Positions 1 to 64,000 of a stretch of DNA of 64,000 bases are shown here, piece by piece. Under the pieces are notes generated by a model. The model had not been told where the DNA came from and did no database searches. It saw only the letters and a program-made list of their open reading frames with translations. The DNA is taken from the NCBI RefSeq assembly GCF_000013205.1, contig NC_007775.1, positions 2,104,501 through 2,168,500 of the forward strand, in the 5' to 3' direction. The stretch is from Synechococcus sp. JA-3-3Ab. Its GTDB lineage: Bacteria > Cyanobacteriota > Cyanobacteriia > Thermostichales > Thermostichaceae. Position 1 is the first letter of the stretch. Each line of letters starts with the position of its first letter. Position numbers and translations under genes: made by a program.

Positions 1-24
1 CCTAGAGCTAAGCAAGACAGGGGA

Positions 25-660
25 ATGGCAGCGATGGATCACTACGGAGGGCGTACCGCACAGCTTGGCTCTGGCAAATTGGGGGGGCGACGTTCCCGCC
101 CACGGCGCGACCAGGCCCTGCCCCTGGGGATCCTGGGCTTTTTGCTGGGGGTGGGGGTGATGGGGGGAGCCTGGTGGTACAGCATTGGGCCGCGGCAAAC
201 CCTTTCTTTGTACTGGCTGACCACGGCTAACAACTCGATCTACTACGTGCAGCAGGAGCGCTCCGTGCGCGCCTTCGACGCCCAAGAGGCCATCCGTGTG
301 GCTTTGGAAGAGCTGATCGCCGGGCCCCGGGATCCCCACCTCACCACCGCCATCCCTCCCCAGACACGGCTGCTGGATGTGCGGGTGGAAGGCAACGATA
401 TTTTCCTCAATTTCTCTTCTGAATTCACGCAAGGGGGGGGATCCACGGCGATGATGAGCCGGATCGCGCAGGTGCTCTACACGGCCACCAGCCAGAACCC
501 CGGCGCGCGGGTGTGGATCTCCGTCGAGGGGCGTGCCCTCGAGGTATTGGGGGGGGAAGGGCTGATGATCGACCAACCCTTGACGCGGGCCTCGTTTGTC
601 CCCAGCTTCCAGCTTCCGGCAGAACCTGAGGCGGAGCCGTCAGCCGTATCGGCCTCTTGA
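25..660 (+). CDS. GerMN-domain membrane-anchored protein
   Basis: The product has 211 residues. A basic N-terminus (residues 1-30) precedes one membrane segment at about 33-53, which would leave the rest outside the cytoplasm. The soluble part has features I associate with the GerMN fold: LEELIAGP at 94-101, a LNFSSEF strand at 128-134, and an alternating strand/helix pattern to about residue 195. GerMN domains are known from spore-germination protein GerM but are common in non-sporulating bacteria, where their role is poorly defined. The start ATG follows a GGGGA stretch; an alternative ATG lies nine bases downstream. The stop is six bases before the MlaE-type permease start, so the two are probably cotranscribed. 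Molecular function is unknown. Confidence 0.75.
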   Translation: MAAMDHYGGRTAQLGSGKLGGRRSRPRRDQALPLGILGFLLGVGVMGGAWWYSIGPRQTLSLYWLTTANNSIYYVQQERSVRAFDAQEAIRVALEELIAGPRDPHLTTAIPPQTRLLDVRVEGNDIFLNFSSEFTQGGGSTAMMSRIAQVLYTATSQNPGARVWISVEGRALEVLGGEGLMIDQPLTRASFVPSFQLPAEPEAEPSAVSAS

Positions 661-666
661 GAGATC

Positions 667-1434
667 ATGAACTGGTTCCAACGGGTGGGCAGCAGTTTTC
701 TCCTGGCCGGGCAGGTGACCTTGCACCTGCTGCGGGGCCGCATTCACCGTCGCAACACGCTGGAGCAACTGGCAGCGGTGGGGCTGGAGTCGCTGCTGAT
801 TGTTTTGATCACAGCGGTGGTGATCAGCGGCGTTTTCACGATTCAGTTGGCGCGCGAGTTCATCAACTTTGGAGCTTCTTCCCTCATCGGCGGGGTTTTG
901 GCCATTGCCCTGGCCCGCGAGCTGACGCCGGTGGTGACGGCGGTGATCCTGGCTGGACGGGTGGGATCCGCCTTTGCCGCCGAGCTGGGCACCATGAAAG
1001 TCACGGAGCAGATCGACGCCCTTTACCTGTTGCGCACCGATCCGGTGGACTATCTGGTGATCCCACGGGTAGTGGCCGCGGGGCTGATGCTGCCGGTGCT
1101 CACCATCCTCTCCCTGTTGACGGGGTTGGTGGGGGGGATGATCATCTGCGCGTCGGTTTACAACATTCCTTCCACGGTGTTTCTCACCTCGGCTCAGAAT
1201 CTCCTGGCCCCTTGGGACTTGATCGTCTGTTGTTTGAAGGCGATGGTGTTTGGGTCTCTGATCGCCATTGTCGGCTCCAACTGGGGCCTTTCCACCAGCG
1301 GGGGCGCCAAGGGGGTGGGGCGCTCCACCACCGATGCTGTGGTGACGGCGTTGCTGGGGGTGTTTGTTACCAACTTTCTGATCTCTTGGCTGGCGTTTCA
1401 GGGCCCGGGAACTGCCCTCAGCCGCGCCTTCTAG
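667..1434 (+). CDS. MlaE-family ABC transporter permease (lipid transport)
   Basis: This 255-residue polytopic protein has hydrophobic segments at about 40-60, 70-100, 125-165, 175-195 and 225-245. The family's signature stretch runs from ALARELTP (81-88) through LAGRVGSAF to KVTEQIDAL (111-119). MlaE/TGD1/Ycf63-type permeases move lipids between membranes together with an MlaF-type ATPase and an MCE-domain binding protein, neither of which is in this window. The gene starts six bases after the GerMN gene and shares its strand. Family assignment is firm; the exact lipid substrate cannot be read from sequence. Confidence 0.9.
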   Translation: MNWFQRVGSSFLLAGQVTLHLLRGRIHRRNTLEQLAAVGLESLLIVLITAVVISGVFTIQLAREFINFGASSLIGGVLAIALARELTPVVTAVILAGRVGSAFAAELGTMKVTEQIDALYLLRTDPVDYLVIPRVVAAGLMLPVLTILSLLTGLVGGMIICASVYNIPSTVFLTSAQNLLAPWDLIVCCLKAMVFGSLIAIVGSNWGLSTSGGAKGVGRSTTDAVVTALLGVFVTNFLISWLAFQGPGTALSRAF

Positions 1435-1476
1435 CCACTCAAAAGGGCAAAGGTAGGAGATAGTGATGCAAAATCC

Positions 1477-2604
1477 CTACGCCCCATTCCTGAGATTTTC
1501 TTGGCCTGAGATCAGCCGGGCGCTCAGGATCTGATCCCCCAGCTTGATCTTGCGCAGCACCTCGGTGCCCTCGGTAACATAGCCGAACACGGCGTAGCGG
1601 CCATCCATGAGGTTGAGGCCGGCGGGAGTGAGATCCGGCTCGGCCATAAAGATAAAGAACTGAGAAGAGGCGCTGTTGGGATCCTCGGGATAGCGGGCCA
1701 TGGCCACCGTCCCTTCGGCAGCAAAGGGCAGGGCCGGCTCCACATCCCACAGGCCCAGTTGATCGAAGGTTTGGCCGTAGCGGGGCATTACCTCACCCTT
1801 GACCCGGATCTCCATGGGGATGGTGCGGACTCTGCCGGTGGCCGGATCCACATAGCCGTCGGCAGGGCCAGGGGGATCTCCAGCTTGCACTAGGAAGAAT
1901 TTCTCCACTCGGTCAAAGGTCAGGCCATCGTAGAAGCCCCGCTGCACTAGGTCAGCGAAGTTGCCAGCAGTTATTGGAGCACTATAGCCATCCAGGGTGA
2001 TCACCATGCGCCCGGCGGTGGTGTTCAGCTCCACTTCTGCCCGGCCCAGGAGCTGCGGCTTGTCGGCGTACTCATCAGGTACCTCGTAGGGGAAGGCCCC
2101 CACCCAGTTGTTCTCCAGGGATCCCAAGTCGTCTATGAGGCGGTCGTAGGCGGCGCGGGCTTCCTCCTTGCCCTTGGATTTGCGCTCCGTGGCCTGGCTG
2201 ATGAGCTGCAACTCCTGGCGTAGGGCGGCTATTGCTTCAGAGGCGGCGGCAGCCTGCTCGGGGGGCAACTCCGCCAGCAGGGGATCCGCATAGCGATCCA
2301 GGAGCCGCTCCACCTGGCGCACATCCCCCCGCACCGCCGACCAGCGGTTGTACTTCAGGTCGGCCTCGATTTTGGTGATGGACTCGTCAATTTCCCAGAT
2401 CCGACTGTCTTGGATGGGCAGCGCCCGCCGCAAGAGGGTTCGCGGATCCGTAATGGCATCCCCTTGCGGCAGCGCCAGGGCCGGGATCCCACCCAGCCAA
2501 ATCGTCCAAAGCAACACAGCCGCTAAGACCAGCCGGAGTGATCTTCTTCCCCACTCCCACCGATTGCTGCCAACTGCGGATCCCTGCTGGGCACGCTGTG
2601 TCAT
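1477..2604 (-). CDS. Exported cyclophilin-type peptidyl-prolyl isomerase
   Basis: Read from ATG 2604 the product has 375 residues. A GTG at 2625 in the same frame would add seven; ATG is preferred because GGTGAAG lies just upstream. A signal peptide (LVLAAVLLW... to ALA) is followed by a helical region of about 130 residues, then a cyclophilin domain with NTTAGRMVITLDGYSAP, the NFADLVQRGFYDGLTFDRV core, an SSQFFIF motif and a YAVFGYV strand. Helical domain plus cyclophilin is the layout of the thylakoid-lumen protein TLP40/CYP38, which helps photosystem II assembly. The export target (lumen or periplasm) is inferred from that family. The 3' end faces the rightward MlaE-type gene 42 bases away. 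Confidence 0.88.
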   Translation of the reverse strand: MTQRAQQGSAVGSNRWEWGRRSLRLVLAAVLLWTIWLGGIPALALPQGDAITDPRTLLRRALPIQDSRIWEIDESITKIEADLKYNRWSAVRGDVRQVERLLDRYADPLLAELPPEQAAAASEAIAALRQELQLISQATERKSKGKEEARAAYDRLIDDLGSLENNWVGAFPYEVPDEYADKPQLLGRAEVELNTTAGRMVITLDGYSAPITAGNFADLVQRGFYDGLTFDRVEKFFLVQAGDPPGPADGYVDPATGRVRTIPMEIRVKGEVMPRYGQTFDQLGLWDVEPALPFAAEGTVAMARYPEDPNSASSQFFIFMAEPDLTPAGLNLMDGRYAVFGYVTEGTEVLRKIKLGDQILSARLISGQENLRNGA

Positions 2605-2733
2605 GTCTTCACCCGTTGCCGACACTGCTTTTGCTCTCAGCCTGGCATTCTAGCGTTGCTGGCGGCAAGCGTTGCTGCGAAAGAGGGGGGTGAAGTCGCC
2701 TTCAGCAGTCAAGCTGCAAGGTCATGGCTACCT

Positions 2734-3446
2734 CTATCTGGGAACGACAGCCTCGAAGCGGATGGCCCCGGCACTGCCGGCTTGCCCCACATTGACCACC
2801 ACCAGGCCGTTGGGGTTGGTGATGCCCCCACAGGCCGGCGGCACCGCTTGCCCCGGCGGGATAAAAGCTCCCGCATCCCCATCAACCGCATCGCTCAGAG
2901 CCACTGGAGAGCCACCTGCCGGCGTCACAGACAAGCTGCCCGGCACATAGCCAAGACCGGGGGCGAGGGGATCACACACCGTCAGCCTCGAGCCGGGCGA
3001 ATCCAGCAGGAAGTAAATCGCAAACTGCAGCCGCGCTCCGGGACGTACCGGCTGGTTGATGGCGCCTTGCAGGAAGGTGGCTGCCCCGCCCGGCCAAGGG
3101 ATCCCTGGGTTGTCGTTGGGATCCGTGGGCTCGTCGAAGAACTCGCGGATAGGAAGGCCGTTGACGGCGCTGATCCGCTTCACCAGTCGGATCCCTTCGC
3201 CTGGGGGAGGTGCTGGGCTGGGTGTGGGCGTCGGAGTGAGTGTGGGCGTCGGTGTCGGGGTGGGTGTGGGTGTTGGAGTCGGTGTGGGTGTCGGAGTGGG
3301 TGTGGGTGTCGGAGGAAGCTAGCTTGCTCTACCCCCAAGAGAACCATTAGCAGGGCTGTGGAAACGGTGCCCAAGCTGCGACTAAAAAAGCAAAGCAATC
3401 TTTCCAGTTGACCAGGACGAAATGAAGACGGTTTTGAGGTCAGCAT
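2734..3446 (-). pseudogene. Frameshifted exported PT-linker protein
   Basis: Two leftward reading frames make one recognisable gene. The first starts at ATG 3446 with a good GAGGAG ribosome site and encodes a basic N-terminus plus a hydrophobic signal segment (STALLMVLLGVEQAS). The second, open after a TAG at about 3320, encodes a Pro-Thr dipeptide linker of roughly 30 residues followed by about 150 residues containing PGARLQFAIYF and DPLAPGLGYVPGS, resembling DUF11-like surface domains. Joining them needs a -1 shift at the start of the PT repeat (about 3313-3325). This could be a recent inactivating deletion, repeat-associated phase variation, or a sequencing error. It is the last gene of a three-gene leftward set of exported proteins. 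Confidence 0.7.
3220..3312 (-). repeat. Low-complexity Pro-Thr codon repeat
   Basis: The + strand shows alternating GGTGTGGGTGTCGGAGTG-type units of six and twelve bases. On the minus strand they encode (Pro-Thr)n. Such tracts are prone to slippage, and the reading frame on the signal-peptide side does not match the frame that yields Pro-Thr. Confidence 0.85.
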
Positions 3447-3528
3447 TCAACACTCCTCGGCTCTCTCAGCGCGTTCTCTTGAAACACAAAATCAGCTCAC
3501 ATCAAACTTGACTAAAACGAGGCAGCCA

Positions 3529-4467
3529 TCAGTTATCTACCCTCACCGAAACCGTGTTGCTAAAGAGCAACGAGCCCGATGCTGAACGAACAACAGCTCT
3601 GTTGGTGATGATGGTGGGAAGAGCGGGAGTTTCAGGAGCAGGCACAAATGGAGTCGGCGTAGGTGCCGGCGGTAGGGGTACGGGAATGCGGAGGCGGCAG
3701 GGCTGATCCGATTGATTGCCTTCTGGGGCATAGCAAACGCGAATAAGATCCTCCACAAAGCGAAGCTGATTAAAACTAAGTTGATCCGCTTGTCGAATGA
3801 TGTCCGTAATGATTTCCTCCAGGTCTCGGGCTGTTCTGGAAAGAGGTACGCTGACAAACAGAATATTCTCCAGATCCCTAACTTCGGGGGGAGCTAAGTT
3901 GGAGAAAGGTACTCTATCCCGCTCCCCCAGCAAGATGCGATAAAGGGCTTCGCTCCAAGGGGAAACATCCACGGCTGCGCTGAAAACAAATCCCCGCAGG
4001 GGTGTAGGCTGGCCGGACTGACGCCCTTGGCCCAGGAGATTGGACTGAACCGATACCAATTTCCCCGGCGGTTGAATAATCGATCCGGAAAAGGGAATGG
4101 TGAACCGCAAGTTGCCCTCCAAGGCAGTGGTTGACAAGGCAGGCAACAAAATGTCCCCTCTTGAGCTTAGGTTGAACAACTCAACCTTATTGCCTCTTGA
4201 AAAGAGCGGCCCTCCCGAACAAAGGGCGGCTGTTGAGCCTGAAGGGCAAAGCTGAGCAAAGGGATCAACCACCAATCCCAAAATGGCAGAGGTAGAGCCA
4301 GAGCCAGAGCCGGGATCCCTTGGCGGCGACCCCACGGTCGAGGGGCTGCTGGAGGTACCACCACCGCAACCTTTCAGGAAAACCGTTAGGGAACCTGTAA
4401 GCACTGCCGCCAGGACAAGCGCAGCCGGTTGCCAAAATCTTCTGGGTATACCGAGTCGTCGAAACAT
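3529..4467 (-). CDS. Predicted exported protein with PT linker (lipoprotein-like)
   Basis: The 312-residue product begins at ATG 4467, with GAGG about ten bases upstream; the frame is open further upstream to 4587 without a better start. A basic MFRRLGIPRRFW leader and hydrophobic stretch end in VFLKGCGGG, a non-canonical lipobox. A Ser/Gly-rich spacer, a globular middle, a PAPTPTP linker and a C-terminal tail (TNRAVVRSASGS, FSNTVSVRV) follow. The tail resembles strand motifs in DUF11-like repeats of bacterial surface proteins. The gene lies 52 bases after the VWA gene and 82 bases before the frameshifted PT-repeat gene, all in one direction. I do not recognise a specific function. Confidence 0.65.
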   Translation of the reverse strand: MFRRLGIPRRFWQPAALVLAAVLTGSLTVFLKGCGGGTSSSPSTVGSPPRDPGSGSGSTSAILGLVVDPFAQLCPSGSTAALCSGGPLFSRGNKVELFNLSSRGDILLPALSTTALEGNLRFTIPFSGSIIQPPGKLVSVQSNLLGQGRQSGQPTPLRGFVFSAAVDVSPWSEALYRILLGERDRVPFSNLAPPEVRDLENILFVSVPLSRTARDLEEIITDIIRQADQLSFNQLRFVEDLIRVCYAPEGNQSDQPCRLRIPVPLPPAPTPTPFVPAPETPALPTIITNRAVVRSASGSLLFSNTVSVRVDN

Positions 4468-4519
4468 TTGCTTATCGCCTCGCTCTCGATTAGGGATGTT
4501 GTCAGCCTGCGGAATGACT

Positions 4520-5815
4520 CTAGCGGGATCCCACCGTGAGAACAGCGTCGCTGAATGGCGCCACAAAACGGCTGCCTTCTCTCTCAACTCTCAGCTCGCC
4601 ACTGAGAAGATAAGAACCAGCAGATAGCGGAACATTGCTTTGCACCCTCACCTGCAGGCGGTGCTCCCCAATAGCAGCAGGGAATAAGTTGGCAAAGGGA
4701 GCTTCCAGCCCTTCAGAAAACCGTGCCAGCACAAAAGTCCCCTCAGTAGCTGCAGCCAGACGCTGTAACTCCAGAAGATTCAAATCGACCCCCAACCCAA
4801 CCACATACACGGTGAGTTTTTGTCCTCGCTCTCTGGCCAAAGTTGTCAGCTCCTGACTAGCTTGGTTGATGGAGCGGGTGCTTTCGTTGTCAATCCCATC
4901 GGTGAATACCACCAAGCGGCGGTTGAAACGCTCGGTGGGCCGAAAGTCGCTCAAGAAACGCCCGGCTTCTACCGTGGCATCATAAAGGGCGGTGTTCCCA
5001 CCAGGATTTGCCCGCAGTACCCCCCGCCTCAGCAGTTGCTTGTCGCTGGTGAAGTCTTGCAGCAGTTGGGCCGTGCGCAAGGGCTGGCCGAGAGCGGTAG
5101 CGCCAAAACCAGCTCCTCGATTATCGAAGCGGAGCACCGCCCCCAGATCCAGGGGTGTGGCGCGAAATTGATCCAAAAGCCCAAAAACAGCCAAAAAGCG
5201 CCGGGACTGGGGATCCAAAACCAGCAGGCTGCCGGAGCCGTCCATGAGAATGGCCATCAGCAAAGGCTGACGGGCCAGCTCCGCTCGAGGATTCTCGATG
5301 CGAGTGGGGCTCAGGGTTACTGTGGCTGACTGCGGGATGCCCTGCAGATCGGTTACCCGGTTAACCTGTAGGCTGACCTGGGCAGGGGAAAGCTGGGTGA
5401 CCGGCTGAGGCGGATCCCCGCTTTGCAAAAGGGCAATGTTGAACTCCATCTCCCCCTGGGTGCCGCTGAAATTGCGCGTCAGAGCCCCATTGAAAGTCAG
5501 GCGAGTTGGGGATCCCAAAGAAGCAGGGTCGATCCCCGTGCTACTGGAAGAGCCACAGCCGGCTATAGAGATCCCTAGCAGGATCAGGGCAATCACCCAG
5601 CTAGTTTCTCGGTTTTCTGGTCTGTTAAAAGGTCGAGAGAAAAGGCAAAATCGCGATGTAACGCTACCATAGGGAGAGCCGAAAGAGTATCGTAGAAAGA
5701 AACACTTGCAAGTAAAAAAAGATACTAAAAACTTGTCGATCCTCAGGCGATGGCTTTCAGAGGTGACAGTTTTTTTAAAATAAGCGTCCTTGTTTAACTT
5801 TGGCTTTAGAAGCAT
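4520..5815 (-). CDS. VWA-domain lipoprotein
   Basis: Counted from ATG 5815 (431 residues), a hydrophobic segment WVIALILLGISIAGC ends at Cys87 in a good lipobox, and the MIDAS motif DGSGS is at 192-196 with GGNTALYDA and VFTDGIDN later in the domain. Von Willebrand A domains bind a metal and mediate protein contacts; the lipobox places it on the outer face of a membrane. The first 70 residues are AT-rich and basic, unusually long for a lipoprotein signal. A GTG at 5596 would shorten it but leaves no charged n-region, so the start is unsure. It is first in the leftward exported-protein set. Confidence 0.8.
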   Translation of the reverse strand: MLLKPKLNKDAYFKKTVTSESHRLRIDKFLVSFFTCKCFFLRYSFGSPYGSVTSRFCLFSRPFNRPENRETSWVIALILLGISIAGCGSSSSTGIDPASLGSPTRLTFNGALTRNFSGTQGEMEFNIALLQSGDPPQPVTQLSPAQVSLQVNRVTDLQGIPQSATVTLSPTRIENPRAELARQPLLMAILMDGSGSLLVLDPQSRRFLAVFGLLDQFRATPLDLGAVLRFDNRGAGFGATALGQPLRTAQLLQDFTSDKQLLRRGVLRANPGGNTALYDATVEAGRFLSDFRPTERFNRRLVVFTDGIDNESTRSINQASQELTTLARERGQKLTVYVVGLGVDLNLLELQRLAAATEGTFVLARFSEGLEAPFANLFPAAIGEHRLQVRVQSNVPLSAGSYLLSGELRVEREGSRFVAPFSDAVLTVGSR

Positions 5816-5995
5816 GGCCCGTGGGGTTGGGGAGCTTCAAGAGGCTTGCCGGCCAGCCTAGAAAAAGCTTGGCAGTCCAGTTTTGCCCCCATCTCCTCTC
5901 CCGAAGGCGGGCAGACGCCGCCTGAGGTGCATGGGAACCCGTCCACAGGTGTAAGCTCTAATAGGGATCCCTCTGGGTGAGGAGGACGGTCAAAC

Positions 5996-6697
5996 ATGGC
6001 GGCCAAGCAACTGAAGTTCTACTGGAGCCCTCAGTACCAGATCTTTAGCTGTGACGGGGCCAAGCTGGAGGGGCACGGCTCCATCCAAACCAATCCCTCG
6101 CATGACCTGGTTCACTTGTTCATTGCCGCCAACGGCAAGATGCCTTGGCAGCCGGTAGAAAGCCGCGAGCAAACCTGCTTTGCCGAGTACAACGCTGTGC
6201 TGCTGGAGCACCTTTTGGTCAACTGCTTCAACGCGGCAGCGCTGGGATCCATGGCCCCAGAGCAGATCGTTCCGGAGGCGCGAAAGTTTTTGCAGTGGTT
6301 TGTTTCCGAGCATTATGCGCCTTTTCCGGTTTCCGAAGAAGAAGCCTTTCGGCGCTTTGCCGAACACTTGGATATCGAGCGCATGGTGCGGCTATTCCCC
6401 TACTTCTACAGCCTGCGCGCCTGGGAGTGCTTCAGCCCCACTTACCGCAACGAGGTTTACGATTTGGAATTCACTTCCGAAGACGATCCGGTCAAAGAAG
6501 CCCCGGAATGGGCGGCGGATCCCAATATTTTGGAGACCCAAGAGCTGGTGCGGCAAAAGCTCGCCGAAGCTGTGGCGGAGGCAAGATCGATCCGGCCCCG
6601 GCCAGAGCCCGTGTTAGCTTCGCCGCTGTTTAACCCCTCAGCCAAGACCAAGCAGAAGAAAGCCGGGCTCGGCTTTAAGCCCATCCCCACCTGTTGA
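5996..6697 (+). CDS. Conserved-looking hypothetical protein
   Basis: This 233-residue soluble protein has no signal peptide or membrane segment. A ribosome site (GAGGAGG) lies about 15 bases before ATG 5996. It is rich in aromatic residues (KFYWSPQYQIF near the start, MVRLFPYFYSLRAWECF in the middle) and has a Lys-rich tail. Codon use matches neighbouring genes and the frame is long, so it is very likely real. I do not recognise the family. It stands alone, converging on tyrS across an intergenic C/G-rich repeat. Confidence 0.7.
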   Translation: MAAKQLKFYWSPQYQIFSCDGAKLEGHGSIQTNPSHDLVHLFIAANGKMPWQPVESREQTCFAEYNAVLLEHLLVNCFNAAALGSMAPEQIVPEARKFLQWFVSEHYAPFPVSEEEAFRRFAEHLDIERMVRLFPYFYSLRAWECFSPTYRNEVYDLEFTSEDDPVKEAPEWAADPNILETQELVRQKLAEAVAEARSIRPRPEPVLASPLFNPSAKTKQKKAGLGFKPIPTC

Positions 6698-6716
6698 ATA
6701 GTTGTGGAACCATCGA

Positions 6717-6750
6717 GCTCCCCTCATAGAGGGGTTGGGGGTGAGGGGAG
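6717..6750. repeat. Intergenic C/G hairpin repeat, copy 1
   Basis: The sequence ctcccctcatagaggggttg followed by ggggtgagggg forms a short hairpin with an extra G-rich arm. It sits between the convergent 5996 gene and tyrS. Close relatives occur at 17479-17520, 24848-24886 and 44172-44204. A bidirectional terminator role is inferred from position. Confidence 0.7.
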
Positions 6751-6764
6751 AAAACCAAAGCTGA

Positions 6765-8018
6765 CTAGTTTGTGCCGACCACCAAGCGGCAGAAGGCCTT
6801 CTTGCCCACCTGCAAAACCCGCCCGTCCAGCTCAGAGGCTTGGGCAAACTCCAGGTCGGGATCCTCCACCTTTTGCCCGTCCAGCCGCACGGCGCCCCCT
6901 TGGATTTGCCGACGGGCCTCGGCAGCGCTCTTGCAGAGGCCGGATTCGCGCAGGATGTAGCTCAGTTTTACCGGGTAAGACAAGCACTGGATGGCAAAAG
7001 TGGGGATGGATCCCGTTTCAACGAGATTGCCTTGTAACACCAGCGCTTGGGCGGTGCGCTGCGCCTCTTCTGCGGCTTCAGAAGAGTGAAATTGGGCCAC
7101 GAGGGTCTTGGCCAAGAGGATCTGGCGCTGGCGGGGATCCGCCGGCAGCTCCGAGGGGGGCACCGAGGTGAGCAGCTCAAAGTAGCGCTCCACCAGCTGA
7201 TCCGGCACCTTCTCTAGCTTGGAGTACATGGTGAGGGGATCCTCGGTCAGGCCCACGTAGTTGTTTTTGGACTTGGACATTTTCTGGTAGCCATCTAAGC
7301 CCTCCAACAGGGGCACCGTCAGGCAAAATTGAGGGGTTTGGCCCTTCCACAGTTGCAGCTCCCGGCCAACCAGGAGGTTAAAGCGCTGGTCAGTTCCCCC
7401 CAACTCCACGTCCGCCTCCAGCGCCACCGAGTCGTAGCCTTGCAGGAGAGGGTAGAGAAATTCGTGCAAGTAGATGGGCGTTCCCGAGCGGTAGCGCTGG
7501 GCAAAGTCTTCCTTGGCCAACATCTGCCCCACTGTCATCTGGGCTTGGAGCTCAATGAGCTCGCTAAGGGTGAGGCGGGCTAGCCACTCGCTGTTGCGGC
7601 GCACCTCCAGCCGACCGGGGGTCTCAAAATCCAAAATCTTGCCGGCTTGCTCCAAGTAGGTGCGGGCGTTTTCCTCCACTTCTGCCGGGGTGAGGCGGGG
7701 ACGGGCCTCCGATTGGCCGGTGGGATCCCCGACCAGGGCTGTAAAATCCCCGATGAGGAGGATGGCCACATGGCCAGCATCCTGGAATTGGCGCAACTTG
7801 CGCAAGACCACTGCATGGCCCAGGTGCAGATCTGGCCGCGTGGGATCGATGCCCAGCTTCACCCGCAAGGGGCGATCGGTGGTGGCCAGGCGCTCCGCCA
7901 AGGCTGCCGCTCCCCCTGGGAAGACCTCGGCCACTCCCCGCTGCGTGATCTCGGCGATGCGGGGATCTCCCTGGGCTGACGAGACAGCAGTTGGAAATGT
8001 TCTCGAAGTTGGCTCCAT
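6765..8018 (-). CDS. tyrS: Tyrosyl-tRNA synthetase
   Basis: The 417-residue product carries class I synthetase signatures: the HIGH-type motif HLGHA in the N-terminal Rossmann domain, the KMSKS motif followed by KNN in the middle, and an S4-like RNA-binding region at the C-terminus ([20 protein letters not shown]). Length and layout match the TyrRS subfamily that has a KMSKS motif and C-terminal S4 domain. It charges tRNA-Tyr in the cytoplasm. ATG 8018 was used; the upstream region holds hairpins rather than a recognisable T-box. Confidence 0.95.
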
Positions 8019-8169
8019 CCACTTGGCTCGATGAGCACCATGGGCTATTTTAAGCCCATCAAAACCTTCGGGGTACTCTGGCGACGGGGGATAGAGACTG
8101 AGGAGGGCAGCTCCCCTTGGGTCTCACAACTAGCGGGGGAATTCCCAAGGCCATTGGGGAACTACTGGG

Positions 8170-8210
8170 CCCCCCTTTCATCCCCCCGTGTACGAGGGGA
8201 CAGAGGGGGG
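8170..8210. repeat. C/G-rich imperfect hairpin
   Basis: The outer arms CCCCCCT (8170-8176) and AGGGGGG (8204-8210) are complementary, and inner arms TCCCC (8181-8185) and GGGGA (8196-8200) continue the stem. It resembles, but is not the same as, the intergenic repeat at 6717, 17479, 24848 and 44172. Confidence 0.55.
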
Positions 8211-8260
8211 TTAGGGAACGCTTGGGGAGATCTGGCGTAGTGACAAGTTAGGTGAAGAAG

Positions 8261-8306
8261 TTAGTGGCCCGTCACTAATTACTAACCACTAGCCACTAGT
8301 TAGTAA
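8261..8306. repeat. Two adjacent TA-rich inverted repeats
   Basis: TTAGTG (8261-8266) pairs with CACTAA (8273-8278), and TTACTAAC (8279-8286) pairs with GTTAGTAA (8299-8306). They abut each other and include repeated CACTAG/ACTAG words. No function is evident; they could be terminator structures downstream of psbU or remains of an insertion. Confidence 0.55.
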
Positions 8307-8324
8307 GTGCTGTCGTGGAACCAA

Positions 8325-8365
8325 GAACAAGAATCCCCGCCCTTTAGGGATGGGGGGTATGTCGA
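8325..8365. mobile_element. Possible IS200/IS605-type end remnant
   Basis: GAATCCCCGCCCTTTAGGG followed by ATGGGG forms a hairpin with the AATCCCCGC...TTTAGG pattern I associate with the right ends of IS200/IS605-family elements. No transposase gene or partner end is visible, so at most this is a scar. Confidence 0.3.
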
Positions 8366-8427
8366 CGCAGGCTTCATAAAAGCTGCAGAGAAGCAGAAAG
8401 CTTTCTCCCCTGCAGACCCTGCCAGGA

Positions 8428-8790
8428 TCAGCCGTAGTATCCCTGGTTGATCCGGTTTTCCAGTTGGTTGGCTCCCTCTTGGTACTCCCCAAACACGAAG
8501 TTCTCCGCGTTCGCCTTGATCAAGGCCTTCTGTTGCTCCGTCAATTCTGGGATCTGCAGCATGTCCTCCAGGCTGTTGTAGGGAGCATTTTTTACTAGGA
8601 TGCGGGCCAGGGTGGGATAGAAGCCGGGCAACTGGCGGTAGTTGCGCAGGATGGTGTTGTTCACGTCGATGGGAGTGTCAAGATGTTTCACCGGCGGCAG
8701 CTCCGCCGCCACCGCCGGGATCCCCAAGGGGACCAAGCACAGACAGAGCAGCAACAGGATAGACACCAAGGCGGACAGGAGCCGACGCAT
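8428..8790 (-). CDS. psbU: Photosystem II 12 kDa extrinsic protein PsbU
   Basis: The 120-residue precursor starts at ATG 8790, chosen because GGAGAGG lies just upstream and the signal peptide begins there; the frame extends to 8856. A hydrophobic leader ends at AVA, giving a mature protein of about 93 residues. [19 protein letters not shown] and [20 protein letters not shown] are typical of PsbU, a lumenal subunit stabilising the oxygen-evolving Mn cluster and chloride site of photosystem II. It is encoded alone, divergent from gcvP. Confidence 0.95.
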
Positions 8791-8920
8791 AGCACCACCT
8801 CTCCAGACAGAGTTGAAAGCAGTCATGACAACGCTCAGGGGATAGGTCGCTAACATTCTCCGACCATTTAGTGTCTCATCCCCGCTCCCCCGAATCGAGA
8901 CCCAGATTCAAATTTGGATC

Positions 8921-8950
8921 CCGACAGAAACAATTTTTAACAACTATGAT
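8921..8950 (+). promoter_or_regulatory. Candidate sigma70-type promoter for gcvP
   Basis: CCGACA (8921-8926) and TATGAT (8945-8950) are separated by 18 bases, about 55 bases before the gcvP ATG. The -35 match is partial. No glycine-riboswitch sequence was recognised in the leader. Confidence 0.3.
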
Positions 8951-9004
8951 CGGGGAATAGCCTTTTGGCGGCTGACCGACTTTCCATCGCTTTTGTTTTG
9001 CCCC

Positions 9005-11935
9005 ATGTCCGACTCCACCATCCTCCATCCCCTCAGCCCCTCTGGACGGGAGACGCCTCAACCCCTCTCTGCCGTCGATGCCGAGCTGGAGCTGCTAGAG
9101 CAGCGAGAACTCTTCCTCTGGCGGCACATCGGGCCGGACGCCCAGCAAATCCGTCAGATGTTGCACGCCTTAGGGCTGAGCTCTCTACGGGAATTAGTGG
9201 ATAAGGCGGTACCGGCGGCCATCCGCAGCAGCCGACCCCTGGGCCTGGGATCCCCCTGCAGCGAGCAACAAGTATTGGCGGAGCTGAGGGCGATGGCGGC
9301 CCAGAACCAGGTGTGGCGCTCCTTTTTGGGTATGGGCTATTCCAACTGCCTGACGCCGCCGGTGATTCAGCGCAACATTCTGGAGAACCCCGGCTGGTAC
9401 ACCCAGTACACCCCCTACCAGGCGGAGATCGCCCAGGGGCGGCTAGAGGCCCTGCTCAATTTCCAGACGATGGTGATCGATCTAACAGGCATGGAGATCG
9501 CCAATGCCTCCCTGCTGGACGAAGCCACTGCCGCCGCCGAAGCGATGAGCCTGGCCTACACCTTAGCGGGCAAGCAATCCCCAGTTTTTTGGGTGGATCG
9601 CGGCTGCCATCCCCAGACGATTGCCGTCGTGCAGACGCGGGCAGAGCCCTTGGGGATCCAGGTGCGTGTGGCCGATCCTTCGCAGTTGGAGCTGGAGAAC
9701 GGCTTTGGATTGCTCTTGCAGTATCCCAACACCTATGGAGAGATCCGGGATTACCGCGAGCTGGTGGAGCGGGCCCACCAAAGGGGGATGGTGGTGGCCG
9801 TAGCTGCCGACTTGCTCAGCCTGACTCTCCTGCAGCCGCCGGGAGAATGGGGGGCGGACATCGTGGTGGGATCCACCCAGCGCTTTGGGGTGCCCCTGGG
9901 CTACGGCGGCCCCCATGCCGCCTACTTTGCCACTCGCGAGGCCCACAAACGGCTGCTGCCGGGGCGCCTGGTGGGGATCTCTCAGGATGCTCAGGGCAGG
10001 CCGGCCCTGCGCCTGGCTCTGCAAACCCGGGAGCAGCACATCCGCCGCGACAAGGCCACCAGCAACATCTGCACCGCCCAGGTGCTCTTGGCCGTGGTGG
10101 CCTCCATGTATGCCGTCTATCACGGCCCCCGAGGCCTGCGGCAAATCGCCGAACGCATCCACCGCCAGGCCCATCACCTAGCGGCCGCGATTCGCCAGCT
10201 GGGCTACAGGGTGGGGCCAGAGTATTTCTTCGACACGTTTTGGGTAAGGGCAGAGTCCCCCGCCCAGGTTGGGCAGATCCAAGAGCGGGCCGCCCAGCGG
10301 CGCATCAACCTGCGCCGGATCGACGAGATGACCCTGGGGATCAGCTTGGACGAGGCCACCACCGCTCAGGATCTGCGCGATCTCTGGCAGATCTTTGCCG
10401 GCTCTGAAGAGCCAGCCTGGGATGTCGAGGGCCTGGGTTTGGATGCCAACCAAAGCCTGCCCCCCCAGCTCTTGCGCACCACTCCCTACCTCACCCATCC
10501 GGTGTTCAACCGCCACCACTCGGAAACGGAGCTGCTGCGCTACATCCACCGCCTGCAGAGCCGGGATCTCTCCCTTGTCCACTCCATGATCCCCTTGGGC
10601 TCCTGCACCATGAAGCTGAACGCCACAGCCGAGATGCTGCCAATGACCTGGCCGGAGTTTGCCCAGCTCCATCCTTTTGTGCCCCTGGAACAAGCTCGCG
10701 GCTATCAAACCCTCTTTGCCCAGTTGGAGCAGATGCTGGCGGAGATCACGGGCTTTGCCGGCGTCTCCCTGCAGCCCAACGCCGGCTCCCAGGGGGAATA
10801 CGCCGGCTTGCTGGCCATTCGCCGCTACCACCAGGCGCGAGGGGAAAGCCAGCGGCAGGTGTGCCTGATCCCCACCTCTGCCCATGGCACCAACCCCGCC
10901 AGCGCTGTCATGGCTGGGATGCAGGTGGTGAGCGTGGCCTGCGACAGGGCCGGCAACATCGACCTCGAAGACCTGCGGGCCAAGGTGGAGCAGCACCGGG
11001 AACGCCTGGCTGCCCTGATGATTACCTACCCCTCCACCCATGGGGTGTTTGAGGAAGGGATCCGCCAGATTTGCCAGATGATCCACGAGGCCGGGGGGCA
11101 GGTGTACATGGATGGGGCCAACCTCAACGCCCAGGTGGGCCTCTGCCGTCCTGCGGAGCTGGGGGCCGATGTCTGCCACCTCAACCTGCACAAGACCTTC
11201 TGCATCCCCCACGGCGGCGGCGGGCCGGGGGTGGGGCCCATTGCCGTTGCCCGTCATCTGCTGCCGCATTTGCCCGGCCACCCCTTTTTGCCCGGCTGCA
11301 ACGGCCCGGTCAGCGCCGCCCCCTGGGGCAGTGCCAGCATCCTGCCCATTGCCTGGGCCTACATCCGCCTCATGGGATCCGCCGGCCTTACCCTAGCTAC
11401 CCAAGTGGCCCTCCTCAATGCCAATTACATCGCCAAGCGGCTGGATCCCTACTACCCGGTGCTCTACAAAGGGCCGGGGGGATGGGTGGCCCACGAGTGC
11501 ATCCTGGACCTGCGCCCCCTCAAGAAAAGCGCCGGCATTGAGGTGGAGGATGTAGCCAAGCGGCTAATGGACTACGGCTTCCACGCCCCCACCATCTCCT
11601 GGCCGGTGCCGGGGACAATGATGGTGGAGCCCACCGAGAGCGAATCCCTAGAAGAGCTGGATCGCTTCTGTGAGGCAATGATCGCCATTCGCCAGGAGAT
11701 TGCTGCCATCGAGCGGGGCGAGATGGATCCCGTGCGCAATCCCCTTAAACTTGCCCCCCACACCGCCGAGGTAGTGGCCGCCGACCACTGGGATCGCCCC
11801 TACCCTCGCTCCCTAGCCGCCTATCCCCTCCCGTGGGTCAAGGAGCGCAAGTTCTGGCCCAGCGTCAGCCGCATTGACAACGCCTACGGGGATCGTCACC
11901 TGGTGTGCAGTTGTCAGCCCTGGCTGGAAGGCTAA
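9005..11935 (+). CDS. gcvP: Glycine dehydrogenase (decarboxylating), P protein
   Basis: The 976-residue product matches the full-length homodimeric P protein, which decarboxylates glycine and passes the aminomethyl group to lipoylated GcvH in photorespiratory glycine cleavage. The PLP lysine lies in [17 protein letters not shown] (about residue 730). [11 protein letters not shown] and the SYIRRH-equivalent FLWRHIGPD near the N-terminus are also family features. ATG 9005 is preferred over an in-frame TTG at 8993. gcvT and gcvH are not in the window. The gene ends eight bases from the convergent coiled-coil gene. Confidence 0.96.
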
Positions 11936-11943
11936 CCCTCAGA

Positions 11944-12726
11944 TCAAGCCGCTTGTGGTTTCACTTGGACCAGCTCTGAGCAAGAGGAGAGGAGTTGCTC
12001 GGCCTCTTGCATAAGGCGCTCAGTCTCTGGCAGCGAGGCCAGCACCAGGGGCAGCACCTCCTCATCGGCCTTGACGGCATTCTCGGTTTCTTGCAGGAGA
12101 TTGATCGAGTCCTCGGTAAGCAGGTCAGCCACCTGCGACAGTTGCGCCTTCAGCGAGGCGTTCTCTCGCTCCAATTGCGCCAGCCGCGCTTGCAGGCTAT
12201 CCACTTGCCGATCTCGCTCTCCCAGGGCTGCTTCCAGCTCACGGTTGCGGGCCTCCAACGCTTGGCGGGCTGCCTCTGCTTGGTTCAGCCGTTCTGTCAA
12301 GCTGGCCAATTCCTCCTCCAAACTGGTGAGGCGACTCAACTGTTGCAAAAGTTGGGCATTCTCTGCTTCCAGTTTTTCAATCAACGCCTGAGCGCTCAAC
12401 AGATCTGCTTTGGTGGACTCCAGCTCGTGACAGACTTGGTCATAGTTGGCAATCAGCTCGCCCAGCCGAGCTTCTCTCTCCCGAAGTTCTTCTCGCAGGG
12501 AACGGACCAAGCGATCCCTTTGTTCGACGCCCTGTTGTAACTGTTCGACGTCCTGCCGCAGGATAGGCAGTTCATCCAAAGCTTTCCGGGCCGTGACCAG
12601 AAGCCTCCTGAAGCTCTTCTGCAGGCGGCTGTGGGAGTGATCTAATTTGGCGAAGGCTTCGTTGAGCGAGAGATAAGCCTCGCACAGTTTCGTGTAGCGC
12701 TGGGCCAGAAAAGTAGGGTGATCCAT
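11944..12726 (-). CDS. Coiled-coil protein of unknown function
   Basis: The 260-residue protein starts at ATG 12726. Residues about 45-220 are an almost continuous heptad-rich coiled coil dense in Leu, Glu, Gln and Arg (ELREREARLGELIANYDQV, EKLEAENAQLLQQL). The first 40 residues (PTFLAQRYTKLCEAYLSLNEAF) look like a folded cap and the C-terminus is acidic. No membrane segment is visible. Such proteins often act as structural or scaffold elements, but nothing here assigns a role. The + strand shadow frames are rejected. Confidence 0.75.
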   Translation of the reverse strand: MDHPTFLAQRYTKLCEAYLSLNEAFAKLDHSHSRLQKSFRRLLVTARKALDELPILRQDVEQLQQGVEQRDRLVRSLREELREREARLGELIANYDQVCHELESTKADLLSAQALIEKLEAENAQLLQQLSRLTSLEEELASLTERLNQAEAARQALEARNRELEAALGERDRQVDSLQARLAQLERENASLKAQLSQVADLLTEDSINLLQETENAVKADEEVLPLVLASLPETERLMQEAEQLLSSCSELVQVKPQAA

Positions 12727-13043
12727 AATGCAGAGTCCAGGTGGGGGTGCCATGTCCATTTTATGCCGCTCATTCTATCGACCCAAGCCGGAAAAGAGGT
12801 TATTCGCTACAACAACCGTGGGATTAATTTTACTTTAAGATTTTCCTCTCTCTGGGCAAACAGCTCACGTCCTGCCCCGACAAGATTCAAACTCTCTGGC
12901 AAAAACAAAGGGGCAAAAGCGGCCCTCAAGAGTGGCACATTTTTACCCCTATCGAGGAGATTATATTTAGCGTCTGGAGCAAAGGATTCAAAATTAAAAC
13001 ACTAGATATGGTTCAAACGCGCCTAGAGGGAGCATCTCCTGGC
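12727..13043. other. Intergenic region, nothing recognised
   Basis: About 317 bases, more AT-rich than the surroundings, lie between two leftward genes. An open + frame overlaps it but has no ribosome site or family resemblance. Promoter elements for the coiled-coil gene are presumably here but I could not pick a convincing pair. Confidence 0.5.
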
Positions 13044-14444
13044 TCAGGCAGGCCGCGCATCCGGGATCCCTAGCTTCTCCAAATAGGCGGCTGCCCGCAG
13101 CAGTTTGGCTTCTTGATAGGGGGCGGCCACCAGTTGTACGCCAAAGGGCAGGGATCCGCTCTCGCGCAACGGCACTGAAAGCACCGGCAGGCCGATAAAC
13201 GAGAGGGGCTGAGTGTAGAGGCCGAGGTTGGGCCGGGTGAGAACTTCTACCCCATCGATCACCATCTTCTCTTGGCCAAGTAAGGGGGCAGAGCAGGGGG
13301 TGGTGGGGGCAATGAACAGATCGATCTCCTGAAAAATGGTCTGCACCTGCTGGCGGTACCAGCGGCGAAAGCGCTGCGCCTGCAAGATCCAACTGGCGGG
13401 CAGCAAAGCTCCGGCCAAAAAGCGATCCCGGGTGGCCGGATCGAAGTCGTGGGGGCGAGTTCGCAGGTTGGGCAGGTGCAGGTTGGCTCCCTCGGCAGCC
13501 GTGATCAGGTAGGCGGCGGCGCGGGCGCGCTGGGCTTCCGGGATCCGCACAGTCTGGCGGGCCCCCAGGGCTTGGGCCACTTTTTCTACTCCGGCCAAGA
13601 TGGGGAGCTCTGCCCCTCGGGCAAAGTAATCATCCGCCACCGCGATGCGCAAGCCTTCGATCCCCTGCCCCAACTGCCCAAAGGTGGGATCCACAGGACG
13701 CCGGGTACAGACGGGATCTTGGGGATCCGGCCCTTGCATAACATCGAAGCTGAGGGCAATATCGGCCACCGAACGGGCCAAGGGGCCCACGTGGTCGAAG
13801 CTGGGGGCAAACAGAGCCACCCCTGCCCGCGACAGACGGCCATAGGTGGGCTTGAGGCCGTAGACGCCACACAAAGAGGCCGGTACCCGAATCGAGCCGT
13901 TGGTGTCGCTGCCCAGGGCAAGGGGCACCAAACCTCCTGCCACCGCTGCTGCCGAGCCGCCAGAGGATCCCCCCGCACTGCGGTTGAGATCGTGGGGGTT
14001 GTGGGTGGGGCCGTAGTGGCTGTTTTCGGTGACGAAGCCATAGGCGTACTCGTCCATATTGAGGGTGCCCACCAAGATCGCCCCTGCCTGCTTGAGACGA
14101 GCCACCACCGTTGCATCTTGGATGGCCGGGGGATTCTCGCGGTTGATCGCCGAGCCAGCTAGGGTGGTGAGGCCGGCCACGTCAAACAAGTTCTTGACGG
14201 CAAAGGGCACCCCTGCCAGCGGGCCCACCGGGATCCCTTGAGCCACCTGTCGATCCACCTGCTCCGCCGCTTGTAAGGCCGATTCCTCCAAGACAGCTGT
14301 AAAGGCATTGAGCTGGGGATCCCGCCGGCGAATCCGCTCCAGACAGGCGGCCACCACCGCTTGGGCGCTCACGGATCCCTGGCGGACAGCCCTGGCAATA
14401 GAGACCGCGTCAGCGCTGCCGAGAAGGTAGGGATCCCCGGTCAT
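13044..14444 (-). CDS. AtzE-type amidase (amidase signature family)
   Basis: The 466-residue protein has the Ser-Ser-Lys amidase triad: Lys in FAVKNLFDVAG, the Gly/Ser-rich RSAGGSSGGSAAAVA and the nucleophile region GSDTNGSIRVPASLCGVYGLKPTYGRLS. The family includes GatA, but this gene lacks GatB/GatC partners and instead overlaps by ATGA with a DUF4089-like small gene. That pairing is the arrangement of AtzE and AtzG, the 1-carboxybiuret hydrolase complex in which AtzG replaces GatC. The substrate in this organism is unknown; a GatA paralogue is the alternative. Confidence 0.8.
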   Translation of the reverse strand: MTGDPYLLGSADAVSIARAVRQGSVSAQAVVAACLERIRRRDPQLNAFTAVLEESALQAAEQVDRQVAQGIPVGPLAGVPFAVKNLFDVAGLTTLAGSAINRENPPAIQDATVVARLKQAGAILVGTLNMDEYAYGFVTENSHYGPTHNPHDLNRSAGGSSGGSAAAVAGGLVPLALGSDTNGSIRVPASLCGVYGLKPTYGRLSRAGVALFAPSFDHVGPLARSVADIALSFDVMQGPDPQDPVCTRRPVDPTFGQLGQGIEGLRIAVADDYFARGAELPILAGVEKVAQALGARQTVRIPEAQRARAAAYLITAAEGANLHLPNLRTRPHDFDPATRDRFLAGALLPASWILQAQRFRRWYRQQVQTIFQEIDLFIAPTTPCSAPLLGQEKMVIDGVEVLTRPNLGLYTQPLSFIGLPVLSVPLRESGSLPFGVQLVAAPYQEAKLLRAAAYLEKLGIPDARPA

Positions 14445-14629
14445 GGCTGAGGGTCAAAGGTGGGATCTGGCTCAACTATCGGCGGCAACGGGAACTCCAG
14501 CACCTGTTGAGCAATGGGCAGAAAGCGGGCAAAATTTTCGATCACCCCTGCTCGGTGTTCAGGATGCAGGGGCAGTTGCAGCAGTTGGGCCATCTGGTCG
14601 ACGTAGGTTTCCGGATCCCAGGGTTGCAT
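14441..14629 (-). CDS. AtzG-like small subunit (DUF4089)
   Basis: Starting at ATG 14629, the 62-residue product (WDPETYVDQMAQLLQLPLHPEHRAGVIENFARF) matches the DUF4089 pattern, a two-helix protein related in role to GatC. Its stop overlaps the start of the AtzE-like gene by ATGA, which implies translational coupling and a complex. A longer upstream frame to 14710 is less likely. Confidence 0.7.
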   Translation of the reverse strand: MQPWDPETYVDQMAQLLQLPLHPEHRAGVIENFARFLPIAQQVLEFPLPPIVEPDPTFDPQP

Positions 14630-14722
14630 GGTTCTAGGGTCAGCAGGCCGGTTGCGGCAAAGATACCACAAGCTCGCCTGCGAACACCACCAGGCAGCCT
14701 CCAACAACAAGACCGTCGTTGG

Positions 14723-15331
14723 CTAGGGAGCGGCCATCTGCACAGCGTTGCCCTGCAGCGACCAGAAGCGCTCGTTGGGCAAGACAGGGCGGGTTATCGC
14801 CTGCCGTTCCAGCTCATTCAAAGCAACGCGACGGCTATGTGCAGAGCGATTGGAAGCAGCGCTGGCTTGCAGGCGTTTGCGGAACAGACGCAACTGCTGC
14901 TGCTCTGCAGCGGGGGAAACATGCTGGGCAAAGAGGGGATGCAAGAGCTTCTCTTCCTGCTCGAACTGGGCCCGCAACTGCCGATAGAAGTGAAGAGCAG
15001 AAGTGGGATCCAACTGCTGCGGGTCGCGCTCCGCCTGGTGCAAAAAGCGCGTCAGCTCCGGGATCTGATCCCGCAACTGCTGCTCCAGCCGGTCAATTTG
15101 GGCGCTGCGGTGGGGATCCGCCGCCAGAGCCGTCCTGAGCAGCGGGTAAAGGACATGGCGCTCCAGTTGAATGTGGCGGGAGAGGCGCTGCCGCAACCTT
15201 TGCACACAGAGACGCCGCTGCTCCAGATCTAACTCCGGAGCTCGAGAGAGGCGAGCCAAGAACTGCAGGGTAACACGGTGCTGTTCAGCACAAAGGACAA
15301 CCAGTGTACCGGCAGAGGCCGAAGGAGACAT
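14723..15331 (-). CDS. Hemerythrin-like domain protein
   Basis: The 202-residue all-helical protein has a His/Glu pattern of HHE domains: EQHRVTLQFL (His18), SRHIQLERHVLYPLL (His53, Glu57, His59) and HFYRQLRAQFEQEEKLLHPLF. These residues normally bind a non-heme di-iron centre that senses or binds O2, NO or iron. The C-terminal 40 residues are extra. It lies 93 bases upstream of the AtzG-like gene in the same direction; a functional link is not evident. Confidence 0.75.
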   Translation of the reverse strand: MSPSASAGTLVVLCAEQHRVTLQFLARLSRAPELDLEQRRLCVQRLRQRLSRHIQLERHVLYPLLRTALAADPHRSAQIDRLEQQLRDQIPELTRFLHQAERDPQQLDPTSALHFYRQLRAQFEQEEKLLHPLFAQHVSPAAEQQQLRLFRKRLQASAASNRSAHSRRVALNELERQAITRPVLPNERFWSLQGNAVQMAAP

Positions 15332-15477
15332 AGCAGCTCACCGGAGAGAGGGCTTCACTTTAGCTTAACTTTGTCAAGACACGGCAGCTTGCGTAAGGGT
15401 ACGGGACTGGTGCAGGTGTCTTGGATACACTCAGACAGCAATTCCGGCAAAAGCTGCCCAGATCTGCACTCCGGTCG

Positions 15478-16350
15478 CTAGGCTTGCACAGGCCAGCGGC
15501 GTTTCCAGGCGGAAGTGGGCTCAAGGGGTGAAGTTTGCTGTTCTCGCTGGCGTTGCAGCCGAATCTGGGCTCTATCCCCTTGCAAGGTAGGATCCCGGTA
15601 GGGCACCGCGGCGCGGGTTCGCAGGTGCTCCCACTCCATGGGCGAGAGGGGCGGCAGGTGATGCGGTTGGGGCGAGGCCACCGTGCCCGGCCAGGGGCGG
15701 CCCACCGGCGGCGTCGAGCCAATGAATAGCCCCGCCTCCAGCAAGGCCGCCCGCACCGCCGCCGCACAGGAATAGGTGGCCAGGATCCCGCTGGGGCGCA
15801 TTCGCTCGGCCACTGCCCGCAAGAAGTCCACCGTCCACAGCTCCGGGCAAACCGAAGGGGAGAAGGGATCCAAAAACACCGCATCCGCCCATCCCGGCGG
15901 CACCTGGAGCAGGGTTTGCCGGGCATCTCCCCACAGCAGGGTTCCCCGCCAGCGCGGCGATTGCCAGGATCCCTGCTCGATCAAGTGTTGCCACTCCTGG
16001 CCAAAGCTCCAGGTGGATCCCACCCCCACCTGCCAGGCCTGGCGGGGCACCTCTGGGGATCGCTCCAGGCCAATGACTTCCACAGGGCAATCGGGCCGCA
16101 CCTGCCAAATCGTCTCCAAGGCCAGGCCGGAGTTGTAGCCGAGGCCAAAGCAAATATCCAAGAGGCGAATGGGATCGTCCGGATCCCGCTCCAACGGCAG
16201 GCGATCCAGCCGGCAAGGGCGGACAAACTTCTCCAGCGCTTCCTGGGCAGCGCCGCTGGTGTTATGGAAAGCCTGCCCGAACTCTTGGGAGAAAAAGGTC
16301 AGGGATCCATCCCCTGTGGTCAACACCTGCCACTGGGTTTCTGCGGTCAT
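15478..16350 (-). CDS. MnmD-like tRNA-modifying methyltransferase
   Basis: The 290-residue protein carries FHNTSGAAQEALEKFV near residues 28-43 and the SAM-binding LLDICFGLGYNSGLA, both typical of the MnmC methyltransferase domain (MnmD). DAVFLDPFSPSVCPELWT matches the catalytic DxxxxDxFxP region. MnmD methylates aminomethyl-uridine at position 34 of tRNA. The FAD-dependent half of bifunctional MnmC is absent, as in other single-domain MnmD proteins. mnmE, which acts in the same modification route, is at 35299-36678. Confidence 0.85.
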   Translation of the reverse strand: MTAETQWQVLTTGDGSLTFFSQEFGQAFHNTSGAAQEALEKFVRPCRLDRLPLERDPDDPIRLLDICFGLGYNSGLALETIWQVRPDCPVEVIGLERSPEVPRQAWQVGVGSTWSFGQEWQHLIEQGSWQSPRWRGTLLWGDARQTLLQVPPGWADAVFLDPFSPSVCPELWTVDFLRAVAERMRPSGILATYSCAAAVRAALLEAGLFIGSTPPVGRPWPGTVASPQPHHLPPLSPMEWEHLRTRAAVPYRDPTLQGDRAQIRLQRQREQQTSPLEPTSAWKRRWPVQA

Positions 16351-16487
16351 GGGCTATTGCAAGTCTCTATTTCCAGCTTGGCGATTCTTTGATAGCTTGA
16401 GAACGTTAAGATGAGTTTCGCAGCTCACCGGCAGGGCTTACAGATTCAGCTCTGGCCATCCCTAGCTAGGGGGGTACCTCAGCGGCT

Positions 16488-17432
16488 ATGTCTTTACTGG
16501 ATTGGTTTGCCGAGCGGCGCAAGCAGACTTCCCTTAACTTGACCGGCAGCAGCCCCTTCGACAAAGAGCGGCAAGTGCGGGAGATCGCCGACGGCCTGTG
16601 GCAGAAGTGTCCGGCTTGCGACGCCCTCACCTACACCAAGGATCTGCAGCAGAACTGGCAGGTTTGCCCGAGCTGCGGCTATCACCATCGCATCACGGCC
16701 CCGCAGCGGCTGCAGCAGCTTTTGGATCCCGGCTCCTGGCAGCCCCTTGACGAGCACCTGGCCCCCACCGATCCGCTGCACTTTTTCGACCAAAAGCCCT
16801 ACGCCGAGCGACTGGCCTCTTATCAGGAGCGCACCCAACTTAAAGATGCCGTCTTGACCGGGCTGGGCAGCTTGGAAGGGATCCCAGTGGCGATGGGCGT
16901 GATGGACTTCCGCTTTATGGGCGGCAGCATGGGCTCGGTGGTGGGCGAGAAGATCACCCGTCTTACCGAACGAGCTACCCGCGATCACCTGCCCCTAGTC
17001 ATCTTCTCCGCCTCGGGGGGAGCCCGCATGCAGGAAGGGATCCTCAGCTTGATGCAAATGGCCAAAACGGCAGCCGCTCTGCAAAGGCACCGCGAGGCCG
17101 GGCAATTGTTCATCTCTGTGCTCACCCATCCCACCTATGGGGGGGTGACTGCCAGCTTTGCCATGTTGGGGGATTTGATCCTGGCCGAACCCGGCGCCCA
17201 GGTGGGGTTTGCCGGGCCCAATGTTATTGAGCAAACCATCGGCAAGGGCAAGCTGCCGGAGGGCTTCCAGACGGCCGAATATCTGCTGGCCCACGGGCTC
17301 ATCGACGCAATTGTGCCGCGAACCGAGCTGCGCAGGCGCCTGGCCCAGTTGCTGGCCATGCACCGTCCTCGCCTGCGTATGTCCCTTCCCGCCCTCGAGC
17401 CGACTTATGCGCTCGATCCGGCCAGGATCTGA
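16488..17432 (+). CDS. accD: Acetyl-CoA carboxylase carboxyltransferase beta subunit
   Basis: The 314-residue product has the N-terminal zinc ribbon with Cys41, Cys44, Cys60 and Cys63 (CPAC...CPSC) and then a crotonase-like carboxyltransferase domain with [24 protein letters not shown] and [15 protein letters not shown]. With AccA (60103-61098) it forms the carboxyltransferase that makes malonyl-CoA, the first step of fatty-acid synthesis. As is usual in cyanobacteria, accD and accA are not adjacent. A repeat and a hairpin follow the stop. Confidence 0.97.
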
Positions 17433-17478
17433 GATGGGGAGCCAAGGTTGGATCCCTCTGCCTGCAGGCGGAGCGGCT

Positions 17479-17520
17479 AGCTCCCCTCTCCCAAAGGGAG
17501 AGGGGTAGGGGGTGAGGGAT
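17479..17520. repeat. Intergenic C/G hairpin repeat, copy 2
   Basis: CTCCCCTCTCCC pairs with the GGGAGAGGGG arm, followed by a GGGGGTGAGGG arm. It has the same layout as the copies at 6717, 24848 and 44172, and lies 46 bases past the accD stop. Confidence 0.8.
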
Positions 17521-17608
17521 TGCTCCCCGTCTGAAGAGGAAGTGAGGGTAGCTGCCTCAACGCTGGGCCCCGCAGACAATCTCAACCAGTTGGAAATTGC
17601 CATGGCAA

Positions 17609-17623
17609 AGAGGGATACCCTCT
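17609..17623 (+). terminator. Candidate terminator downstream of accD
   Basis: AGAGGG (17609-17614) and CCCTCT (17618-17623) form a perfect six-base stem with a three-base loop, followed by CTTTCTG. The T-run is weak, so termination is only a suggestion. Confidence 0.35.
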
Positions 17624-17711
17624 CTTTCTGCATAAGAGGGATTTCCTGCCGAGGGGGTAATAGCAGCAACCGATGGTGCTAAGGTGGGGCATGAGGTCTT
17701 GACTGGAAACG

Positions 17712-18086
17712 ATGGATTTTAAGCTGCGCATCCGTACTGCCGAAACCCCCCAGGGGCAAAAGCTGGCAATCGTGCCCTTAGAGGGTCGCTTTGACGCCAA
17801 AGCCGCTTCTGAAGTCCGGCAGTTGCTGCAGCAGGTTTTGGATTTTGGCTACCACAACCTGTTGATCGACATGTCGGCGGTTACCTTTATGGATAGCTCC
17901 GGCCTGGGAGTGCTGATCTCGGCCTTGCGCAAGTGCCGGGCTGCCGGCGGCAACCTCAGCCTCTGTTGCGTTCCCGAAAGTGTCTCCCTTGTCCTCAGCC
18001 TCACCTCCATGGAAAAGGTCTTGACCTGTTTTGACGACCTAGAGACGGGCATCGCCAACTTCTCCACCGCTTCTTCCGCTCGCTAG
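17712..18086 (+). CDS. STAS-domain anti-sigma-factor antagonist-like protein
   Basis: The 124-residue protein is a single STAS domain: EGRFDAKAASEVRQLL, LLIDMSAVTFMDSSGLGVLISALR and a C-terminal helix. The Ser-Ser of MDSSGLG corresponds to the phosphorylation site used by SpoIIAA/RsbV-type antagonists in partner-switching. No anti-sigma kinase, phosphatase or sigma gene lies beside it. It may instead regulate a transporter or another output. Confidence 0.85.
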   Translation: MDFKLRIRTAETPQGQKLAIVPLEGRFDAKAASEVRQLLQQVLDFGYHNLLIDMSAVTFMDSSGLGVLISALRKCRAAGGNLSLCCVPESVSLVLSLTSMEKVLTCFDDLETGIANFSTASSAR

Positions 18087-18168
18087 GCCGACATTCCTTT
18101 TTGATTTGCTTCGATGCCCTTCCTGCGCTGCTGACCTGGTTCCCAGGATTCGTTGAGAATGCTCAGCC

Positions 18169-18867
18169 ATGCCCCAAACCGGCCTCGATACCTTTCAGCT
18201 TCTTTACCAGCACCACCGTGGCCCCAGCTTTTGCGAGCGCATGCTGGCCACGGCTCCTGGGCGCTTCAACGAGGCCTTTTGGCGGTTTTGGCAGCAGCAC
18301 GTTGAGCCTTGCTTGCCTGCTGCGCCCTGCCTGCTGGATCTGGGAACGGGGCCGGGGTATGTCCTCCGGCAGTGGGCCCAGCGCTACCCCGGCGGACAGT
18401 TGATCGGCGTAGATCTGATGCCCTACATGTTGGAGCGGGCTAAAGCCGACCTCAAAGACATCCCCGGCATCCAACTGCTGCAAGCGGACCTCCACGATCC
18501 CCATTTGCCCCTGCCCGATAGCAGCGTTGACGCGGCCCAGGCGGTGGTGGTGATCCACGAGATGGTGCAGCCGGTGCGCCTGTTGCAAGCGGTGCGGCGT
18601 CTACTCAAGCCAGGGGGACGATTTTTGCTAGTGGACTGGGTGCGCGCCCCCCTCAGCCTCTACTTCGATGCCGCCACCGAGGTCCAACTGTTTCAGCCGG
18701 ACACCCCCCTAGATACCTTGGTGGATCAATTTACCCACTTCTACGAGCACAACCGCTTCAGCGCCGAGGACTTGGCCTGGCTGTTGGAGAAGGTTGGTTT
18801 AAGAGTCGTGGCCCAGGAGCTCTACGGGCAAAATCGCTTTGTGCGTCTTGTGGCCGAAAAGCCCTAG
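18169..18867 (+). CDS. Class I SAM-dependent methyltransferase
   Basis: The 232-residue protein has motif I LLDLGTGPGYVL, the acidic residue after strand beta-2 (LIGVDLMPYML), a LPLPDSSVDAA motif and VRRLLKPGGRFLLVDW, the Methyltransf_11 pattern. The substrate cannot be predicted. Its TAG stop shares the palindrome CTAG with the stop of the convergent K+-channel gene, a four-base 3' overlap. Confidence 0.85.
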   Translation: MPQTGLDTFQLLYQHHRGPSFCERMLATAPGRFNEAFWRFWQQHVEPCLPAAPCLLDLGTGPGYVLRQWAQRYPGGQLIGVDLMPYMLERAKADLKDIPGIQLLQADLHDPHLPLPDSSVDAAQAVVVIHEMVQPVRLLQAVRRLLKPGGRFLLVDWVRAPLSLYFDAATEVQLFQPDTPLDTLVDQFTHFYEHNRFSAEDLAWLLEKVGLRVVAQELYGQNRFVRLVAEKP

Positions 18868-21056
18868 AGGACTTCAAGGATCCGCCGCTCGCCGGACTGC
18901 ACCTGGGCAAACACCTGCACCTCGGTGCTCATTTTGCGCAGTTGGCGGGCCAACTTAATCGCCTTGTCGCGGGGGAGAGGGGGGCTCACCACCGCCGGCA
19001 GACAGCGCAACAGCGGCTTCAGGGCCGTCTTGGGCAGCCGCGCATAAAACGCCAAGGTGGAGAGGATCTCGTCTTCAAAGTAGGGGTTGCGACATTCCAA
19101 AAGGCGCACTTGATACAGCTCCGGCGGCAGAGGGCGTCCCTGGGCCAGGCGAATCAGAGATCCCACCGTCCCCATCACATACAGGCGATCCCCCCGCTTC
19201 AACACCGTCTCGCCCTCTTTCTGCCAGATCTTGGGGAAAACACAGGGCCGGCCCGGTCGGGAGTGATGCAGCAAAATTGCCAGGTCGTAATCCTGGGCCA
19301 GTTGCCGCAGGGACAGCCCCAGGTAAGGGCTGGAAGGCGAGACCTCCAGCAGCGTCACCAGCAGCGTTTCCCCCTCCCAAGTTAAGGTGCCGTAAACGGA
19401 TCCCACCAGCGCTGCCGTGGCAAAAGCGCGCGCCCCCAGGGCGGTGGTGCTGTAGCTGGTTCCCAGCGTCTGCAGATGCCGCTGCATCCGCGCCGCCACC
19501 TGGGGATCGGTAACCCGCAAGATGGTGCGGATCCCCGGTTGCAGGCTGTGGGCGGTCAGGGCGGTCTCGAGGTTGGTGAGATCGTCAGGCGTCGTGCAGA
19601 TCAGGCAGCGGCTGCTTTGGATGCGAGCCTGTTGCAGCGTGCTGGCCAGAGCGTAGTTGCCCCGAATCACCACCGCCCCCTCCCGTTCCGCCGCTTCCAC
19701 CAGAGGGTTGTCGCTGTCGGGCTCCACCACCACCACCTCATAGCCCATCTGCCGCAACAACTGCAGCACCAAGTAGCTTAGCCGCCCCAAACCGGCAATC
19801 ACCACATGATCCGCTTTGGGCATACGGGCGGCTCGGCCCAAGCCAAAGCGGCTGCTCACCAACTTGTCGGTCACCAACCCGTAGATCAACCCCACCAGGG
19901 CAGCTCCCACCAAGGTCATGACCACCGCCACCACCTTCACCCCCAGCGGCGTCTCCGCCTGCTGAAAAGCCTCGATGTCGCCATACCCCCCTGTCAACAC
20001 CACGATGGTCAGCAGCAGCCCGTCAACCACAGATTTGCCGATAATTCTGAAATTAATGACCCCCAGCACCAACATCGCCCCCAAGGTGAAGGTGAGGGTA
20101 TGCACGATGGGCTTGACCTGCAGCAGTCCCTGCAGGCTTCTGCGCAGCCAAGATAGGAGGCCCCGCCCGAACGACTTGCCTCGCCGTTGTTGTCGCCTGT
20201 CTTGCGCCTGTCCGCTGGCCCAGCGTTGGGCCCGCGAAGAGCCGCGCCGCCCGTTGCGCTCCAACAGTTGCAGATAGGATCTGGGGTCGCAGATCACCAA
20301 AATGCGATCCCCCTCCAGCAGCTCTGCCTCGTGGTCGAAATCGTCGAAAACCCGAGACTCGGAAAAGTCGGACAGCCCGTCCACCGGGTAGTGGAACAGC
20401 ACCCGCGCCCCAAAGGTTTCCTCCAGTTCCGCGAGGGGCATGTGCAGCAGACGGGAGTTGTAGCCGATGGTCAGCTCCACCACGTTCCAGAGGGTGGTCT
20501 CTTGGGGGGCGCCCAAATAAAGCGGATCGGCCAGCTCCGGCGGCAGCGTGGCCGGCTGAGCCTCCAACTGGGGCAGCTCGAAGTAGCCGACAAATTCGTC
20601 CGAGACAGCCTTGAGGGCAAAGGCCGGAGCCGCTAAGCCGGCAACCGATAGGGAAAAATGCTGCGGCAAAATCGAGTCCAGGTAGCGGGCAAGGCCGGTG
20701 TTAAACAGACGAGAGACAATGCGCGCCTGCGGGTTGAGATCTCGAATCAAGAGGGCCAGCTCGAAGTTGGCCTGGTCGTTGTCCTCCAGCAGCAGCGCCA
20801 CCTTGATCCGCTCGATCCCAGCCCGGCGCAGCACCTCCGGCTGATGGGGATCCCCCTCTACGTATTGCCACGGTTCCTTTAACAAAGAAGGCCGCGGGCC
20901 AGGAGCCACCACCACCGCGCGCTGTCCAAAGTCTTCCAGAATCTGCAGCGTCAACGCTGCCAAGTCGTTGTAGCCACAGACTAGGAGGAAAGCACCTGGA
21001 TCCCGGCCATTGTCTTGCAGTTGCTCATCCGGCCCTTGAGAAGGGGAGCCCACCAT
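18864..21056 (-). CDS. Potassium channel with RCK domains on both sides of the pore
   Basis: The 730-residue protein opens with an NAD-binding/RCK-like domain (FLLVCGYNDLA at 23-33, to about 260), then a basic linker. A two-helix pore follows: TM1 about 318-338, selectivity filter TGGYGD at 355-360, TM2 about 373-394. A second RCK domain begins at HVVIAGLGRLSYLVL (417-431), with a further C-terminal regulatory part. The filter marks a K+-selective channel; RCK domains gate such channels in response to ligands. The N-terminal RCK before the pore is unusual for simple bacterial channels. The first RCK has a degenerate dinucleotide motif. Confidence 0.85.
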   Translation of the reverse strand: MVGSPSQGPDEQLQDNGRDPGAFLLVCGYNDLAALTLQILEDFGQRAVVVAPGPRPSLLKEPWQYVEGDPHQPEVLRRAGIERIKVALLLEDNDQANFELALLIRDLNPQARIVSRLFNTGLARYLDSILPQHFSLSVAGLAAPAFALKAVSDEFVGYFELPQLEAQPATLPPELADPLYLGAPQETTLWNVVELTIGYNSRLLHMPLAELEETFGARVLFHYPVDGLSDFSESRVFDDFDHEAELLEGDRILVICDPRSYLQLLERNGRRGSSRAQRWASGQAQDRRQQRRGKSFGRGLLSWLRRSLQGLLQVKPIVHTLTFTLGAMLVLGVINFRIIGKSVVDGLLLTIVVLTGGYGDIEAFQQAETPLGVKVVAVVMTLVGAALVGLIYGLVTDKLVSSRFGLGRAARMPKADHVVIAGLGRLSYLVLQLLRQMGYEVVVVEPDSDNPLVEAAEREGAVVIRGNYALASTLQQARIQSSRCLICTTPDDLTNLETALTAHSLQPGIRTILRVTDPQVAARMQRHLQTLGTSYSTTALGARAFATAALVGSVYGTLTWEGETLLVTLLEVSPSSPYLGLSLRQLAQDYDLAILLHHSRPGRPCVFPKIWQKEGETVLKRGDRLYVMGTVGSLIRLAQGRPLPPELYQVRLLECRNPYFEDEILSTLAFYARLPKTALKPLLRCLPAVVSPPLPRDKAIKLARQLRKMSTEVQVFAQVQSGERRILEVL

Positions 21057-21248
21057 ACTCCACCATCCACCCTGCTCCCTTTATACCCAAGGCAGCTCTA
21101 AAACCCCGACCTACCCAAAATATTCTATTCCAGTAAGGGATCCCCTTGCCCGGCCAGCCGCATGAGGAGCGACCTTGGCTCTTGTTTCCAGCGAGAGTTG
21201 GCGGATCTGAGGCCAAACGGTTCAAAGATGAGAACAACTCCCAACAGC

Positions 21249-21277
21249 TTGACTCGGTACTTAGGATCCTCTATCAT
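21249..21277 (+). promoter_or_regulatory. Sigma70-type promoter for futA
   Basis: TTGACT (21249-21254) and TATCAT (21272-21277) are spaced by exactly 17 bases. A start near 21284 would give a leader of about 185 bases before the futA ATG. Confidence 0.55.
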
Positions 21278-21357
21278 TGCCCCAGAGCAAAGTTCTTGAA
21301 TAAAAATCTCAATAAGCTTGGCCTAGACAAAGATCAAAAGGCCGGCATTTGGGAAAA

Positions 21358-21377
21358 CTCCCCTGCTTTCAGGGGAG
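21358..21377 (+). promoter_or_regulatory. Perfect 8-bp hairpin in the futA leader
   Basis: CTCCCCTG (21358-21365) and CAGGGGAG (21370-21377) pair perfectly around a four-base loop, 91 bases before the futA start. It may attenuate or stabilise the transcript, or be a scar of a mobile element. Confidence 0.45.
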
Positions 21378-21468
21378 GGACTTTCAAGTGCTTTCTCGGG
21401 TAAAGGCATTGCTGACTGGGTCAATGCAGCAGCCTTTCTTGAAATGTTTTTGAGTTTAGGAGTTGGGT

Positions 21469-22515
21469 ATGCGCTTATCGCGACGGCAATTTGTCAGCTG
21501 GGCCGCTCTGGGCTCTGTAGCCTTGGCGGCAGGCTCGTTGGGGCGTCCGGCCCGCGGCGCCAACCGGGAGGTGAACCTCTACACCTCTCGGCACTACGGC
21601 ACAGACGAAAAATTGTACGACCTCTTCAAGCAGAAAACGGGCATTACGGTGAACTGGGTGCAGGGCAACGCCGATGAGATCGTCCAGCGCATCCGCAGCG
21701 AGGGCTCCAACAGCCCCGCCGACATCTTCATGACGGTGGATGTTGCCCGGTTGTGGCGCGCTCAGAACGAGGGCTTGTTTCAACCCATCCAGTCGGAGAC
21801 GCTCTCCAAAAATATTCCCGAGTCTCTGCGGGATCCAGAGGGGTACTGGTTTGGCCTCACCAAGCGGGCGCGGGTGATCATGTACAACAAAGACAAGGTG
21901 GATCCCAAGGAGCTCTCCACCTACGAAGATCTGGCCAACCCCAAGTGGCGGGGCAAGGTGCTCACCCGCTCCTCCAGCAATGTGTACAGCCAATCTCTGA
22001 CGGCCTCGATCATCTTGGCCCACGGGATCCCGGAAACCGAAAAGTGGGCCCGCGGCCTAGTGGCCAACTTTGCCCGCCCGCCGGAAGGGGGAGACATCGA
22101 TCAGATCAAAGCCGTAGCTGCTGGCGTGGGGGATGTAGCCTTAGCCAACACCTACTACCTGGCGCGCTTGATCAAATCCGACAATCCTGAAGATCGGGCC
22201 GTAGCGGAAAAGGTGGGCGTCTTCTTCCCCAACCAAGAAGATCGCGGCACGCACGTCAACATCAGCGGCGCCGGAATTTTGAAAACTGCTCCCAACAAAG
22301 AGGCGGCCATCCAGTTTCTGGAGTTCCTCTCCGGCCCAGAAGCGCAGGCTATCTTTGCCCAAAGCAACAACGAGTACCCGGTGCTGCCGGGGGCTGAGAT
22401 CGACTCGGTGGTGGCCAGCTTTGGCACCTTTAAGGAAGATACGATCAACGCCGCCAGCATTGGCCGCGTCACCCCTGATGCCCTAAAGGTAATGGATCGG
22501 GCCGGTTGGAAGTAG
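21469..22515 (+). CDS. futA: Iron(III) ABC transporter substrate-binding protein
   Basis: Starting at ATG 21469 with AGGAG six bases upstream, the product has 348 residues. An RLSRRQFVS twin-arginine leader and hydrophobic segment indicate Tat export. VNLYTSRHYGTDEKLYDLFKQ, NPADIFMTVD-like (NSPADIFMTVDVARLW) and NTYYLARL with its paired tyrosines fit the FutA/IdiA/FbpA ferric-binding family. It would deliver Fe3+ in the periplasm to FutB (23129-24862). An ATPase (FutC) is not in the window. A gene remnant separates it from futB. Confidence 0.92.
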   Translation: MRLSRRQFVSWAALGSVALAAGSLGRPARGANREVNLYTSRHYGTDEKLYDLFKQKTGITVNWVQGNADEIVQRIRSEGSNSPADIFMTVDVARLWRAQNEGLFQPIQSETLSKNIPESLRDPEGYWFGLTKRARVIMYNKDKVDPKELSTYEDLANPKWRGKVLTRSSSNVYSQSLTASIILAHGIPETEKWARGLVANFARPPEGGDIDQIKAVAAGVGDVALANTYYLARLIKSDNPEDRAVAEKVGVFFPNQEDRGTHVNISGAGILKTAPNKEAAIQFLEFLSGPEAQAIFAQSNNEYPVLPGAEIDSVVASFGTFKEDTINAASIGRVTPDALKVMDRAGWK

Positions 22516-22688
22516 ATCAGGCCTCCAGGACAGGCCCTGAGTGCAGCCTTTCATTGCTTGACGCCGTGAACGTTAAGCAGCTTGACGGTTCTTGGCCAAG
22601 CGTCGATACTCTAGGACGGCGTTGCTTCCGTTCGAGGCCGCTCAGGCGTCCTGTCTTTCTTTATCAAAAGCTTCTGGAGGTTTGCCAA

Positions 22689-23047
22689 ATGAAACAACTG
22701 CGAAAAGCAGGCTTGTTCTTGCTCCTGCTTTCTTTAACTTCTTTCTACACCAATAGCCCGGCAAAGGCAATTGAAAACCTTCCCGAAAAGGCTCCTGTTC
22801 CAAAGCGGGATCTGCTTTTGACCACAGAAAACAAAGAAGAAGTATTTGACATTATGTCGATCCCCAATTATCCCCACGACAAGCCCGAGGGGTTGGCCAT
22901 TCTCAACTTAACTACCCTAGCGATAGTTAACGACGACGACTTTGGCATCGTCTCGGAAAAGGGCGCGGTTTAAGAAAAAACTATGCTTGTAACAAGCAAG
23001 ACGAGAACATCGTTTATTTCGTTAAGCTGCCCAAGAGCTTGTTTTGA
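22689..23047 (+). pseudogene. Remnant of a phytase-like/choice-of-anchor exported protein
   Basis: ATG 22689, preceded by GGAGG, begins a signal peptide (LRKAGLFLLLLSLTSFYTNSPAKA). About 30 residues later comes KPEGLAILNLTTLAIVNDDDFGIV, a C-terminal motif known from large 'esterase-like activity of phytase' secreted proteins. The frame stops at 22973, but another frame continues with DENIVYFVKLPKSLF and stops at 23047, matching the expected last strand. The body of the protein (typically several hundred residues) is missing and the tail is frameshifted, so this is a deletion remnant between futA and futB. Confidence 0.7.
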
Positions 23048-23128
23048 GAGAAAACTTGGTTGGGGATCCCTGGAGGATCCCCTTTTCTTCCCCAGGAGTT
23101 GCTCAAGAGGTAGCTCCCGCCTGTTGAG

Positions 23129-24862
23129 ATGGACAAAGAGATGAGGTTGAAGTTGTTGAGCAAATCTCTGCCGGGAAGTGGCTTCTTTCCTCTGAACGGC
23201 TGGGCGCTTCTGACTCTGACCCTCAGCGGTCTCATTCTCGTTCCTGTCCTTACGGTGTTGCTCAGCCTTTTTGCGGACGAGCGGCAGGTTTGGCAGCACC
23301 TGGCCGACACGGTCTTGGGGCTATATGTGCGCAATACCCTGGTGATGATGGTGGGTGTGGCAGTGGGCGTTATCCTGGTCGGCAGCGGCACCGCCTGGCT
23401 GGTGACGATGTGCGAGTTTTGGGGGCGGGCCTGGCTGGAGTGGATGCTGGTGTTGCCCCTGGCAGCTCCTACTTATGTGTTGGCCTACGCCTACACGGAC
23501 TTTTTGCAAGTAACCGGCGGCTTCCAGATCTGGCTGCGGCGGGTCACCGGCTGGGGCATCGGCGACTACTGGTTCCCTAACATTCGCTCCTTGTGGGGGG
23601 CGATCCTGCTGCTCGTCCTCACTCTTTACCCCTATGTGTATCTCTCGGCGCGGCTGGCCTTCCAGGAACAGTCGGTGGCCTGTTTGGAGGTGAGCCGCTC
23701 CTTGGGCTATGGGCCGTGGGCCAGCTTTTTCCGAGTGGCCTTGCCGCTGGCGCGGCCGGGGATCGTGGCCGGCTGTCTGCTGGCTTTGATGGAGACCTTG
23801 AACGACTTTGGGACGGTCAGCTACTTTGGGGTCGATACCTTTACCACCGGCATCTACCGCACCTGGACGGCCTTGGGCAATCCGGTGGCTGCCGCCCAGC
23901 TCTCGGCGCTGCTGCTGCTGTTGGTGCTGCTGCTGATGGCCCTGGAGCAATTTTCCCGCCGGCGGGCGCGCTACTATCGCCAAGGGTTCAAGCCGTCCCT
24001 CACCCGCTACCGTCTGCAGGGGATGCGGGCGGTGGGGGCGTGGCTGGCCTGTGGGATCCCGATTGAGCTGGGCTTTGTCGTGCCGGCCCTGATCCTGCTC
24101 AACATGACTCTGCGCCAGGGAGAGTTGGGCCGCCGCTTTTGGAGCTACGCCCAGAACAGTTTTCTCCTCTCGACGATCACGGCGGTGATTGCCGTCTTGG
24201 TGGCGGTGGTGGTGCTGTACGGTTTGCGGCTGCAAGGGTTCGAGCAGGCGAGATCTGTCCGGGGCCTGCGGCTGGCGGTGCGGCTGTCTTCTCTGGGCTA
24301 CGCGCTGCCCGGGGTGGTGATCGCGGTGGGGGTTCTGATTCCCCTAGGGCGGCTGGATCAACTGCTGAGCGACTTGCGGCAGGTGGTACTGCAACAGCCG
24401 CCCGGCTTGGTGATCAGCGGCACCATTGTGGCGTTGGTGTTTGGCTACCTGGTGCGCTTTTTGGCCGTTGCCCTGGCCACGGTCGAGGCGACGCTAGCGC
24501 GCATTCCTCCCAGCCTGGATGAAGCAGCCCGCAGCTTGGGGCAGGGATCCCTGGGCACCTTGCTACGGGTGCACCTGCCCCTGATGGGAGGCGGGATCCT
24601 GGCGGCGATGCTGCTGGTGTTTGTGGATGTAATGAAGGAGCTGCCGGCAACGATGGTGCTACGCCCCTTCAACTTCGATACCTTGGCCGTCCACACCTAC
24701 CGCATGGCTGCCGACGAACGGCTGGCCGAGGCCGGCGCTCCTGCCTTGGCGATTGTCCTGGTGGGGATTTTGCCGGTGATCCTGCTCAACGCCCAGATAG
24801 CCCAGCGACGCAATCTAGGCTCCTCAAATGAAATGAAACGTCTCCCTACTCCCCTCTCCTAG
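23129..24862 (+). CDS. futB: Iron(III) ABC transporter permease
   Basis: The 577-residue protein has about twelve membrane segments in two homologous halves, each with an EAA loop: EVSRSLGYGPWASFFRVALPL and DEAARSLGQGSLGTLLRVHLPL. This two-domain layout is that of FutB/FbpB ferric permeases. Its last codons lie within intergenic repeat copy 3, and the TAG stop is part of that repeat, so the C-terminal tail LPTPLS is encoded by repeat sequence. It lies about 610 bases after futA on the same strand. Confidence 0.92.
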   Translation: MDKEMRLKLLSKSLPGSGFFPLNGWALLTLTLSGLILVPVLTVLLSLFADERQVWQHLADTVLGLYVRNTLVMMVGVAVGVILVGSGTAWLVTMCEFWGRAWLEWMLVLPLAAPTYVLAYAYTDFLQVTGGFQIWLRRVTGWGIGDYWFPNIRSLWGAILLLVLTLYPYVYLSARLAFQEQSVACLEVSRSLGYGPWASFFRVALPLARPGIVAGCLLALMETLNDFGTVSYFGVDTFTTGIYRTWTALGNPVAAAQLSALLLLLVLLLMALEQFSRRRARYYRQGFKPSLTRYRLQGMRAVGAWLACGIPIELGFVVPALILLNMTLRQGELGRRFWSYAQNSFLLSTITAVIAVLVAVVVLYGLRLQGFEQARSVRGLRLAVRLSSLGYALPGVVIAVGVLIPLGRLDQLLSDLRQVVLQQPPGLVISGTIVALVFGYLVRFLAVALATVEATLARIPPSLDEAARSLGQGSLGTLLRVHLPLMGGGILAAMLLVFVDVMKELPATMVLRPFNFDTLAVHTYRMAADERLAEAGAPALAIVLVGILPVILLNAQIAQRRNLGSSNEMKRLPTPLS

Positions 24863-24886
24863 AGGGAGAGGGGTTGGGGGTGAGGG
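24848..24886. repeat. Intergenic C/G hairpin repeat, copy 3
   Basis: CTCCCCTCTCCTAGAGGGAG is followed by AGGGGTTGGGGGTGAGGG. The repeat spans the futB stop and lies between convergent futB and atpG, which supports a terminator role. Confidence 0.8.
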
Positions 24887-24977
24887 TCGCGGCGCGAGGC
24901 GCTTGGCTTTTCTGGGCTAGAGAAGGCTGCCCTCTATGCGTCAGCTTGAGTGCAGGAGTGGGTCACTGGAGGGAAGT

Positions 24978-25922
24978 TTACAGGGCCTCAGCCCCGGCAA
25001 CTACCTCCAGGATCTCCTGAGTGATGGCCGCCTGCCGAGCTTTGTTGTAGGCAAGGCCCAGTGTGCGGATAAGCTCGGTGGCGTTGTCGCTGGCGTTGCT
25101 CATGGCCGTCATGCGGGCCGCCAACTCGCTGGCCGCTGCTTCCTGCAAAGCCCGCAACAACTGGTTATTCAAGTACAGCGGCAGCAGCGCGTCCAAAATC
25201 TGCACCGGATCCTGCTCGAAGATCATGTCCGGCGGCGGAGCGGAAACAGCAGCCACGATCTTGCTGCGCTCGACGGTGAACTCTCCCCCGCGCACCAGAA
25301 GGTTAAAAATCTCGTCGTCGCGGGCAGCCAGGCGCGTGGGATCCAGAGGAAGCAGCGACTGGACCACTGGCCGCGAGCTAATCAGCGAGACAAAGCGAGT
25401 GTAGATGAGCTCCACCTTATCCACCTTCTCGGAGAGGAAAGCGGAGAGCAGCTCATCCCCAATTTGAGCAGCTTCAGCGGCAGTGGGGATCTGGGACAGA
25501 TTCACGTAGGTCTTGGCGATGGGGGCAGAGCGGCGCTGAAAATACTGCACCGCCTTGCGGCCCACCAGGTAAAGCCGCACCTGCTGCCCCGTCTCCTGCA
25601 GCTCGCGCACCCGCTCCTCGGTGCGCTTGATAACGTTGGCATTGTAAGCGCCGCACAGGCCCCGATCCCCGGCCACCACCAATAGGCCCACGGTCTCAAT
25701 GGGCCGCTGCTTCAGCAGGGGCAGGTCGACATCCTCCAGCCGCAACCGCGTCTGCAGGCGGTAGAAAACCTGGGCCAGGCGATCGGCAAAGGGACGGGTG
25801 GCCATCACCTGCTCCTGAGCCCGTCGCACCCGCGCCGCGGCCACCAGGCGCATGGCCTCTGTAATCTTGCGGGTGTTCTTCACCGCCTTGATGCGGTCGC
25901 GAATCCGCTTTAGGTTTGCCAT
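24978..25922 (-). CDS. atpG: ATP synthase gamma subunit
   Basis: The 314-residue protein starts with the conserved N-terminal helix ([35 protein letters not shown]) and ends with the C-terminal helix ([39 protein letters not shown]). These form the central rotor shaft of F1. The length and a central insertion around residues 195-235 fit the cyanobacterial/plastid form; the chloroplast redox cysteine pair is not present. It is the last gene of the atp operon (called atpC in chloroplast usage). Confidence 0.96.
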
Positions 25923-25967
25923 AACCGATCCTCTCTGCTGTGGTCACTGGATGGGGATCCCCGGCAA

Positions 25968-27488
25968 CTAGGCCGCCTTGGCCAGGAAGCTTTGCTTGAA
26001 CTCCGCGATGGCGGTTTTCAAGATCTCTTCCGCCTCGTCGGTAAGCTGCTTGGTGGAGAGAACGATCTCGCCATACTTGGGATGGGCGGTGCCCAAGTAG
26101 GACAGCAGGCCCTGCTTAAAGCTGGAGACTTTCTCCACCGGAATGTCGTCCAAATACCCCCGCGTCCCGGCGTAGATGATGGCCACCTGCTGATCCAAAG
26201 ACAGGGGCGAGTACTGCGGCTGCTTGAGGATCTCCTGCAGCCGTTGGCCGCGGGCCAGTTGCTTCTGTGTAGCTTCGTCCAGGTCGGAGGCAAATTGGGC
26301 AAAGGCTTCCAGGTCGCGATATTGCGCCAGTTCCACCTTGATCGAGCCGGCCACTTTCTTCATCGCCTTGGTCTGGGCTGCCGAGCCGACGCGGCTGACA
26401 GAGATGCCGACGTTGATGGCCGGGCGAATGCCGGCGTTGAACAGATCCGACTCCAGGAAGATCTGCCCATCGGTAATGGAGATAACGTTGGTGGGAATAT
26501 AGGCCGACACGTCGTTGGCCTGGGTTTCCACAATCGGCAGCGCCGTCATGGATCCCTCGCCCAGCCGGCTGTTCAGCTTGGCGGCCCGCTCCAGCAGGCG
26601 CGAGTGCAGATAGAACACATCTCCTGGGTAGGCTTCCCGTCCAGGTGGGCGCCGCAACAGCAGCGACATCTGCCGGTAGGCCACCGCCTGCTTGGACAGA
26701 TCGTCGTAGACCACCAGGGTATGCTTGCCCTGGTACATGAAGTACTCGGCGATGGTGGCGCCGCAATAGGGGGCCAGCCACTGCAGCGGGGCCGGGCTGT
26801 CGGCGCCGGCAGCCACCACAATGCTGTAGTCCATCGCCCCTCGCTCGCTCAGGATGTTCACCACCTGGGCGATATTGCTCTGCTTCTGGCCGATGGCCAC
26901 ATAGATGCAAATGACATCCTGTCCTTTTTGGTTGAGGATGGTGTCGACAGCAAGGGTGGTCTTGCCGGTTTGGCGGTCGCCGATGATCAGCTCCCGCTGG
27001 CCCCGCCCGATGGGGATCAGGGCATCGATGGCGGTGATGCCAGTCTGCAGGGGCTCGTAGACGGAGCGGCGATCGACGATGCCAGGGGCCGGCGACTCAA
27101 TGAGGCGCGTCTCGGTGCAGTGAATCGGCCCTTTGCCATCGATGGGATTGCAGAGGGGATCCACCACGCGGCCCAGCAGGGCTTCTCCCACCGGGATGCT
27201 GGCAATCCTGCCCGTGGCTTTGACGATAGATCCTTCTTGGATGTTGCGCCCGGAGCCGATCAGCACCGCGCCGACGTTGTCTTCCTCCAGGTTGAGGGCA
27301 ATGCCCACCGTGCCATCCTCGAACTCCAGTAGCTCGCTGGCCATCACCTTCTCCAAGCCGTAGATGCGGGCAATGCCGTCCCCCACCTGCAGGACGGTGC
27401 CGACATTGGAGATCTGCATCTCCTGGTTGTACTGTTCGATCTGTTGCTTGATGATGGTGCTGATCTCGTCTGGGCGAATTGTAGGCAT
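25968..27488 (-). CDS. atpA: ATP synthase alpha subunit
   Basis: The 506-residue product has the P-loop GDRQTGKT at 170-177 and typical alpha features such as GRVVDPLGNPIDGKG (here [10 protein letters not shown]) and [19 protein letters not shown]. The alpha subunit binds nucleotide non-catalytically and shapes the catalytic beta sites. atpB/atpE for the beta and epsilon subunits are not in the window, as usual for cyanobacteria, where they form a separate operon. Confidence 0.98.
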
Positions 27489-27547
27489 GGCAGTCCTCTC
27501 GAGGGAATGGGAAGGGATCCAAAATTAAGGAAAAACGCTCGGCCAAT

Positions 27548-28096
27548 CTAGGCTAACTGCAGCGCCAGCCGGCGCAACTGGCCGCGCAGGCTAAGGTCGA
27601 TCACCTGGGATCCAATCTTAATGATCACTCCACCCAGCAACGTGGGATCTTGGCTGGTCTGGAGCTCCACGCCGCTGGCTTGTGTGAAGTCCCTCACCCG
27701 CTCGCGGATCGACTGCTGTTGCGCCTCGGTCAAAGGTACCGCTGTGGTCACCTCGGCCAGGACGATATTTTTGAGCTTCCGCTGCAGCTCCAAGAACCGC
27801 TGGCAGACGGCCCCGAGGAACATAATACGGCGACGGTCGCTCAACAGCTTGAGCGCGTTCAGCAGCAGCGGGTGGATCTGGTCGGCAAACACCTGCTGCA
27901 ACAGGTTTTTCTTGGCTTCCGCCTTGACCAGGGGACTGGCGAGGAATTGGCCCAGCTCCGGCGTGGCCTGCACAACCGCGGCAATGAAACGGATGTCGGC
28001 CTCAAAGGTATCCAATAATCCCTGCGCAGAGGCCAGCGAAACAAGGGCTTCGGCGTAGGGATCCACCACTCTGGCGGCCATGGTGCTGCTGATCAT
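27548..28096 (-). CDS. atpH: ATP synthase delta subunit
   Basis: ATG 28096 is chosen over an upstream frame to 28123 because AGGAGG lies eleven to sixteen bases before it. The 182-residue protein matches the delta/OSCP family (VVDPYAEALVSLA near the start; TSQDPTLLGGVIIKIGSQVIDLSLRGQLRRL at the end). It links the peripheral stalk b/b' to the top of F1. It is located between atpF and atpA (atpD in chloroplast-style naming). Confidence 0.95.
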   Translation of the reverse strand: MISSTMAARVVDPYAEALVSLASAQGLLDTFEADIRFIAAVVQATPELGQFLASPLVKAEAKKNLLQQVFADQIHPLLLNALKLLSDRRRIMFLGAVCQRFLELQRKLKNIVLAEVTTAVPLTEAQQQSIRERVRDFTQASGVELQTSQDPTLLGGVIIKIGSQVIDLSLRGQLRRLALQLA

Positions 28097-28112
28097 AACT
28101 TCCCCTTTCCTC

Positions 28113-28673
28113 CTAGCGGGCAATCATCTGGATCCCCCGTTCAATCAGGCGCTGGTGCACCTGCTCGTTGAGGTGTTGCGGCAGCTCCTGCTCCACCTTG
28201 CTCAGGGCTTGGCGCACGATCTGGCGGCGCAGCTCCTGGAGAATTTGCTCTTGTTCGGCAGAGAGATCCCTTTCGGCGTTGGCGCGCAGCCGCTCGATCT
28301 CCCGCTCCGCCTGCTGCAACAGCTCCTGCCGGCGGGCTTCCGCATTGGCCTCCGCCTGTTTGCGAATGCGCTCCGCCTCCTGCTGAGCCTGCGCCAGCTT
28401 TTGCTGCTCCTCCGCCAGCCTCTCGATCGCCTCCTGCTTGCGCTGCTCCGCCTGGCGCAGCTCCTCGAGGATGCCTTCTCGCCGTTTGGCCAGAGCTTCC
28501 CCCACCACCCGGCGGCCCAAAATGTACAGCAGGCTGAGGATGATGGCGATGTTGATTAAGTTGCTTTCCAGAATCGCATCCAGGATCCCCTTTTCTGCAG
28601 AACCCTCAGTGGCTTCCGTCACCGGCTCGGCAACGGCCAAAAGCCAAGCGGGCACAAGGCTCCACACCAGCAT
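28113..28673 (-). CDS. atpF: ATP synthase b subunit
   Basis: The 186-residue protein (ATG 28673) has an N-terminal membrane helix ([21 protein letters not shown]) and a long Glu/Gln/Arg-rich coiled coil forming the peripheral stalk. It pairs with b' (28709-29182) as a heterodimer, as in photosynthetic organisms. Confidence 0.95.
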
Positions 28674-28708
28674 CACGCGCTACTCCAAAGGAATGTTCAA
28701 CTGGCCAC

Positions 28709-29182
28709 TTAACGGGCGCTGCCCAACAGCTTCTCGGTGATCTGGGCGGCAATGGCATCCACTTGCTGCTGCAGTTGTTCGAGCGCCGTCTGCTTTTCCT
28801 GCTCGATTTGCCGCCGCGCCGCCTCCAGCTTAGCTTGGATCTCCGCCTGGGCCGCCGCCAGCTTCTCCGAACGGATACGGGCCGCAGCCGCTTCCGCCTC
28901 GGCGATCACCTGCTGCGCCTGGAGGCGGGCCTGGCCGATCTCAGCCTCGTACTGGCGGGTCAGGGCCATCGCCTTGTCCAGCCGCTCCTGGGCCTCCGCC
29001 TGGGTGGTGCGGATGTAGTCGTTGCGGCTGTCGATAACCCGAGTAACCGGCTCGTAGAAGAGGGAGTTGAGCACGGCCACCAGCAACAGAAATTGGACGG
29101 CAATGATGGGCAAGGTGGCGTCGAGATCGAAGAGGCCATTTTTCTCGGCAGCTTCAACGGCCAACAGGGTTGAACAGATCAT
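28709..29182 (-). CDS. atpF2: ATP synthase b' subunit
   Basis: ATG 29182 gives a 157-residue protein whose N-terminus ([19 protein letters not shown]) aligns with known b' proteins; a start at 29221 would add 13 residues without a better ribosome site. One membrane helix ([18 protein letters not shown]) is followed by a coiled-coil stalk. This diverged copy of b is a hallmark of cyanobacterial and plastid ATP synthases. Often named atpG in those organisms. Confidence 0.93.
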
Positions 29183-29276
29183 GGGGCCGCACCAACAGAA
29201 ACGGGATCCAACATCGAACAAGGCAGGGGGCGAACCGGCGCAACAGAGCTATTGATCCGGGCCGCCCCCAGAGACA

Positions 29277-29642
<366 letters not shown>

Positions 29643-29751
29643 TCAAGCCCTCGGCCCCAACAAACCTTACCAGAGAAGGGATCCCTTGCGACGACCTTTG
29701 AAGGAGAGGGGGCGTTGAACTGAGTAGAAGTCCCCACCTTCCCTCCGCAGG

Positions 29752-30504
29752 TCAATCGTGGTGATCCCCACCCCCATGACCTTCCAGCGCCTCTCCAATG
29801 TAAGCGGCCGAGAGGGTGGAGAAGATCAAAGCCTGAATGGCCCCCGTAAACAGAAATAGGATCATCACCGGCACCGGGATCAACAACGGCACCAGCAACA
29901 CCAACACCGCAATCACCAGCTCTTCTGCCAAGATGTTGCCGAACAGACGGAAACTCAGGGAGAGGGGCTTGGTGAAGTCTTCCAGGACGTTGATGGGCAA
30001 CAGAACTGGCGTGGGCTCGATGTACTTCTTAAAGTAAGACAGCCCTCGCTTGCTGATACCGGCCACGAAATACATGACGCTGGTGAGCAGCGCCAAGCCG
30101 GCGGTGGTGTTGATGTCGTTGGTGGGAGAGGCCAGCTCTCCTTCCGGCAGGGGAATCAACTTCCAGGGGAAGAGATTGCCCATCCAGTTGGAGACAAAAA
30201 TAAACAGGAACAAGGTGCCAACGTAGGGCACCCAGGGCCGGAAGTTTTTCTCACCAATCTGGGCACGGGCAATGCTTTGGACAAACTCCAGGGTGTACTC
30301 GATAAAGTTTTGCAGACCAGCGGGCTCCCGCTGCAGTTGACGAGTCCCCAACAGCACCACGGTCAAGATCAGGGCGATGGCAATCCAACTGGCAATCAAA
30401 ACTTGCCCGTGAACCGTAAATTTGCCCAGGTGCCAGTAAAGGTGATGACCAACCTCAAGTTCTGCTACCAGAGGAGGAGCGGAGAAGAACAGGTTCATGA
30501 GCAT
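29752..30504 (-). CDS. atpB: ATP synthase a subunit
   Basis: The 250-residue polytopic protein ends in a His/Gly/Asp tail. The essential arginine lies in [16 protein letters not shown], and [19 protein letters not shown] is the conserved final helix. It forms the proton half-channels against the c ring. ATG 30504 overlaps the atp1 stop as TGATG, implying coupled translation; ATG 30498 is an alternative two codons in. An open frame continues upstream inside atp1 and is a shadow. Confidence 0.96.
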
Positions 30505-31055
30505 CACGCAGAAGAAGATAAACGGGTCAAGGTCTGAACAAGATAAATCAGCAGGGTGACCTTGTAGGTCATGAACCCCAAGAAAATGGGCAAAATCTGC
30601 AAAGACTTCACCTGGGTGGCCAGGACGATTAGCCCGACAAACAAAGCCAAACGCGTTACCCCCAGTCGGCTGCGACTTTTGCCCAGTTCCGCGACGCCGC
30701 GGCCCAGCATGCGCAGATAGACTACGCCGACGATTGCCCCCAGCAAATAATTGGCAGCCACCGCCGGCGAGTAAACCAAAGCCACCCCCACCGCAATGGC
30801 CAGGCTCACCCCCAAGGTGACCAGCACCAACCATAGCTGCAGTGCTTCATAGCTCCTGCCAGCCGTTGTCGCCTTCTCCCGCAAATCCGCTTTGCCCGGG
30901 GCAAGCGACGGCTGCAACGCACTCTGGCAGCCCAGACCCGCCTCCTGCTGTGGCGGAGGCGCCGCCTCCTCCAGGGGCGGCAAAGGCTTAGGCTTCCACG
31001 GGGTCGCCTTCCAACGGGCAGGACTGTGGGAGAGGAGTCGGGAAGAACGTGCCAT
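30504..31055 (-). CDS. atp1: ATP synthase subunit I (Atp1/UncI)
   Basis: The 183-residue protein has a Pro-rich soluble N-terminus of about 70 residues, longer than typical, and four membrane helices ([67 protein letters not shown]). Proteins of this family encoded first in atp operons assist c-ring assembly. It opens the leftward operon atp1-atpB-E-F2-F-H-A-G. Confidence 0.88.
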
Positions 31056-31400
31056 GGGAATGAGGTCACCACCTCTGAGGATCTGGCCTTAACCCAAAAT
31101 AACACGACTAAGTAACAATACTTAACGAGTTGGGCGAGGCCAGGGCGGGATGGAACCTTGCAACTATCGCCTCGAAAGACGACTAGCCCTTCGACAGACG
31201 GAGATGTTCCTCTAAGAATTTACCACCTTCGTGGATCGGCAACGGCAAAAATGGAAAACTTTCTGAAAGACCGCGGATGTAAAGTTTTGCCTGGGGTGGC
31301 TGAGAAGCTGCAATCTTCTGTTACCTCCTGTTGTTTTGAGGTGGATCCCGCCGATTCTGTTGCTCTATATACTATGGGGCAGTGAGAAGAAAGGGCGAGG
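31056..31400. other. Divergent promoter region, atp operon and DUF3177 gene
   Basis: This 345-base region must hold promoters for both directions. A TATACT at 31368-31373 could be a -10 for the rightward gene, but no matching -35 is evident. AT-rich sequence at 31095-31125 is the likely atp promoter area. An open + frame (31158-31385) has no homology signs or ribosome site and is rejected. Confidence 0.5.
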
Positions 31401-31988
31401 ATGATCCCAGTGAGTTGGCTGGTCAAGGCGATCTGGGTGGACTACAGCTTGGCTGTAGCGCTGACGGTGGTGCTGCCGTTGGCTCTCCTAATTTGGGCCT
31501 TTGCGGTGGGGTTGCGTCCTCTGATTCAGCTCTTGATCGTCTACTGGCGGGTATCCAGCCTATTGGCGGTGACGGTGTATTTGATGATCGGCGGTCTGCC
31601 CATCAGTTTCTTGAGCGGGGCGATGGCGCGGCTGTTGATCCCAATGGGTCTGTGGTTCTGGCAGGATTGGAGCACTGCCCTTGAGCAGTCGAGAAGCTGG
31701 GCGGCGCGGGCTTTCTTGCTCTGGCGGTGGATCCTGACTGGCTATATGGGGGTCGGGTTCTTCTTTTCAGGAGCCTTTGTGCCCTGCGCCTTCCAGGCTT
31801 CTTTGTCGCTGCAGTGTCGAGCCTGGTTTGAGCCGCCGCTGGGCTTTCGGGAGATCTTCCATCCCAATGTACCCCCCGAGCTGCTCGGGAGCCTAGGGGC
31901 CTGGGGCTTGGTAGTTTACCTACTCTACAGCGTCTATTTCGTTTGGCGGCTGCGGCCCCCTACCGAGAAAAGGGAGTTGGCAGCATGA
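31401..31988 (+). CDS. DUF3177-like membrane protein
   Basis: The 195-residue protein has four or five hydrophobic segments (about 12-35, 40-75, 105-130, 165-185) and conserved-looking loops such as FHPNVPPELLG. Length and pattern fit DUF3177, a family I know only from cyanobacteria, with no established role. Its stop overlaps the next start as ATGA, so the two are coupled. Confidence 0.7.
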   Translation: MIPVSWLVKAIWVDYSLAVALTVVLPLALLIWAFAVGLRPLIQLLIVYWRVSSLLAVTVYLMIGGLPISFLSGAMARLLIPMGLWFWQDWSTALEQSRSWAARAFLLWRWILTGYMGVGFFFSGAFVPCAFQASLSLQCRAWFEPPLGFREIFHPNVPPELLGSLGAWGLVVYLLYSVYFVWRLRPPTEKRELAA

Positions 31989-32299
31989 GCGCCCTGCCCT
32001 GGCCGCTGGCTCTAGAGCGCTACAGCCAGGCCCACCCCCAGGAGGTGCTGCGGGTAGAGGTGGAAAGCGAGGGGGAAACGGATTTGGTGCTCATCTACCG
32101 CGGCTATAGCAGCTCCCTGCGCCGGCCCACTCCCCCCGATCCAGAGGTGCCGGTGATCCCTCCTCAGGCTCGCTTCTTACAGTTAGAGCGCCTTAGTGCC
32201 CCTTATCACCCTGAGCACTCCCAGGTTTTAGCTCTCTACCGCAGCTGGGAGGAGGTGAGGGCTTGGCTAATCCAAGAAGGGATCCCAGTAGCCGAGTAA
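31985..32299 (+). CDS. Small conserved-type hypothetical protein
   Basis: The 104-residue product starts at ATG 31985, overlapping the DUF3177 stop by four bases. It is soluble: a short strand pattern (EVLRVEVESEGETDLVLIYRGYSS), a proline-rich middle and a C-terminal helix (SWEEVRAWLIQEGIPVAE). I do not recognise the family. Translational coupling suggests a link with the membrane protein before it. It ends 13 bases from convergent gpmI. Confidence 0.7.
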   Translation: MSALPWPLALERYSQAHPQEVLRVEVESEGETDLVLIYRGYSSSLRRPTPPDPEVPVIPPQARFLQLERLSAPYHPEHSQVLALYRSWEEVRAWLIQEGIPVAE

Positions 32300-32312
32300 G
32301 GGAGGGCGGGTT

Positions 32313-33905
32313 TTAGCGCCCCACAGGCGCCGGCTGCCGCTGCAGGATGGTGTATTCTGCCGGCTGCAGAAGAGATTGCCCTGTCATCTCGGGGGGCTGA
32401 GGCAGGCCTAGGATCTCGAGCAGGGTGGGGCCGACATCGGCCAGGGTGCCGCCAGAGCGCAGCTTGACATCGCCACCGCGACCAGGGATCTTGCGCCTTT
32501 CCCCCTCCACCAGGATGCAGGGCACGGGGTTGTTGGTGTGGGCCGTCCAAGGGTTGCCCTGCTCGTCCCACATCAGCTCCGCATTGCCGTGATCCGCCAC
32601 GATTAAGGTGGTTCCCCCCACGTCCACCACCGCCGCCAGCAGACGGCCCAGGCAGCGATCCACCGTCTCCAGCGCCCGCACCGTGGCCTTGAAGTTGCCG
32701 GTGTGGCCCACCATGTCGGGGTTGGCGTAGTTGAGCACCACCAGGCTGTATTCGCGGCGGGCGATAGCTTCGATGGCTTTGTCGGTCACCTCCACCGCTG
32801 ACATCTCCGGCATTTGGTCGTAGGTGGCCACCAGCGGGCTTTGCACCAAGATGCGATCTTCGCCGGGAAAGGGCTGCTCAATGCCGCCGTTAAAAAAGTA
32901 GGTGACGTGGGCGTACTTTTCCGTCTCGGCAATGCGCAATTGCTTGAGGCCGGCCTCGCTCACCACTTGGCCCAGCAGGTGATCCAGGTTCTGCGGCTTA
33001 AAAAGCACCTGCACCGGCAAGGTCGGATCGTACTGGGTCATGGTGATGAAGGTGAGATCCGGAATCAGACGGCGCTGAAAACCGGAAAAGTCGGGACAGA
33101 CAAAAGCTTGGGTAAGCTGGCGGGCGCGATCCGGGCGGAAATTGAAGAAGATGACCGCATCTCCCGACTGCACCGCCCCCGGAGCCAAGCGAGTGGGGGG
33201 AATAAACTCGTCGGTAATATCCTGGGCGTAAAAGTCTTCCATCACCTCGGCGGCGCTGCGGCCACAGCCAGGGCCGTCTTCCGTCAGGATCTCGTAGGCC
33301 TTCTGGGTGCGCTCCCAACGGCGATCCCGATCCATGGCGTAGTAGCGGCCGCTCAGGGTGGCGATGACGCCGCTGCCCAGCCATTGCAGCTCTTTTTCCA
33401 GAGCGGCCAGAACCCTGGCTCCATCGCGGGGCAAGGTATCGCGGCCATCGGTGATGGCGTGGACATAGGCAGGGATCCCCGCCTGGGCTGCCAGCTTCAG
33501 CAAGCCGTAGAGATGGTCGATGTGGGAGTGAACCCCCCCCTCAGAGCAGAGGCCAATGAAATGAAAACGGCCCCCCTGCTCCTTGAGCCGATGACAAACC
33601 TCCACCAAGAGGGGCTCGTGAAAAAGGGATCCCGTCTCGATGGCGTCGCTGATACGCACCAACTCCTGCGGCACCACCCGCCCCGCCCCCAGGGTCAGGT
33701 GGCCCACTTCTGAGTTGCCCATTTGCCCTGACGGCAGGCCCACGGCTCGCCCCGAAGCTTGCAGCAGGGTATGGGGGTAGGTAGCCCATAGGCTGTCCAC
33801 GACAGGGGTTCGGGCGGCCAGCACCGCATTGCCCTCAGGGGCTTCGCGATAACCCCAGCCATCCAGGATTACCAGAACCACAGGTGCCACCGATTGTGCA
33901 TCCAT
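32313..33905 (-). CDS. gpmI: 2,3-bisphosphoglycerate-independent phosphoglycerate mutase
   Basis: The 530-residue enzyme interconverts 3- and 2-phosphoglycerate. The alkaline-phosphatase-type core starts VVLVILDGWGYRE, and the nucleophile Ser65 is in MGNSEVGHLTLGAG. HSHIDHLYGLL, DGRDTLP, YYAMDRDRRWERT and ADHGNAE with NPVPCILV are other metal-site or family motifs. Length and motifs are complete. Confidence 0.97.
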   Translation of the reverse strand: MDAQSVAPVVLVILDGWGYREAPEGNAVLAARTPVVDSLWATYPHTLLQASGRAVGLPSGQMGNSEVGHLTLGAGRVVPQELVRISDAIETGSLFHEPLLVEVCHRLKEQGGRFHFIGLCSEGGVHSHIDHLYGLLKLAAQAGIPAYVHAITDGRDTLPRDGARVLAALEKELQWLGSGVIATLSGRYYAMDRDRRWERTQKAYEILTEDGPGCGRSAAEVMEDFYAQDITDEFIPPTRLAPGAVQSGDAVIFFNFRPDRARQLTQAFVCPDFSGFQRRLIPDLTFITMTQYDPTLPVQVLFKPQNLDHLLGQVVSEAGLKQLRIAETEKYAHVTYFFNGGIEQPFPGEDRILVQSPLVATYDQMPEMSAVEVTDKAIEAIARREYSLVVLNYANPDMVGHTGNFKATVRALETVDRCLGRLLAAVVDVGGTTLIVADHGNAELMWDEQGNPWTAHTNNPVPCILVEGERRKIPGRGGDVKLRSGGTLADVGPTLLEILGLPQPPEMTGQSLLQPAEYTILQRQPAPVGR

Positions 33906-33970
33906 GAAATGGCCTCTCGTTTTTTAAGACATAATACCAGCCCAGGCAATACGATACCGAATCCTCCATT

Positions 33971-34001
33971 CCCTCTCAAGATTTCACCTTTCTTGTGAGG
34001 G
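33971..34001. terminator. Hairpin between ycf37-like gene and gpmI
   Basis: CCCTCTCAAGA (33971-33981) pairs with TCTTGTGAGGG (33991-34001) except for one T-T mismatch. No T-run follows on the minus strand, so it may be a terminator of the upstream leftward gene or a leader element of gpmI's promoter region. Confidence 0.35.
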
Positions 34002-34032
34002 GAAAAGAAGCAACTCCAATAGTCGGGATTGA

Positions 34033-34062
34033 GCAGCTACCGCCAATCGATAGGCGAGCTGC
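34033..34062. terminator. Second hairpin in the same gap
   Basis: GCAGCT (34033-34038) pairs with AGCTGC (34057-34062), with an inner GCC/GGC extension. It lies about 50 bases past the stop of the Ycf37-like gene on the minus strand. Confidence 0.35.
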
Positions 34063-34112
34063 CATAAGTATTTATACATATCTGCGCAGACATCTACCCA
34101 GATAAAACACGG

Positions 34113-34637
34113 TCAGCCGCGGGGGCTGGGCCGCAAACGTTTGCGCAGGGACTCGGCGCGGCGCTTGGCAATGGCATTCTTCGGATCCAGTTGCAGCACC
34201 GTCTCGTAGGCCTCGAGGCCAGGGCCGTAGAGATTTTTCTTCTCGTAGGCATGGGCCAGATTGTTCCAAGCGGTTACATAGCCGGGATCCGCTGCCACCG
34301 CGTCTTTGTAGTAGCGGATGGCCAAGTCGTATTGCCCCTGGCTGAAGTAGGCAAAGCCGAGGGCGTTGCAGACGGGGGGAATGTTCTCCCCAGCCACCTC
34401 TAGAGCTTTTTTAAGCTGGACGATAGCCTGGTCGTAGAGGCGCTTTTGCAGATAGACGCTGCCCAACTCGTAGTGCTCCTGCGGGGATCCCTTGCCTTTG
34501 CTCAGGCGGGGCTGGAGCTGCCGGATGACTCTTTCCTGGGCCCGTATCCGCAGCACCTCGCGCAGGACGAAGTAGCCCACCACGCTGAGGATACCGGCCA
34601 AAGCCACCAGGTACAGGAGGGGAGCGTTGACGCCCAT
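34113..34637 (-). CDS. ycf37: Ycf37-like TPR protein
   Basis: The 174-residue protein has an N-terminal membrane anchor (YLVALAGILSVVGYFVL) and three TPR units at about 54-87, 88-121 and 122-157 (EHYELGSVYLQKRLYDQAI, CNALGFAYFSQGQYDLAI, AWNNLAHAYEKKNLYGPGL). This architecture and length match Ycf37/PYG7, which assists photosystem I assembly. Assignment is from family resemblance. Confidence 0.8.
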   Translation of the reverse strand: MGVNAPLLYLVALAGILSVVGYFVLREVLRIRAQERVIRQLQPRLSKGKGSPQEHYELGSVYLQKRLYDQAIVQLKKALEVAGENIPPVCNALGFAYFSQGQYDLAIRYYKDAVAADPGYVTAWNNLAHAYEKKNLYGPGLEAYETVLQLDPKNAIAKRRAESLRKRLRPSPRG

Positions 34638-34679
34638 TTTGCCTATCCCGCTTGCCTCTTCAGATTTGCCTTGCCAGCG

Positions 34680-35180
34680 TTACGCCTGCAGGTGAGCCTC
34701 GATCAACCAAAGATCTTTGTCGATCTGGCGCGAGATCTCGGTAAACAGGTCGGCGGTATCGGCGTCCCCCAGTTCGGTACTGCGGTCGATGTTGCGGCGC
34801 ACCGAAGCGGCATACTGGCCGTAGCGGGCCGCCAAAGCCTGCAGGTGAGCCCGGCCGTCTTCAGCCGTCAGGTCGTACTCCGGCAAGGCTGAGGTTTGGG
34901 CGACGATGCGGGCCGTGCCGCGGGCAATGCCCCCCAAAGCTGTAACCCGCTCCGCCAGCATGTCCACGTAGTTCTCCAGAGTGCCGGCAAAGGTGTCGAA
35001 CATCTCGTGCAGGGCGATGAAGTTCATGCCTTTGACGTTCCAGTGGGCCTGCTTCACCTGAGTTTTCAAATCCAGCGTGTCCGCCAAGGACTGGTTGAGC
35101 AGCTCCACCAGTTGCGCGCGGGCCTCCGCCGGCAAGTCGATCTGGGTGGGGTAGAGACGGGTTTTTGCGGCGGTAACCAT
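34680..35180 (-). CDS. dps: Dps-family ferritin-like protein
   Basis: ATG 35180 is chosen because AGGAGG precedes it by seven bases; a longer frame to 35375 overlaps the mnmE end and lacks such a site. The 166-residue four-helix protein shows the Dps ferroxidase set His46, His58, Asp62, Asp73 and Glu77 (HWNVKG...HEMFD...DMLAERV). Dps dodecamers oxidise and store iron with H2O2 and some bind DNA. Expression would protect against peroxide during photosynthesis. Confidence 0.92.
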   Translation of the reverse strand: MVTAAKTRLYPTQIDLPAEARAQLVELLNQSLADTLDLKTQVKQAHWNVKGMNFIALHEMFDTFAGTLENYVDMLAERVTALGGIARGTARIVAQTSALPEYDLTAEDGRAHLQALAARYGQYAASVRRNIDRSTELGDADTADLFTEISRQIDKDLWLIEAHLQA

Positions 35181-35298
35181 AGCCAACCTCCTAAGTTGTG
35201 TTTCCATTATCTGGGATCCGCCTCGGCTCTGGGGCCTGCTGATTCCCGACTGAGTCCATACTAACACAAACTCGGAATGAGTATGAGTTAGCAAGCGC

Positions 35299-36678
35299 TT
35301 ACTTGCCGATGCAGAAGCGGCTGAAGATCTGATCCAGCACCGCTTCGGAGATCTCCTCGCCGGTGATTTGGCCAAGGGCGTGCAGGGCGCCGCGCAGGTC
35401 GATGGTCCAAAAATCGAGGGGGAGCTGCGCCTGCATAGCCTGAACGACTTGTTCCAGGCTGGCTTGGGCCTGGCGGAGGGCGGCGGCCTGGCGTTGGTTG
35501 AGGCTCACCTCCAGGTTGGGCTGGGGCCGCCCCTGAGTCACAAGCTGCTCCAAGGCCTCTTCCAGCTCCGGGATCCCTTGGCCTTGGGCGGCGACGGCGG
35601 GGACGCGGTAGGCGATCTCGGGCGGGAGGCGGATCTTGTCGGCGGGGGCGAGGTCGGTTTTGTTGATCACCAGGATGAGGGGGCGGTGGCGGATGGAGGC
35701 ATAGATAGCCGCATCAGCCTCCGTCCAGCCGGCCTGGGCGTCGATGACCAGCACCAGCACATCGGCGGTCTGGGCCAGCCGTTGGGAGCGCTCCACCCCT
35801 AGCCGTTCCACCGGATCGTCGGTGGCGCGAATGCCGGCGGTATCCAGGAGCTGGACGGGGATCCCTCTCACCACCAACTGGGACTCCACCACATCCCGAG
35901 TGGTGCCAGGTAGATCCGTGACAATAGCGCGATCCTGCCCCGACCAGGCGTTGAGCAGGCTGGACTTGCCCACATTGGGCCGCCCGACAATGGCCACTTT
36001 CACCCCAGTGCGCAGTAGTTGCCCCCGCTCGGCGGTGGCCAGCAGGGCCTGCATCTGAGCCTGAATGTCTTGCAGCCGGGCCTGCCAAGCGGGGACGTCC
36101 AGGGGGGGCAGATCCTCTTCAAAGTCGAGGCGGGCTTCGATCTCGGCCAATAAACCCAGCAGCTCCTGGCGCAGGGCGCGGATGGACTGCCCCAACTTGC
36201 CCTGCAGCCCCGCCAGGGCCATTTGGGCCGCCTGCGGGGAGCGGGCCGCCACCAGATCGGCCACGCTTTCGGCCTGGGTGAGGTCGATGCGGCCGTTCAA
36301 GAAAGCGCGCAGGCTGAACTCCCCCGGCTGCGCCAGCCGTGCCCCCTGGCGCAGGCACTGCTGCAGCGTGGCCTGAACCACCATGATGCCGCCGTGGCAG
36401 TGCAGCTCCACTACGTCCTCGCGGGTGTAGGAGCGGGGAGCCTGCATCCAGACGGCCAGGGCCTCGTCCAACCGCCGGCCCTTCTCGTCGTGGATCCAGC
36501 CGTAGAGGAGGCGATGGCTTTCCCAGACTGCGTTGCGGCGGGCGGGAGTAAAGATAGCCTGGGCAATGGCCAAAGCCCGCGAACCGGAGAGGCGTACAAT
36601 GCCAATGCTGCCCTGTTCGGGCACCACTGCCGTGGCAATGGCAGCAATGGTATCGGCCAGGGGCGCAGTCAGATCCAT
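35299..36678 (-). CDS. mnmE: tRNA modification GTPase MnmE
   Basis: The 459-residue protein has the N-terminal tetrahydrofolate-binding domain ([16 protein letters not shown]), the helical domain and an inserted G domain: GRPNVGKSS (about residue 230), [12 protein letters not shown] and NKTD. It ends with the diagnostic FCIGK, whose Cys is the conserved C-terminal residue. With MnmG it installs the C5 group on U34 of tRNAs. ATG 36678 was used; an in-frame TTG at 36687 is possible. Confidence 0.96.
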
Positions 36679-36867
36679 CCTCGACAAAGCCCGGCTTGAA
36701 TTGTCGCAACTGTTGGATTCCCCATCGGCTTTCCCCGATCCCCTGCAGAGGTCTCTTGCGCCTATTGGCGCGCCTCCCCGAAGTCGGAAAAAGCTATAAA
36801 AAGCCGTGCGACCCGGTGAAGGCCGGGGTAGCCTGACAGTGGCAACTCACGCTCGTCCCGGATACTT

Positions 36868-39468
36868 ATGAAGCCGTTACGCACGTTCAAGGTCACTCCC
36901 TACCTGCCGGCTGCTCTGGAAAGTCTGCGCTTGTTGGCCTATAACCTGCATTTTAGTTGGAACGTGGAAACCCGCAGCCTGTTTCGGCGCATGGATCCAG
37001 ATCTGTGGGATGCCTGTGGCCACAATCCGGTGGCTTTGTTGGGGCAGATTCGGCAGGAGCGGCTGGACGAGCTGGCGGAGGATCCTGGTTTTTTGGCCCA
37101 CCTGGAGCGGGCCAGCCAACAGCTCCAGAGCTACCTGCAGGAAGACACCTGGTATCGCAAGTATCGCTCGGCCCAAGCGGTGGAAGGGGAGTGCTACGCC
37201 TATTTTTCAGCCGAGTTTGGTCTGGCAGATTGTTTGCCCCTCTACTCAGGAGGCCTGGGGGTCTTGGCCGGGGATCACCTCAAGGCGGCCAGCGACCTGG
37301 GCCTGCCGCTGGTGGGGGTGGGCCTGCTCTACCAGAAGGGGTATTTTCGCCAGTACCTCAACCCCGACGGCTGGCAGCAGGAGCGCTATCCCGTTAACGA
37401 TTTTTTCAATATGCCCCTGGAGCTGCAAAGAGATGCGGAGGGCCGCGAGATTCGCATCGAGGTGGACTACCCCAAACGCAAGGTGTTTGCCCGCATTTGG
37501 AAGGCGATGGTGGGGCGGGTGCCCCTCTACCTGCTGGACACCAACATCGAGCCCAACAGCCAGTACGACCAGGACATCACCGATGAGCTGTACGGCGGCG
37601 ACCAGGATGTGCGCATCCACCAGGAGATCATGTTGGGGATCGGCGGCGTGCGGGCTTTGCGCGCCCTCGGCATCCATCCCACCGTCTACCACATGAACGA
37701 GGGGCACTCGGCTTTTTTGGCGGTGGAGCGCATCCGCCTGTTGATGGTGGAGCAGGGGTTGAGCTTTGAAGAAGCCTGGCAGGTGGCCAAGTCCAGCCAG
37801 ATGTTTACCACCCACACGCCGGTACCTGCCGGGATCGACCTGTTCCCGCCCGACAAAATCGACTACTACCTCGGCTTCTACTACAGCCAGATGGGCCTGA
37901 GCCGGGAGCGCTTTTTGGCCCTGGGCCGCGAAAACACCGGCGACTTTCAATCCCCCTTCAGCATGGCAGTGCTGGCCATCAACATGGCCTCGTTTGTCAA
38001 CGGCGTCAGCAAGCTGCACGGGTCGGTCTCGCGCAAGATGTTCAGCCGCCTCTGGCCCGAGATCCCGCTGGAAGAAGTGCCGATTACTTCCATCACCAAC
38101 GGGGTGCATGCCCGCACCTGGGTGGGGGAAGAGAACCAGGCCCTCTACGATCGCTACCTGGGGCCGGATTGGGCGGAGGCTCCCCCCTCGGATCCCCTGT
38201 GGCAGAAAGTGGATCGGATCCCGGATGGGGAGCTGTGGCGGGCCCACGAGCGCAGCCGCTCGCGCCTGATCAACTTCGTTCGCGAGCGCCTGGTGGAGCA
38301 ACTGCAAAAGCGGGCGGCCTCAGCGGTGGAAATTCAGTGGGCCTCTGAAGCCCTCAACCCGGAAGTGCTCACCATTGGCTTTGCCCGCCGCTTTGCCACC
38401 TACAAGCGGGCCACCCTCTTGTTTCACAACCTGGAACGGCTCAAAGCCTTGCTCAACCATCCCCAGTACCCGATGCAGTTTATCTTTGCCGGCAAGGCCC
38501 ACCCTCGCGACAACCCCGGCAAGGAGCTGATCCGGCAAATTGTGCAAGTGTCGCGCCAGCCGGAGTTTCGCCAGCGGCTGGTGTTTATCGAAGACTACGA
38601 CATGTACATCACCAGCCTGCTGGTAGCCGGGGTGGATGTGTGGCTAAACACCCCCCTGCGCCCCCGCGAGGCCAGCGGCACCAGTGGCATGAAGGCGGCG
38701 GCCAACGGCGGACAGAACCTGAGCATTTTGGATGGCTGGTGGGATGAGGCCGATTACTACCAGACCGGCTGGCCCATTGGCCGCGGCGAGGAATACGAGG
38801 ATCGCGCCTACCAAGACGAGGTGGAGTCCAACGCCCTCTACGACCTGCTGGAACAGGAGGTTGCCCCTCTGTTTTACCAGCGCGGTAGCGATGGCCTGCC
38901 CCACGCCTGGATTCGGCGCATGAAGCAGGCCATTCAGCTCAACTGCCCCCGCTTTAGCACCCAGCGCATGGTACTGGAGTATGCCGAGCGGGCCTACATT
39001 CCCCTCAGCAACTACTTCGACCGCATGCGCCGCGATAACTTCGAGTCGGCTCGCCAGTTTACCCGCTGGCGCAGCCATCTGCAGGAGAACTGGTACAACA
39101 TTCGGGTTGTCAATGTCCAGGTCGAACCCCCCAAGAAAGCTTCCGCCGCCGGCCTCCCCTCGGCGCAAAACGACCAAGTGGTGATGGCCCGCGATCCCCT
39201 CACGGTGACCGTTGAGGTGCGGCTGGGATCCCTGCAACCCCAGGATGTCATCGTCCAGGCCTACCAGGGGCCGGTGGACGACAACGGCCAGATCCGGAAC
39301 GGCCAAGCAACCCCCCTGCGCTACGTGGAGACGGTGGAGGATCGGGCCATCTTCTCCGGCCAGATTCGCTACGAGGCCAGCGGCTTGCAGGGGCTGGCCA
39401 TCCGCCTGCTGCCCTTTCATCCTGACATGCACGATCCCTATGAGCTGCGGCTGATGCTCTGGGCCTAG
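36868..39468 (+). CDS. glgP: Alpha-glucan phosphorylase (DUF3417 type)
   Basis: The 866-residue enzyme belongs to the phosphorylase branch with an N-terminal DUF3417 domain (ALESLRLLAYNLHFSWN near residue 17). The PLP lysine is Lys609 in GTSGMKAA. GGLGVLAGDHLKAASDLGLPLVGVGLLY and FARRFATYKRATL are other family motifs. It phosphorolyses alpha-1,4-glucans such as glycogen to glucose-1-phosphate. The start ATG follows a GC-rich leader. No glycogen-synthesis gene is adjacent. Confidence 0.93.
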   Translation: MKPLRTFKVTPYLPAALESLRLLAYNLHFSWNVETRSLFRRMDPDLWDACGHNPVALLGQIRQERLDELAEDPGFLAHLERASQQLQSYLQEDTWYRKYRSAQAVEGECYAYFSAEFGLADCLPLYSGGLGVLAGDHLKAASDLGLPLVGVGLLYQKGYFRQYLNPDGWQQERYPVNDFFNMPLELQRDAEGREIRIEVDYPKRKVFARIWKAMVGRVPLYLLDTNIEPNSQYDQDITDELYGGDQDVRIHQEIMLGIGGVRALRALGIHPTVYHMNEGHSAFLAVERIRLLMVEQGLSFEEAWQVAKSSQMFTTHTPVPAGIDLFPPDKIDYYLGFYYSQMGLSRERFLALGRENTGDFQSPFSMAVLAINMASFVNGVSKLHGSVSRKMFSRLWPEIPLEEVPITSITNGVHARTWVGEENQALYDRYLGPDWAEAPPSDPLWQKVDRIPDGELWRAHERSRSRLINFVRERLVEQLQKRAASAVEIQWASEALNPEVLTIGFARRFATYKRATLLFHNLERLKALLNHPQYPMQFIFAGKAHPRDNPGKELIRQIVQVSRQPEFRQRLVFIEDYDMYITSLLVAGVDVWLNTPLRPREASGTSGMKAAANGGQNLSILDGWWDEADYYQTGWPIGRGEEYEDRAYQDEVESNALYDLLEQEVAPLFYQRGSDGLPHAWIRRMKQAIQLNCPRFSTQRMVLEYAERAYIPLSNYFDRMRRDNFESARQFTRWRSHLQENWYNIRVVNVQVEPPKKASAAGLPSAQNDQVVMARDPLTVTVEVRLGSLQPQDVIVQAYQGPVDDNGQIRNGQATPLRYVETVEDRAIFSGQIRYEASGLQGLAIRLLPFHPDMHDPYELRLMLWA

Positions 39469-39629
39469 AATGTCCGTTCCACCCAAAAGGGAGAAGGAAG
39501 GGGAACAGCAGGGATCCCCTTCCTATGCGGATCCAGCCTGAACAAGAGAGACTCCCCAAATTCGTGCGGATGGGTGTTTCTCGCTGCCCAATCAGGCAGA
39601 ATCAGAGAAACCAGCTCCGGGTTGATGCC

Positions 39630-40691
39630 ATGCTCAAAGCCCACGACTCGGCCGGTTTGCGCCTGTTGCTCGCGGCTGCCCTGCTGTTGGGGGGCTTGGC
39701 CAGTTGGCGGCAGGATCGCCTCTCGGCAGTGATGGGTCTGGCCAGTGCGGCAGCCATTTCAGCCTTCACCCGCCCCGCCATCTTGGCTTACAACCGGGGT
39801 CGCGAACGGTGGCTGAACCGGGATCTGATAGGGGCTGTCGAGCAGCTCAACCTGGCGCTGCAGCAGGATCCCTGTCTGACCAACGCCCACCTTCTGCGCG
39901 GCCAGGTTTACCTCGAACTCGGCCAACTTCCCCAGGCGCTGGCGGACTTCGACCAAGCCACCCGGTTGGCCCCGCGCCGGCCAGAGTCCTATCTCTACCG
40001 CGGCCTCCTTCTTCAGTTGCAGGGGGATTTGCAGGGGGCAATAGCCGAGCTTGCCGAGGTAGTACGCCGGCATCCCAGCGCCCCCCACCACCTCCGCTTG
40101 GCCAACCTGCTCAGGCAACAGGGATCCCTGCCTTCAGCTCTAGCTCACCTGGACGAGGCCATTTGTCGGGATCCCACCTCGGCGCCTGCCTATGCCTGCC
40201 GCGCTACGGTGTACGGCTACCTGGGAGAATGGGAGGCGGCTGTGGCCGATTGGTCCCAGGCCATCCGCTGGGATCCCTGTCCGGCCCACCACTATGGGCG
40301 GGGCGTTGCCTATGCTTGGGCCGATTGCTATGACGAGGCCATTGCCGACCTCAGCCGCAGCCTCGAGGCAGAACCCTGCCAACCCCACGTTCTCTACATC
40401 AGGGGCAATCTTCTCTACGAGCTGGGGGAGATCAAAGCTGCCCTCGACGATTACGACCAGGCCTTTCGCTTGGAAGCCGACGGCAACCTCGGGGATCCCA
40501 CCGACGAGTACGGCTTGTACGGTCGGGGGCTGGCTTACGGAAATATGGGAGATAGGGCAACGGCTATTTCCAGTTGGCAAGCCGCTTTGCAGGTCAGCCG
40601 CCAACACCACAACCTAGTTTTGCAGGAACAGGCGCATCGATCTTTGCGGCAGCTCCAGGATTTGGACGGAGATCCCGGAGCCTTTGGCTAG
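39630..40691 (+). CDS. TPR-repeat protein
   Basis: From ATG 39630 the product has 353 residues; in-frame starts at 39525 and 39570 exist and none has a strong ribosome site. A hydrophobic N-terminus (LRLLLAAALLLGGLASW) precedes about eight TPR motifs such as AHLLRGQVYLELGQLPQALAD and VLYIRGNLLYELGEIKAALDD. TPR arrays mediate protein contacts. The partner is unknown; the N-terminal segment suggests anchoring in or export across a membrane. Confidence 0.8.
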   Translation: MLKAHDSAGLRLLLAAALLLGGLASWRQDRLSAVMGLASAAAISAFTRPAILAYNRGRERWLNRDLIGAVEQLNLALQQDPCLTNAHLLRGQVYLELGQLPQALADFDQATRLAPRRPESYLYRGLLLQLQGDLQGAIAELAEVVRRHPSAPHHLRLANLLRQQGSLPSALAHLDEAICRDPTSAPAYACRATVYGYLGEWEAAVADWSQAIRWDPCPAHHYGRGVAYAWADCYDEAIADLSRSLEAEPCQPHVLYIRGNLLYELGEIKAALDDYDQAFRLEADGNLGDPTDEYGLYGRGLAYGNMGDRATAISSWQAALQVSRQHHNLVLQEQAHRSLRQLQDLDGDPGAFG

Positions 40692-40799
40692 CGAGGTCGA
40701 AGGGATCCCCTCAGAACATTGCCGCGAAACTGGCGTAAAATTTGCTTATCGCCATCTCAATTCCCCTGATCTGCAGTTGGATTTTTCCCACCTCCTTCT

Positions 40800-41333
40800 G
40801 TGGCTGCCGTGAAACACACCCTCAGCGCTCTTGTGCAGGATCAGCCCGGGGTCTTAACCCGCATCGCCGGCATGTTTGCCCGCCGGGGCTTCAACATCGA
40901 CAGCCTCACCGTTGGCCCCACCGAGCGGCCTGGCATCTCCCGCATCACCATGGTGGTGCAGGGGGATGAGCACGATGTGGAGCAGATGACCAAGCAGCTC
41001 TACAAGCTGATCGACGTGCTGAAAGTAACCGACATTACCCATGTCCCCTGTGTAGAACGGGAGCTGATGCTCGTCAAGGTCAACGCCAGCATCGAAACTC
41101 GCTCGGCCATCATGGACGTGGCGCAGATGTTCCGTGCCCGGATTGTGGATGTGGCGGAAGAGTCTTTAACTTTGGAAGTGACAGGGGATCCGGGCAAAAT
41201 GGTGGCCATCATCAAGATGTTAACCAGCTTCGGCATTCGGGAGATTGCCCGCACCGGCCTGGTAGCTCTCACCCGCGAGTCGGGAGTCAATACCGAGTAC
41301 TTGAAGCAGCACCCCACCGTGGCAGTCGTCTGA
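40800..41333 (+). CDS. ilvH: Acetolactate synthase small (regulatory) subunit
   Basis: The 177-residue protein has an N-terminal ACT domain ([35 protein letters not shown]) and the C-terminal ALS small-subunit domain ([32 protein letters not shown]). It confers valine feedback and activity on IlvB in branched-chain amino-acid synthesis; ilvB is not here. The start is GTG 40800, with GTG 40809 as an alternative. Confidence 0.96.
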
Positions 41334-41378
41334 GGGGCTTGGCCACGATGCCAACAGAGATTGCTTAGGGAGGAGGCC

Positions 41379-42020
41379 ATGGCAAAACCGGAGAGAAGCC
41401 GGCGCCATAGGGGGCAGGCCCTGCGCAATAGCCTGCGTTGCCTGATGAGCCTCCTGGCCATTGGGCTGTTGGGGTTACTGGGGGGCTGTGGCCCCCGACC
41501 TCCCAAGTCGGTTGTGCAGCAGGCTCTGGCCTACCAGATCTCCCACCCGGCTGAGCCGGTTGCCTCGCTGGTGGGCAGCGACCGCTTAGCAGGCCGTTTG
41601 GAAGTGCAGGATGTCCAAATTCGTCAGGATAGCCGTGAACCCCTGCTGTTGGCCTCAGGAGAGAAACTGGAAGGCCACCACCTCAGCGGCACCTATACCG
41701 TAATTGTCAAGCCACCGGGATCCCGCCGCCCCTACCGCCGCAAGGGGGATCCCTTCCAGCTCACCCTGGCCCACCAGAAGGCGCAAAGTTCCCCTTCCCC
41801 TGGGGGAGCGCAGCCCAAAACCCTGCCCGAACGGTGGCTACTGGCCCATCCCTCTCCCGATGCCAAGAGCTGGGAGGTCATCGACTTTTTCCCCCAGCCG
41901 GCACCGCTGCCGGAGCTGCCTCCTGCCGAACAGGCGTACCGACACCCGACTGACCTTGACGCTCTCCCCGCCCCTATAGCTGGCTTTCGCCCAGGGGTAA
42001 GCCAGAGAACTCTTTCCTAG
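41379..42020 (+). CDS. Predicted lipoprotein, unknown function
   Basis: ATG 41379 has AGGAGG immediately upstream. The 213-residue product opens with a basic region and hydrophobic leader ending LLGLLGGCG, a good lipobox at about Cys37. The mature part has a beta-rich segment (GRLEVQDVQIRQDS, SGTYTVIVKPPGS) and a Pro-rich C-terminus. I do not recognise the family. It lies 45 bases after ilvH and may be cotranscribed. Confidence 0.7.
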   Translation: MAKPERSRRHRGQALRNSLRCLMSLLAIGLLGLLGGCGPRPPKSVVQQALAYQISHPAEPVASLVGSDRLAGRLEVQDVQIRQDSREPLLLASGEKLEGHHLSGTYTVIVKPPGSRRPYRRKGDPFQLTLAHQKAQSSPSPGGAQPKTLPERWLLAHPSPDAKSWEVIDFFPQPAPLPELPPAEQAYRHPTDLDALPAPIAGFRPGVSQRTLS

Positions 42021-42208
42021 GCTGGAGGACTGCTCCCACCGGAGAAGTCAGCTACCTTCCCTGGGGAGGAAGAGATCCTTCGCGGCTACCTGGCCACAAC
42101 AAAGCGCTACGTAGAAACTCCAAACAACGGTAGGCAGGCTCCTCTGCAGGCCTCAATGTTGTCCCTTGCGCCGCCATTTTCTGGGTCAGCACCGCAGAGG
42201 TGGTTGGC

Positions 42209-42955
42209 TCACCGCAGCAGAGCTGCCCCCCAGCCGAATAGCCCATCCACCAACAGGGTATTCAGCACTGCTCCCGCAAATGCCCAATGGTGCAAGCGGC
42301 GGGATCCCTGCACTCTCCACAATCCAACACCCAGCAACAGAAGGCCCAAGCCGATGCCCCAACCCAGGCCCCAGGGGGTAGCCATTTTGTCGAGGGCCGC
42401 CCTAAAAGGGACAACCGCCTGCTCCAACCGGTCAAACTGCATCGCCTGCCGCCACTCAGGCAGCAGCCCCACCGAGTAAATGTAAAGATCTGTAACCGCT
42501 GTGCCCCACAAGGAGCCGAGATAGAACCAGGTGCCGATGCGGGCAAAGCGTTGCCGTGCCCCCCACCAGACCATCGGGATCCCCAGAGCTTCCACCGGCA
42601 TGTGCCAGAGGGGCTCCCAGCGCAGCCAGCCCCAGTAGAAGGATCCTGCCAGCCAAGTCAGCGTGAAGCCGTAGAGCAGATCCCCCCAGATGCGGGTGCG
42701 GGGCCGCGAGTAGAGCCGCCAGCTAAGGCCCAGCCAGCCTAGAGTCATCGCCAAGCTCAGCCAAGGGCTATAGCGCACCAGGGGCGCTGCCACAAAAACG
42801 GGTAGGCACACCAGCACAGCCGCCGCTCCCCCGATGGCGTGGTGAGAGGGAAACCGCCTTCGCAGAGAAGAACGGGGAATCTCCCGTCCGACTGGGCCCT
42901 GGGAGGCCAGGGAAGGCTCTTCTTGGAGAGGCGGCGAACAAGAGGTAGGAAACAA
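42209..42955 (-). CDS. DUF3120-like membrane protein
   Basis: The 248-residue protein has about six hydrophobic segments and a loop pattern (GSFYWGWLRWEPLWHMPVEA, GTWFYLGSLWGTAVTDLYIY) that I associate with DUF3120, a cyanobacterial family without known function. The only plausible initiator is TTG 42955; no ATG or GTG fits before the first membrane segment. It is divergent from glk. Confidence 0.72.
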   Translation of the reverse strand: MFPTSCSPPLQEEPSLASQGPVGREIPRSSLRRRFPSHHAIGGAAAVLVCLPVFVAAPLVRYSPWLSLAMTLGWLGLSWRLYSRPRTRIWGDLLYGFTLTWLAGSFYWGWLRWEPLWHMPVEALGIPMVWWGARQRFARIGTWFYLGSLWGTAVTDLYIYSVGLLPEWRQAMQFDRLEQAVVPFRAALDKMATPWGLGWGIGLGLLLLGVGLWRVQGSRRLHHWAFAGAVLNTLLVDGLFGWGAALLR

Positions 42956-43093
42956 AACGCAATCTTAGAAACTTTTACATCAGTTAACATAGCATCTTCC
43001 CTGCCCTTTCCCGCCCCGGCCGAGAGGGGCCGGCGTTGCCAGGGTACTGCCGAAAATGTCAGGGTGAGAATAACGCGCTGCCCGGAAAACACT

Positions 43094-44140
43094 ATGGAGT
43101 TGCTGTTGGCGGGAGATATCGGGGGCACCAAGACCAGCCTCAGCCTCTTCAATGCCCAAGATCCCGATCACAGCCTCTACCACTGCCGCTACGCCAGCCA
43201 GAGCTATCCCAACCTCACCCCGGTGGTGCTGGAGTTTCTGGCCCAGGCACGGCAGGAGCTGGGGCGAGATCCCCAACCGGTTGCCGCCTGCTTTGCTGTG
43301 GCCGGCCCCGTAGTGGAAGAAAAAAGCAGTCCAGGAGCCGGGGGACAGAGGGCCAAAATCACCAACCTGCCCTGGAGCCTGCACTCAAGCCAGTTGGCGG
43401 CGGAGCTGGGGATCCCCCGCCTAGCGTTGATCAACGACTTCAGCGCCGTAGGCTATGGGGTGCTGGCCCTGCGAGATCAGGATCTGGAAACGCTGCAGAC
43501 AGGAGAGCGGCAGCCCCAGGCGCCCATCGGCGTCATCGGGGCGGGCACAGGGCTGGGGCAGGCCTACCTCACCTGGGGAGAAGGCGGCTACCAGGTTCAT
43601 GCCAGCGAGGGGGGGCATGTGGATTTTTCTCCACGGACCCCTTTGGAATGGGAGCTGCTGCGGTATCTGCAACAACGACATGGGCGCGTCTCCACCGAGC
43701 GGGTGGTCTCGGGGCAGGGGATCGTGGCCATCTATCAATTTCTGCGGGATAGCCGCTGGGGCCAGGGAGAGGAGCAGTTGCTGGCCCAAATTGCCGCCTG
43801 GGAAAGGGGAGCCAGCCCCGTCGACCCAGCCGCCCAAATTGCCAATGCCGCCCTGGAGGGACGGGATCCCTTGGCGGTGGAGTGTTTGCGGCTGTTTACC
43901 AGCTTGTATGGGGCCGCTGTCGGCAATTTTGCCCTGCACCTGCTGCCCCGTGGGGGCCTGTTCATCGCCGGCGGGATCGCGCCCAAGCTCCTGCGCCTGT
44001 TGCGGGAGGGAGAGTTTTTGCCCTCCTTTTTGGATAAGGGACGGATGCGCACTCTGCTGGAGCAACTGTCAGTGCAGGTGGTGGTGAACGCCCAGGTGGG
44101 CTTGATAGGGGCTGCCCACTATGCCGCCACTTTGCTGTAG
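43094..44140 (+). CDS. glk: Glucokinase
   Basis: From ATG 43094 the 348-residue protein has the phosphate-1 motif LLAGDIGGTKTSL, NDFSAVGYG, GVIGAGTGLGQAYL and ASEGGHVDFSPR, all of the Glk (non-ROK) glucokinase family. It phosphorylates glucose to glucose-6-phosphate with ATP. A longer in-frame extension to 42839 lacks coding character and overlaps the divergent gene. A repeat separates it from the convergent Nudix gene. Confidence 0.93.
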   Translation: MELLLAGDIGGTKTSLSLFNAQDPDHSLYHCRYASQSYPNLTPVVLEFLAQARQELGRDPQPVAACFAVAGPVVEEKSSPGAGGQRAKITNLPWSLHSSQLAAELGIPRLALINDFSAVGYGVLALRDQDLETLQTGERQPQAPIGVIGAGTGLGQAYLTWGEGGYQVHASEGGHVDFSPRTPLEWELLRYLQQRHGRVSTERVVSGQGIVAIYQFLRDSRWGQGEEQLLAQIAAWERGASPVDPAAQIANAALEGRDPLAVECLRLFTSLYGAAVGNFALHLLPRGGLFIAGGIAPKLLRLLREGEFLPSFLDKGRMRTLLEQLSVQVVVNAQVGLIGAAHYAATLL

Positions 44141-44171
44141 AGGTTAAGCCTGTTGGCGGCAGGGATCCCCC

Positions 44172-44204
44172 GCTCCCTTCTCCCAGGGGGAGAGGGGGGC
44201 TGGG
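44172..44204. repeat. Intergenic C/G hairpin repeat, copy 4
   Basis: GCTCCCTTCTCCC pairs with GGGGGAGAGG and is followed by a G-rich arm that is shorter than in copies 1-3. It lies between convergent glk and the Nudix gene. Confidence 0.65.
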
Positions 44205-44225
44205 CAAGGCGCAGGATGGCCATGC

Positions 44226-44801
44226 CTAGGGCTTGTTCCTGCTCGCAAAGGCCGCATTTTCCGCTGCCAAAAACAACTGGGCCCGCCAAAAGCAGGTGAT
44301 GGATTTGCTGTCGAAATCCAGGCCAAAACGGGCCATTTCTGTCAGTTCGGCAGGCGAAAGCTCCACCACCGCAATGTCTTCATCTTCATCCTTGGCCGGT
44401 GGAGCATCCAGCACTTCCAGATCCCGCGCCAGGTAGGCGTACATGATCTCGCTGGAATAGCCGGGGCACAGATAAAATTGGCCGAGGGGATCCCAGCGGT
44501 GGGCGCGCAGGCCGGTTTCTTCTTCCAGCTCGCGGCGAATGGTTTCATCAGGATGTTCCCCTGGCTCGACGGTACCGGCGGGAAACTCGTAGAGGTAGGC
44601 GGCGACGGCAAAGCGATATTGGCGAATGCAGACGAACTTGCCTTCGGCAGTGACCGGCACGGCCACCACGCCGCCGGGGTGGAGGAGGTACTCCCGCTCC
44701 CCTTCGGTGCCGTTGGGAAAGCGCAAGCGCTGGCTGACAAAGGTGTACTTGTGGCCTTGAAAGCGCAGGCGCTCGCGAAGGATCTGCGATGGGGTGTGCA
44801 T
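44226..44801 (-). CDS. Nudix hydrolase (ADP-ribose pyrophosphatase-like)
   Basis: The 191-residue protein contains the Nudix box from Gly76 through Glu82, Arg90-Glu91 and Glu93-Glu94 to Gly97 (GTVEPGEHPDETIRRELEEE then TGL). The flanking sequence (VVAVPVTAEGKFVCIRQYRFAV and FYLCPGYSSEIMYAYLARDL) fits the ADP-sugar pyrophosphatase branch, including the PG-Y-S-E region. Substrate preference is inferred. Confidence 0.88.
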   Translation of the reverse strand: MHTPSQILRERLRFQGHKYTFVSQRLRFPNGTEGEREYLLHPGGVVAVPVTAEGKFVCIRQYRFAVAAYLYEFPAGTVEPGEHPDETIRRELEEETGLRAHRWDPLGQFYLCPGYSSEIMYAYLARDLEVLDAPPAKDEDEDIAVVELSPAELTEMARFGLDFDSKSITCFWRAQLFLAAENAAFASRNKP

Positions 44802-44905
44802 GGCAAGGTTGCTTAGAGAAAGGCCCCCCTCAGCTTAATCGGTGGCGGTGCTGTTGGAGCTCCCCCCTTAAGGTAAAGTCAGAGGGGCAAGCGAAGGTGC
44901 AGGCC

Positions 44906-46402
44906 ATGATCTCCCCTTCTCTGAAGGAGTTCCTCGCCCTCAGCCAACAGGGCAATTTCATCCCGGTCTACCAAGAATGGGTGGCGGACTTGGAAACGCC
45001 TGTCTCTGCCTGGTACCGGGTCTGTGCCGGGCGGCCCTACAACTTTCTGCTGGAATCGGTGGAGGGAGGGGAACAGGTGGCCCGCTACAGCTTCCTCGGC
45101 TGCGACCCTTTGTGGGTTTTGCAGGTGCGCGGGGATCAGGCCTTGCAGATCCACCGCGATGGGCATCGAGAGCAGCACCAAGGGGATCCCTTTGCCGTTT
45201 TGGCCCGCTGCCTGCAGCCCTATGAGCCGGTGCACCTGCCGGAGTTGCCCAGCAGCATCGGCGGGCTCTTTGGCTACTGGGGCTATGAGCTGATTCGCTG
45301 GATCGAGCCCAAGGTGCCCATTCACCCCCTGCAGCCGGGGGATCCCCCCGACGCTATCCTCATGCAGGTGGACAGCATCCTGATCTTCGACCAGGTCAAG
45401 CGCAAGATCTGGGTGGTGGCCTTTGCCGACACACGCCAGCAGCCGGCGGAGCAGGCCTACGCCCAAGCCTGCCGGCGGGTGGAACAGTTGGTGCAACAGC
45501 TCAGCGCCCCCCTTTCTCTTGCCCACCTCAGCCTCGACTGGAAGCCGCAACTGCCCGATGCCATTCCCCCCAGCACCCTCAGCCGCGCCGCCTACTGCCA
45601 GGCGGTGGAGCAGGCCAAAGCCTACATCCGGGCTGGCGAGATCTTTCAGGTGGTGCTCTCGCAGCGCTTCACCACCCCTTTTGCTGGAGATCCTTTCCGG
45701 CTCTACCGCTCCCTGCGGCTGATTAACCCCTCCCCCTACATGGCGTTTTTCCAGTTTGGCGATCTCTGCCTTGTCGGCTCCAGCCCAGAAGTGATGGTCA
45801 AGCTCACTCGGATAGGGGAAGAGCGCATCGCCACCGTGCGTCCCATCGCCGGCACCCGCCCCCGCGGCGCCACCCCCGCCCAAGACCGCCAGTTGGAGCA
45901 GGAGCTGTTGGCGGATCCCAAGGAGCGGGCAGAGCATGTGATGCTGGTGGACTTGGCCCGCAACGACCTGGGGCGGGTCTGCCGCCTGGGATCCGTGCAG
46001 GTGGACGACCTGATGCAGATCGAGCGCTACAGCCACGTGATGCACATCGTCAGCAATGTGGTGGGGCAGTTGGATCCCCGCTACAGCGCCTGGGATCTGC
46101 TGCGGGCCACCTTTCCTGCCGGCACGGTTACTGGCGCTCCCAAGATCCGCGCCATGCAGATTATCCACGAGCTGGAAGGGTGTCGCCGCGGCCCCTACGC
46201 CGGCGCCTATGGCTACTACGACTTTGCCGGCCAACTGAACACCGCCATCACCATCCGCACCCTGCTGGTTCAGGGGGACCAGGTGAGCATCCAAGCCGGG
46301 GCGGGCATCGTGGCCGACTCGGATCCGGAGCGGGAGTACCAAGAATGCCTGAACAAAGCGCGGGGCATGCTCATGGCAGTGGCCAGCTTGCAGAAGGAGT
46401 AA
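44906..46402 (+). CDS. trpE: Anthranilate synthase component I
   Basis: ATG 44906 gives 498 residues. The N-terminal domain has the LLESVEGGEQVARYSFLG motif of tryptophan-sensitive TrpE; the chorismate-binding half has PSPYMAFFQFGD, TVRPIAGTRPRG, HVMLVDLARNDLGRV and AGIVADSDPEREYQE. It makes anthranilate from chorismate with TrpG (not in window). ATG 44906 has AAGG upstream; the frame extends to 44789 without support. The next gene starts seven bases later. Confidence 0.96.
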   Translation: MISPSLKEFLALSQQGNFIPVYQEWVADLETPVSAWYRVCAGRPYNFLLESVEGGEQVARYSFLGCDPLWVLQVRGDQALQIHRDGHREQHQGDPFAVLARCLQPYEPVHLPELPSSIGGLFGYWGYELIRWIEPKVPIHPLQPGDPPDAILMQVDSILIFDQVKRKIWVVAFADTRQQPAEQAYAQACRRVEQLVQQLSAPLSLAHLSLDWKPQLPDAIPPSTLSRAAYCQAVEQAKAYIRAGEIFQVVLSQRFTTPFAGDPFRLYRSLRLINPSPYMAFFQFGDLCLVGSSPEVMVKLTRIGEERIATVRPIAGTRPRGATPAQDRQLEQELLADPKERAEHVMLVDLARNDLGRVCRLGSVQVDDLMQIERYSHVMHIVSNVVGQLDPRYSAWDLLRATFPAGTVTGAPKIRAMQIIHELEGCRRGPYAGAYGYYDFAGQLNTAITIRTLLVQGDQVSIQAGAGIVADSDPEREYQECLNKARGMLMAVASLQKE

Positions 46403-46408
46403 AGGCTC

Positions 46409-47215
46409 GTGTTAGCCCAGGTGCACTTTAGCCATGCCGAGCGGGAGCGCCGGCAGCCGGATCCAGAGACCGTAGAGCAGGCGTTTCACCTGTTTTCCAC
46501 CGAGGGCTACCTGGTGCTGCCGGAGATCTTCCCCACGGCGCTCATCGACAAGCTACACAGTAGCTTTCTGACCACCTACAGCCGCTACTGCACCCACGAA
46601 AACCACCCCGACGCCCTGTTGGTGGGCAATCGACGAGTGATGGTGACGGTGCGCCTGGAGGGGCCCTTTAACGATCCCCTGCTCTATGCCCATCCCTTAA
46701 TCCTGCCTATCTTGCAGCGAATCTTGGGATCAAGCCTGATCCTGAGCGGGCTGGGGGTGGTAGTTTCTCTGCCGGGATCCGCCGACCAACAGGTTCACCG
46801 GGATCTCTCCCACCTCTTCGGCGACGCAATTCTAGATGCCATCGTCCCCTGCTATGCCCTGAATTTGCTTATCCCGCTGGTGGAGGTCAACGAAGAGAAC
46901 GGCATGACCCGCCTCTGGCCTGGCAGCCACGCTGTTTTCGAGGCCCACTACACCGAGCTGGCCCGGCAGATGCCCTTTGTCGATCCGCCGCTGGCCAAGG
47001 GATCCTGCCTGCTGTTCGACTACCGCTTGATTCACCTGGGCCGGGCCAATCGTTCTGCTGCTCCCCGGCCCCTCCTCTACAACACTTACAGCCGACCTTG
47101 GTTCCGGGATCCCGTCAACTATACCCGACAGCCCCCCCTGGTGATCCCGGCAGCCGAGAAAGAGCGGATCCCGGCCCAGCACCACTCCCTATTCGTGGCA
47201 GCGCAGATTGTGTAG
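46409..47215 (+). CDS. PhyH-like Fe(II)/2-oxoglutarate dioxygenase
   Basis: The 268-residue protein starts at GTG 46409, with AAGGAG upstream inside the trpE stop region. It has the PhyH pattern: FSTEGYLVLPEIFP, the iron-binding HxD in QQVHRDLSHLF, LIPLVEVNEENGMTRLWPGSH, and a distal His in DYRLIHLGRANRSAAPRPLLYNTYSR, where Arg would bind 2-oxoglutarate. The substrate is unknown. It sits between trpE and chlG, whose reaction involves a phytyl group, but that context alone does not show that it acts on phytol derivatives. Confidence 0.8.
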   Translation: MLAQVHFSHAERERRQPDPETVEQAFHLFSTEGYLVLPEIFPTALIDKLHSSFLTTYSRYCTHENHPDALLVGNRRVMVTVRLEGPFNDPLLYAHPLILPILQRILGSSLILSGLGVVVSLPGSADQQVHRDLSHLFGDAILDAIVPCYALNLLIPLVEVNEENGMTRLWPGSHAVFEAHYTELARQMPFVDPPLAKGSCLLFDYRLIHLGRANRSAAPRPLLYNTYSRPWFRDPVNYTRQPPLVIPAAEKERIPAQHHSLFVAAQIV

Positions 47216-47298
47216 AGGAAAGTTTTGAGGAATGTGGGAAGATGCCTCAGAATGGGGGTGGGTATCCCCGTTGTTGAAGTTTGATTGCGCACCCCACC

Positions 47299-48363
47299 AT
47301 GAGCGAAAGCACCTCTCAAGAGCCATCTTGGGCGCCGACGGCAGACGAAATGGCCCCTGCTGTGGGTCCTGGCGCAGAAACCGCCCCGGCTCCTGAAGCC
47401 GACAAGGGATCCGCCGCCCGGCGTGTCCGCCAACTCTTGGGCATGAAAGGGGCAGAGGTGGAGTCTCGCTCCGTTTGGCAAGTCCACCTGCAACTGATGA
47501 AGCCCGTGACCTGGATCCCGCTGGTGTGGGGCCTGATTCCGGGAGCGGCCTCCTCCGGCCACTTCACCTGGACTTGGGAAAACGTGGCCCTCATCTTGGT
47601 GGGCATGATCCTGGCCGGCCCCTTGATGACGGGCTACACCCAGACCCTGAACGAATACTACGACCGCGACATCGACGCCATCAACGAGCCCTATCGCCCC
47701 ATCCCTTCCGGGGCCATCTCCCTGCGGCGGGTGGTCATCCAAATCTGGGTGCTGCTGATCCTGGGGCTGGCGTTGGCCTATGCCCTGGATTGGTACACCG
47801 GCCACGACTTTCCGGTGATCACCTGCATTGCCCTGGCGGGAGCCCTAATTGCCTACATCTACTCGGCGCCGCCCCTGAAACTAAAGCGCAACGGCTGGCT
47901 GGGGAACTACGCCCTGGGGGCCAGCTACATCGCCCTGCCCTGGTGGACGGGACATGCCCTCTTTGGCGAGCTGAACTGGACAATCTGCATTCTGACCCTG
48001 ATCTACAGCTTGGCCGGCCTGGGGATCGCCGTGGTCAACGATTTCAAAAGCATGGAGGGGGATAGACAATTTGGCCTCGCCTCCTTGCCGGTGATGTTTG
48101 GGGCGATGGGGGCGGCCTGGATCGCGGCGCTGATGATCGACCTGTTTCAGTTCGGCATGGCCTCGTTTTTGCTGGGAGCTGGCCTAAAGCTCTACGCCGC
48201 AATTTTGGTGCTGCTGATTATCCCGCAGATCACCTTCCAAGACATGTACCTGCTGCGGGATCCCCTCAACAACGACGTCAAATACCAGGCCAGCGCTCAG
48301 CCTTTTCTGGTGTTGGGCATGCTGGTGGTGGGGCTGGCGCTGGGCCGCTTGGGGCTGGGGTAG
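47299..48363 (+). CDS. chlG: Chlorophyll synthase (bacteriochlorophyll/chlorophyll a prenyltransferase)
   Basis: From ATG 47299 the 354-residue protein has a disordered Ala/Pro/Glu-rich N-terminus of about 60 residues, then a UbiA-type membrane prenyltransferase with the metal-binding TLNEYYDRDIDAINEPYRPIPSG and a second Asp motif NDFKSMEGDRQFGL. ChlG esterifies chlorophyllide a with phytyl or geranylgeranyl diphosphate in the membrane, the last step of chlorophyll a synthesis. A TTG at 47281 would add six residues. Confidence 0.96.
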   Translation: MSESTSQEPSWAPTADEMAPAVGPGAETAPAPEADKGSAARRVRQLLGMKGAEVESRSVWQVHLQLMKPVTWIPLVWGLIPGAASSGHFTWTWENVALILVGMILAGPLMTGYTQTLNEYYDRDIDAINEPYRPIPSGAISLRRVVIQIWVLLILGLALAYALDWYTGHDFPVITCIALAGALIAYIYSAPPLKLKRNGWLGNYALGASYIALPWWTGHALFGELNWTICILTLIYSLAGLGIAVVNDFKSMEGDRQFGLASLPVMFGAMGAAWIAALMIDLFQFGMASFLLGAGLKLYAAILVLLIIPQITFQDMYLLRDPLNNDVKYQASAQPFLVLGMLVVGLALGRLGLG

Positions 48364-48519
48364 TCGAGCCGAGGCCAAAGTGCCCATCCTGGCAACCGAG
48401 GTGACGGCTTCCGCCCTGGGGTGCTCCCTCTGCCTGGGCCAAGATCAAGTCAGGATCCCATCGGGGATGGCCGATGGATCCCAAAAAGTGGGATGGCCCT
48501 GGGCCAAAGGAGATATCCG

Positions 48520-48975
48520 ATGAAGCTGTCTATTCCCCTCCAACTCAGCCTCAGCCTGGCTCTGCTCTTGGGGGCGGTCGTCCCTGCACAAGCCCAGCGG
48601 ATCGTCATCGACGGGCGCGGGATCCTGGTCGAACCCAGCACCGGTGGCTCGGTCATCCTCAACCCCGACCAGCCGCTCTTGGCTCCGATCCCGCCTGGGG
48701 GAGTTCCTTTTTCCCTCGATGCAGAGGGCCAAGTGGTCTCTGCCCCTGGCTACCGCTGCAGCGCCGCCACCGCTGCCGACAACTCTCCCATCATCTGCCG
48801 CTCCCAGTTCAACCCCAACGACGTGGTGGTCTACGAGCGGGATGGCCGCTCCAACACCTTCTTCGTCAATACTGACAACCCTGTGATCCAGCCTTCCGGC
48901 AGCGGCCTGCGGATTCTGCCCAACTCCGAGCCGGTGCAGCCCTCCGGCAGTGGCTTGCGCATCATCCTCAACTGA
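48520..48975 (+). CDS. Small secreted protein with duplicated C-terminal motif
   Basis: ATG 48520 is supported by AAAGGAG. The 151-residue precursor has a clear signal peptide ending AQAQ. The mature protein is hydrophilic and ends with a tandem repeat: QPSGSGLRILPNSEPV followed by QPSGSGLRIILN. Two cysteines in YRCSAATAADNSPIICRS could form a disulfide. I do not recognise the family. The stop is within a hairpin shared with the convergent transporter gene. Confidence 0.72.
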   Translation: MKLSIPLQLSLSLALLLGAVVPAQAQRIVIDGRGILVEPSTGGSVILNPDQPLLAPIPPGGVPFSLDAEGQVVSAPGYRCSAATAADNSPIICRSQFNPNDVVVYERDGRSNTFFVNTDNPVIQPSGSGLRILPNSEPVQPSGSGLRIILN

Positions 48976-48998
48976 CAGACGGGAAGCGGCCCCCTGTC
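48974..48998. terminator. Candidate bidirectional terminator
   Basis: GACAG (48974-48978) pairs with CTGTC (48994-48998) and an inner GGG/CCC continues the stem. It spans the stops of two convergent genes. Confidence 0.35.
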
Positions 48999-50380
48999 TA
49001 AGGGGATCCCTCAGGAGCAGCTCCCGCTCGTCTTGCCTCCAATTCCCTTAGGATCTGCCGGTGGCGCTGCCGGGTGATGGGGTACAGCCACACCAGCAGG
49101 ATCCCACCGATTAAAGCCACTGCCGGCAGGGGGCCGATGGCGAGGCGGATGGCCAGCAAGGCCAATTCTGGCTGGAGGGGTGGGGCCTCTCCGGCCACCG
49201 AAGGGATAAAGCCGGCCCAATCCAGAGCTTGTCCCACGAAAAACAGCCCTAGCGCCAGGCCCACCTTTTGCAAGAACACCATGAAGGCATAGAAGATCCC
49301 TTCCCGCCGCTCCCCAGTGTGCAGCTCGTCCAGGTCGATGACATCCGGCAGCATTGACCAAGGGCCAAGATACACTGTGGCGGAAACCCCGATCCCTGCC
49401 AACAGGGCTAGTGCAATCATGAGCCGCTCCTGGCCGGCCTGCAGGAAAAATAGGCCCGCCTGCGAGATGAGCCAAAACCCCGCCCCGATCAGGTACATGG
49501 CGCGCTTGCCCAGCCGAGCGCTCAGGCATGTCCAGGCAAACAGGGTCAGCACGGCAACACTCTGAACCGCCAACACCACCAGAGAAATCCACACCTCGGG
49601 CAGGCCCATCCAGAAGACGATGAAATAGGGGATGATCGTGGCTGTGAACTGAAAGGCCAGCCAAGAACACAGGTAGATGCCGCTGACAAACAGGTAGGGG
49701 CGATTGCTGAAGGCCACCCGCAGTTGCTGCAGCAGAGGCAGCGGATCCCGTTGGGATTGAAAACGTTCTCGTACTCCCCAAAAGCAGAGCAGCAGGGGCA
49801 CAGCCGAGATGGCCCCAAAACAAGCCCCCGCCAGCAGATGGCCGGCAGCCCGATCCGGCAGCAGGTTAAACAGCAGCGGAAAGGTAACCACGGCAACCAT
49901 GCTGCCCCCCACCGAGAAGGCAAAGCGAAATTGGTTGAGCCGGGTGCGCTCGTCGTAATCCTGGGTTAGCTCCGCCGTCAGGGAGGCGTAGGGGATGTTG
50001 GCGGCAGAATAAAAGGTGTTGAACAGCAGGGACACCGCCAGGTAGTAGGCGAAAAGGGGGCCCATCTGACCGGGAAAAGGGATCCACCACTGAGCTGCAA
50101 AAGTCAGGCCAAAGGGGATGGCCGAAAACAGCAGCCAGGGGCGGCGACGGCCCCAACGGCTGCGGGTGCGGTCGCTGAGGATGCCGATGATGGGATCGTT
50201 GACGGCATCCCAAAAGCGGGTGATGGCGTAGATGCTGCCGGCCAAGCCTGCCGCCATGCCGACGGTATTGGTGAGAAAGGGCAGCAGGAAAAAGATGAGG
50301 ATATTGGCCGTCATGCCCGTGCCCAGATCCCCCACCCCATAGGCCAGCTTCGTCCGCAAGCTCAGTCGTTCTCCGGTCAT
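48998..50380 (-). CDS. GPH-family sugar/cation symporter
   Basis: The 460-residue protein has twelve predicted membrane segments and the GPH (melibiose carrier-like) features KLAYGVGDLGTGM, FWDAVNDPIIGILSDRTRSRWGRRRPW and an analogous repeat in the second half. Such proteins import glycosides with Na+ or H+. The substrate cannot be predicted; no glycosidase is adjacent. ATG 50380 was used; an in-frame TTG lies at 50395. Confidence 0.88.
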   Translation of the reverse strand: MTGERLSLRTKLAYGVGDLGTGMTANILIFFLLPFLTNTVGMAAGLAGSIYAITRFWDAVNDPIIGILSDRTRSRWGRRRPWLLFSAIPFGLTFAAQWWIPFPGQMGPLFAYYLAVSLLFNTFYSAANIPYASLTAELTQDYDERTRLNQFRFAFSVGGSMVAVVTFPLLFNLLPDRAAGHLLAGACFGAISAVPLLLCFWGVRERFQSQRDPLPLLQQLRVAFSNRPYLFVSGIYLCSWLAFQFTATIIPYFIVFWMGLPEVWISLVVLAVQSVAVLTLFAWTCLSARLGKRAMYLIGAGFWLISQAGLFFLQAGQERLMIALALLAGIGVSATVYLGPWSMLPDVIDLDELHTGERREGIFYAFMVFLQKVGLALGLFFVGQALDWAGFIPSVAGEAPPLQPELALLAIRLAIGPLPAVALIGGILLVWLYPITRQRHRQILRELEARRAGAAPEGSP

Positions 50381-50463
50381 GGCCTGCCTTGGCAAAGGAG
50401 AGTCTTACTTAGTCTAGGGGGAAGGGGCAGGCGAGAGGGCTAATTGCCCTTTTCGCGGAGGGG

Positions 50464-51876
50464 CTAAGAGCGCATCTGGCTCATCGCCTCCAGATTCAAC
50501 GCCTTGGCCACCTGTTCCGGGCTCATCAAGTTGCGCTCCAACACGATCTGGCGGATGGGCTTGCCGGTTTCCAGGGAGATCTTAGCCACCTCTGCCGCCT
50601 GCAGGTAGCCAATGTAGGGATTGAGGGCAGTCACCAAAGCCAGCGTCCCCTCAGCATAGCTGCGGCAGCGATCCGCCTGGGCGGTGATGCCGCGGACGCA
50701 GCGCTCGGTAAAGACGCGCAGGCTGTTGTTGAGGATCTGCAAGCTATGCAGGAGGTTATAGGCAATCAGCGGCATCATCGCGTTGAGCTCAAATTGGCCT
50801 GCCTGGGCGGCGAGGAGAATGGCGGTGTCCAGGCCGATCACCTGAAAGCAGACCATGTTCAGCATCTCGGCCATCACCGGGTTGTACTTGCCGGGCATGA
50901 TGGAGGAGCCGGGCTGTACCGGCGGCAGTTGGATCTCTTTGAGGCCAGTCTTGGGGCCGGAATCCATCAGGCGTAGGTCGTTGGCCATTTTGATGGCATC
51001 TTGGGCCAGGTTGCGCAGGGATCCCGACAGGTGCACAAAGGGGGCCATGCTCTGCATCGCCGCCATGGGATGGGGGGCCGGGGTAAGGGGCAACTGGGTG
51101 TACTCTGCCAGCCGTTGCACCACCTTTTGCCGGTACTGGGGATGGGTATTGAGGCCGGTGCCGACGGCGCTGCCCCCCAGCCCCAAGCTGCCCAGAGCCT
51201 GGCTGGCCTCCTCGATCCAGCGGCGGTGCTGGGCAAAGATGGCCGCATAGGCGCCGAAGCTATCTCCCAGCCTTATGGGGACAGCATCCTGCAAATGGGT
51301 GCGGCCCGCCTTGAGAATGCCGTGGAACTCCTGTGCTTTCTGCTCCAGCGCCGCCACCAGGTTGTCCAGCGTGCCCAAAAGATCCCGCCGCACCCGCAGC
51401 AGGGCCGCCAGGCGAATGGCGGTGGGGATGACGTCGTTGGTGGATTGGCCGTAGTTGACATGGTCGTTGGGGCTGACCCGCTCGTAGCGCCCCTTGGGCT
51501 CTCCCAGGATCTCCAGGGCGCGGTTGGCCAACACCTCATTGACGTTCATGTGGTGGGAGGTGCCCGCCCCGGCCTGGTACACATCCACCACAAACTGATC
51601 CCGCAGGGATCCCTGGAGGATCTCGTCTGCCGCTTGGACAATGGCCTTGGCCACGTCGGGGGGAATGCAGCCCAGCTCGCCGTTGACCTCCGCCGCCGCT
51701 TTTTTGATGAGCACGCAGGCCTCCACGTACTCCGGCAGCGGCTTGAGGCCGCTGATGGGAAAATTCTCCAGGGCGCGGGCGGTTTGGATGCCGTAGTACA
51801 CCGACTGCGGCAGTTGCCGCTCCCCCATCGCGTCCCGCTCGCTGCGCACTTGCAGTGGGTCTGTCTCTGGAACCAT
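50464..51876 (-). CDS. aspA: Aspartate ammonia-lyase (class II fumarase/aspartase family)
   Basis: The 470-residue protein carries the superfamily signature GSSIMPGKYNPVMAEMLNMV, the catalytic loop, and SYNDVHNYGQSTND-like NDHVNYGQSTNDVIPTA. The C-terminus (YAEGTLALVTALNPYIGYLQAAEVAK and GKPIRQIVLERNLM) resembles aspartase more than fumarase. The signature has Tyr where most aspartases and fumarases have Val (GKYNP rather than GKVNP). It interconverts aspartate with fumarate plus ammonia; fumarase activity is the alternative. Confidence 0.85.
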   Translation of the reverse strand: MVPETDPLQVRSERDAMGERQLPQSVYYGIQTARALENFPISGLKPLPEYVEACVLIKKAAAEVNGELGCIPPDVAKAIVQAADEILQGSLRDQFVVDVYQAGAGTSHHMNVNEVLANRALEILGEPKGRYERVSPNDHVNYGQSTNDVIPTAIRLAALLRVRRDLLGTLDNLVAALEQKAQEFHGILKAGRTHLQDAVPIRLGDSFGAYAAIFAQHRRWIEEASQALGSLGLGGSAVGTGLNTHPQYRQKVVQRLAEYTQLPLTPAPHPMAAMQSMAPFVHLSGSLRNLAQDAIKMANDLRLMDSGPKTGLKEIQLPPVQPGSSIMPGKYNPVMAEMLNMVCFQVIGLDTAILLAAQAGQFELNAMMPLIAYNLLHSLQILNNSLRVFTERCVRGITAQADRCRSYAEGTLALVTALNPYIGYLQAAEVAKISLETGKPIRQIVLERNLMSPEQVAKALNLEAMSQMRS

Positions 51877-51885
51877 GGCACAGCT

Positions 51886-52152
51886 CTAGCTGGCAGGTTT
51901 TTGGGAAGGTTCCTGTAGAGGTAGGGATCCCTTTTCCTGGAGAGCAGCCAACTGCTGGCTAATCCGCTCGTTGTTTTCCGCCAAGACGAGCACCATGGCC
52001 GCGCAGGCCAGATGAACTCCTGCCCGGAATTCGGCCGAGGCTTTGTACTGAGCCAGCGCCTCGCTATCTCCTTCTCGCGGGCTCAGGATCAGTTGCACCG
52101 ACTTTTGGGCCAACTCTTTCAGTTCCCGTTCCGTTAAACCGAGCTGCACCAC
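51886..52152 (-). CDS. Small hypothetical protein upstream of aspA
   Basis: The 88-residue product starts at GTG 52152 with GGGAGGG seven bases upstream. It is helical (TERELKELAQKSVQLILSPRE, AEFRAGVHLACAAMVLVLAENNERISQQLAAL) with one mildly hydrophobic helix. It ends nine bases before the aspA start and is probably cotranscribed. No family recognised. Confidence 0.6.
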   Translation of the reverse strand: MVQLGLTERELKELAQKSVQLILSPREGDSEALAQYKASAEFRAGVHLACAAMVLVLAENNERISQQLAALQEKGSLPLQEPSQKPAS

Positions 52153-52338
52153 TTTTGCCCTCCCTGCTAACCGGAAAACAAGCCCCCCCCTGCCCTCTCA
52201 CCGGCAGGAGCGCCACTTTGGTTATCCTACCGCGGTTGCTGCCCCAATCCAGCATCCTTCTTCCTTCCAGTGGGTCGGCGAACCCCTAGAAGAAAACAAA
52301 AAATGCCGGCTAGTATAGGTGCAGCATGCCTTGCCCTC

Positions 52339-52379
52339 CTGGCCGATAGACCACTTGGGGGTGCAAGTCCGTCGGCCAG
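52339..52379 (+). promoter_or_regulatory. Structured leader hairpin upstream of infC
   Basis: CTGGCCGA (52339-52346) pairs perfectly with TCGGCCAG (52372-52379); inside, ACTTG (52353-52357) pairs with CAAGT (52364-52368) around a GGGGTG loop. The two-stem layout suggests an RNA element, about 70 bases before the infC TTG. It may control infC or be part of an unrecognised small RNA. Confidence 0.5.
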
Positions 52380-52448
52380 CAACGGCGCAAAAGAGGCTGC
52401 TATTCTCTGAGTACTACCATCTAGGTTGTTGTTCACAGAGAGGAAAAC

Positions 52449-53006
52449 TTGTCCGTAGAACGTCCACTTGACCGCTTGCCCCGCAAGCAGCGCGCAGAGC
52501 TGCCGGCCATCAACGAGCGCATCCGCTTCCCCAAAATTCGCCTCATCGACACCGATGGCACCCAGTTGGGGATCATGAGCCCGCGCGAAGCCCTGCGCCT
52601 GGCCGAAGAAAAAGATCTGGACTTGGTCTTGGTCAGCGACAAGGCGGATCCTCCCGTCTGCCGCATCATGGACTACGGCAAGTTCAAGTTTGAGAAGGAG
52701 AAAAAAGAACGGGAGGCCCGCAAAAAACAACACACCGCCGAGATCAAGGAAGTGAAGTTTCGCTACAACATCGGCGAGCACGACTACCACGTCCGCCTGC
52801 GCAGCGCTCAGCAGTTTTTGGGGGATGGAGACAAGGTAAAAGCCACGGTGATGTTTCGCGGTCGCGAGGCCCAGCACGCCGAGTTGGGGGAAGAGTTGCT
52901 GCAGCGCTTGTTCAAAGACCTAGAAGGCGTGGCGGAAATGCAGCAGCCCCCCCAAAAGGAAGGGCGAAACATCACGATGATCCTCTCCCCCAAAAAATCC
53001 ACCTGA
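52449..53006 (+). CDS. infC: Translation initiation factor IF-3
   Basis: The 185-residue protein has both IF-3 domains: [29 protein letters not shown] and [28 protein letters not shown] in the N-domain and linker, then [20 protein letters not shown] and [13 protein letters not shown] in the C-domain. The initiator is TTG 52449, with AGAGGA upstream; no ATG or GTG exists before the first domain. IF-3 genes are known to use rare starts (AUU in E. coli) for autoregulation. The upstream hairpin and non-AUG start fit a controlled gene. Confidence 0.95.
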
Positions 53007-53021
53007 GGAGGGATCCCGTCT

Positions 53022-53486
53022 ATGGCTCTTGCTGTTGGGGATCCGGCGCCGGAGTTTACCCTGCCCGATGCCGAGGGCAATTTGGTCAGCCTGAGCCAGC
53101 TGCGGGGCCGGCGGGTGGTGCTCTACTTCTACCCGCGGGACAACACTCCCGGCTGCACCCGAGAAGCCTGTGGCTTTCGCGATGCCTACGCCGAGTATCA
53201 GGCGCACGGGATCCACGTCTTGGGGGTGAGCGCCGACGACGCCCGTTCCCACCAAAAGTTTGCCCAAAAACTGCAGCTTCCCTTTCCGCTGCTGGTGGAC
53301 GAGGGGGCCAAGGTGGCCAGCGCCTACGGCGTCTATGGCCCGAAAAAGTTTATGGGCAAAGTCTATAACGGCATTCACCGCACCACCTTTGTCATCGATC
53401 CGGAGGGGAAGATCGAGGCCATCATCACCAAGGTCAAGGTGGAGGCTCACGCGGCGGAGCTGCTCAAGCAGTTAACCGGCTCCTAA
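53022..53486 (+). CDS. bcp: Peroxiredoxin, BCP/PrxQ type
   Basis: The 154-residue protein shows YFYPRDNTPGCTREACGFRD with the peroxidatic Cys45 and resolving Cys50, the spacing of atypical 2-Cys PrxQ/BCP. GIHRTTFVIDPEGKI is the conserved C-terminal strand. It reduces peroxides using thioredoxin. The gene starts 15 bases after infC and may share its transcript. Confidence 0.95.
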   Translation: MALAVGDPAPEFTLPDAEGNLVSLSQLRGRRVVLYFYPRDNTPGCTREACGFRDAYAEYQAHGIHVLGVSADDARSHQKFAQKLQLPFPLLVDEGAKVASAYGVYGPKKFMGKVYNGIHRTTFVIDPEGKIEAIITKVKVEAHAAELLKQLTGS

Positions 53487-53612
53487 GCTCTCTGTTGGGG
53501 GGTGCAGGGGGAGCAGCCCTGTCGGCAAAGGTGCCTAGGTGTCCAGCGTTCCCGTGCCGAGATTAGGACAAGAAGAGAGCGGGCAGGGGATATAACGATA
53601 CAAGGTGCCGGT

Positions 53613-55544
53613 ATGGATTCCCCTGGGGCCGTGTCCCGACGCACCCGTACCACCAAGTCGATTCACGACAGCTACCAAATTTTGGGTTTGGCCGGCCAAG
53701 GGCAGTATGGGCGCGTGTTCTGTGCCCGGCCCCGCCACGGGGGGGATCTGGTGGCCCTCAAGGAGCTGCCGGCAGAGCGCTTTCCCACCCCCAACCTGCT
53801 GCGGGAGCTGCGCTACCTGCTGACATTGAACCACCCCAACATCACCCGCTGCTACGCCCTCGAACATGCCCGTGAGGGGCGCTATTTGGTGTTGGAGTAC
53901 TGCGAAGGGGGCACGCTGCGGGAGCTGATCGACCAGGTGGAGCGGGGGCTGTGGCTGCCGGTCAAGCAGGTTTTGGGCTTTGTGGATCAGATCTTGGCCG
54001 GCTTGGATCATGCCCATCGACAGGGGGTAATCCACTGCGATGTCAAGCCAGAGAATATCTTGCTCAAGCCCACGCCCCAGGGTTGGCAACTGAAGCTGAC
54101 GGACTTTGGCATCGCTCGTCACCCCCAGCCTGCTCCCGGCGAGATCTCTGCCACCGGCTCCCCCGCCTACATGGCGCCAGAGCGGTTCTACGGCCAGTTC
54201 AGCCCCGCTTCTGACCTCTACGCGGTGGGGATCATCCTCCTGGAGCTGTTGACGGGCCGGCGACCCTTTTCCGGCTCCCCCAGCCAGTTGATGCACGCCC
54301 ACCTCAACCAGCCGTTTGTCTGTCCGGAAGGGATCCCGGCCCCGCTGCAGGAACTGCTGGAGATCACGTTGCGCAAGTTGCCCCTGCGGCGGTTTCGCAC
54401 CGCGGCCCAGATGCGTTCGGCCCTGGCAACCTTTGCCCGGGAGTGGCAGGAGCCAGCCGGTTGTTGGGTCGGCCCTCGCCTGTCCAGGCGGTCACCTCCC
54501 GGCCTGCAGGTCTGGGATCTGCCGGATCCGGGTTTTGTTGGCGAGGGCGGGAGGGAGTCCCTGCCTGAGCAAAAGTTCTGCATCTGTGAAGATCCGAGCG
54601 GCTCCCGATCCCCGCTGCTGCTGCGGGTAACCCCTCAGCGGCTGGAGTGGCTGGATCTGCAGACCCTTGCCTCAGGAGCGCCGCCTCTGGCCTGTTTCTC
54701 CTTGGCCGAACCGTTGCAGCAAGTGCTGCCCTTGCCGAGCTTCCCGGAGGCTTTGGCTTTTTCCAAAAGCAACCTTTTGCACCTGAGTCCCGCGCGCGTC
54801 CGTACCTTGCTGAGTTTTGCGGAGGATTGGCGAGCCACCTGGCTGGCGGAGCGGCAGGAGTTGGTCTGGGCCACTGCCAAAGAAATTGGGGCAGTGCAAT
54901 GGCTGCCGGCTGGGCCAACCGTAGCTCAACCTTTTCCGGAGTTCCACTGCTACTTTCGCTGGCCTTGGCAGGTGCCAACGGGATCCCTGCTCCGCTTGCT
55001 GGCTCTCTCGGAGCATCTGGTGCTGTTGGCGGGATTGGGGCGGCAGTGGGTGGAAATGACTGTGTTGCCCTATCCGGCGGCCTGGCCTCCGCAGACGGGC
55101 TCCCAGCCGCTGCGCTATCGCCTACCCCTGGATCCCAGGGGGAGAGTGCTCAGCTTGGGGGAGCGGCTGCTTTTTGCCGGCGGGGATGGAGGAGGCCAGG
55201 GATGCTGCCCCCACCTTTGCTCGGTGCAGGTCAACCCGCTGCGGCTGCGCCGCTGGTTTTTGAAGGGGTGGCCCCTGCAAATGGCCAAGGCCCCTTGGGG
55301 CGTGCTGCTCCTGTGTCGCGAGGGGGAGGAGTTCTCTTCCCTCTGGCTGTATAGCGAGGGGGGGTATCCCTTGGCCCAGGTGGCCGTGCCCGTCGGATCC
55401 GAGGTGTTGCAGGTGGGGCAAAGGGGACTGGTCTGGCTGCAAGTGCCCAAGGCCGGGAAGCCGCAGCAATTTCAGCTTTGGCAGTTGGATCTCAACCAGT
55501 TGCCGGCGAATGGCCATGCCGCCGAGGGGGTTGCTTTGGGCTAG
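53613..55544 (+). CDS. Ser/Thr protein kinase with unassigned C-terminal domain
   Basis: From ATG 53613 the product has 643 residues. The kinase domain (about 20-290) has the glycine loop GLAGQGQYG, Lys50 in VALKEL, Glu65, HCDVKPEN at 141-148 with catalytic Asp143, DFG at 164-166 and APE at 188-190. HCD in place of HRD predicts an RD-independent kinase. The remaining 340 residues have repeated beta-strand patterns with Trp (LEWLDLQTLASG, LRLLALSEHLVLLAGLG, RGLVWLQVPK), possibly a beta-propeller, with no membrane helix. The C-terminal ligand and targets are unknown. Confidence 0.85.
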   Translation: MDSPGAVSRRTRTTKSIHDSYQILGLAGQGQYGRVFCARPRHGGDLVALKELPAERFPTPNLLRELRYLLTLNHPNITRCYALEHAREGRYLVLEYCEGGTLRELIDQVERGLWLPVKQVLGFVDQILAGLDHAHRQGVIHCDVKPENILLKPTPQGWQLKLTDFGIARHPQPAPGEISATGSPAYMAPERFYGQFSPASDLYAVGIILLELLTGRRPFSGSPSQLMHAHLNQPFVCPEGIPAPLQELLEITLRKLPLRRFRTAAQMRSALATFAREWQEPAGCWVGPRLSRRSPPGLQVWDLPDPGFVGEGGRESLPEQKFCICEDPSGSRSPLLLRVTPQRLEWLDLQTLASGAPPLACFSLAEPLQQVLPLPSFPEALAFSKSNLLHLSPARVRTLLSFAEDWRATWLAERQELVWATAKEIGAVQWLPAGPTVAQPFPEFHCYFRWPWQVPTGSLLRLLALSEHLVLLAGLGRQWVEMTVLPYPAAWPPQTGSQPLRYRLPLDPRGRVLSLGERLLFAGGDGGGQGCCPHLCSVQVNPLRLRRWFLKGWPLQMAKAPWGVLLLCREGEEFSSLWLYSEGGYPLAQVAVPVGSEVLQVGQRGLVWLQVPKAGKPQQFQLWQLDLNQLPANGHAAEGVALG

Positions 55545-55595
55545 CGACGGGTTTTTTGCTTTTGAAATGGCCCTAGCTGAGCTTGGGCTGTTCGG

Positions 55596-57098
55596 CTAGC
55601 TGCTGGAGTGGGCTTGGCGAGCCAATTGCTTGAGAAAGGCCAGCGGATAACGGCTGTGAAGCTGCTGCTTGAGCCGCTCTTGCAGGAGCTCCTCTTGCCA
55701 GGGATCCCCCGATTGCAGCCACTCCAGGTAGCTCAGCCCCGCCACCCGCGTCAGATAGGCTCCGCTGGCCGCCTGCAGCGGGATCCCCATGAGCATCCAG
55801 GGACTGGCTTTGAGGGCAGAGCCCAGGGCCTGGGTGGCCAGCTCCAGTCCCCCAAGCTGCACGATCATTTGCGCCAGGCTGTGGGCCATTTGTTGAGCCT
55901 GCTGCAGGGTGATGCGGCGATCGAACACCTGATGCAGCTCCCCGATCATGCGCGCCTGGATGACCACCCCCGCCAGCATATCCAAAGCCGGAAGGGGAGT
56001 CACGGCCAGGGCAGCAGCGGTGGCCCACTGCATCCGCTCCACGATCTGGCGACCCTGGTGGTAGCGCTCTTCCCGCAGGGCCTGTTGGACGGCCTCGCTC
56101 AAGGTTTGGGTTTGCAACAGGGCGTTGGCCAGGCGCAGATGGGATCCCTTTTGCTGCAGCAGGCGGGCCATCTGCTGGACCAGGGCGCCTGTATCGGGGG
56201 GCTGCGGCTCCCAGGTTTCTTGTCTGGAGCCATCGGGGAAGCAGTAGCGAACCTTCAAGGGCTCCGGGTCGGCGGCAATGGCCACCACCTGCTCAGGGGG
56301 AATGACGCCGGCGGTGCGCTGGCGCAGGTGGGCCAAGATGATCTCCACCTCCTCCGGCAACATCTGATCCGTCTTGTTAAGGGCCAGGATGGTGGATTTC
56401 CCCAGCCGGGCCAGCTCGAGCAGCTCGGCATATTCTGAGGCCAGCAGATCCCCAGCCACCACCAAAATCAACAGATCCGCCTTCTGGGCCAGGGCGCGGG
56501 CCTCCGCCTCGCCGGCGCCGCCGATGGTCAGCAGGCCAGGGGTATCGGTGAGGGAGATGGGGCCACTCCAGCCCTCCAGTTGATAGGTGTGAATGGATCC
56601 CTGCTGGGTGGTGCCCAGGGTGGGAGCGGTTTCCCCCACAGGCTGCCCCAGCAGAGCGTTGATGAGAGAGGTTTTGCCGGCAGAAGCGGTGCCGAACACC
56701 ACCAGGTGCAATTCTTCCTGGGCCAGCCGTCGATCGATCTCCCGCGCCTTGGCCTGCAAGGCGCGACGGCTAATGTCGTCCTGCAGCTTCTGGATAAGGC
56801 GATCGACATCCTGCAGATCTGCTTGCACCTGATCCCGCGTCAACTTAACCCGCCGCCGCGGCTTAGCCGCTGGGGTGGGATCCTGTTGCGGTCGGCGAAC
56901 CTGTTGCCACCAATGGCGTGCCACCAGCCCTGCCGCCACTGTTCCGCCCAGGATGCCGGCCACCGCCAGATCCGCCAGCGGCACCGAATAGGGAGCCACA
57001 AAGCTGTAGATGCCCTCAACCCATTGCAGGTATTGGCTGAGAGCCGCCAAGCCCAGCCCCGTCAACAACCACAGCCAAGTGGAGCGCGACAACACCAT
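55596..57098 (-). CDS. GTPase with DUF697-like C-terminal domain
   Basis: From ATG 57098 the product has 500 residues. Two N-terminal hydrophobic segments (TWLWLLTGLGLAAL and LADLAVAGILGGTVAAGLV) anchor it. The G domain has the P-loop GTASAGKTS, a TDTPG switch and ALNKTD. The C-terminal helical region (TPLPALDMLAGVVIQARMIGELHQVFD) fits DUF697, found after Era-like GTPase domains in membrane-associated proteins. A TTG at 57155 would add 19 residues. Function is unknown. Confidence 0.82.
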   Translation of the reverse strand: MVLSRSTWLWLLTGLGLAALSQYLQWVEGIYSFVAPYSVPLADLAVAGILGGTVAAGLVARHWWQQVRRPQQDPTPAAKPRRRVKLTRDQVQADLQDVDRLIQKLQDDISRRALQAKAREIDRRLAQEELHLVVFGTASAGKTSLINALLGQPVGETAPTLGTTQQGSIHTYQLEGWSGPISLTDTPGLLTIGGAGEAEARALAQKADLLILVVAGDLLASEYAELLELARLGKSTILALNKTDQMLPEEVEIILAHLRQRTAGVIPPEQVVAIAADPEPLKVRYCFPDGSRQETWEPQPPDTGALVQQMARLLQQKGSHLRLANALLQTQTLSEAVQQALREERYHQGRQIVERMQWATAAALAVTPLPALDMLAGVVIQARMIGELHQVFDRRITLQQAQQMAHSLAQMIVQLGGLELATQALGSALKASPWMLMGIPLQAASGAYLTRVAGLSYLEWLQSGDPWQEELLQERLKQQLHSRYPLAFLKQLARQAHSSS

Positions 57099-57391
57099 GC
57101 CAACCCACAGCTTGCCCAAATGCCCAATCGGGAACAGATCCTGATCCCCAGGCAAACCCTGAAGATCTATCTAGTCTAGAGATCTGCAAAGGCGAGAGAA
57201 GCGTTCGCGAATTTAGGACGGCTGAACCCTCTCCGCTGGCAACCCCGGCGCAAGCGGGCTCCGCAGCCGCTTCTCTAGCATAGGGCTAGCTGTAGCTGGG
57301 CATACAGTTTTTGCAAGAAGCTTTGTTTAGGAACAGCTACCCACCGGCAAAACCAGAAGCTGAAGACAGAAAACGCCAATCGAGATCGCCC

Positions 57392-57586
57392 TCAGCCCAA
57401 GTGGCCAAAAAGGCCAGGGATCCCTGGCAAAACCGCCGGCGGCTCCAGCGGCGCTGGCAAAAACTCGCCCCCCCGGTAGTCCAATAGCTGCACCAACAAC
57501 AAATAGCCCACCCCCAGGGCAATGGCCAAAGCTCCCGTCATAATGGCTACCCACTTGGGCCGTTCCACGCTGGGCCTCCCAATCAC
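57392..57586 (-). CDS. Small single-span membrane protein
   Basis: The 64-residue product begins at GTG 57586 (MIGRPSVERPKWVAIMTG). One membrane helix (GALAIALGVGYLLLVQLLDY) and a proline-rich tail follow. The ERPKWVAIMTGALAIALG pattern looks conserved in cyanobacteria, from memory, without known function. Other frames over this region lack such character. Confidence 0.6.
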   Translation of the reverse strand: MIGRPSVERPKWVAIMTGALAIALGVGYLLLVQLLDYRGGEFLPAPLEPPAVLPGIPGLFGHLG

Positions 57587-57625
57587 TGCCGGACTTGATC
57601 TTCTTTCTTAATAATGCCTGAAGCC

Positions 57626-58172
57626 TTAGCGAGGTGGGATCAAGACGGTGTCGATGACGTGGATGATGCCGTTGGCAGCTTGAATATCCGCGGTGATCAC
57701 GTTGGCGTTGTTGATGCGAATCCGTCCGCCCTCAAGAAGGGTGACAGTGACAGGGGATCCCTGCAAAGTCGTCACCTGCTGGCCGGATCTGAGGGCGCTG
57801 GAGGGGGCCAAGCCGGGAACCACGTGGTAGGTGAGAATGCGCACCAGCTCTGCCCGGTTCTCAGGCCGCAGCAAGGCTTCCACCGTGCCAGGGGGCAAAG
57901 CGGCAAAGGCAGCATTGGTGGGAGCAAAGACCGTGAAGGGGCCTTCTTGCTGCAAAGCCCCCACCAAGCCCGCTGCCTGCAGGGCCGTCACCAAGGAAGT
58001 TAGGGTTAGCAGCGGCAACGGCGACGATATTGGGCAGCGGCGTAGGGCTGGGAGAGAGAGTCGGAGTGGGCGTCGGCAGGGCAATGGCTGTATCGTTGCT
58101 GGAACTGTCACAACCGACCAAGGCCAAGCAGGTGGCCGCCGTCAGTCCAAGGGTGAGGGCTTTGCGATTCAT
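57626..58172 (-). pseudogene. Fasciclin-domain lipoprotein with frameshift
   Basis: ATG 58172 begins a lipoprotein leader (ATCLALVGC) and a PTPTPTLSPSPTPLP linker leading into NIVAVAAANPN. The fasciclin domain then continues in another frame: LVTALQAAGLVGALQ, GPFTVFAPTNAAFAAL, LVRILTYHVVPG and ANGIIHVIDTVLIPP. Skipping one T within TTCC at 57995-57999 restores N-P-N-S-L-V-T-A-L-Q, so a single-base insertion separates the halves. FAS1 domains mediate adhesion at the cell surface. Whether this is decay, phase variation or a sequencing error is undecided. Confidence 0.8.
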
Positions 58173-58329
58173 AACAAAAGTTAATAACTCAAAACATTCG
58201 TCTCCATCTTAGGGTCAAAAGCCGTTCTCGCACGGGTGGCCCTAGAGCAGAGCAGGGGTCACTTTTGCGTAGAAGTGGCTACGGTAAAGTTCGGTATTCT
58301 GGGTGTGGTTGCTGGAGGGGAGAAAGGGG

Positions 58330-60093
58330 ATGAACGGGATCGGGATCCCATCTTGGCGGCGGCAACTGCGTCGTTGGCTGCCCTGGGCTGCCCTGCTGCT
58401 GCTCCTGGTGGCCATTGGCTACTGGGTGGGCCCCCGACCTCGGCCTTATCCCCAAGAGCCAGAGCTGCCCACCCTGGCCCCTCTGCCGCAGCACCCCCGC
58501 ATCCGGGTGGCGTTCAACCAAAGCCGCGAGAGCACCTATCGGGATCCCTATCGCCAGGTCTATCGCTACGGCTACAACCTGGAGGAGCTGATCCTCTCCC
58601 AGATCCGCTCCGCCCAGCAGTCGCTGGATGTGGCGGTGCAAGAGTTGAACCTGCCCCTGATTGCCCAGGCCCTGGCCGAGCGGCGCCAGGCCGGGATCCC
58701 GGTGCGGGTGATTACCGAAAATACCTATGTGCGGGCCTGGCACCAGCTCACCCCTGACCAAGTGCGGGCGTTGGACGAGCGCAGCCGCCGCAAGTACGAG
58801 GAGTACCGCAACTTGGTGGATGTGAACCGGGATGGGCGCCTCTCCCCAGAAGAGATCGCCACGCGGGATGTCTATGCCCTGCTCGATGGGGGGCAGGTGC
58901 CCTGGCTGGACGACACCGCCGACGGCTCCAAGGGCAGCGGCCTGATGCACCACAAGTTTGTGATTATCGACGGGCAGCGGGTGCTGACCGGATCGGCCAA
59001 TTTTACCCTCTCCGATATCCACGGGGATTTCGATGCCCCCGGCAGTGTGGGCAACGCCAACCACCTGCTGCTGCTGGATAGCCCCGAGCTGGCTCGCCTC
59101 TACACCGAGGAGTTCAACCTCATGTGGGGAGATGGGCCGGGAGGGTTGCCCGACAGCCGCTTCGGGGTGCAAAAGCTCAAGCGTCCCCTGGAGACGGTTT
59201 ACCTTGGCGATGCCATCGTGGGGGTACATTTTTCTCCCAGCAGCCGCTCCCTGCCCTACGAGGCCACTTCCAACGGCATCATCGCGGCCACCCTGGCCCA
59301 AGCGCAGCAGCAGGTGGATCTGGCCCTGTTCGTCTTTACGGACTCAGGCATTGCCAACCAGCTCAGGCAACTGCGCCAGGAGCGCAACGTGCTGATCCGC
59401 GGCGTGTTCGATCCCGGCTTTGCCTTTCGCGACTACAGCCGCACCCTGGAGATGTGGGGGCTGCTGCTCCCGGACGAAAACTGCCGGGTGGACGCGGCCC
59501 GCCTGCCTTGGACAGTGCCCGCTTCATCCGTGGGCGTGCCCAACCTCGCCCCGGGAGACAAGCTGCACCACAAGTTCGCCATCGTCGATCCCGGCACTCC
59601 TCAGGCCACGGTGATCACCGGATCCCACAACTGGTCAATGGCGGCCAACCACATCAACGACGAAAACCTTTTGATCATCCGTAATGAGCGGGTGGTGGAT
59701 CACTTTGTGCGCGAGTTCGAGCGGCTCATTGCCGAGGCCCGCTTTGGCCCCAGCCGCCGCCTGCAGCAACAGGCGGAAGAGAGAGCCCGCCTCTGCCCCA
59801 GCCCTGTCCCCGTCGCCCTCTCCTCATCTGAAGCAGAGCCGGAGCTGCTGGAAGTCGAGGTGATCTCCGTTCCTGACAGGGGATCCCCTTCCCAGCCCGC
59901 TACCCCGCAAGCTTCCCGCGTGAACTTAAACACCGCCACCGCAGCAGAGCTGCAGCAGTTGCCCGGCATTGGCCCGGCCCTGGCGCAGCGCATCATCGAG
60001 GCCCGTCCCTTTTCCTCCTTGGAAGATCTACAGCGGGTCAAGGGCATCGGGCCGGCCCGGATTGAGCAACTGCGGGATCGGGTCACCTGGTAG
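58330..60093 (+). CDS. Phospholipase-D-like protein with EF-hand and ComEA-like HhH
   Basis: ATG 58330 has GGAGGGGAGAAAGGGG upstream. The 587-residue product has a membrane anchor (about 17-33), then a PLD-fold with two HKD motifs: His207-Lys209-Asp214 and His413-Lys415-Asp420. Between strands before the first HKD is an EF-hand loop, residues 164-175 (DVNRDGRLSPEE with Asp164, Asn166, Asp168, Glu175). The C-terminus (530-587) is a helix-hairpin-helix pair of the ComEA type (VNLNTATAAELQQLPGIGPA, then GIGPARIEQL). Two HKD motifs and a DNA-binding-like tail fit a membrane-anchored, possibly calcium-binding nuclease; lipase activity is the alternative. Confidence 0.85.
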   Translation: MNGIGIPSWRRQLRRWLPWAALLLLLVAIGYWVGPRPRPYPQEPELPTLAPLPQHPRIRVAFNQSRESTYRDPYRQVYRYGYNLEELILSQIRSAQQSLDVAVQELNLPLIAQALAERRQAGIPVRVITENTYVRAWHQLTPDQVRALDERSRRKYEEYRNLVDVNRDGRLSPEEIATRDVYALLDGGQVPWLDDTADGSKGSGLMHHKFVIIDGQRVLTGSANFTLSDIHGDFDAPGSVGNANHLLLLDSPELARLYTEEFNLMWGDGPGGLPDSRFGVQKLKRPLETVYLGDAIVGVHFSPSSRSLPYEATSNGIIAATLAQAQQQVDLALFVFTDSGIANQLRQLRQERNVLIRGVFDPGFAFRDYSRTLEMWGLLLPDENCRVDAARLPWTVPASSVGVPNLAPGDKLHHKFAIVDPGTPQATVITGSHNWSMAANHINDENLLIIRNERVVDHFVREFERLIAEARFGPSRRLQQQAEERARLCPSPVPVALSSSEAEPELLEVEVISVPDRGSPSQPATPQASRVNLNTATAAELQQLPGIGPALAQRIIEARPFSSLEDLQRVKGIGPARIEQLRDRVTW

Positions 60094-60102
60094 GGATCCG
60101 GT

Positions 60103-61098
60103 CTAGCTCTCTTGAGCCAGCTCCAGAAAGGCCCCCATGCGGCGAAACTTCTGGTAGCGCTCCTCCCGCAGCTCCCGCCCGCTCAGAGCAGATAGCTCCT
60201 TGAGATGCCGCAGGAGAGCTTCTTTCAGCGTCTGGGCAGCTTCCAGGGGGGCGCGGTGGGTGCCGCCAACCGGCTCCGGCAAGATCTCGTCAATGACCTC
60301 TAGCTGCAGCAGGTCTTGGGCGGTAATGCGCAGGGCTGCCGCTGCTTGCGGCGCTTTCTTGGCATCTTTCCAAAGGATGGCCGCACAGCCTTCCGGCGAG
60401 ATCACCGAATAGACGGCGTGCTCAAACATCAAGATGCGATCCCCAATGCCAATGGCCAAAGCCCCCCCGGATCCCCCTTCGCCGATGACGGTGCAGATGA
60501 TGGGGATCTCCAGCCGAAACAGGGTCTGCAGGTTGGTGGCGATCGCTTCCCCCTGGCCCTCGGCTTCTGCCTTAACCCCTGGGTAGGCCCCCGGCGTGTC
60601 GATAAAGGTCAATAGGGGCAGGCCGAAGCGGTGGGCATGTTCCATCAGCCGCAGGGCTTTGCGGTAGCCGGCGGGGTTGGGCATGCCGAAGTTGCGGTGG
60701 ATGTTGTCTTTGGTGTCGCGGCCTTTTTGGTGGCCGAGGATCATCACCGGCTGATCCCCCAGTTTGGCCAGGCCGCCGACGATGGCCGGATCGTCTTGGC
60801 CGTGGCGATCCCCGTGCAGCTCAAACCAGTCGTCGCAGATGGTCTGGACGTAGTCCAAGGTGGTGGGGCGGCGGGGATGGCGGGCCACCTGCAGCCGTTC
60901 TACGGGGGTGAGCTGGCTGAAGATCTCGCGGCGCAGCTCTTCGGCTTTGGCCTCTAGTTGGCGAATCTGCTCAGAGGCGTCGATGTCGTTTTCTTCGGCC
61001 AAGGCGCGAATTTCCTGGATGCGCTGTTCGAGGGCGGCAACAGGCTGCTCAAACTCCAGCAGCAGGCGATCGGTGGGCTTGGTCATACCGGTCGGCAT
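60103..61098 (-). CDS. accA: Acetyl-CoA carboxylase carboxyltransferase alpha subunit
   Basis: From ATG 61098 the product has 331 residues (ATG 61086 is close and equally possible). [20 protein letters not shown] at the N-terminus, [28 protein letters not shown] and [20 protein letters not shown] are the AccA motifs. With AccD it forms the carboxyltransferase. An upstream frame to 61251 lacks coding character. The stop is nine bases from convergent PLD-like gene. Confidence 0.97.
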
Positions 61099-61233
61099 TC
61101 GCGTTGGGATCTGGCGGCTGCGACAGCTTGCCCCAGCTTCTGGGGTGGCAGCCCGCTTAGGGCTGGAAGTTGATCTTCTCACATCCAGATTCTTTAAGCT
61201 AGAGAAGGCCCTTTTCTGGCTCTGCTTAAACCC

Positions 61234-61785
61234 GTGTCTTCCTCCTCCCACTCCTCCTCTGCCCCCCTTCCCCCCTGGCTGCGCTGGGGGCTAGTGGGAT
61301 CCGTCGTCTTGGCTATCGGGGTGGGAGCCTTTTGGCACTACGGGCGGCCTGAGCGACAAATCCGCGTCCACACGGAGAGATTGCTGCGGGCGGTGGAGCA
61401 GCGCAACTGGGATCAGGTGGAGATGTTGGTATCTGAGGCCTATAGCGATGGTTGGGGCCTGAACAAGCAGCGGGCGCTGGCCTACAGCCGCGAGATCTTC
61501 GGCCAATTTTTTCGCTTGCGCCTCCAACCCCAAGCGCTGCAGGTGCAGCTCGACCTAGGGGATCCCAGTCGCCAAGGACGGGCCACCCTCTGGTTTGTTA
61601 TCGAGGGCTCCGGCGGCCCCTTGGCCAACCTGACGCGAGATCAGGTGAATGCGCTGGAGCAACCCTTCCAATTGAATTGGCAGCGACGGGGTGGGGAGCC
61701 CTTTCGCTGGGAGCTAACCCGCGTGGAGAATCCAGAGCTGCAACTGCCCCTTCTCGCTTCTCAAGAACAGGCAGGCCAGAGATGA
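61234..61785 (+). CDS. Hypothetical single-span membrane protein
   Basis: The 183-residue product starts at GTG 61234. A Ser-rich head is followed by a membrane helix ([15 protein letters not shown]) and a soluble domain of about 140 residues ([44 protein letters not shown]) with a fold pattern resembling NTF2/SnoaL-like proteins. No function assigned. Its last 25 bases overlap the 3' end of the convergent CheW-like gene. Confidence 0.65.
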
Positions 61786-62243
61786 GGGTCGAACACCAAC
61801 AGGGGGAGCTGACCTTCAACTGGCGGGATCCACTGCACAATACCCCTTTGGCGGGCCTGAGCTGCATAGCGGCTGGGGAGAGGCTGCAACTGGGAGGATG
61901 TCAGGCGGCGCAGGAGGGGCTGAGTGGGAATGGGCAGAGCCCCTGTTTCTGGGTTGTCGATCTGGTCGGACAATCCGTCCTCAGAACTGCCTGGCTGCAA
62001 CAGAATAACCCCTTCCGGTTGAAAAGGGATCCCTCGGCCCAGCAACAAACGACCGGTATCCAAAAGCTGGGGGCCGCCCTCCTGAGCAAGCTGAAACTCT
62101 GCCCAGCTAAAAACTCGCCGCGCCCGATCAACAGGGAGGCCGAAGCAGTAGGAGCCCAGTTGGAAAGTAATCAAGGTCTGCCGGTTTCTCAGTTGTTCTT
62201 GCCGAGCCAGACGACGCAGGCGCAGAGGGGAAAGCAGGGGCAT
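61761..62243 (-). CDS. CheW-like adaptor protein
   Basis: The 160-residue protein has a CheW-domain start (QTLITFQLGSYCFGLPVDRARRVF) and a compatible strand pattern, though it is diverged (EGVILLQPGS and [11 protein letters not shown]). It follows the CheA-like kinase by three bases, so the two are cotranscribed. Such adaptors couple receptors to CheA in phototaxis or pilus control. Convergent overlap with the gene ending at 61785 is 25 bases. Confidence 0.65.
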   Translation of the reverse strand: MPLLSPLRLRRLARQEQLRNRQTLITFQLGSYCFGLPVDRARRVFSWAEFQLAQEGGPQLLDTGRLLLGRGIPFQPEGVILLQPGSSEDGLSDQIDNPETGALPIPTQPLLRRLTSSQLQPLPSRYAAQARQRGIVQWIPPVEGQLPLLVFDPHLWPACS

Positions 62244-62246
62244 GGA

Positions 62247-64000
62247 CTACCTCGCCATCAAAACGCCGGTGGAAGGTGCCGAAGAGGCTGGTTGCAGCAG
62301 TTGCCGCAGCTTTTGGATCAGCTCCTGTTCCTGGAAGGGCTTGGAGAGGTAGGCGCTGGCTCCCAGCCGCTGGGCCAGTTGGCGGTGTTTCTCGCCACTG
62401 CGGGAGGTGAGCATGACCACGGGAAGCTGGTCATACAGGGGGTGGGCACGAATCTGGGCCAGCAAGCCAAAGCCATCCAGCCGCGGCATTTCAATGTCGG
62501 TAATCACCGCTCGGATGGGAATTCCTCTCTGCAAGTGCTCGAGGGCCTCTTGTCCGTCGCGAGCCTGTTCAACCCGGAACCCTGCTCTTTCTAGGGTCAT
62601 GGCCAAGAAGCGGCGCACGTTGACCGAATCTTCCACCACCAGCAGGGTGGGCTGGGCGGCAAACCTGGGCTGGGGAAGGGGATCCCTTGCCGACTGACAG
62701 GGCTGATCCCGCTGGGCGAGCAGCCAGCTCAAGAGGGCAGGCGGATCCACGAAAAGAGCGATTCGCCCATCGGCCAAAACCGTACAGCCGGAGAATCCCG
62801 ACGGCAGAGGCAGACCTCCCTCCACCGGGCGCAGAGTTACCTCTTGCTCCCGCCAAAAGCGATCCACCAACAGGCCATAGGGCCGGTTGTCTTCTACCAC
62901 CAGCAGCACCACAGGTCGGTCGAGAAGGGGGGTCTCGTCAATTTCCCGGCGAGGCTGCCAGCGCGCGAAGCGAAACCAGTGACCCACAGGAATTAAAGGG
63001 ATCTGCTCCCCTTCCCAGAGAAAGGAATCGGCAGGCAACTGCGGGGGGATAAGCAATTCTTCCACTGCGTTGGCCGGAAAAGCCAACATCAACCCCTGGC
63101 ATTCTGTCAGCAGCACGCGGGTGACGCTCAAAGAAACGGGCAGAGTGAGGGTAAACAGCGTGCCCCGTCCCGGCCAAGATTCCACCTGCACCTGGCCGCC
63201 AATTCGTTGCAGGTTGGTGCGTACCACGTCTAGACCCACTCCCCGTCCAGATAGCTCGCTGACTCGCTCGGCGGTGCTGAAGCCCGGCTGGAAGATCAAC
63301 TCCAGCAGCTCCTGGGAGCTGGCCTCAGCCAGGTCGGCAGCGGAAAACCCTATCTGCAAGGCGCGGGCCCGGATTTTATCCAGACAGATCCCTGCCCCAT
63401 CGTCTCGCACCGTGATCAGAGTGCGGTTGCCCCGTTGGCTGGCGGCAATTTCGATGAGGCCCTTGGCCGGCTTGCCCTGGGCCAGGCGGGTGTCTGGAGC
63501 CTCGATGCCGTGGTCAAAGGCGTTGCGCACCAAGTGCAACAAGGGATCCGCCAAGGCCTCCAAAATCGAGCGCTCGATTAGGGTGGATCCCCCCAAGACC
63601 CGCAGCTCCACGGGCTTGCCATGGGCTAAGCTCAGCTCCCGCAGCGCTCTGGGGAAGCGATCCGTCAAATCCGATAGAGGCTGCATGCGCACCTGGTCGA
63701 GACGGGTTTGCATTTGCCTGGAGAGGCGGCTGAGCTGGCGGGCGCTGCCTTCGGTCTCCTGCAGGGTGGTGTCGATATCGTGGGTTACCTCATCAATTTG
63801 CACAACGGTTTCCATCACCTCTTGGGTCAGCAGGTGCATCTCTCCATAGCGATCCATCTCCAAGAGGTCAAAGGTATCGGCCAAGGTCAGGCCGGGATCC
63901 CCTTCTTTTTTCAAGAGCACAGAAGCAGGCACGGTGGCAGCGACGCGGTCGTAGCTGCTGCGCAGGCGGCTGTTGGTTTCTTCTAGAGTGCGAACCCGCC
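62247..64000 (-). CDS. CheA-like hybrid histidine kinase (5' end beyond window)
   Basis: The frame stays open through the right window edge. From the visible N-side: a dimerisation helix (RQLSRLSRQMQTRLDQVRMQPLSDLTDRFPR), the H-ATPase boxes (LLHLVRNAFDHGIEAPDTR, VRDDGAGICLDKI, LSGRGVGLDVVRTN, GRGTLFTLTLP), a CheW-type domain and a C-terminal receiver with Asp in AVITDIEMPRLDGFG and TSRSGEKHR. This is the PilL/PixL/ChpA type layout; an Hpt domain should lie upstream outside the window. It phosphorylates a CheY-like partner for motility. Confidence 0.9.
   Translation of the reverse strand, partial: RVRTLEETNSRLRSSYDRVAATVPASVLLKKEGDPGLTLADTFDLLEMDRYGEMHLLTQEVMETVVQIDEVTHDIDTTLQETEGSARQLSRLSRQMQTRLDQVRMQPLSDLTDRFPRALRELSLAHGKPVELRVLGGSTLIERSILEALADPLLHLVRNAFDHGIEAPDTRLAQGKPAKGLIEIAASQRGNRTLITVRDDGAGICLDKIRARALQIGFSAADLAEASSQELLELIFQPGFSTAERVSELSGRGVGLDVVRTNLQRIGGQVQVESWPGRGTLFTLTLPVSLSVTRVLLTECQGLMLAFPANAVEELLIPPQLPADSFLWEGEQIPLIPVGHWFRFARWQPRREIDETPLLDRPVVLLVVEDNRPYGLLVDRFWREQEVTLRPVEGGLPLPSGFSGCTVLADGRIALFVDPPALLSWLLAQRDQPCQSARDPLPQPRFAAQPTLLVVEDSVNVRRFLAMTLERAGFRVEQARDGQEALEHLQRGIPIRAVITDIEMPRLDGFGLLAQIRAHPLYDQLPVVMLTSRSGEKHRQLAQRLGASAYLSKPFQEQELIQKLRQLLQPASSAPSTGVLMAR

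Follow-up and report, generated by a model that had tools for sequence, protein, structure and literature searches.

What is the role of a membrane protein that carries a phospholipase D (PLD) type enzyme, an EF-hand and a ComEA-like HhH tail in one chain? Such a protein of 587 aa is encoded at 58330..60093 (+ strand; ATG start, stop at 60093) of the window, the whole stretch of 64,000 nucleotides from Synechococcus sp. JA-3-3Ab that was analysed. A first-pass annotation had proposed a calcium-regulated surface nuclease involved in DNA processing or uptake. Our analysis suggests that the gene is probably comA (comEA) of the cyanobacterial natural-transformation machinery, with a PLD nuclease that would cut one strand and an EF-hand that would be structural. 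The ORF was the sole full-length match in the complete genome of 2,932,766 bp and is therefore single copy. A mobile-element or phage origin finds little backing in a gene that is single copy and retained throughout the phylum. No known competence genes adjoin it. The neighbouring divergent gene codes for a Fasciclin-domain protein (57629-58111, - strand). A CheA-like hybrid kinase (HATPase_c, CheW and receiver; 62250-63932, - strand), of the type found in type IV pilus or phototaxis signalling, lies about 2 kb downstream.

Pfam searches with the protein found PLDc_2 in two stretches (E 1.7e-36) and HHH_3 at residues 528-586 (E 3.6e-21); the EF-hand model (EF-hand_5, at 162-176) stayed below the cut-off (E 0.0096). 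All features of the protein given here lie on the + strand. As the first-pass annotation had claimed, the protein has two full HKD motifs, H207-x-K209-x4-D214...GSxN and H413-x-K415-x4-D420...GSxN, which match the HxK(x)4D(x)6GS pattern expected twice in the nuclease branch of the PLD superfamily. The first motif, HHKFVIID...GSAN, spans residues 207-224 (58948..59001; PF00614 at 204-226), with H207, K209, D214 and N224 invariant. The second, HHKFAIVD...GSHN, spans residues 413-434 (59566..59631; PLDc_2 at 319-466), with H413, K415, D420, G431, S432 and N434 invariant. The membrane anchoring also stands, in the form of one N-terminal hydrophobic helix: residues 16-34 (58375..58431), the most hydrophobic 19-mer, are the lone clear hydrophobic segment of the protein and would serve as a signal anchor with the remainder in the periplasm. 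A lipobox or a hydrophobic N-terminus was present in 151 of 163 relatives, with the lipobox replacing the anchor in many. The protein is better read as inner-membrane-anchored and periplasmic than as the surface protein first proposed, and other family members resemble lipoproteins.

A flexible linker (residues 490-527, 59797..59910; pLDDT under 50 at 500-502 and 504-527) connects the nuclease part to the ComEA-type HhH domain (residues 528-586, 59911..60087). What had been called an HhH pair is one HHH_3 domain with two hairpins, LPGIG and VKGIG; both GxG hairpins of a ComEA-like HhH receptor are present. The tail matched PDB 2duy, a ComEA-related protein, with E 3e-15, and the protein was the only one in the genome with HHH_3 above the cut-off. 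The curated ComEA model TIGR01259 scored 59.9 bits against a cut-off of 152, and over the HhH region only, which argues for a PLD protein with a ComEA-type tail and not a standard ComEA. ComEA of Gram-positives and Thermus (PDB 8dfk, 8dss and 2duy) likewise has a C-terminal HHH_3 domain but no nuclease, whereas the JA-3-3Ab protein has the HhH fused to a PLD nuclease domain. The combination of an anchor, a putative periplasmic PLD endonuclease domain and HhH in a single chain fits the published description of cyanobacterial ComA/ComEA (PMC7690421).

The EF-hand is a helix-loop-helix inserted in the first PLD half (residues 150-179, 58777..58866). Its 12-residue predicted calcium loop, DVNRDGRLSPEE (residues 164-175, 58819..58854), lies between two helices and has fitting ligands at positions 1, 3, 5 and 12. 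When searched with the PROSITE EF-hand pattern, the loop DVNRDGRLSPEEI at 164 matched, and about 0.0016 matches would be expected per shuffled protein. Among the 160 long frames of the window, the 587-aa protein was the only match. Pattern fit, conservation and the modelled helix-loop-helix all bear out the canonical EF-hand loop at 164-175 that had been noted from the sequence. A pattern search of the protein found no second loop, which leaves a single unpaired one; calcium sensors usually have paired EF-hands.

To follow the loop through the family, we aligned 163 proteins that represent most cyanobacterial lineages; the homologues came from 52 named loci and from searches that covered 291 cyanobacterial genomes as well as further sets. 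Position 1 of the loop was D in 158 and position 12 was E in 160 of the 163, the remainder being deletions or a Vibrio protein, and every cyanobacterial member possessing the loop kept both. Only D or N occurred at position 5, and nearly all sequences had N or D at position 3. The ligands at 1, 3, 5 and 12 fitted in 157 of the 159 sequences not scored as loop-deleted, 133 of them also with glycine at position 6; one of the two misfits, L203, carries T at position 3, and the other is the Vibrio protein, which lacks the loop and is misaligned there. Positions 1 and 12 had zero entropy, the same as the catalytic H, K and D, and the non-ligand positions 2, 4, 7, 10 and 11 varied freely. In a 30-sequence alignment, D164 and E175 were among the invariant columns. 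A clean loss of the loop was seen in four cyanobacterial proteins only (L125 and L114-L116). The first-pass proposal would have been refuted had close homologues failed to keep the loop; its conservation in fact extends throughout the phylum.

The Vibrio protein (WP_040122507.1) is encoded on a mobilizable plasmid of Vibrio coralliilyticus (L155:4881-6332), where 'mobile mystery' genes adjoin it, and horizontal transfer of the family is possible. It is 38% identical over the double-PLD core but is secreted, has a tail that is vaguely HhH-like at most, and lacks the entire EF-hand insert. Because of this last difference, the EF-hand would most simply be a cyanobacterial insertion into an older double-PLD protein.

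An AlphaFold2 model built from 30 sequences had a mean pLDDT of 88 and a pTM of 0.79. It contained a helix at 8-33 that covers the anchor, the two EF helices at 150-163 and 173-179 (pLDDT about 90), a disordered linker at 500-527 and a confident helical HhH tail. A Foldseek search of the PDB placed PLD3 and PLD4 at the top (E about 1e-16, TM 0.6 by target length), followed by bacterial phospholipase D and other PLD enzymes including phosphatidylserine synthase. The PLD3 entries among these matches describe 5' exonuclease activity on nucleic acid. Like the JA-3-3Ab protein, human PLD3 and PLD4 have two HKD motifs in one chain and are membrane-anchored, and they act on ssDNA; however, identity is about 14%, they carry neither EF-hand nor HhH, and they are lysosomal. 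The nearest named nuclease by sequence was NucT of Helicobacter pylori (PDB 6ehi), a membrane-associated, periplasmic PLD-superfamily nuclease linked to transformation (PMC5714352). NucT differs in having a single PLD domain (162-residue chain) without EF-hand or HhH, whereas the JA-3-3Ab protein has two HKD motifs in one chain.

The HhH tail was present in 99 of the 163 family members, all of which keep D1 and E12, as do 59 of the 64 tail-less members, among which we presumptively count the S. elongatus-type protein. Parsimony on a tree of the PLD core requires ten or more changes of the tail label, of which four are imposed by branches with good support; the PLD and EF parts are retained. 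This points to the PLD+EF unit as the conserved core and to the HhH as detachable. About 40% of the aligned family is without the tail, so it is not essential to the core function. In two genomes with a tail-less PLD protein, short lipoproteins of 123-135 aa with a ComEA-like HhH were found (L229 and L221, minus strand). Such a separate HhH lipoprotein in addition to a tail-less PLD protein, in at least two Microcystis-type relatives, is possibly a split version of the fused gene. A further family of cyanobacterial proteins has two HhH domains in 180-259 aa, some with membrane segments (L216, L217, L224, L220 and L226).

Next to the architecture, the relation to Synechocystis sp. PCC 6803 ComA/ComEA (slr0197) is of importance, and here we compared via sister species. 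Genus g46 was identified as Synechocystis by a PsbU over 90% identical to PDB 7n8o_U, the organism behind which we take to be Synechocystis. PLD, EF and HhH occur in one gene in all five g46 genomes, with a full-length match, and all 12 genomes of its sister genus have PLD and HhH matches. Other HHH_3 frames in two g46 genomes were too short for slr0197 (142-182 aa), and one long HHH_3 frame there gave a 26-residue partial match unlike ComEA. Small HhH proteins (135-aa lipoproteins, double-HhH proteins of 180-259 aa, PsbU, DprA and Tex) were also considered as the true ComEA and set aside, as those found in two g46 genomes are too short for slr0197 or unlike ComEA. Since the g46 genomes combine the three parts in one gene and the other HHH_3 proteins of two of them are too short or unlike ComEA, slr0197 is most likely the PLD-EF-HhH gene, and the gene studied here is probably its orthologue in JA-3-3Ab.

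It has previously been shown that slr0197, an ORF extending beyond 844 bp and annotated comEA, abolishes gene transfer when knocked out (PMC10667661). The knockout is transformation-deficient yet motile, and the family was described as having "DNA-binding and endonuclease domains" (PMC7690421). Anabaena all3087 was named as an slr0197 orthologue (PMC3976300). Like slr0197, the PLD-EF-HhH protein is encoded by a long ORF, sister species in the Synechocystis genus have its parts in the same order, and it probably belongs to this described competence family. In the accessible literature, including that on slr0197, we found no mention of an EF-hand in this family, and an earlier mention is possible; a search of the literature joining ComEA and phospholipase D in cyanobacteria found nothing.

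We then turned to ComEC, the channel with which such a nuclease would work. The ComEC of JA-3-3Ab consists of DUF4131 and Competence domains, and Lactamase_B gave no match in any of the seven cyanobacterial ComECs scanned (JA-3-3Ab and six others). The HxHxDH metal-binding motif of the nuclease domain was missing from all 20 cyanobacterial ComECs, drawn from across the phylum, that were aligned with E. coli YcaI; YcaI itself, as a control, had the motif (HEHLDH) and matched Lactamase_B with E 2e-23. In a published survey, 'DUF4131 + Competence' without Lactamase_B is the main ComEC type in Cyanobacteria (PMC6299819). The loss of the metal-binding motif in all 20 ComECs examined is new here, and no explicit mention of its pairing with the PLD family was found in the accessible literature. 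From these alignments cyanobacterial ComEC looks nuclease-dead, and with 20 of 20 ComECs lacking the motif the PLD protein is a good candidate for the missing strand-degrading nuclease. By analogy with pneumococcus, we infer that cyanobacteria would need such a separate nuclease and that the PLD protein is the best candidate for it. In Streptococcus pneumoniae, the ComEC nuclease domain is also thought to be inactive, and EndA degrades the strand (PMC12455585). The proposed role, a separate membrane nuclease beside a ComEC with an inactive nuclease domain, is alike in both, but the fold of EndA is of the beta-beta-alpha-metal type (DRGH) and bears no relation to PLD.

The PLD protein is retained by nearly all photosynthetic cyanobacteria: clear homologues were found in about 264 of the 291 cyanobacterial genomes, a count that leaves out six genomes with HhH-only matches; the protein is absent from 27 (21 without a match and these six). 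ComEC is lacking in 29 genomes, and 18 genomes lack both, compared to about 2.7 expected, counts that for a few unlisted genomes rely on subtraction. Most co-absences are in small f3 genomes, of which 18 have both, 15 have neither and one has ComEC only. ComEC occurs without the PLD protein in a handful of near-complete genomes (e.g. G142, G178 and G240). The co-loss supports a link to uptake without proving it: it concerns largely one picocyanobacterial family, and genome streamlining could explain it.

The wide distribution could also be expected of a general periplasmic nuclease, NucT- or PLD3/4-like, that serves nutrient salvage or clears extracellular DNA and is not specific to transformation. 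The protein occurs in a great many cyanobacteria, and transformability is known for few of these; its closest folds are PLD3/4; about ten losses or gains of the HhH tail left the PLD and EF parts in place; and NucT is tied to purine salvage as well as transformation (PMC5714352). We nevertheless regard this explanation as unlikely, as the slr0197 knockout lost transformation while remaining motile (PMC7690421) and a role in uptake agrees with both the ComEA-type tail and the co-loss with ComEC. It is still less probable that the protein acts in uptake essentially as a receptor that binds DNA, its catalytic site doing minor trimming while another nuclease degrades the strand. ComEA elsewhere is essential without any nuclease part, and H. 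pylori is only modestly affected when NucT is inactivated (PMC5714352). Against this, the HKD residues are invariant throughout the family, tail-less members included, and ComEC in cyanobacteria looks nuclease-dead.

A similarly low probability is given to the EF-hand as a working calcium switch, by which calcium of the periplasm or medium would turn the ComA nuclease on or off. If true, DNA uptake of the phylum would be gated by calcium via the nuclease standing in for the dead nuclease domain of ComEC. The chemistry of PLD nucleases is metal-free, and for this reason and because NucT works in EDTA a part of the EF-hand in catalysis is unlikely. NucT was assayed with 1 mM EDTA present (PMC5714352). 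The predicted calcium site is more likely structural than catalytic or regulatory, because the loop is single and unpaired and the compartment is expected to be calcium-rich; calcium in the periplasm is expected to keep the site filled. Of the first-pass proposal, the role in DNA processing or uptake is thus well supported by the probable ComA identity, the ComEC co-occurrence, the closest folds and the ComEA-type tail, whereas the 'calcium-regulated' part is not, given the activity of NucT in EDTA and the likelier structural role.

Finally, a phospholipid-acting membrane enzyme (phospholipase D or cardiolipin-synthase type) with the HhH as a structural tail is very improbable: two HKD motifs and a membrane anchor are found in lipid enzymes too, and the fold matches include phospholipases and phosphatidylserine synthase, but the best fold matches are ssDNA nucleases, the best named family is the nuclease NucT, a ComEA-type HhH domain is fused to the enzyme and, provided that the slr0197 link holds, a relative is needed for DNA uptake.

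As the ComA protein that we favour, it would be anchored in the inner membrane and have most of its chain in the periplasm, where the HhH tail would hold incoming double-stranded DNA like ComEA. Together, the two HKD motifs would make up a single active site of PLD type at which one strand is cut or degraded, and the single strand would then pass through ComEC, whose own nuclease domain is without metal ligands in cyanobacteria. The EF-hand would bind one calcium ion and support the fold of the inserted helix-loop-helix and of the first PLD half, outside the chemistry. Which nuclease makes the single-stranded DNA in cyanobacterial transformation is not settled in the reviews consulted. The present analysis offers a concrete candidate for the strand-degrading nuclease, a PLD protein with an almost invariant EF-hand that is retained along with ComEC. 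Transformability is often the bottleneck in work with cyanobacteria, which are major producers and serve as hosts in biotechnology.
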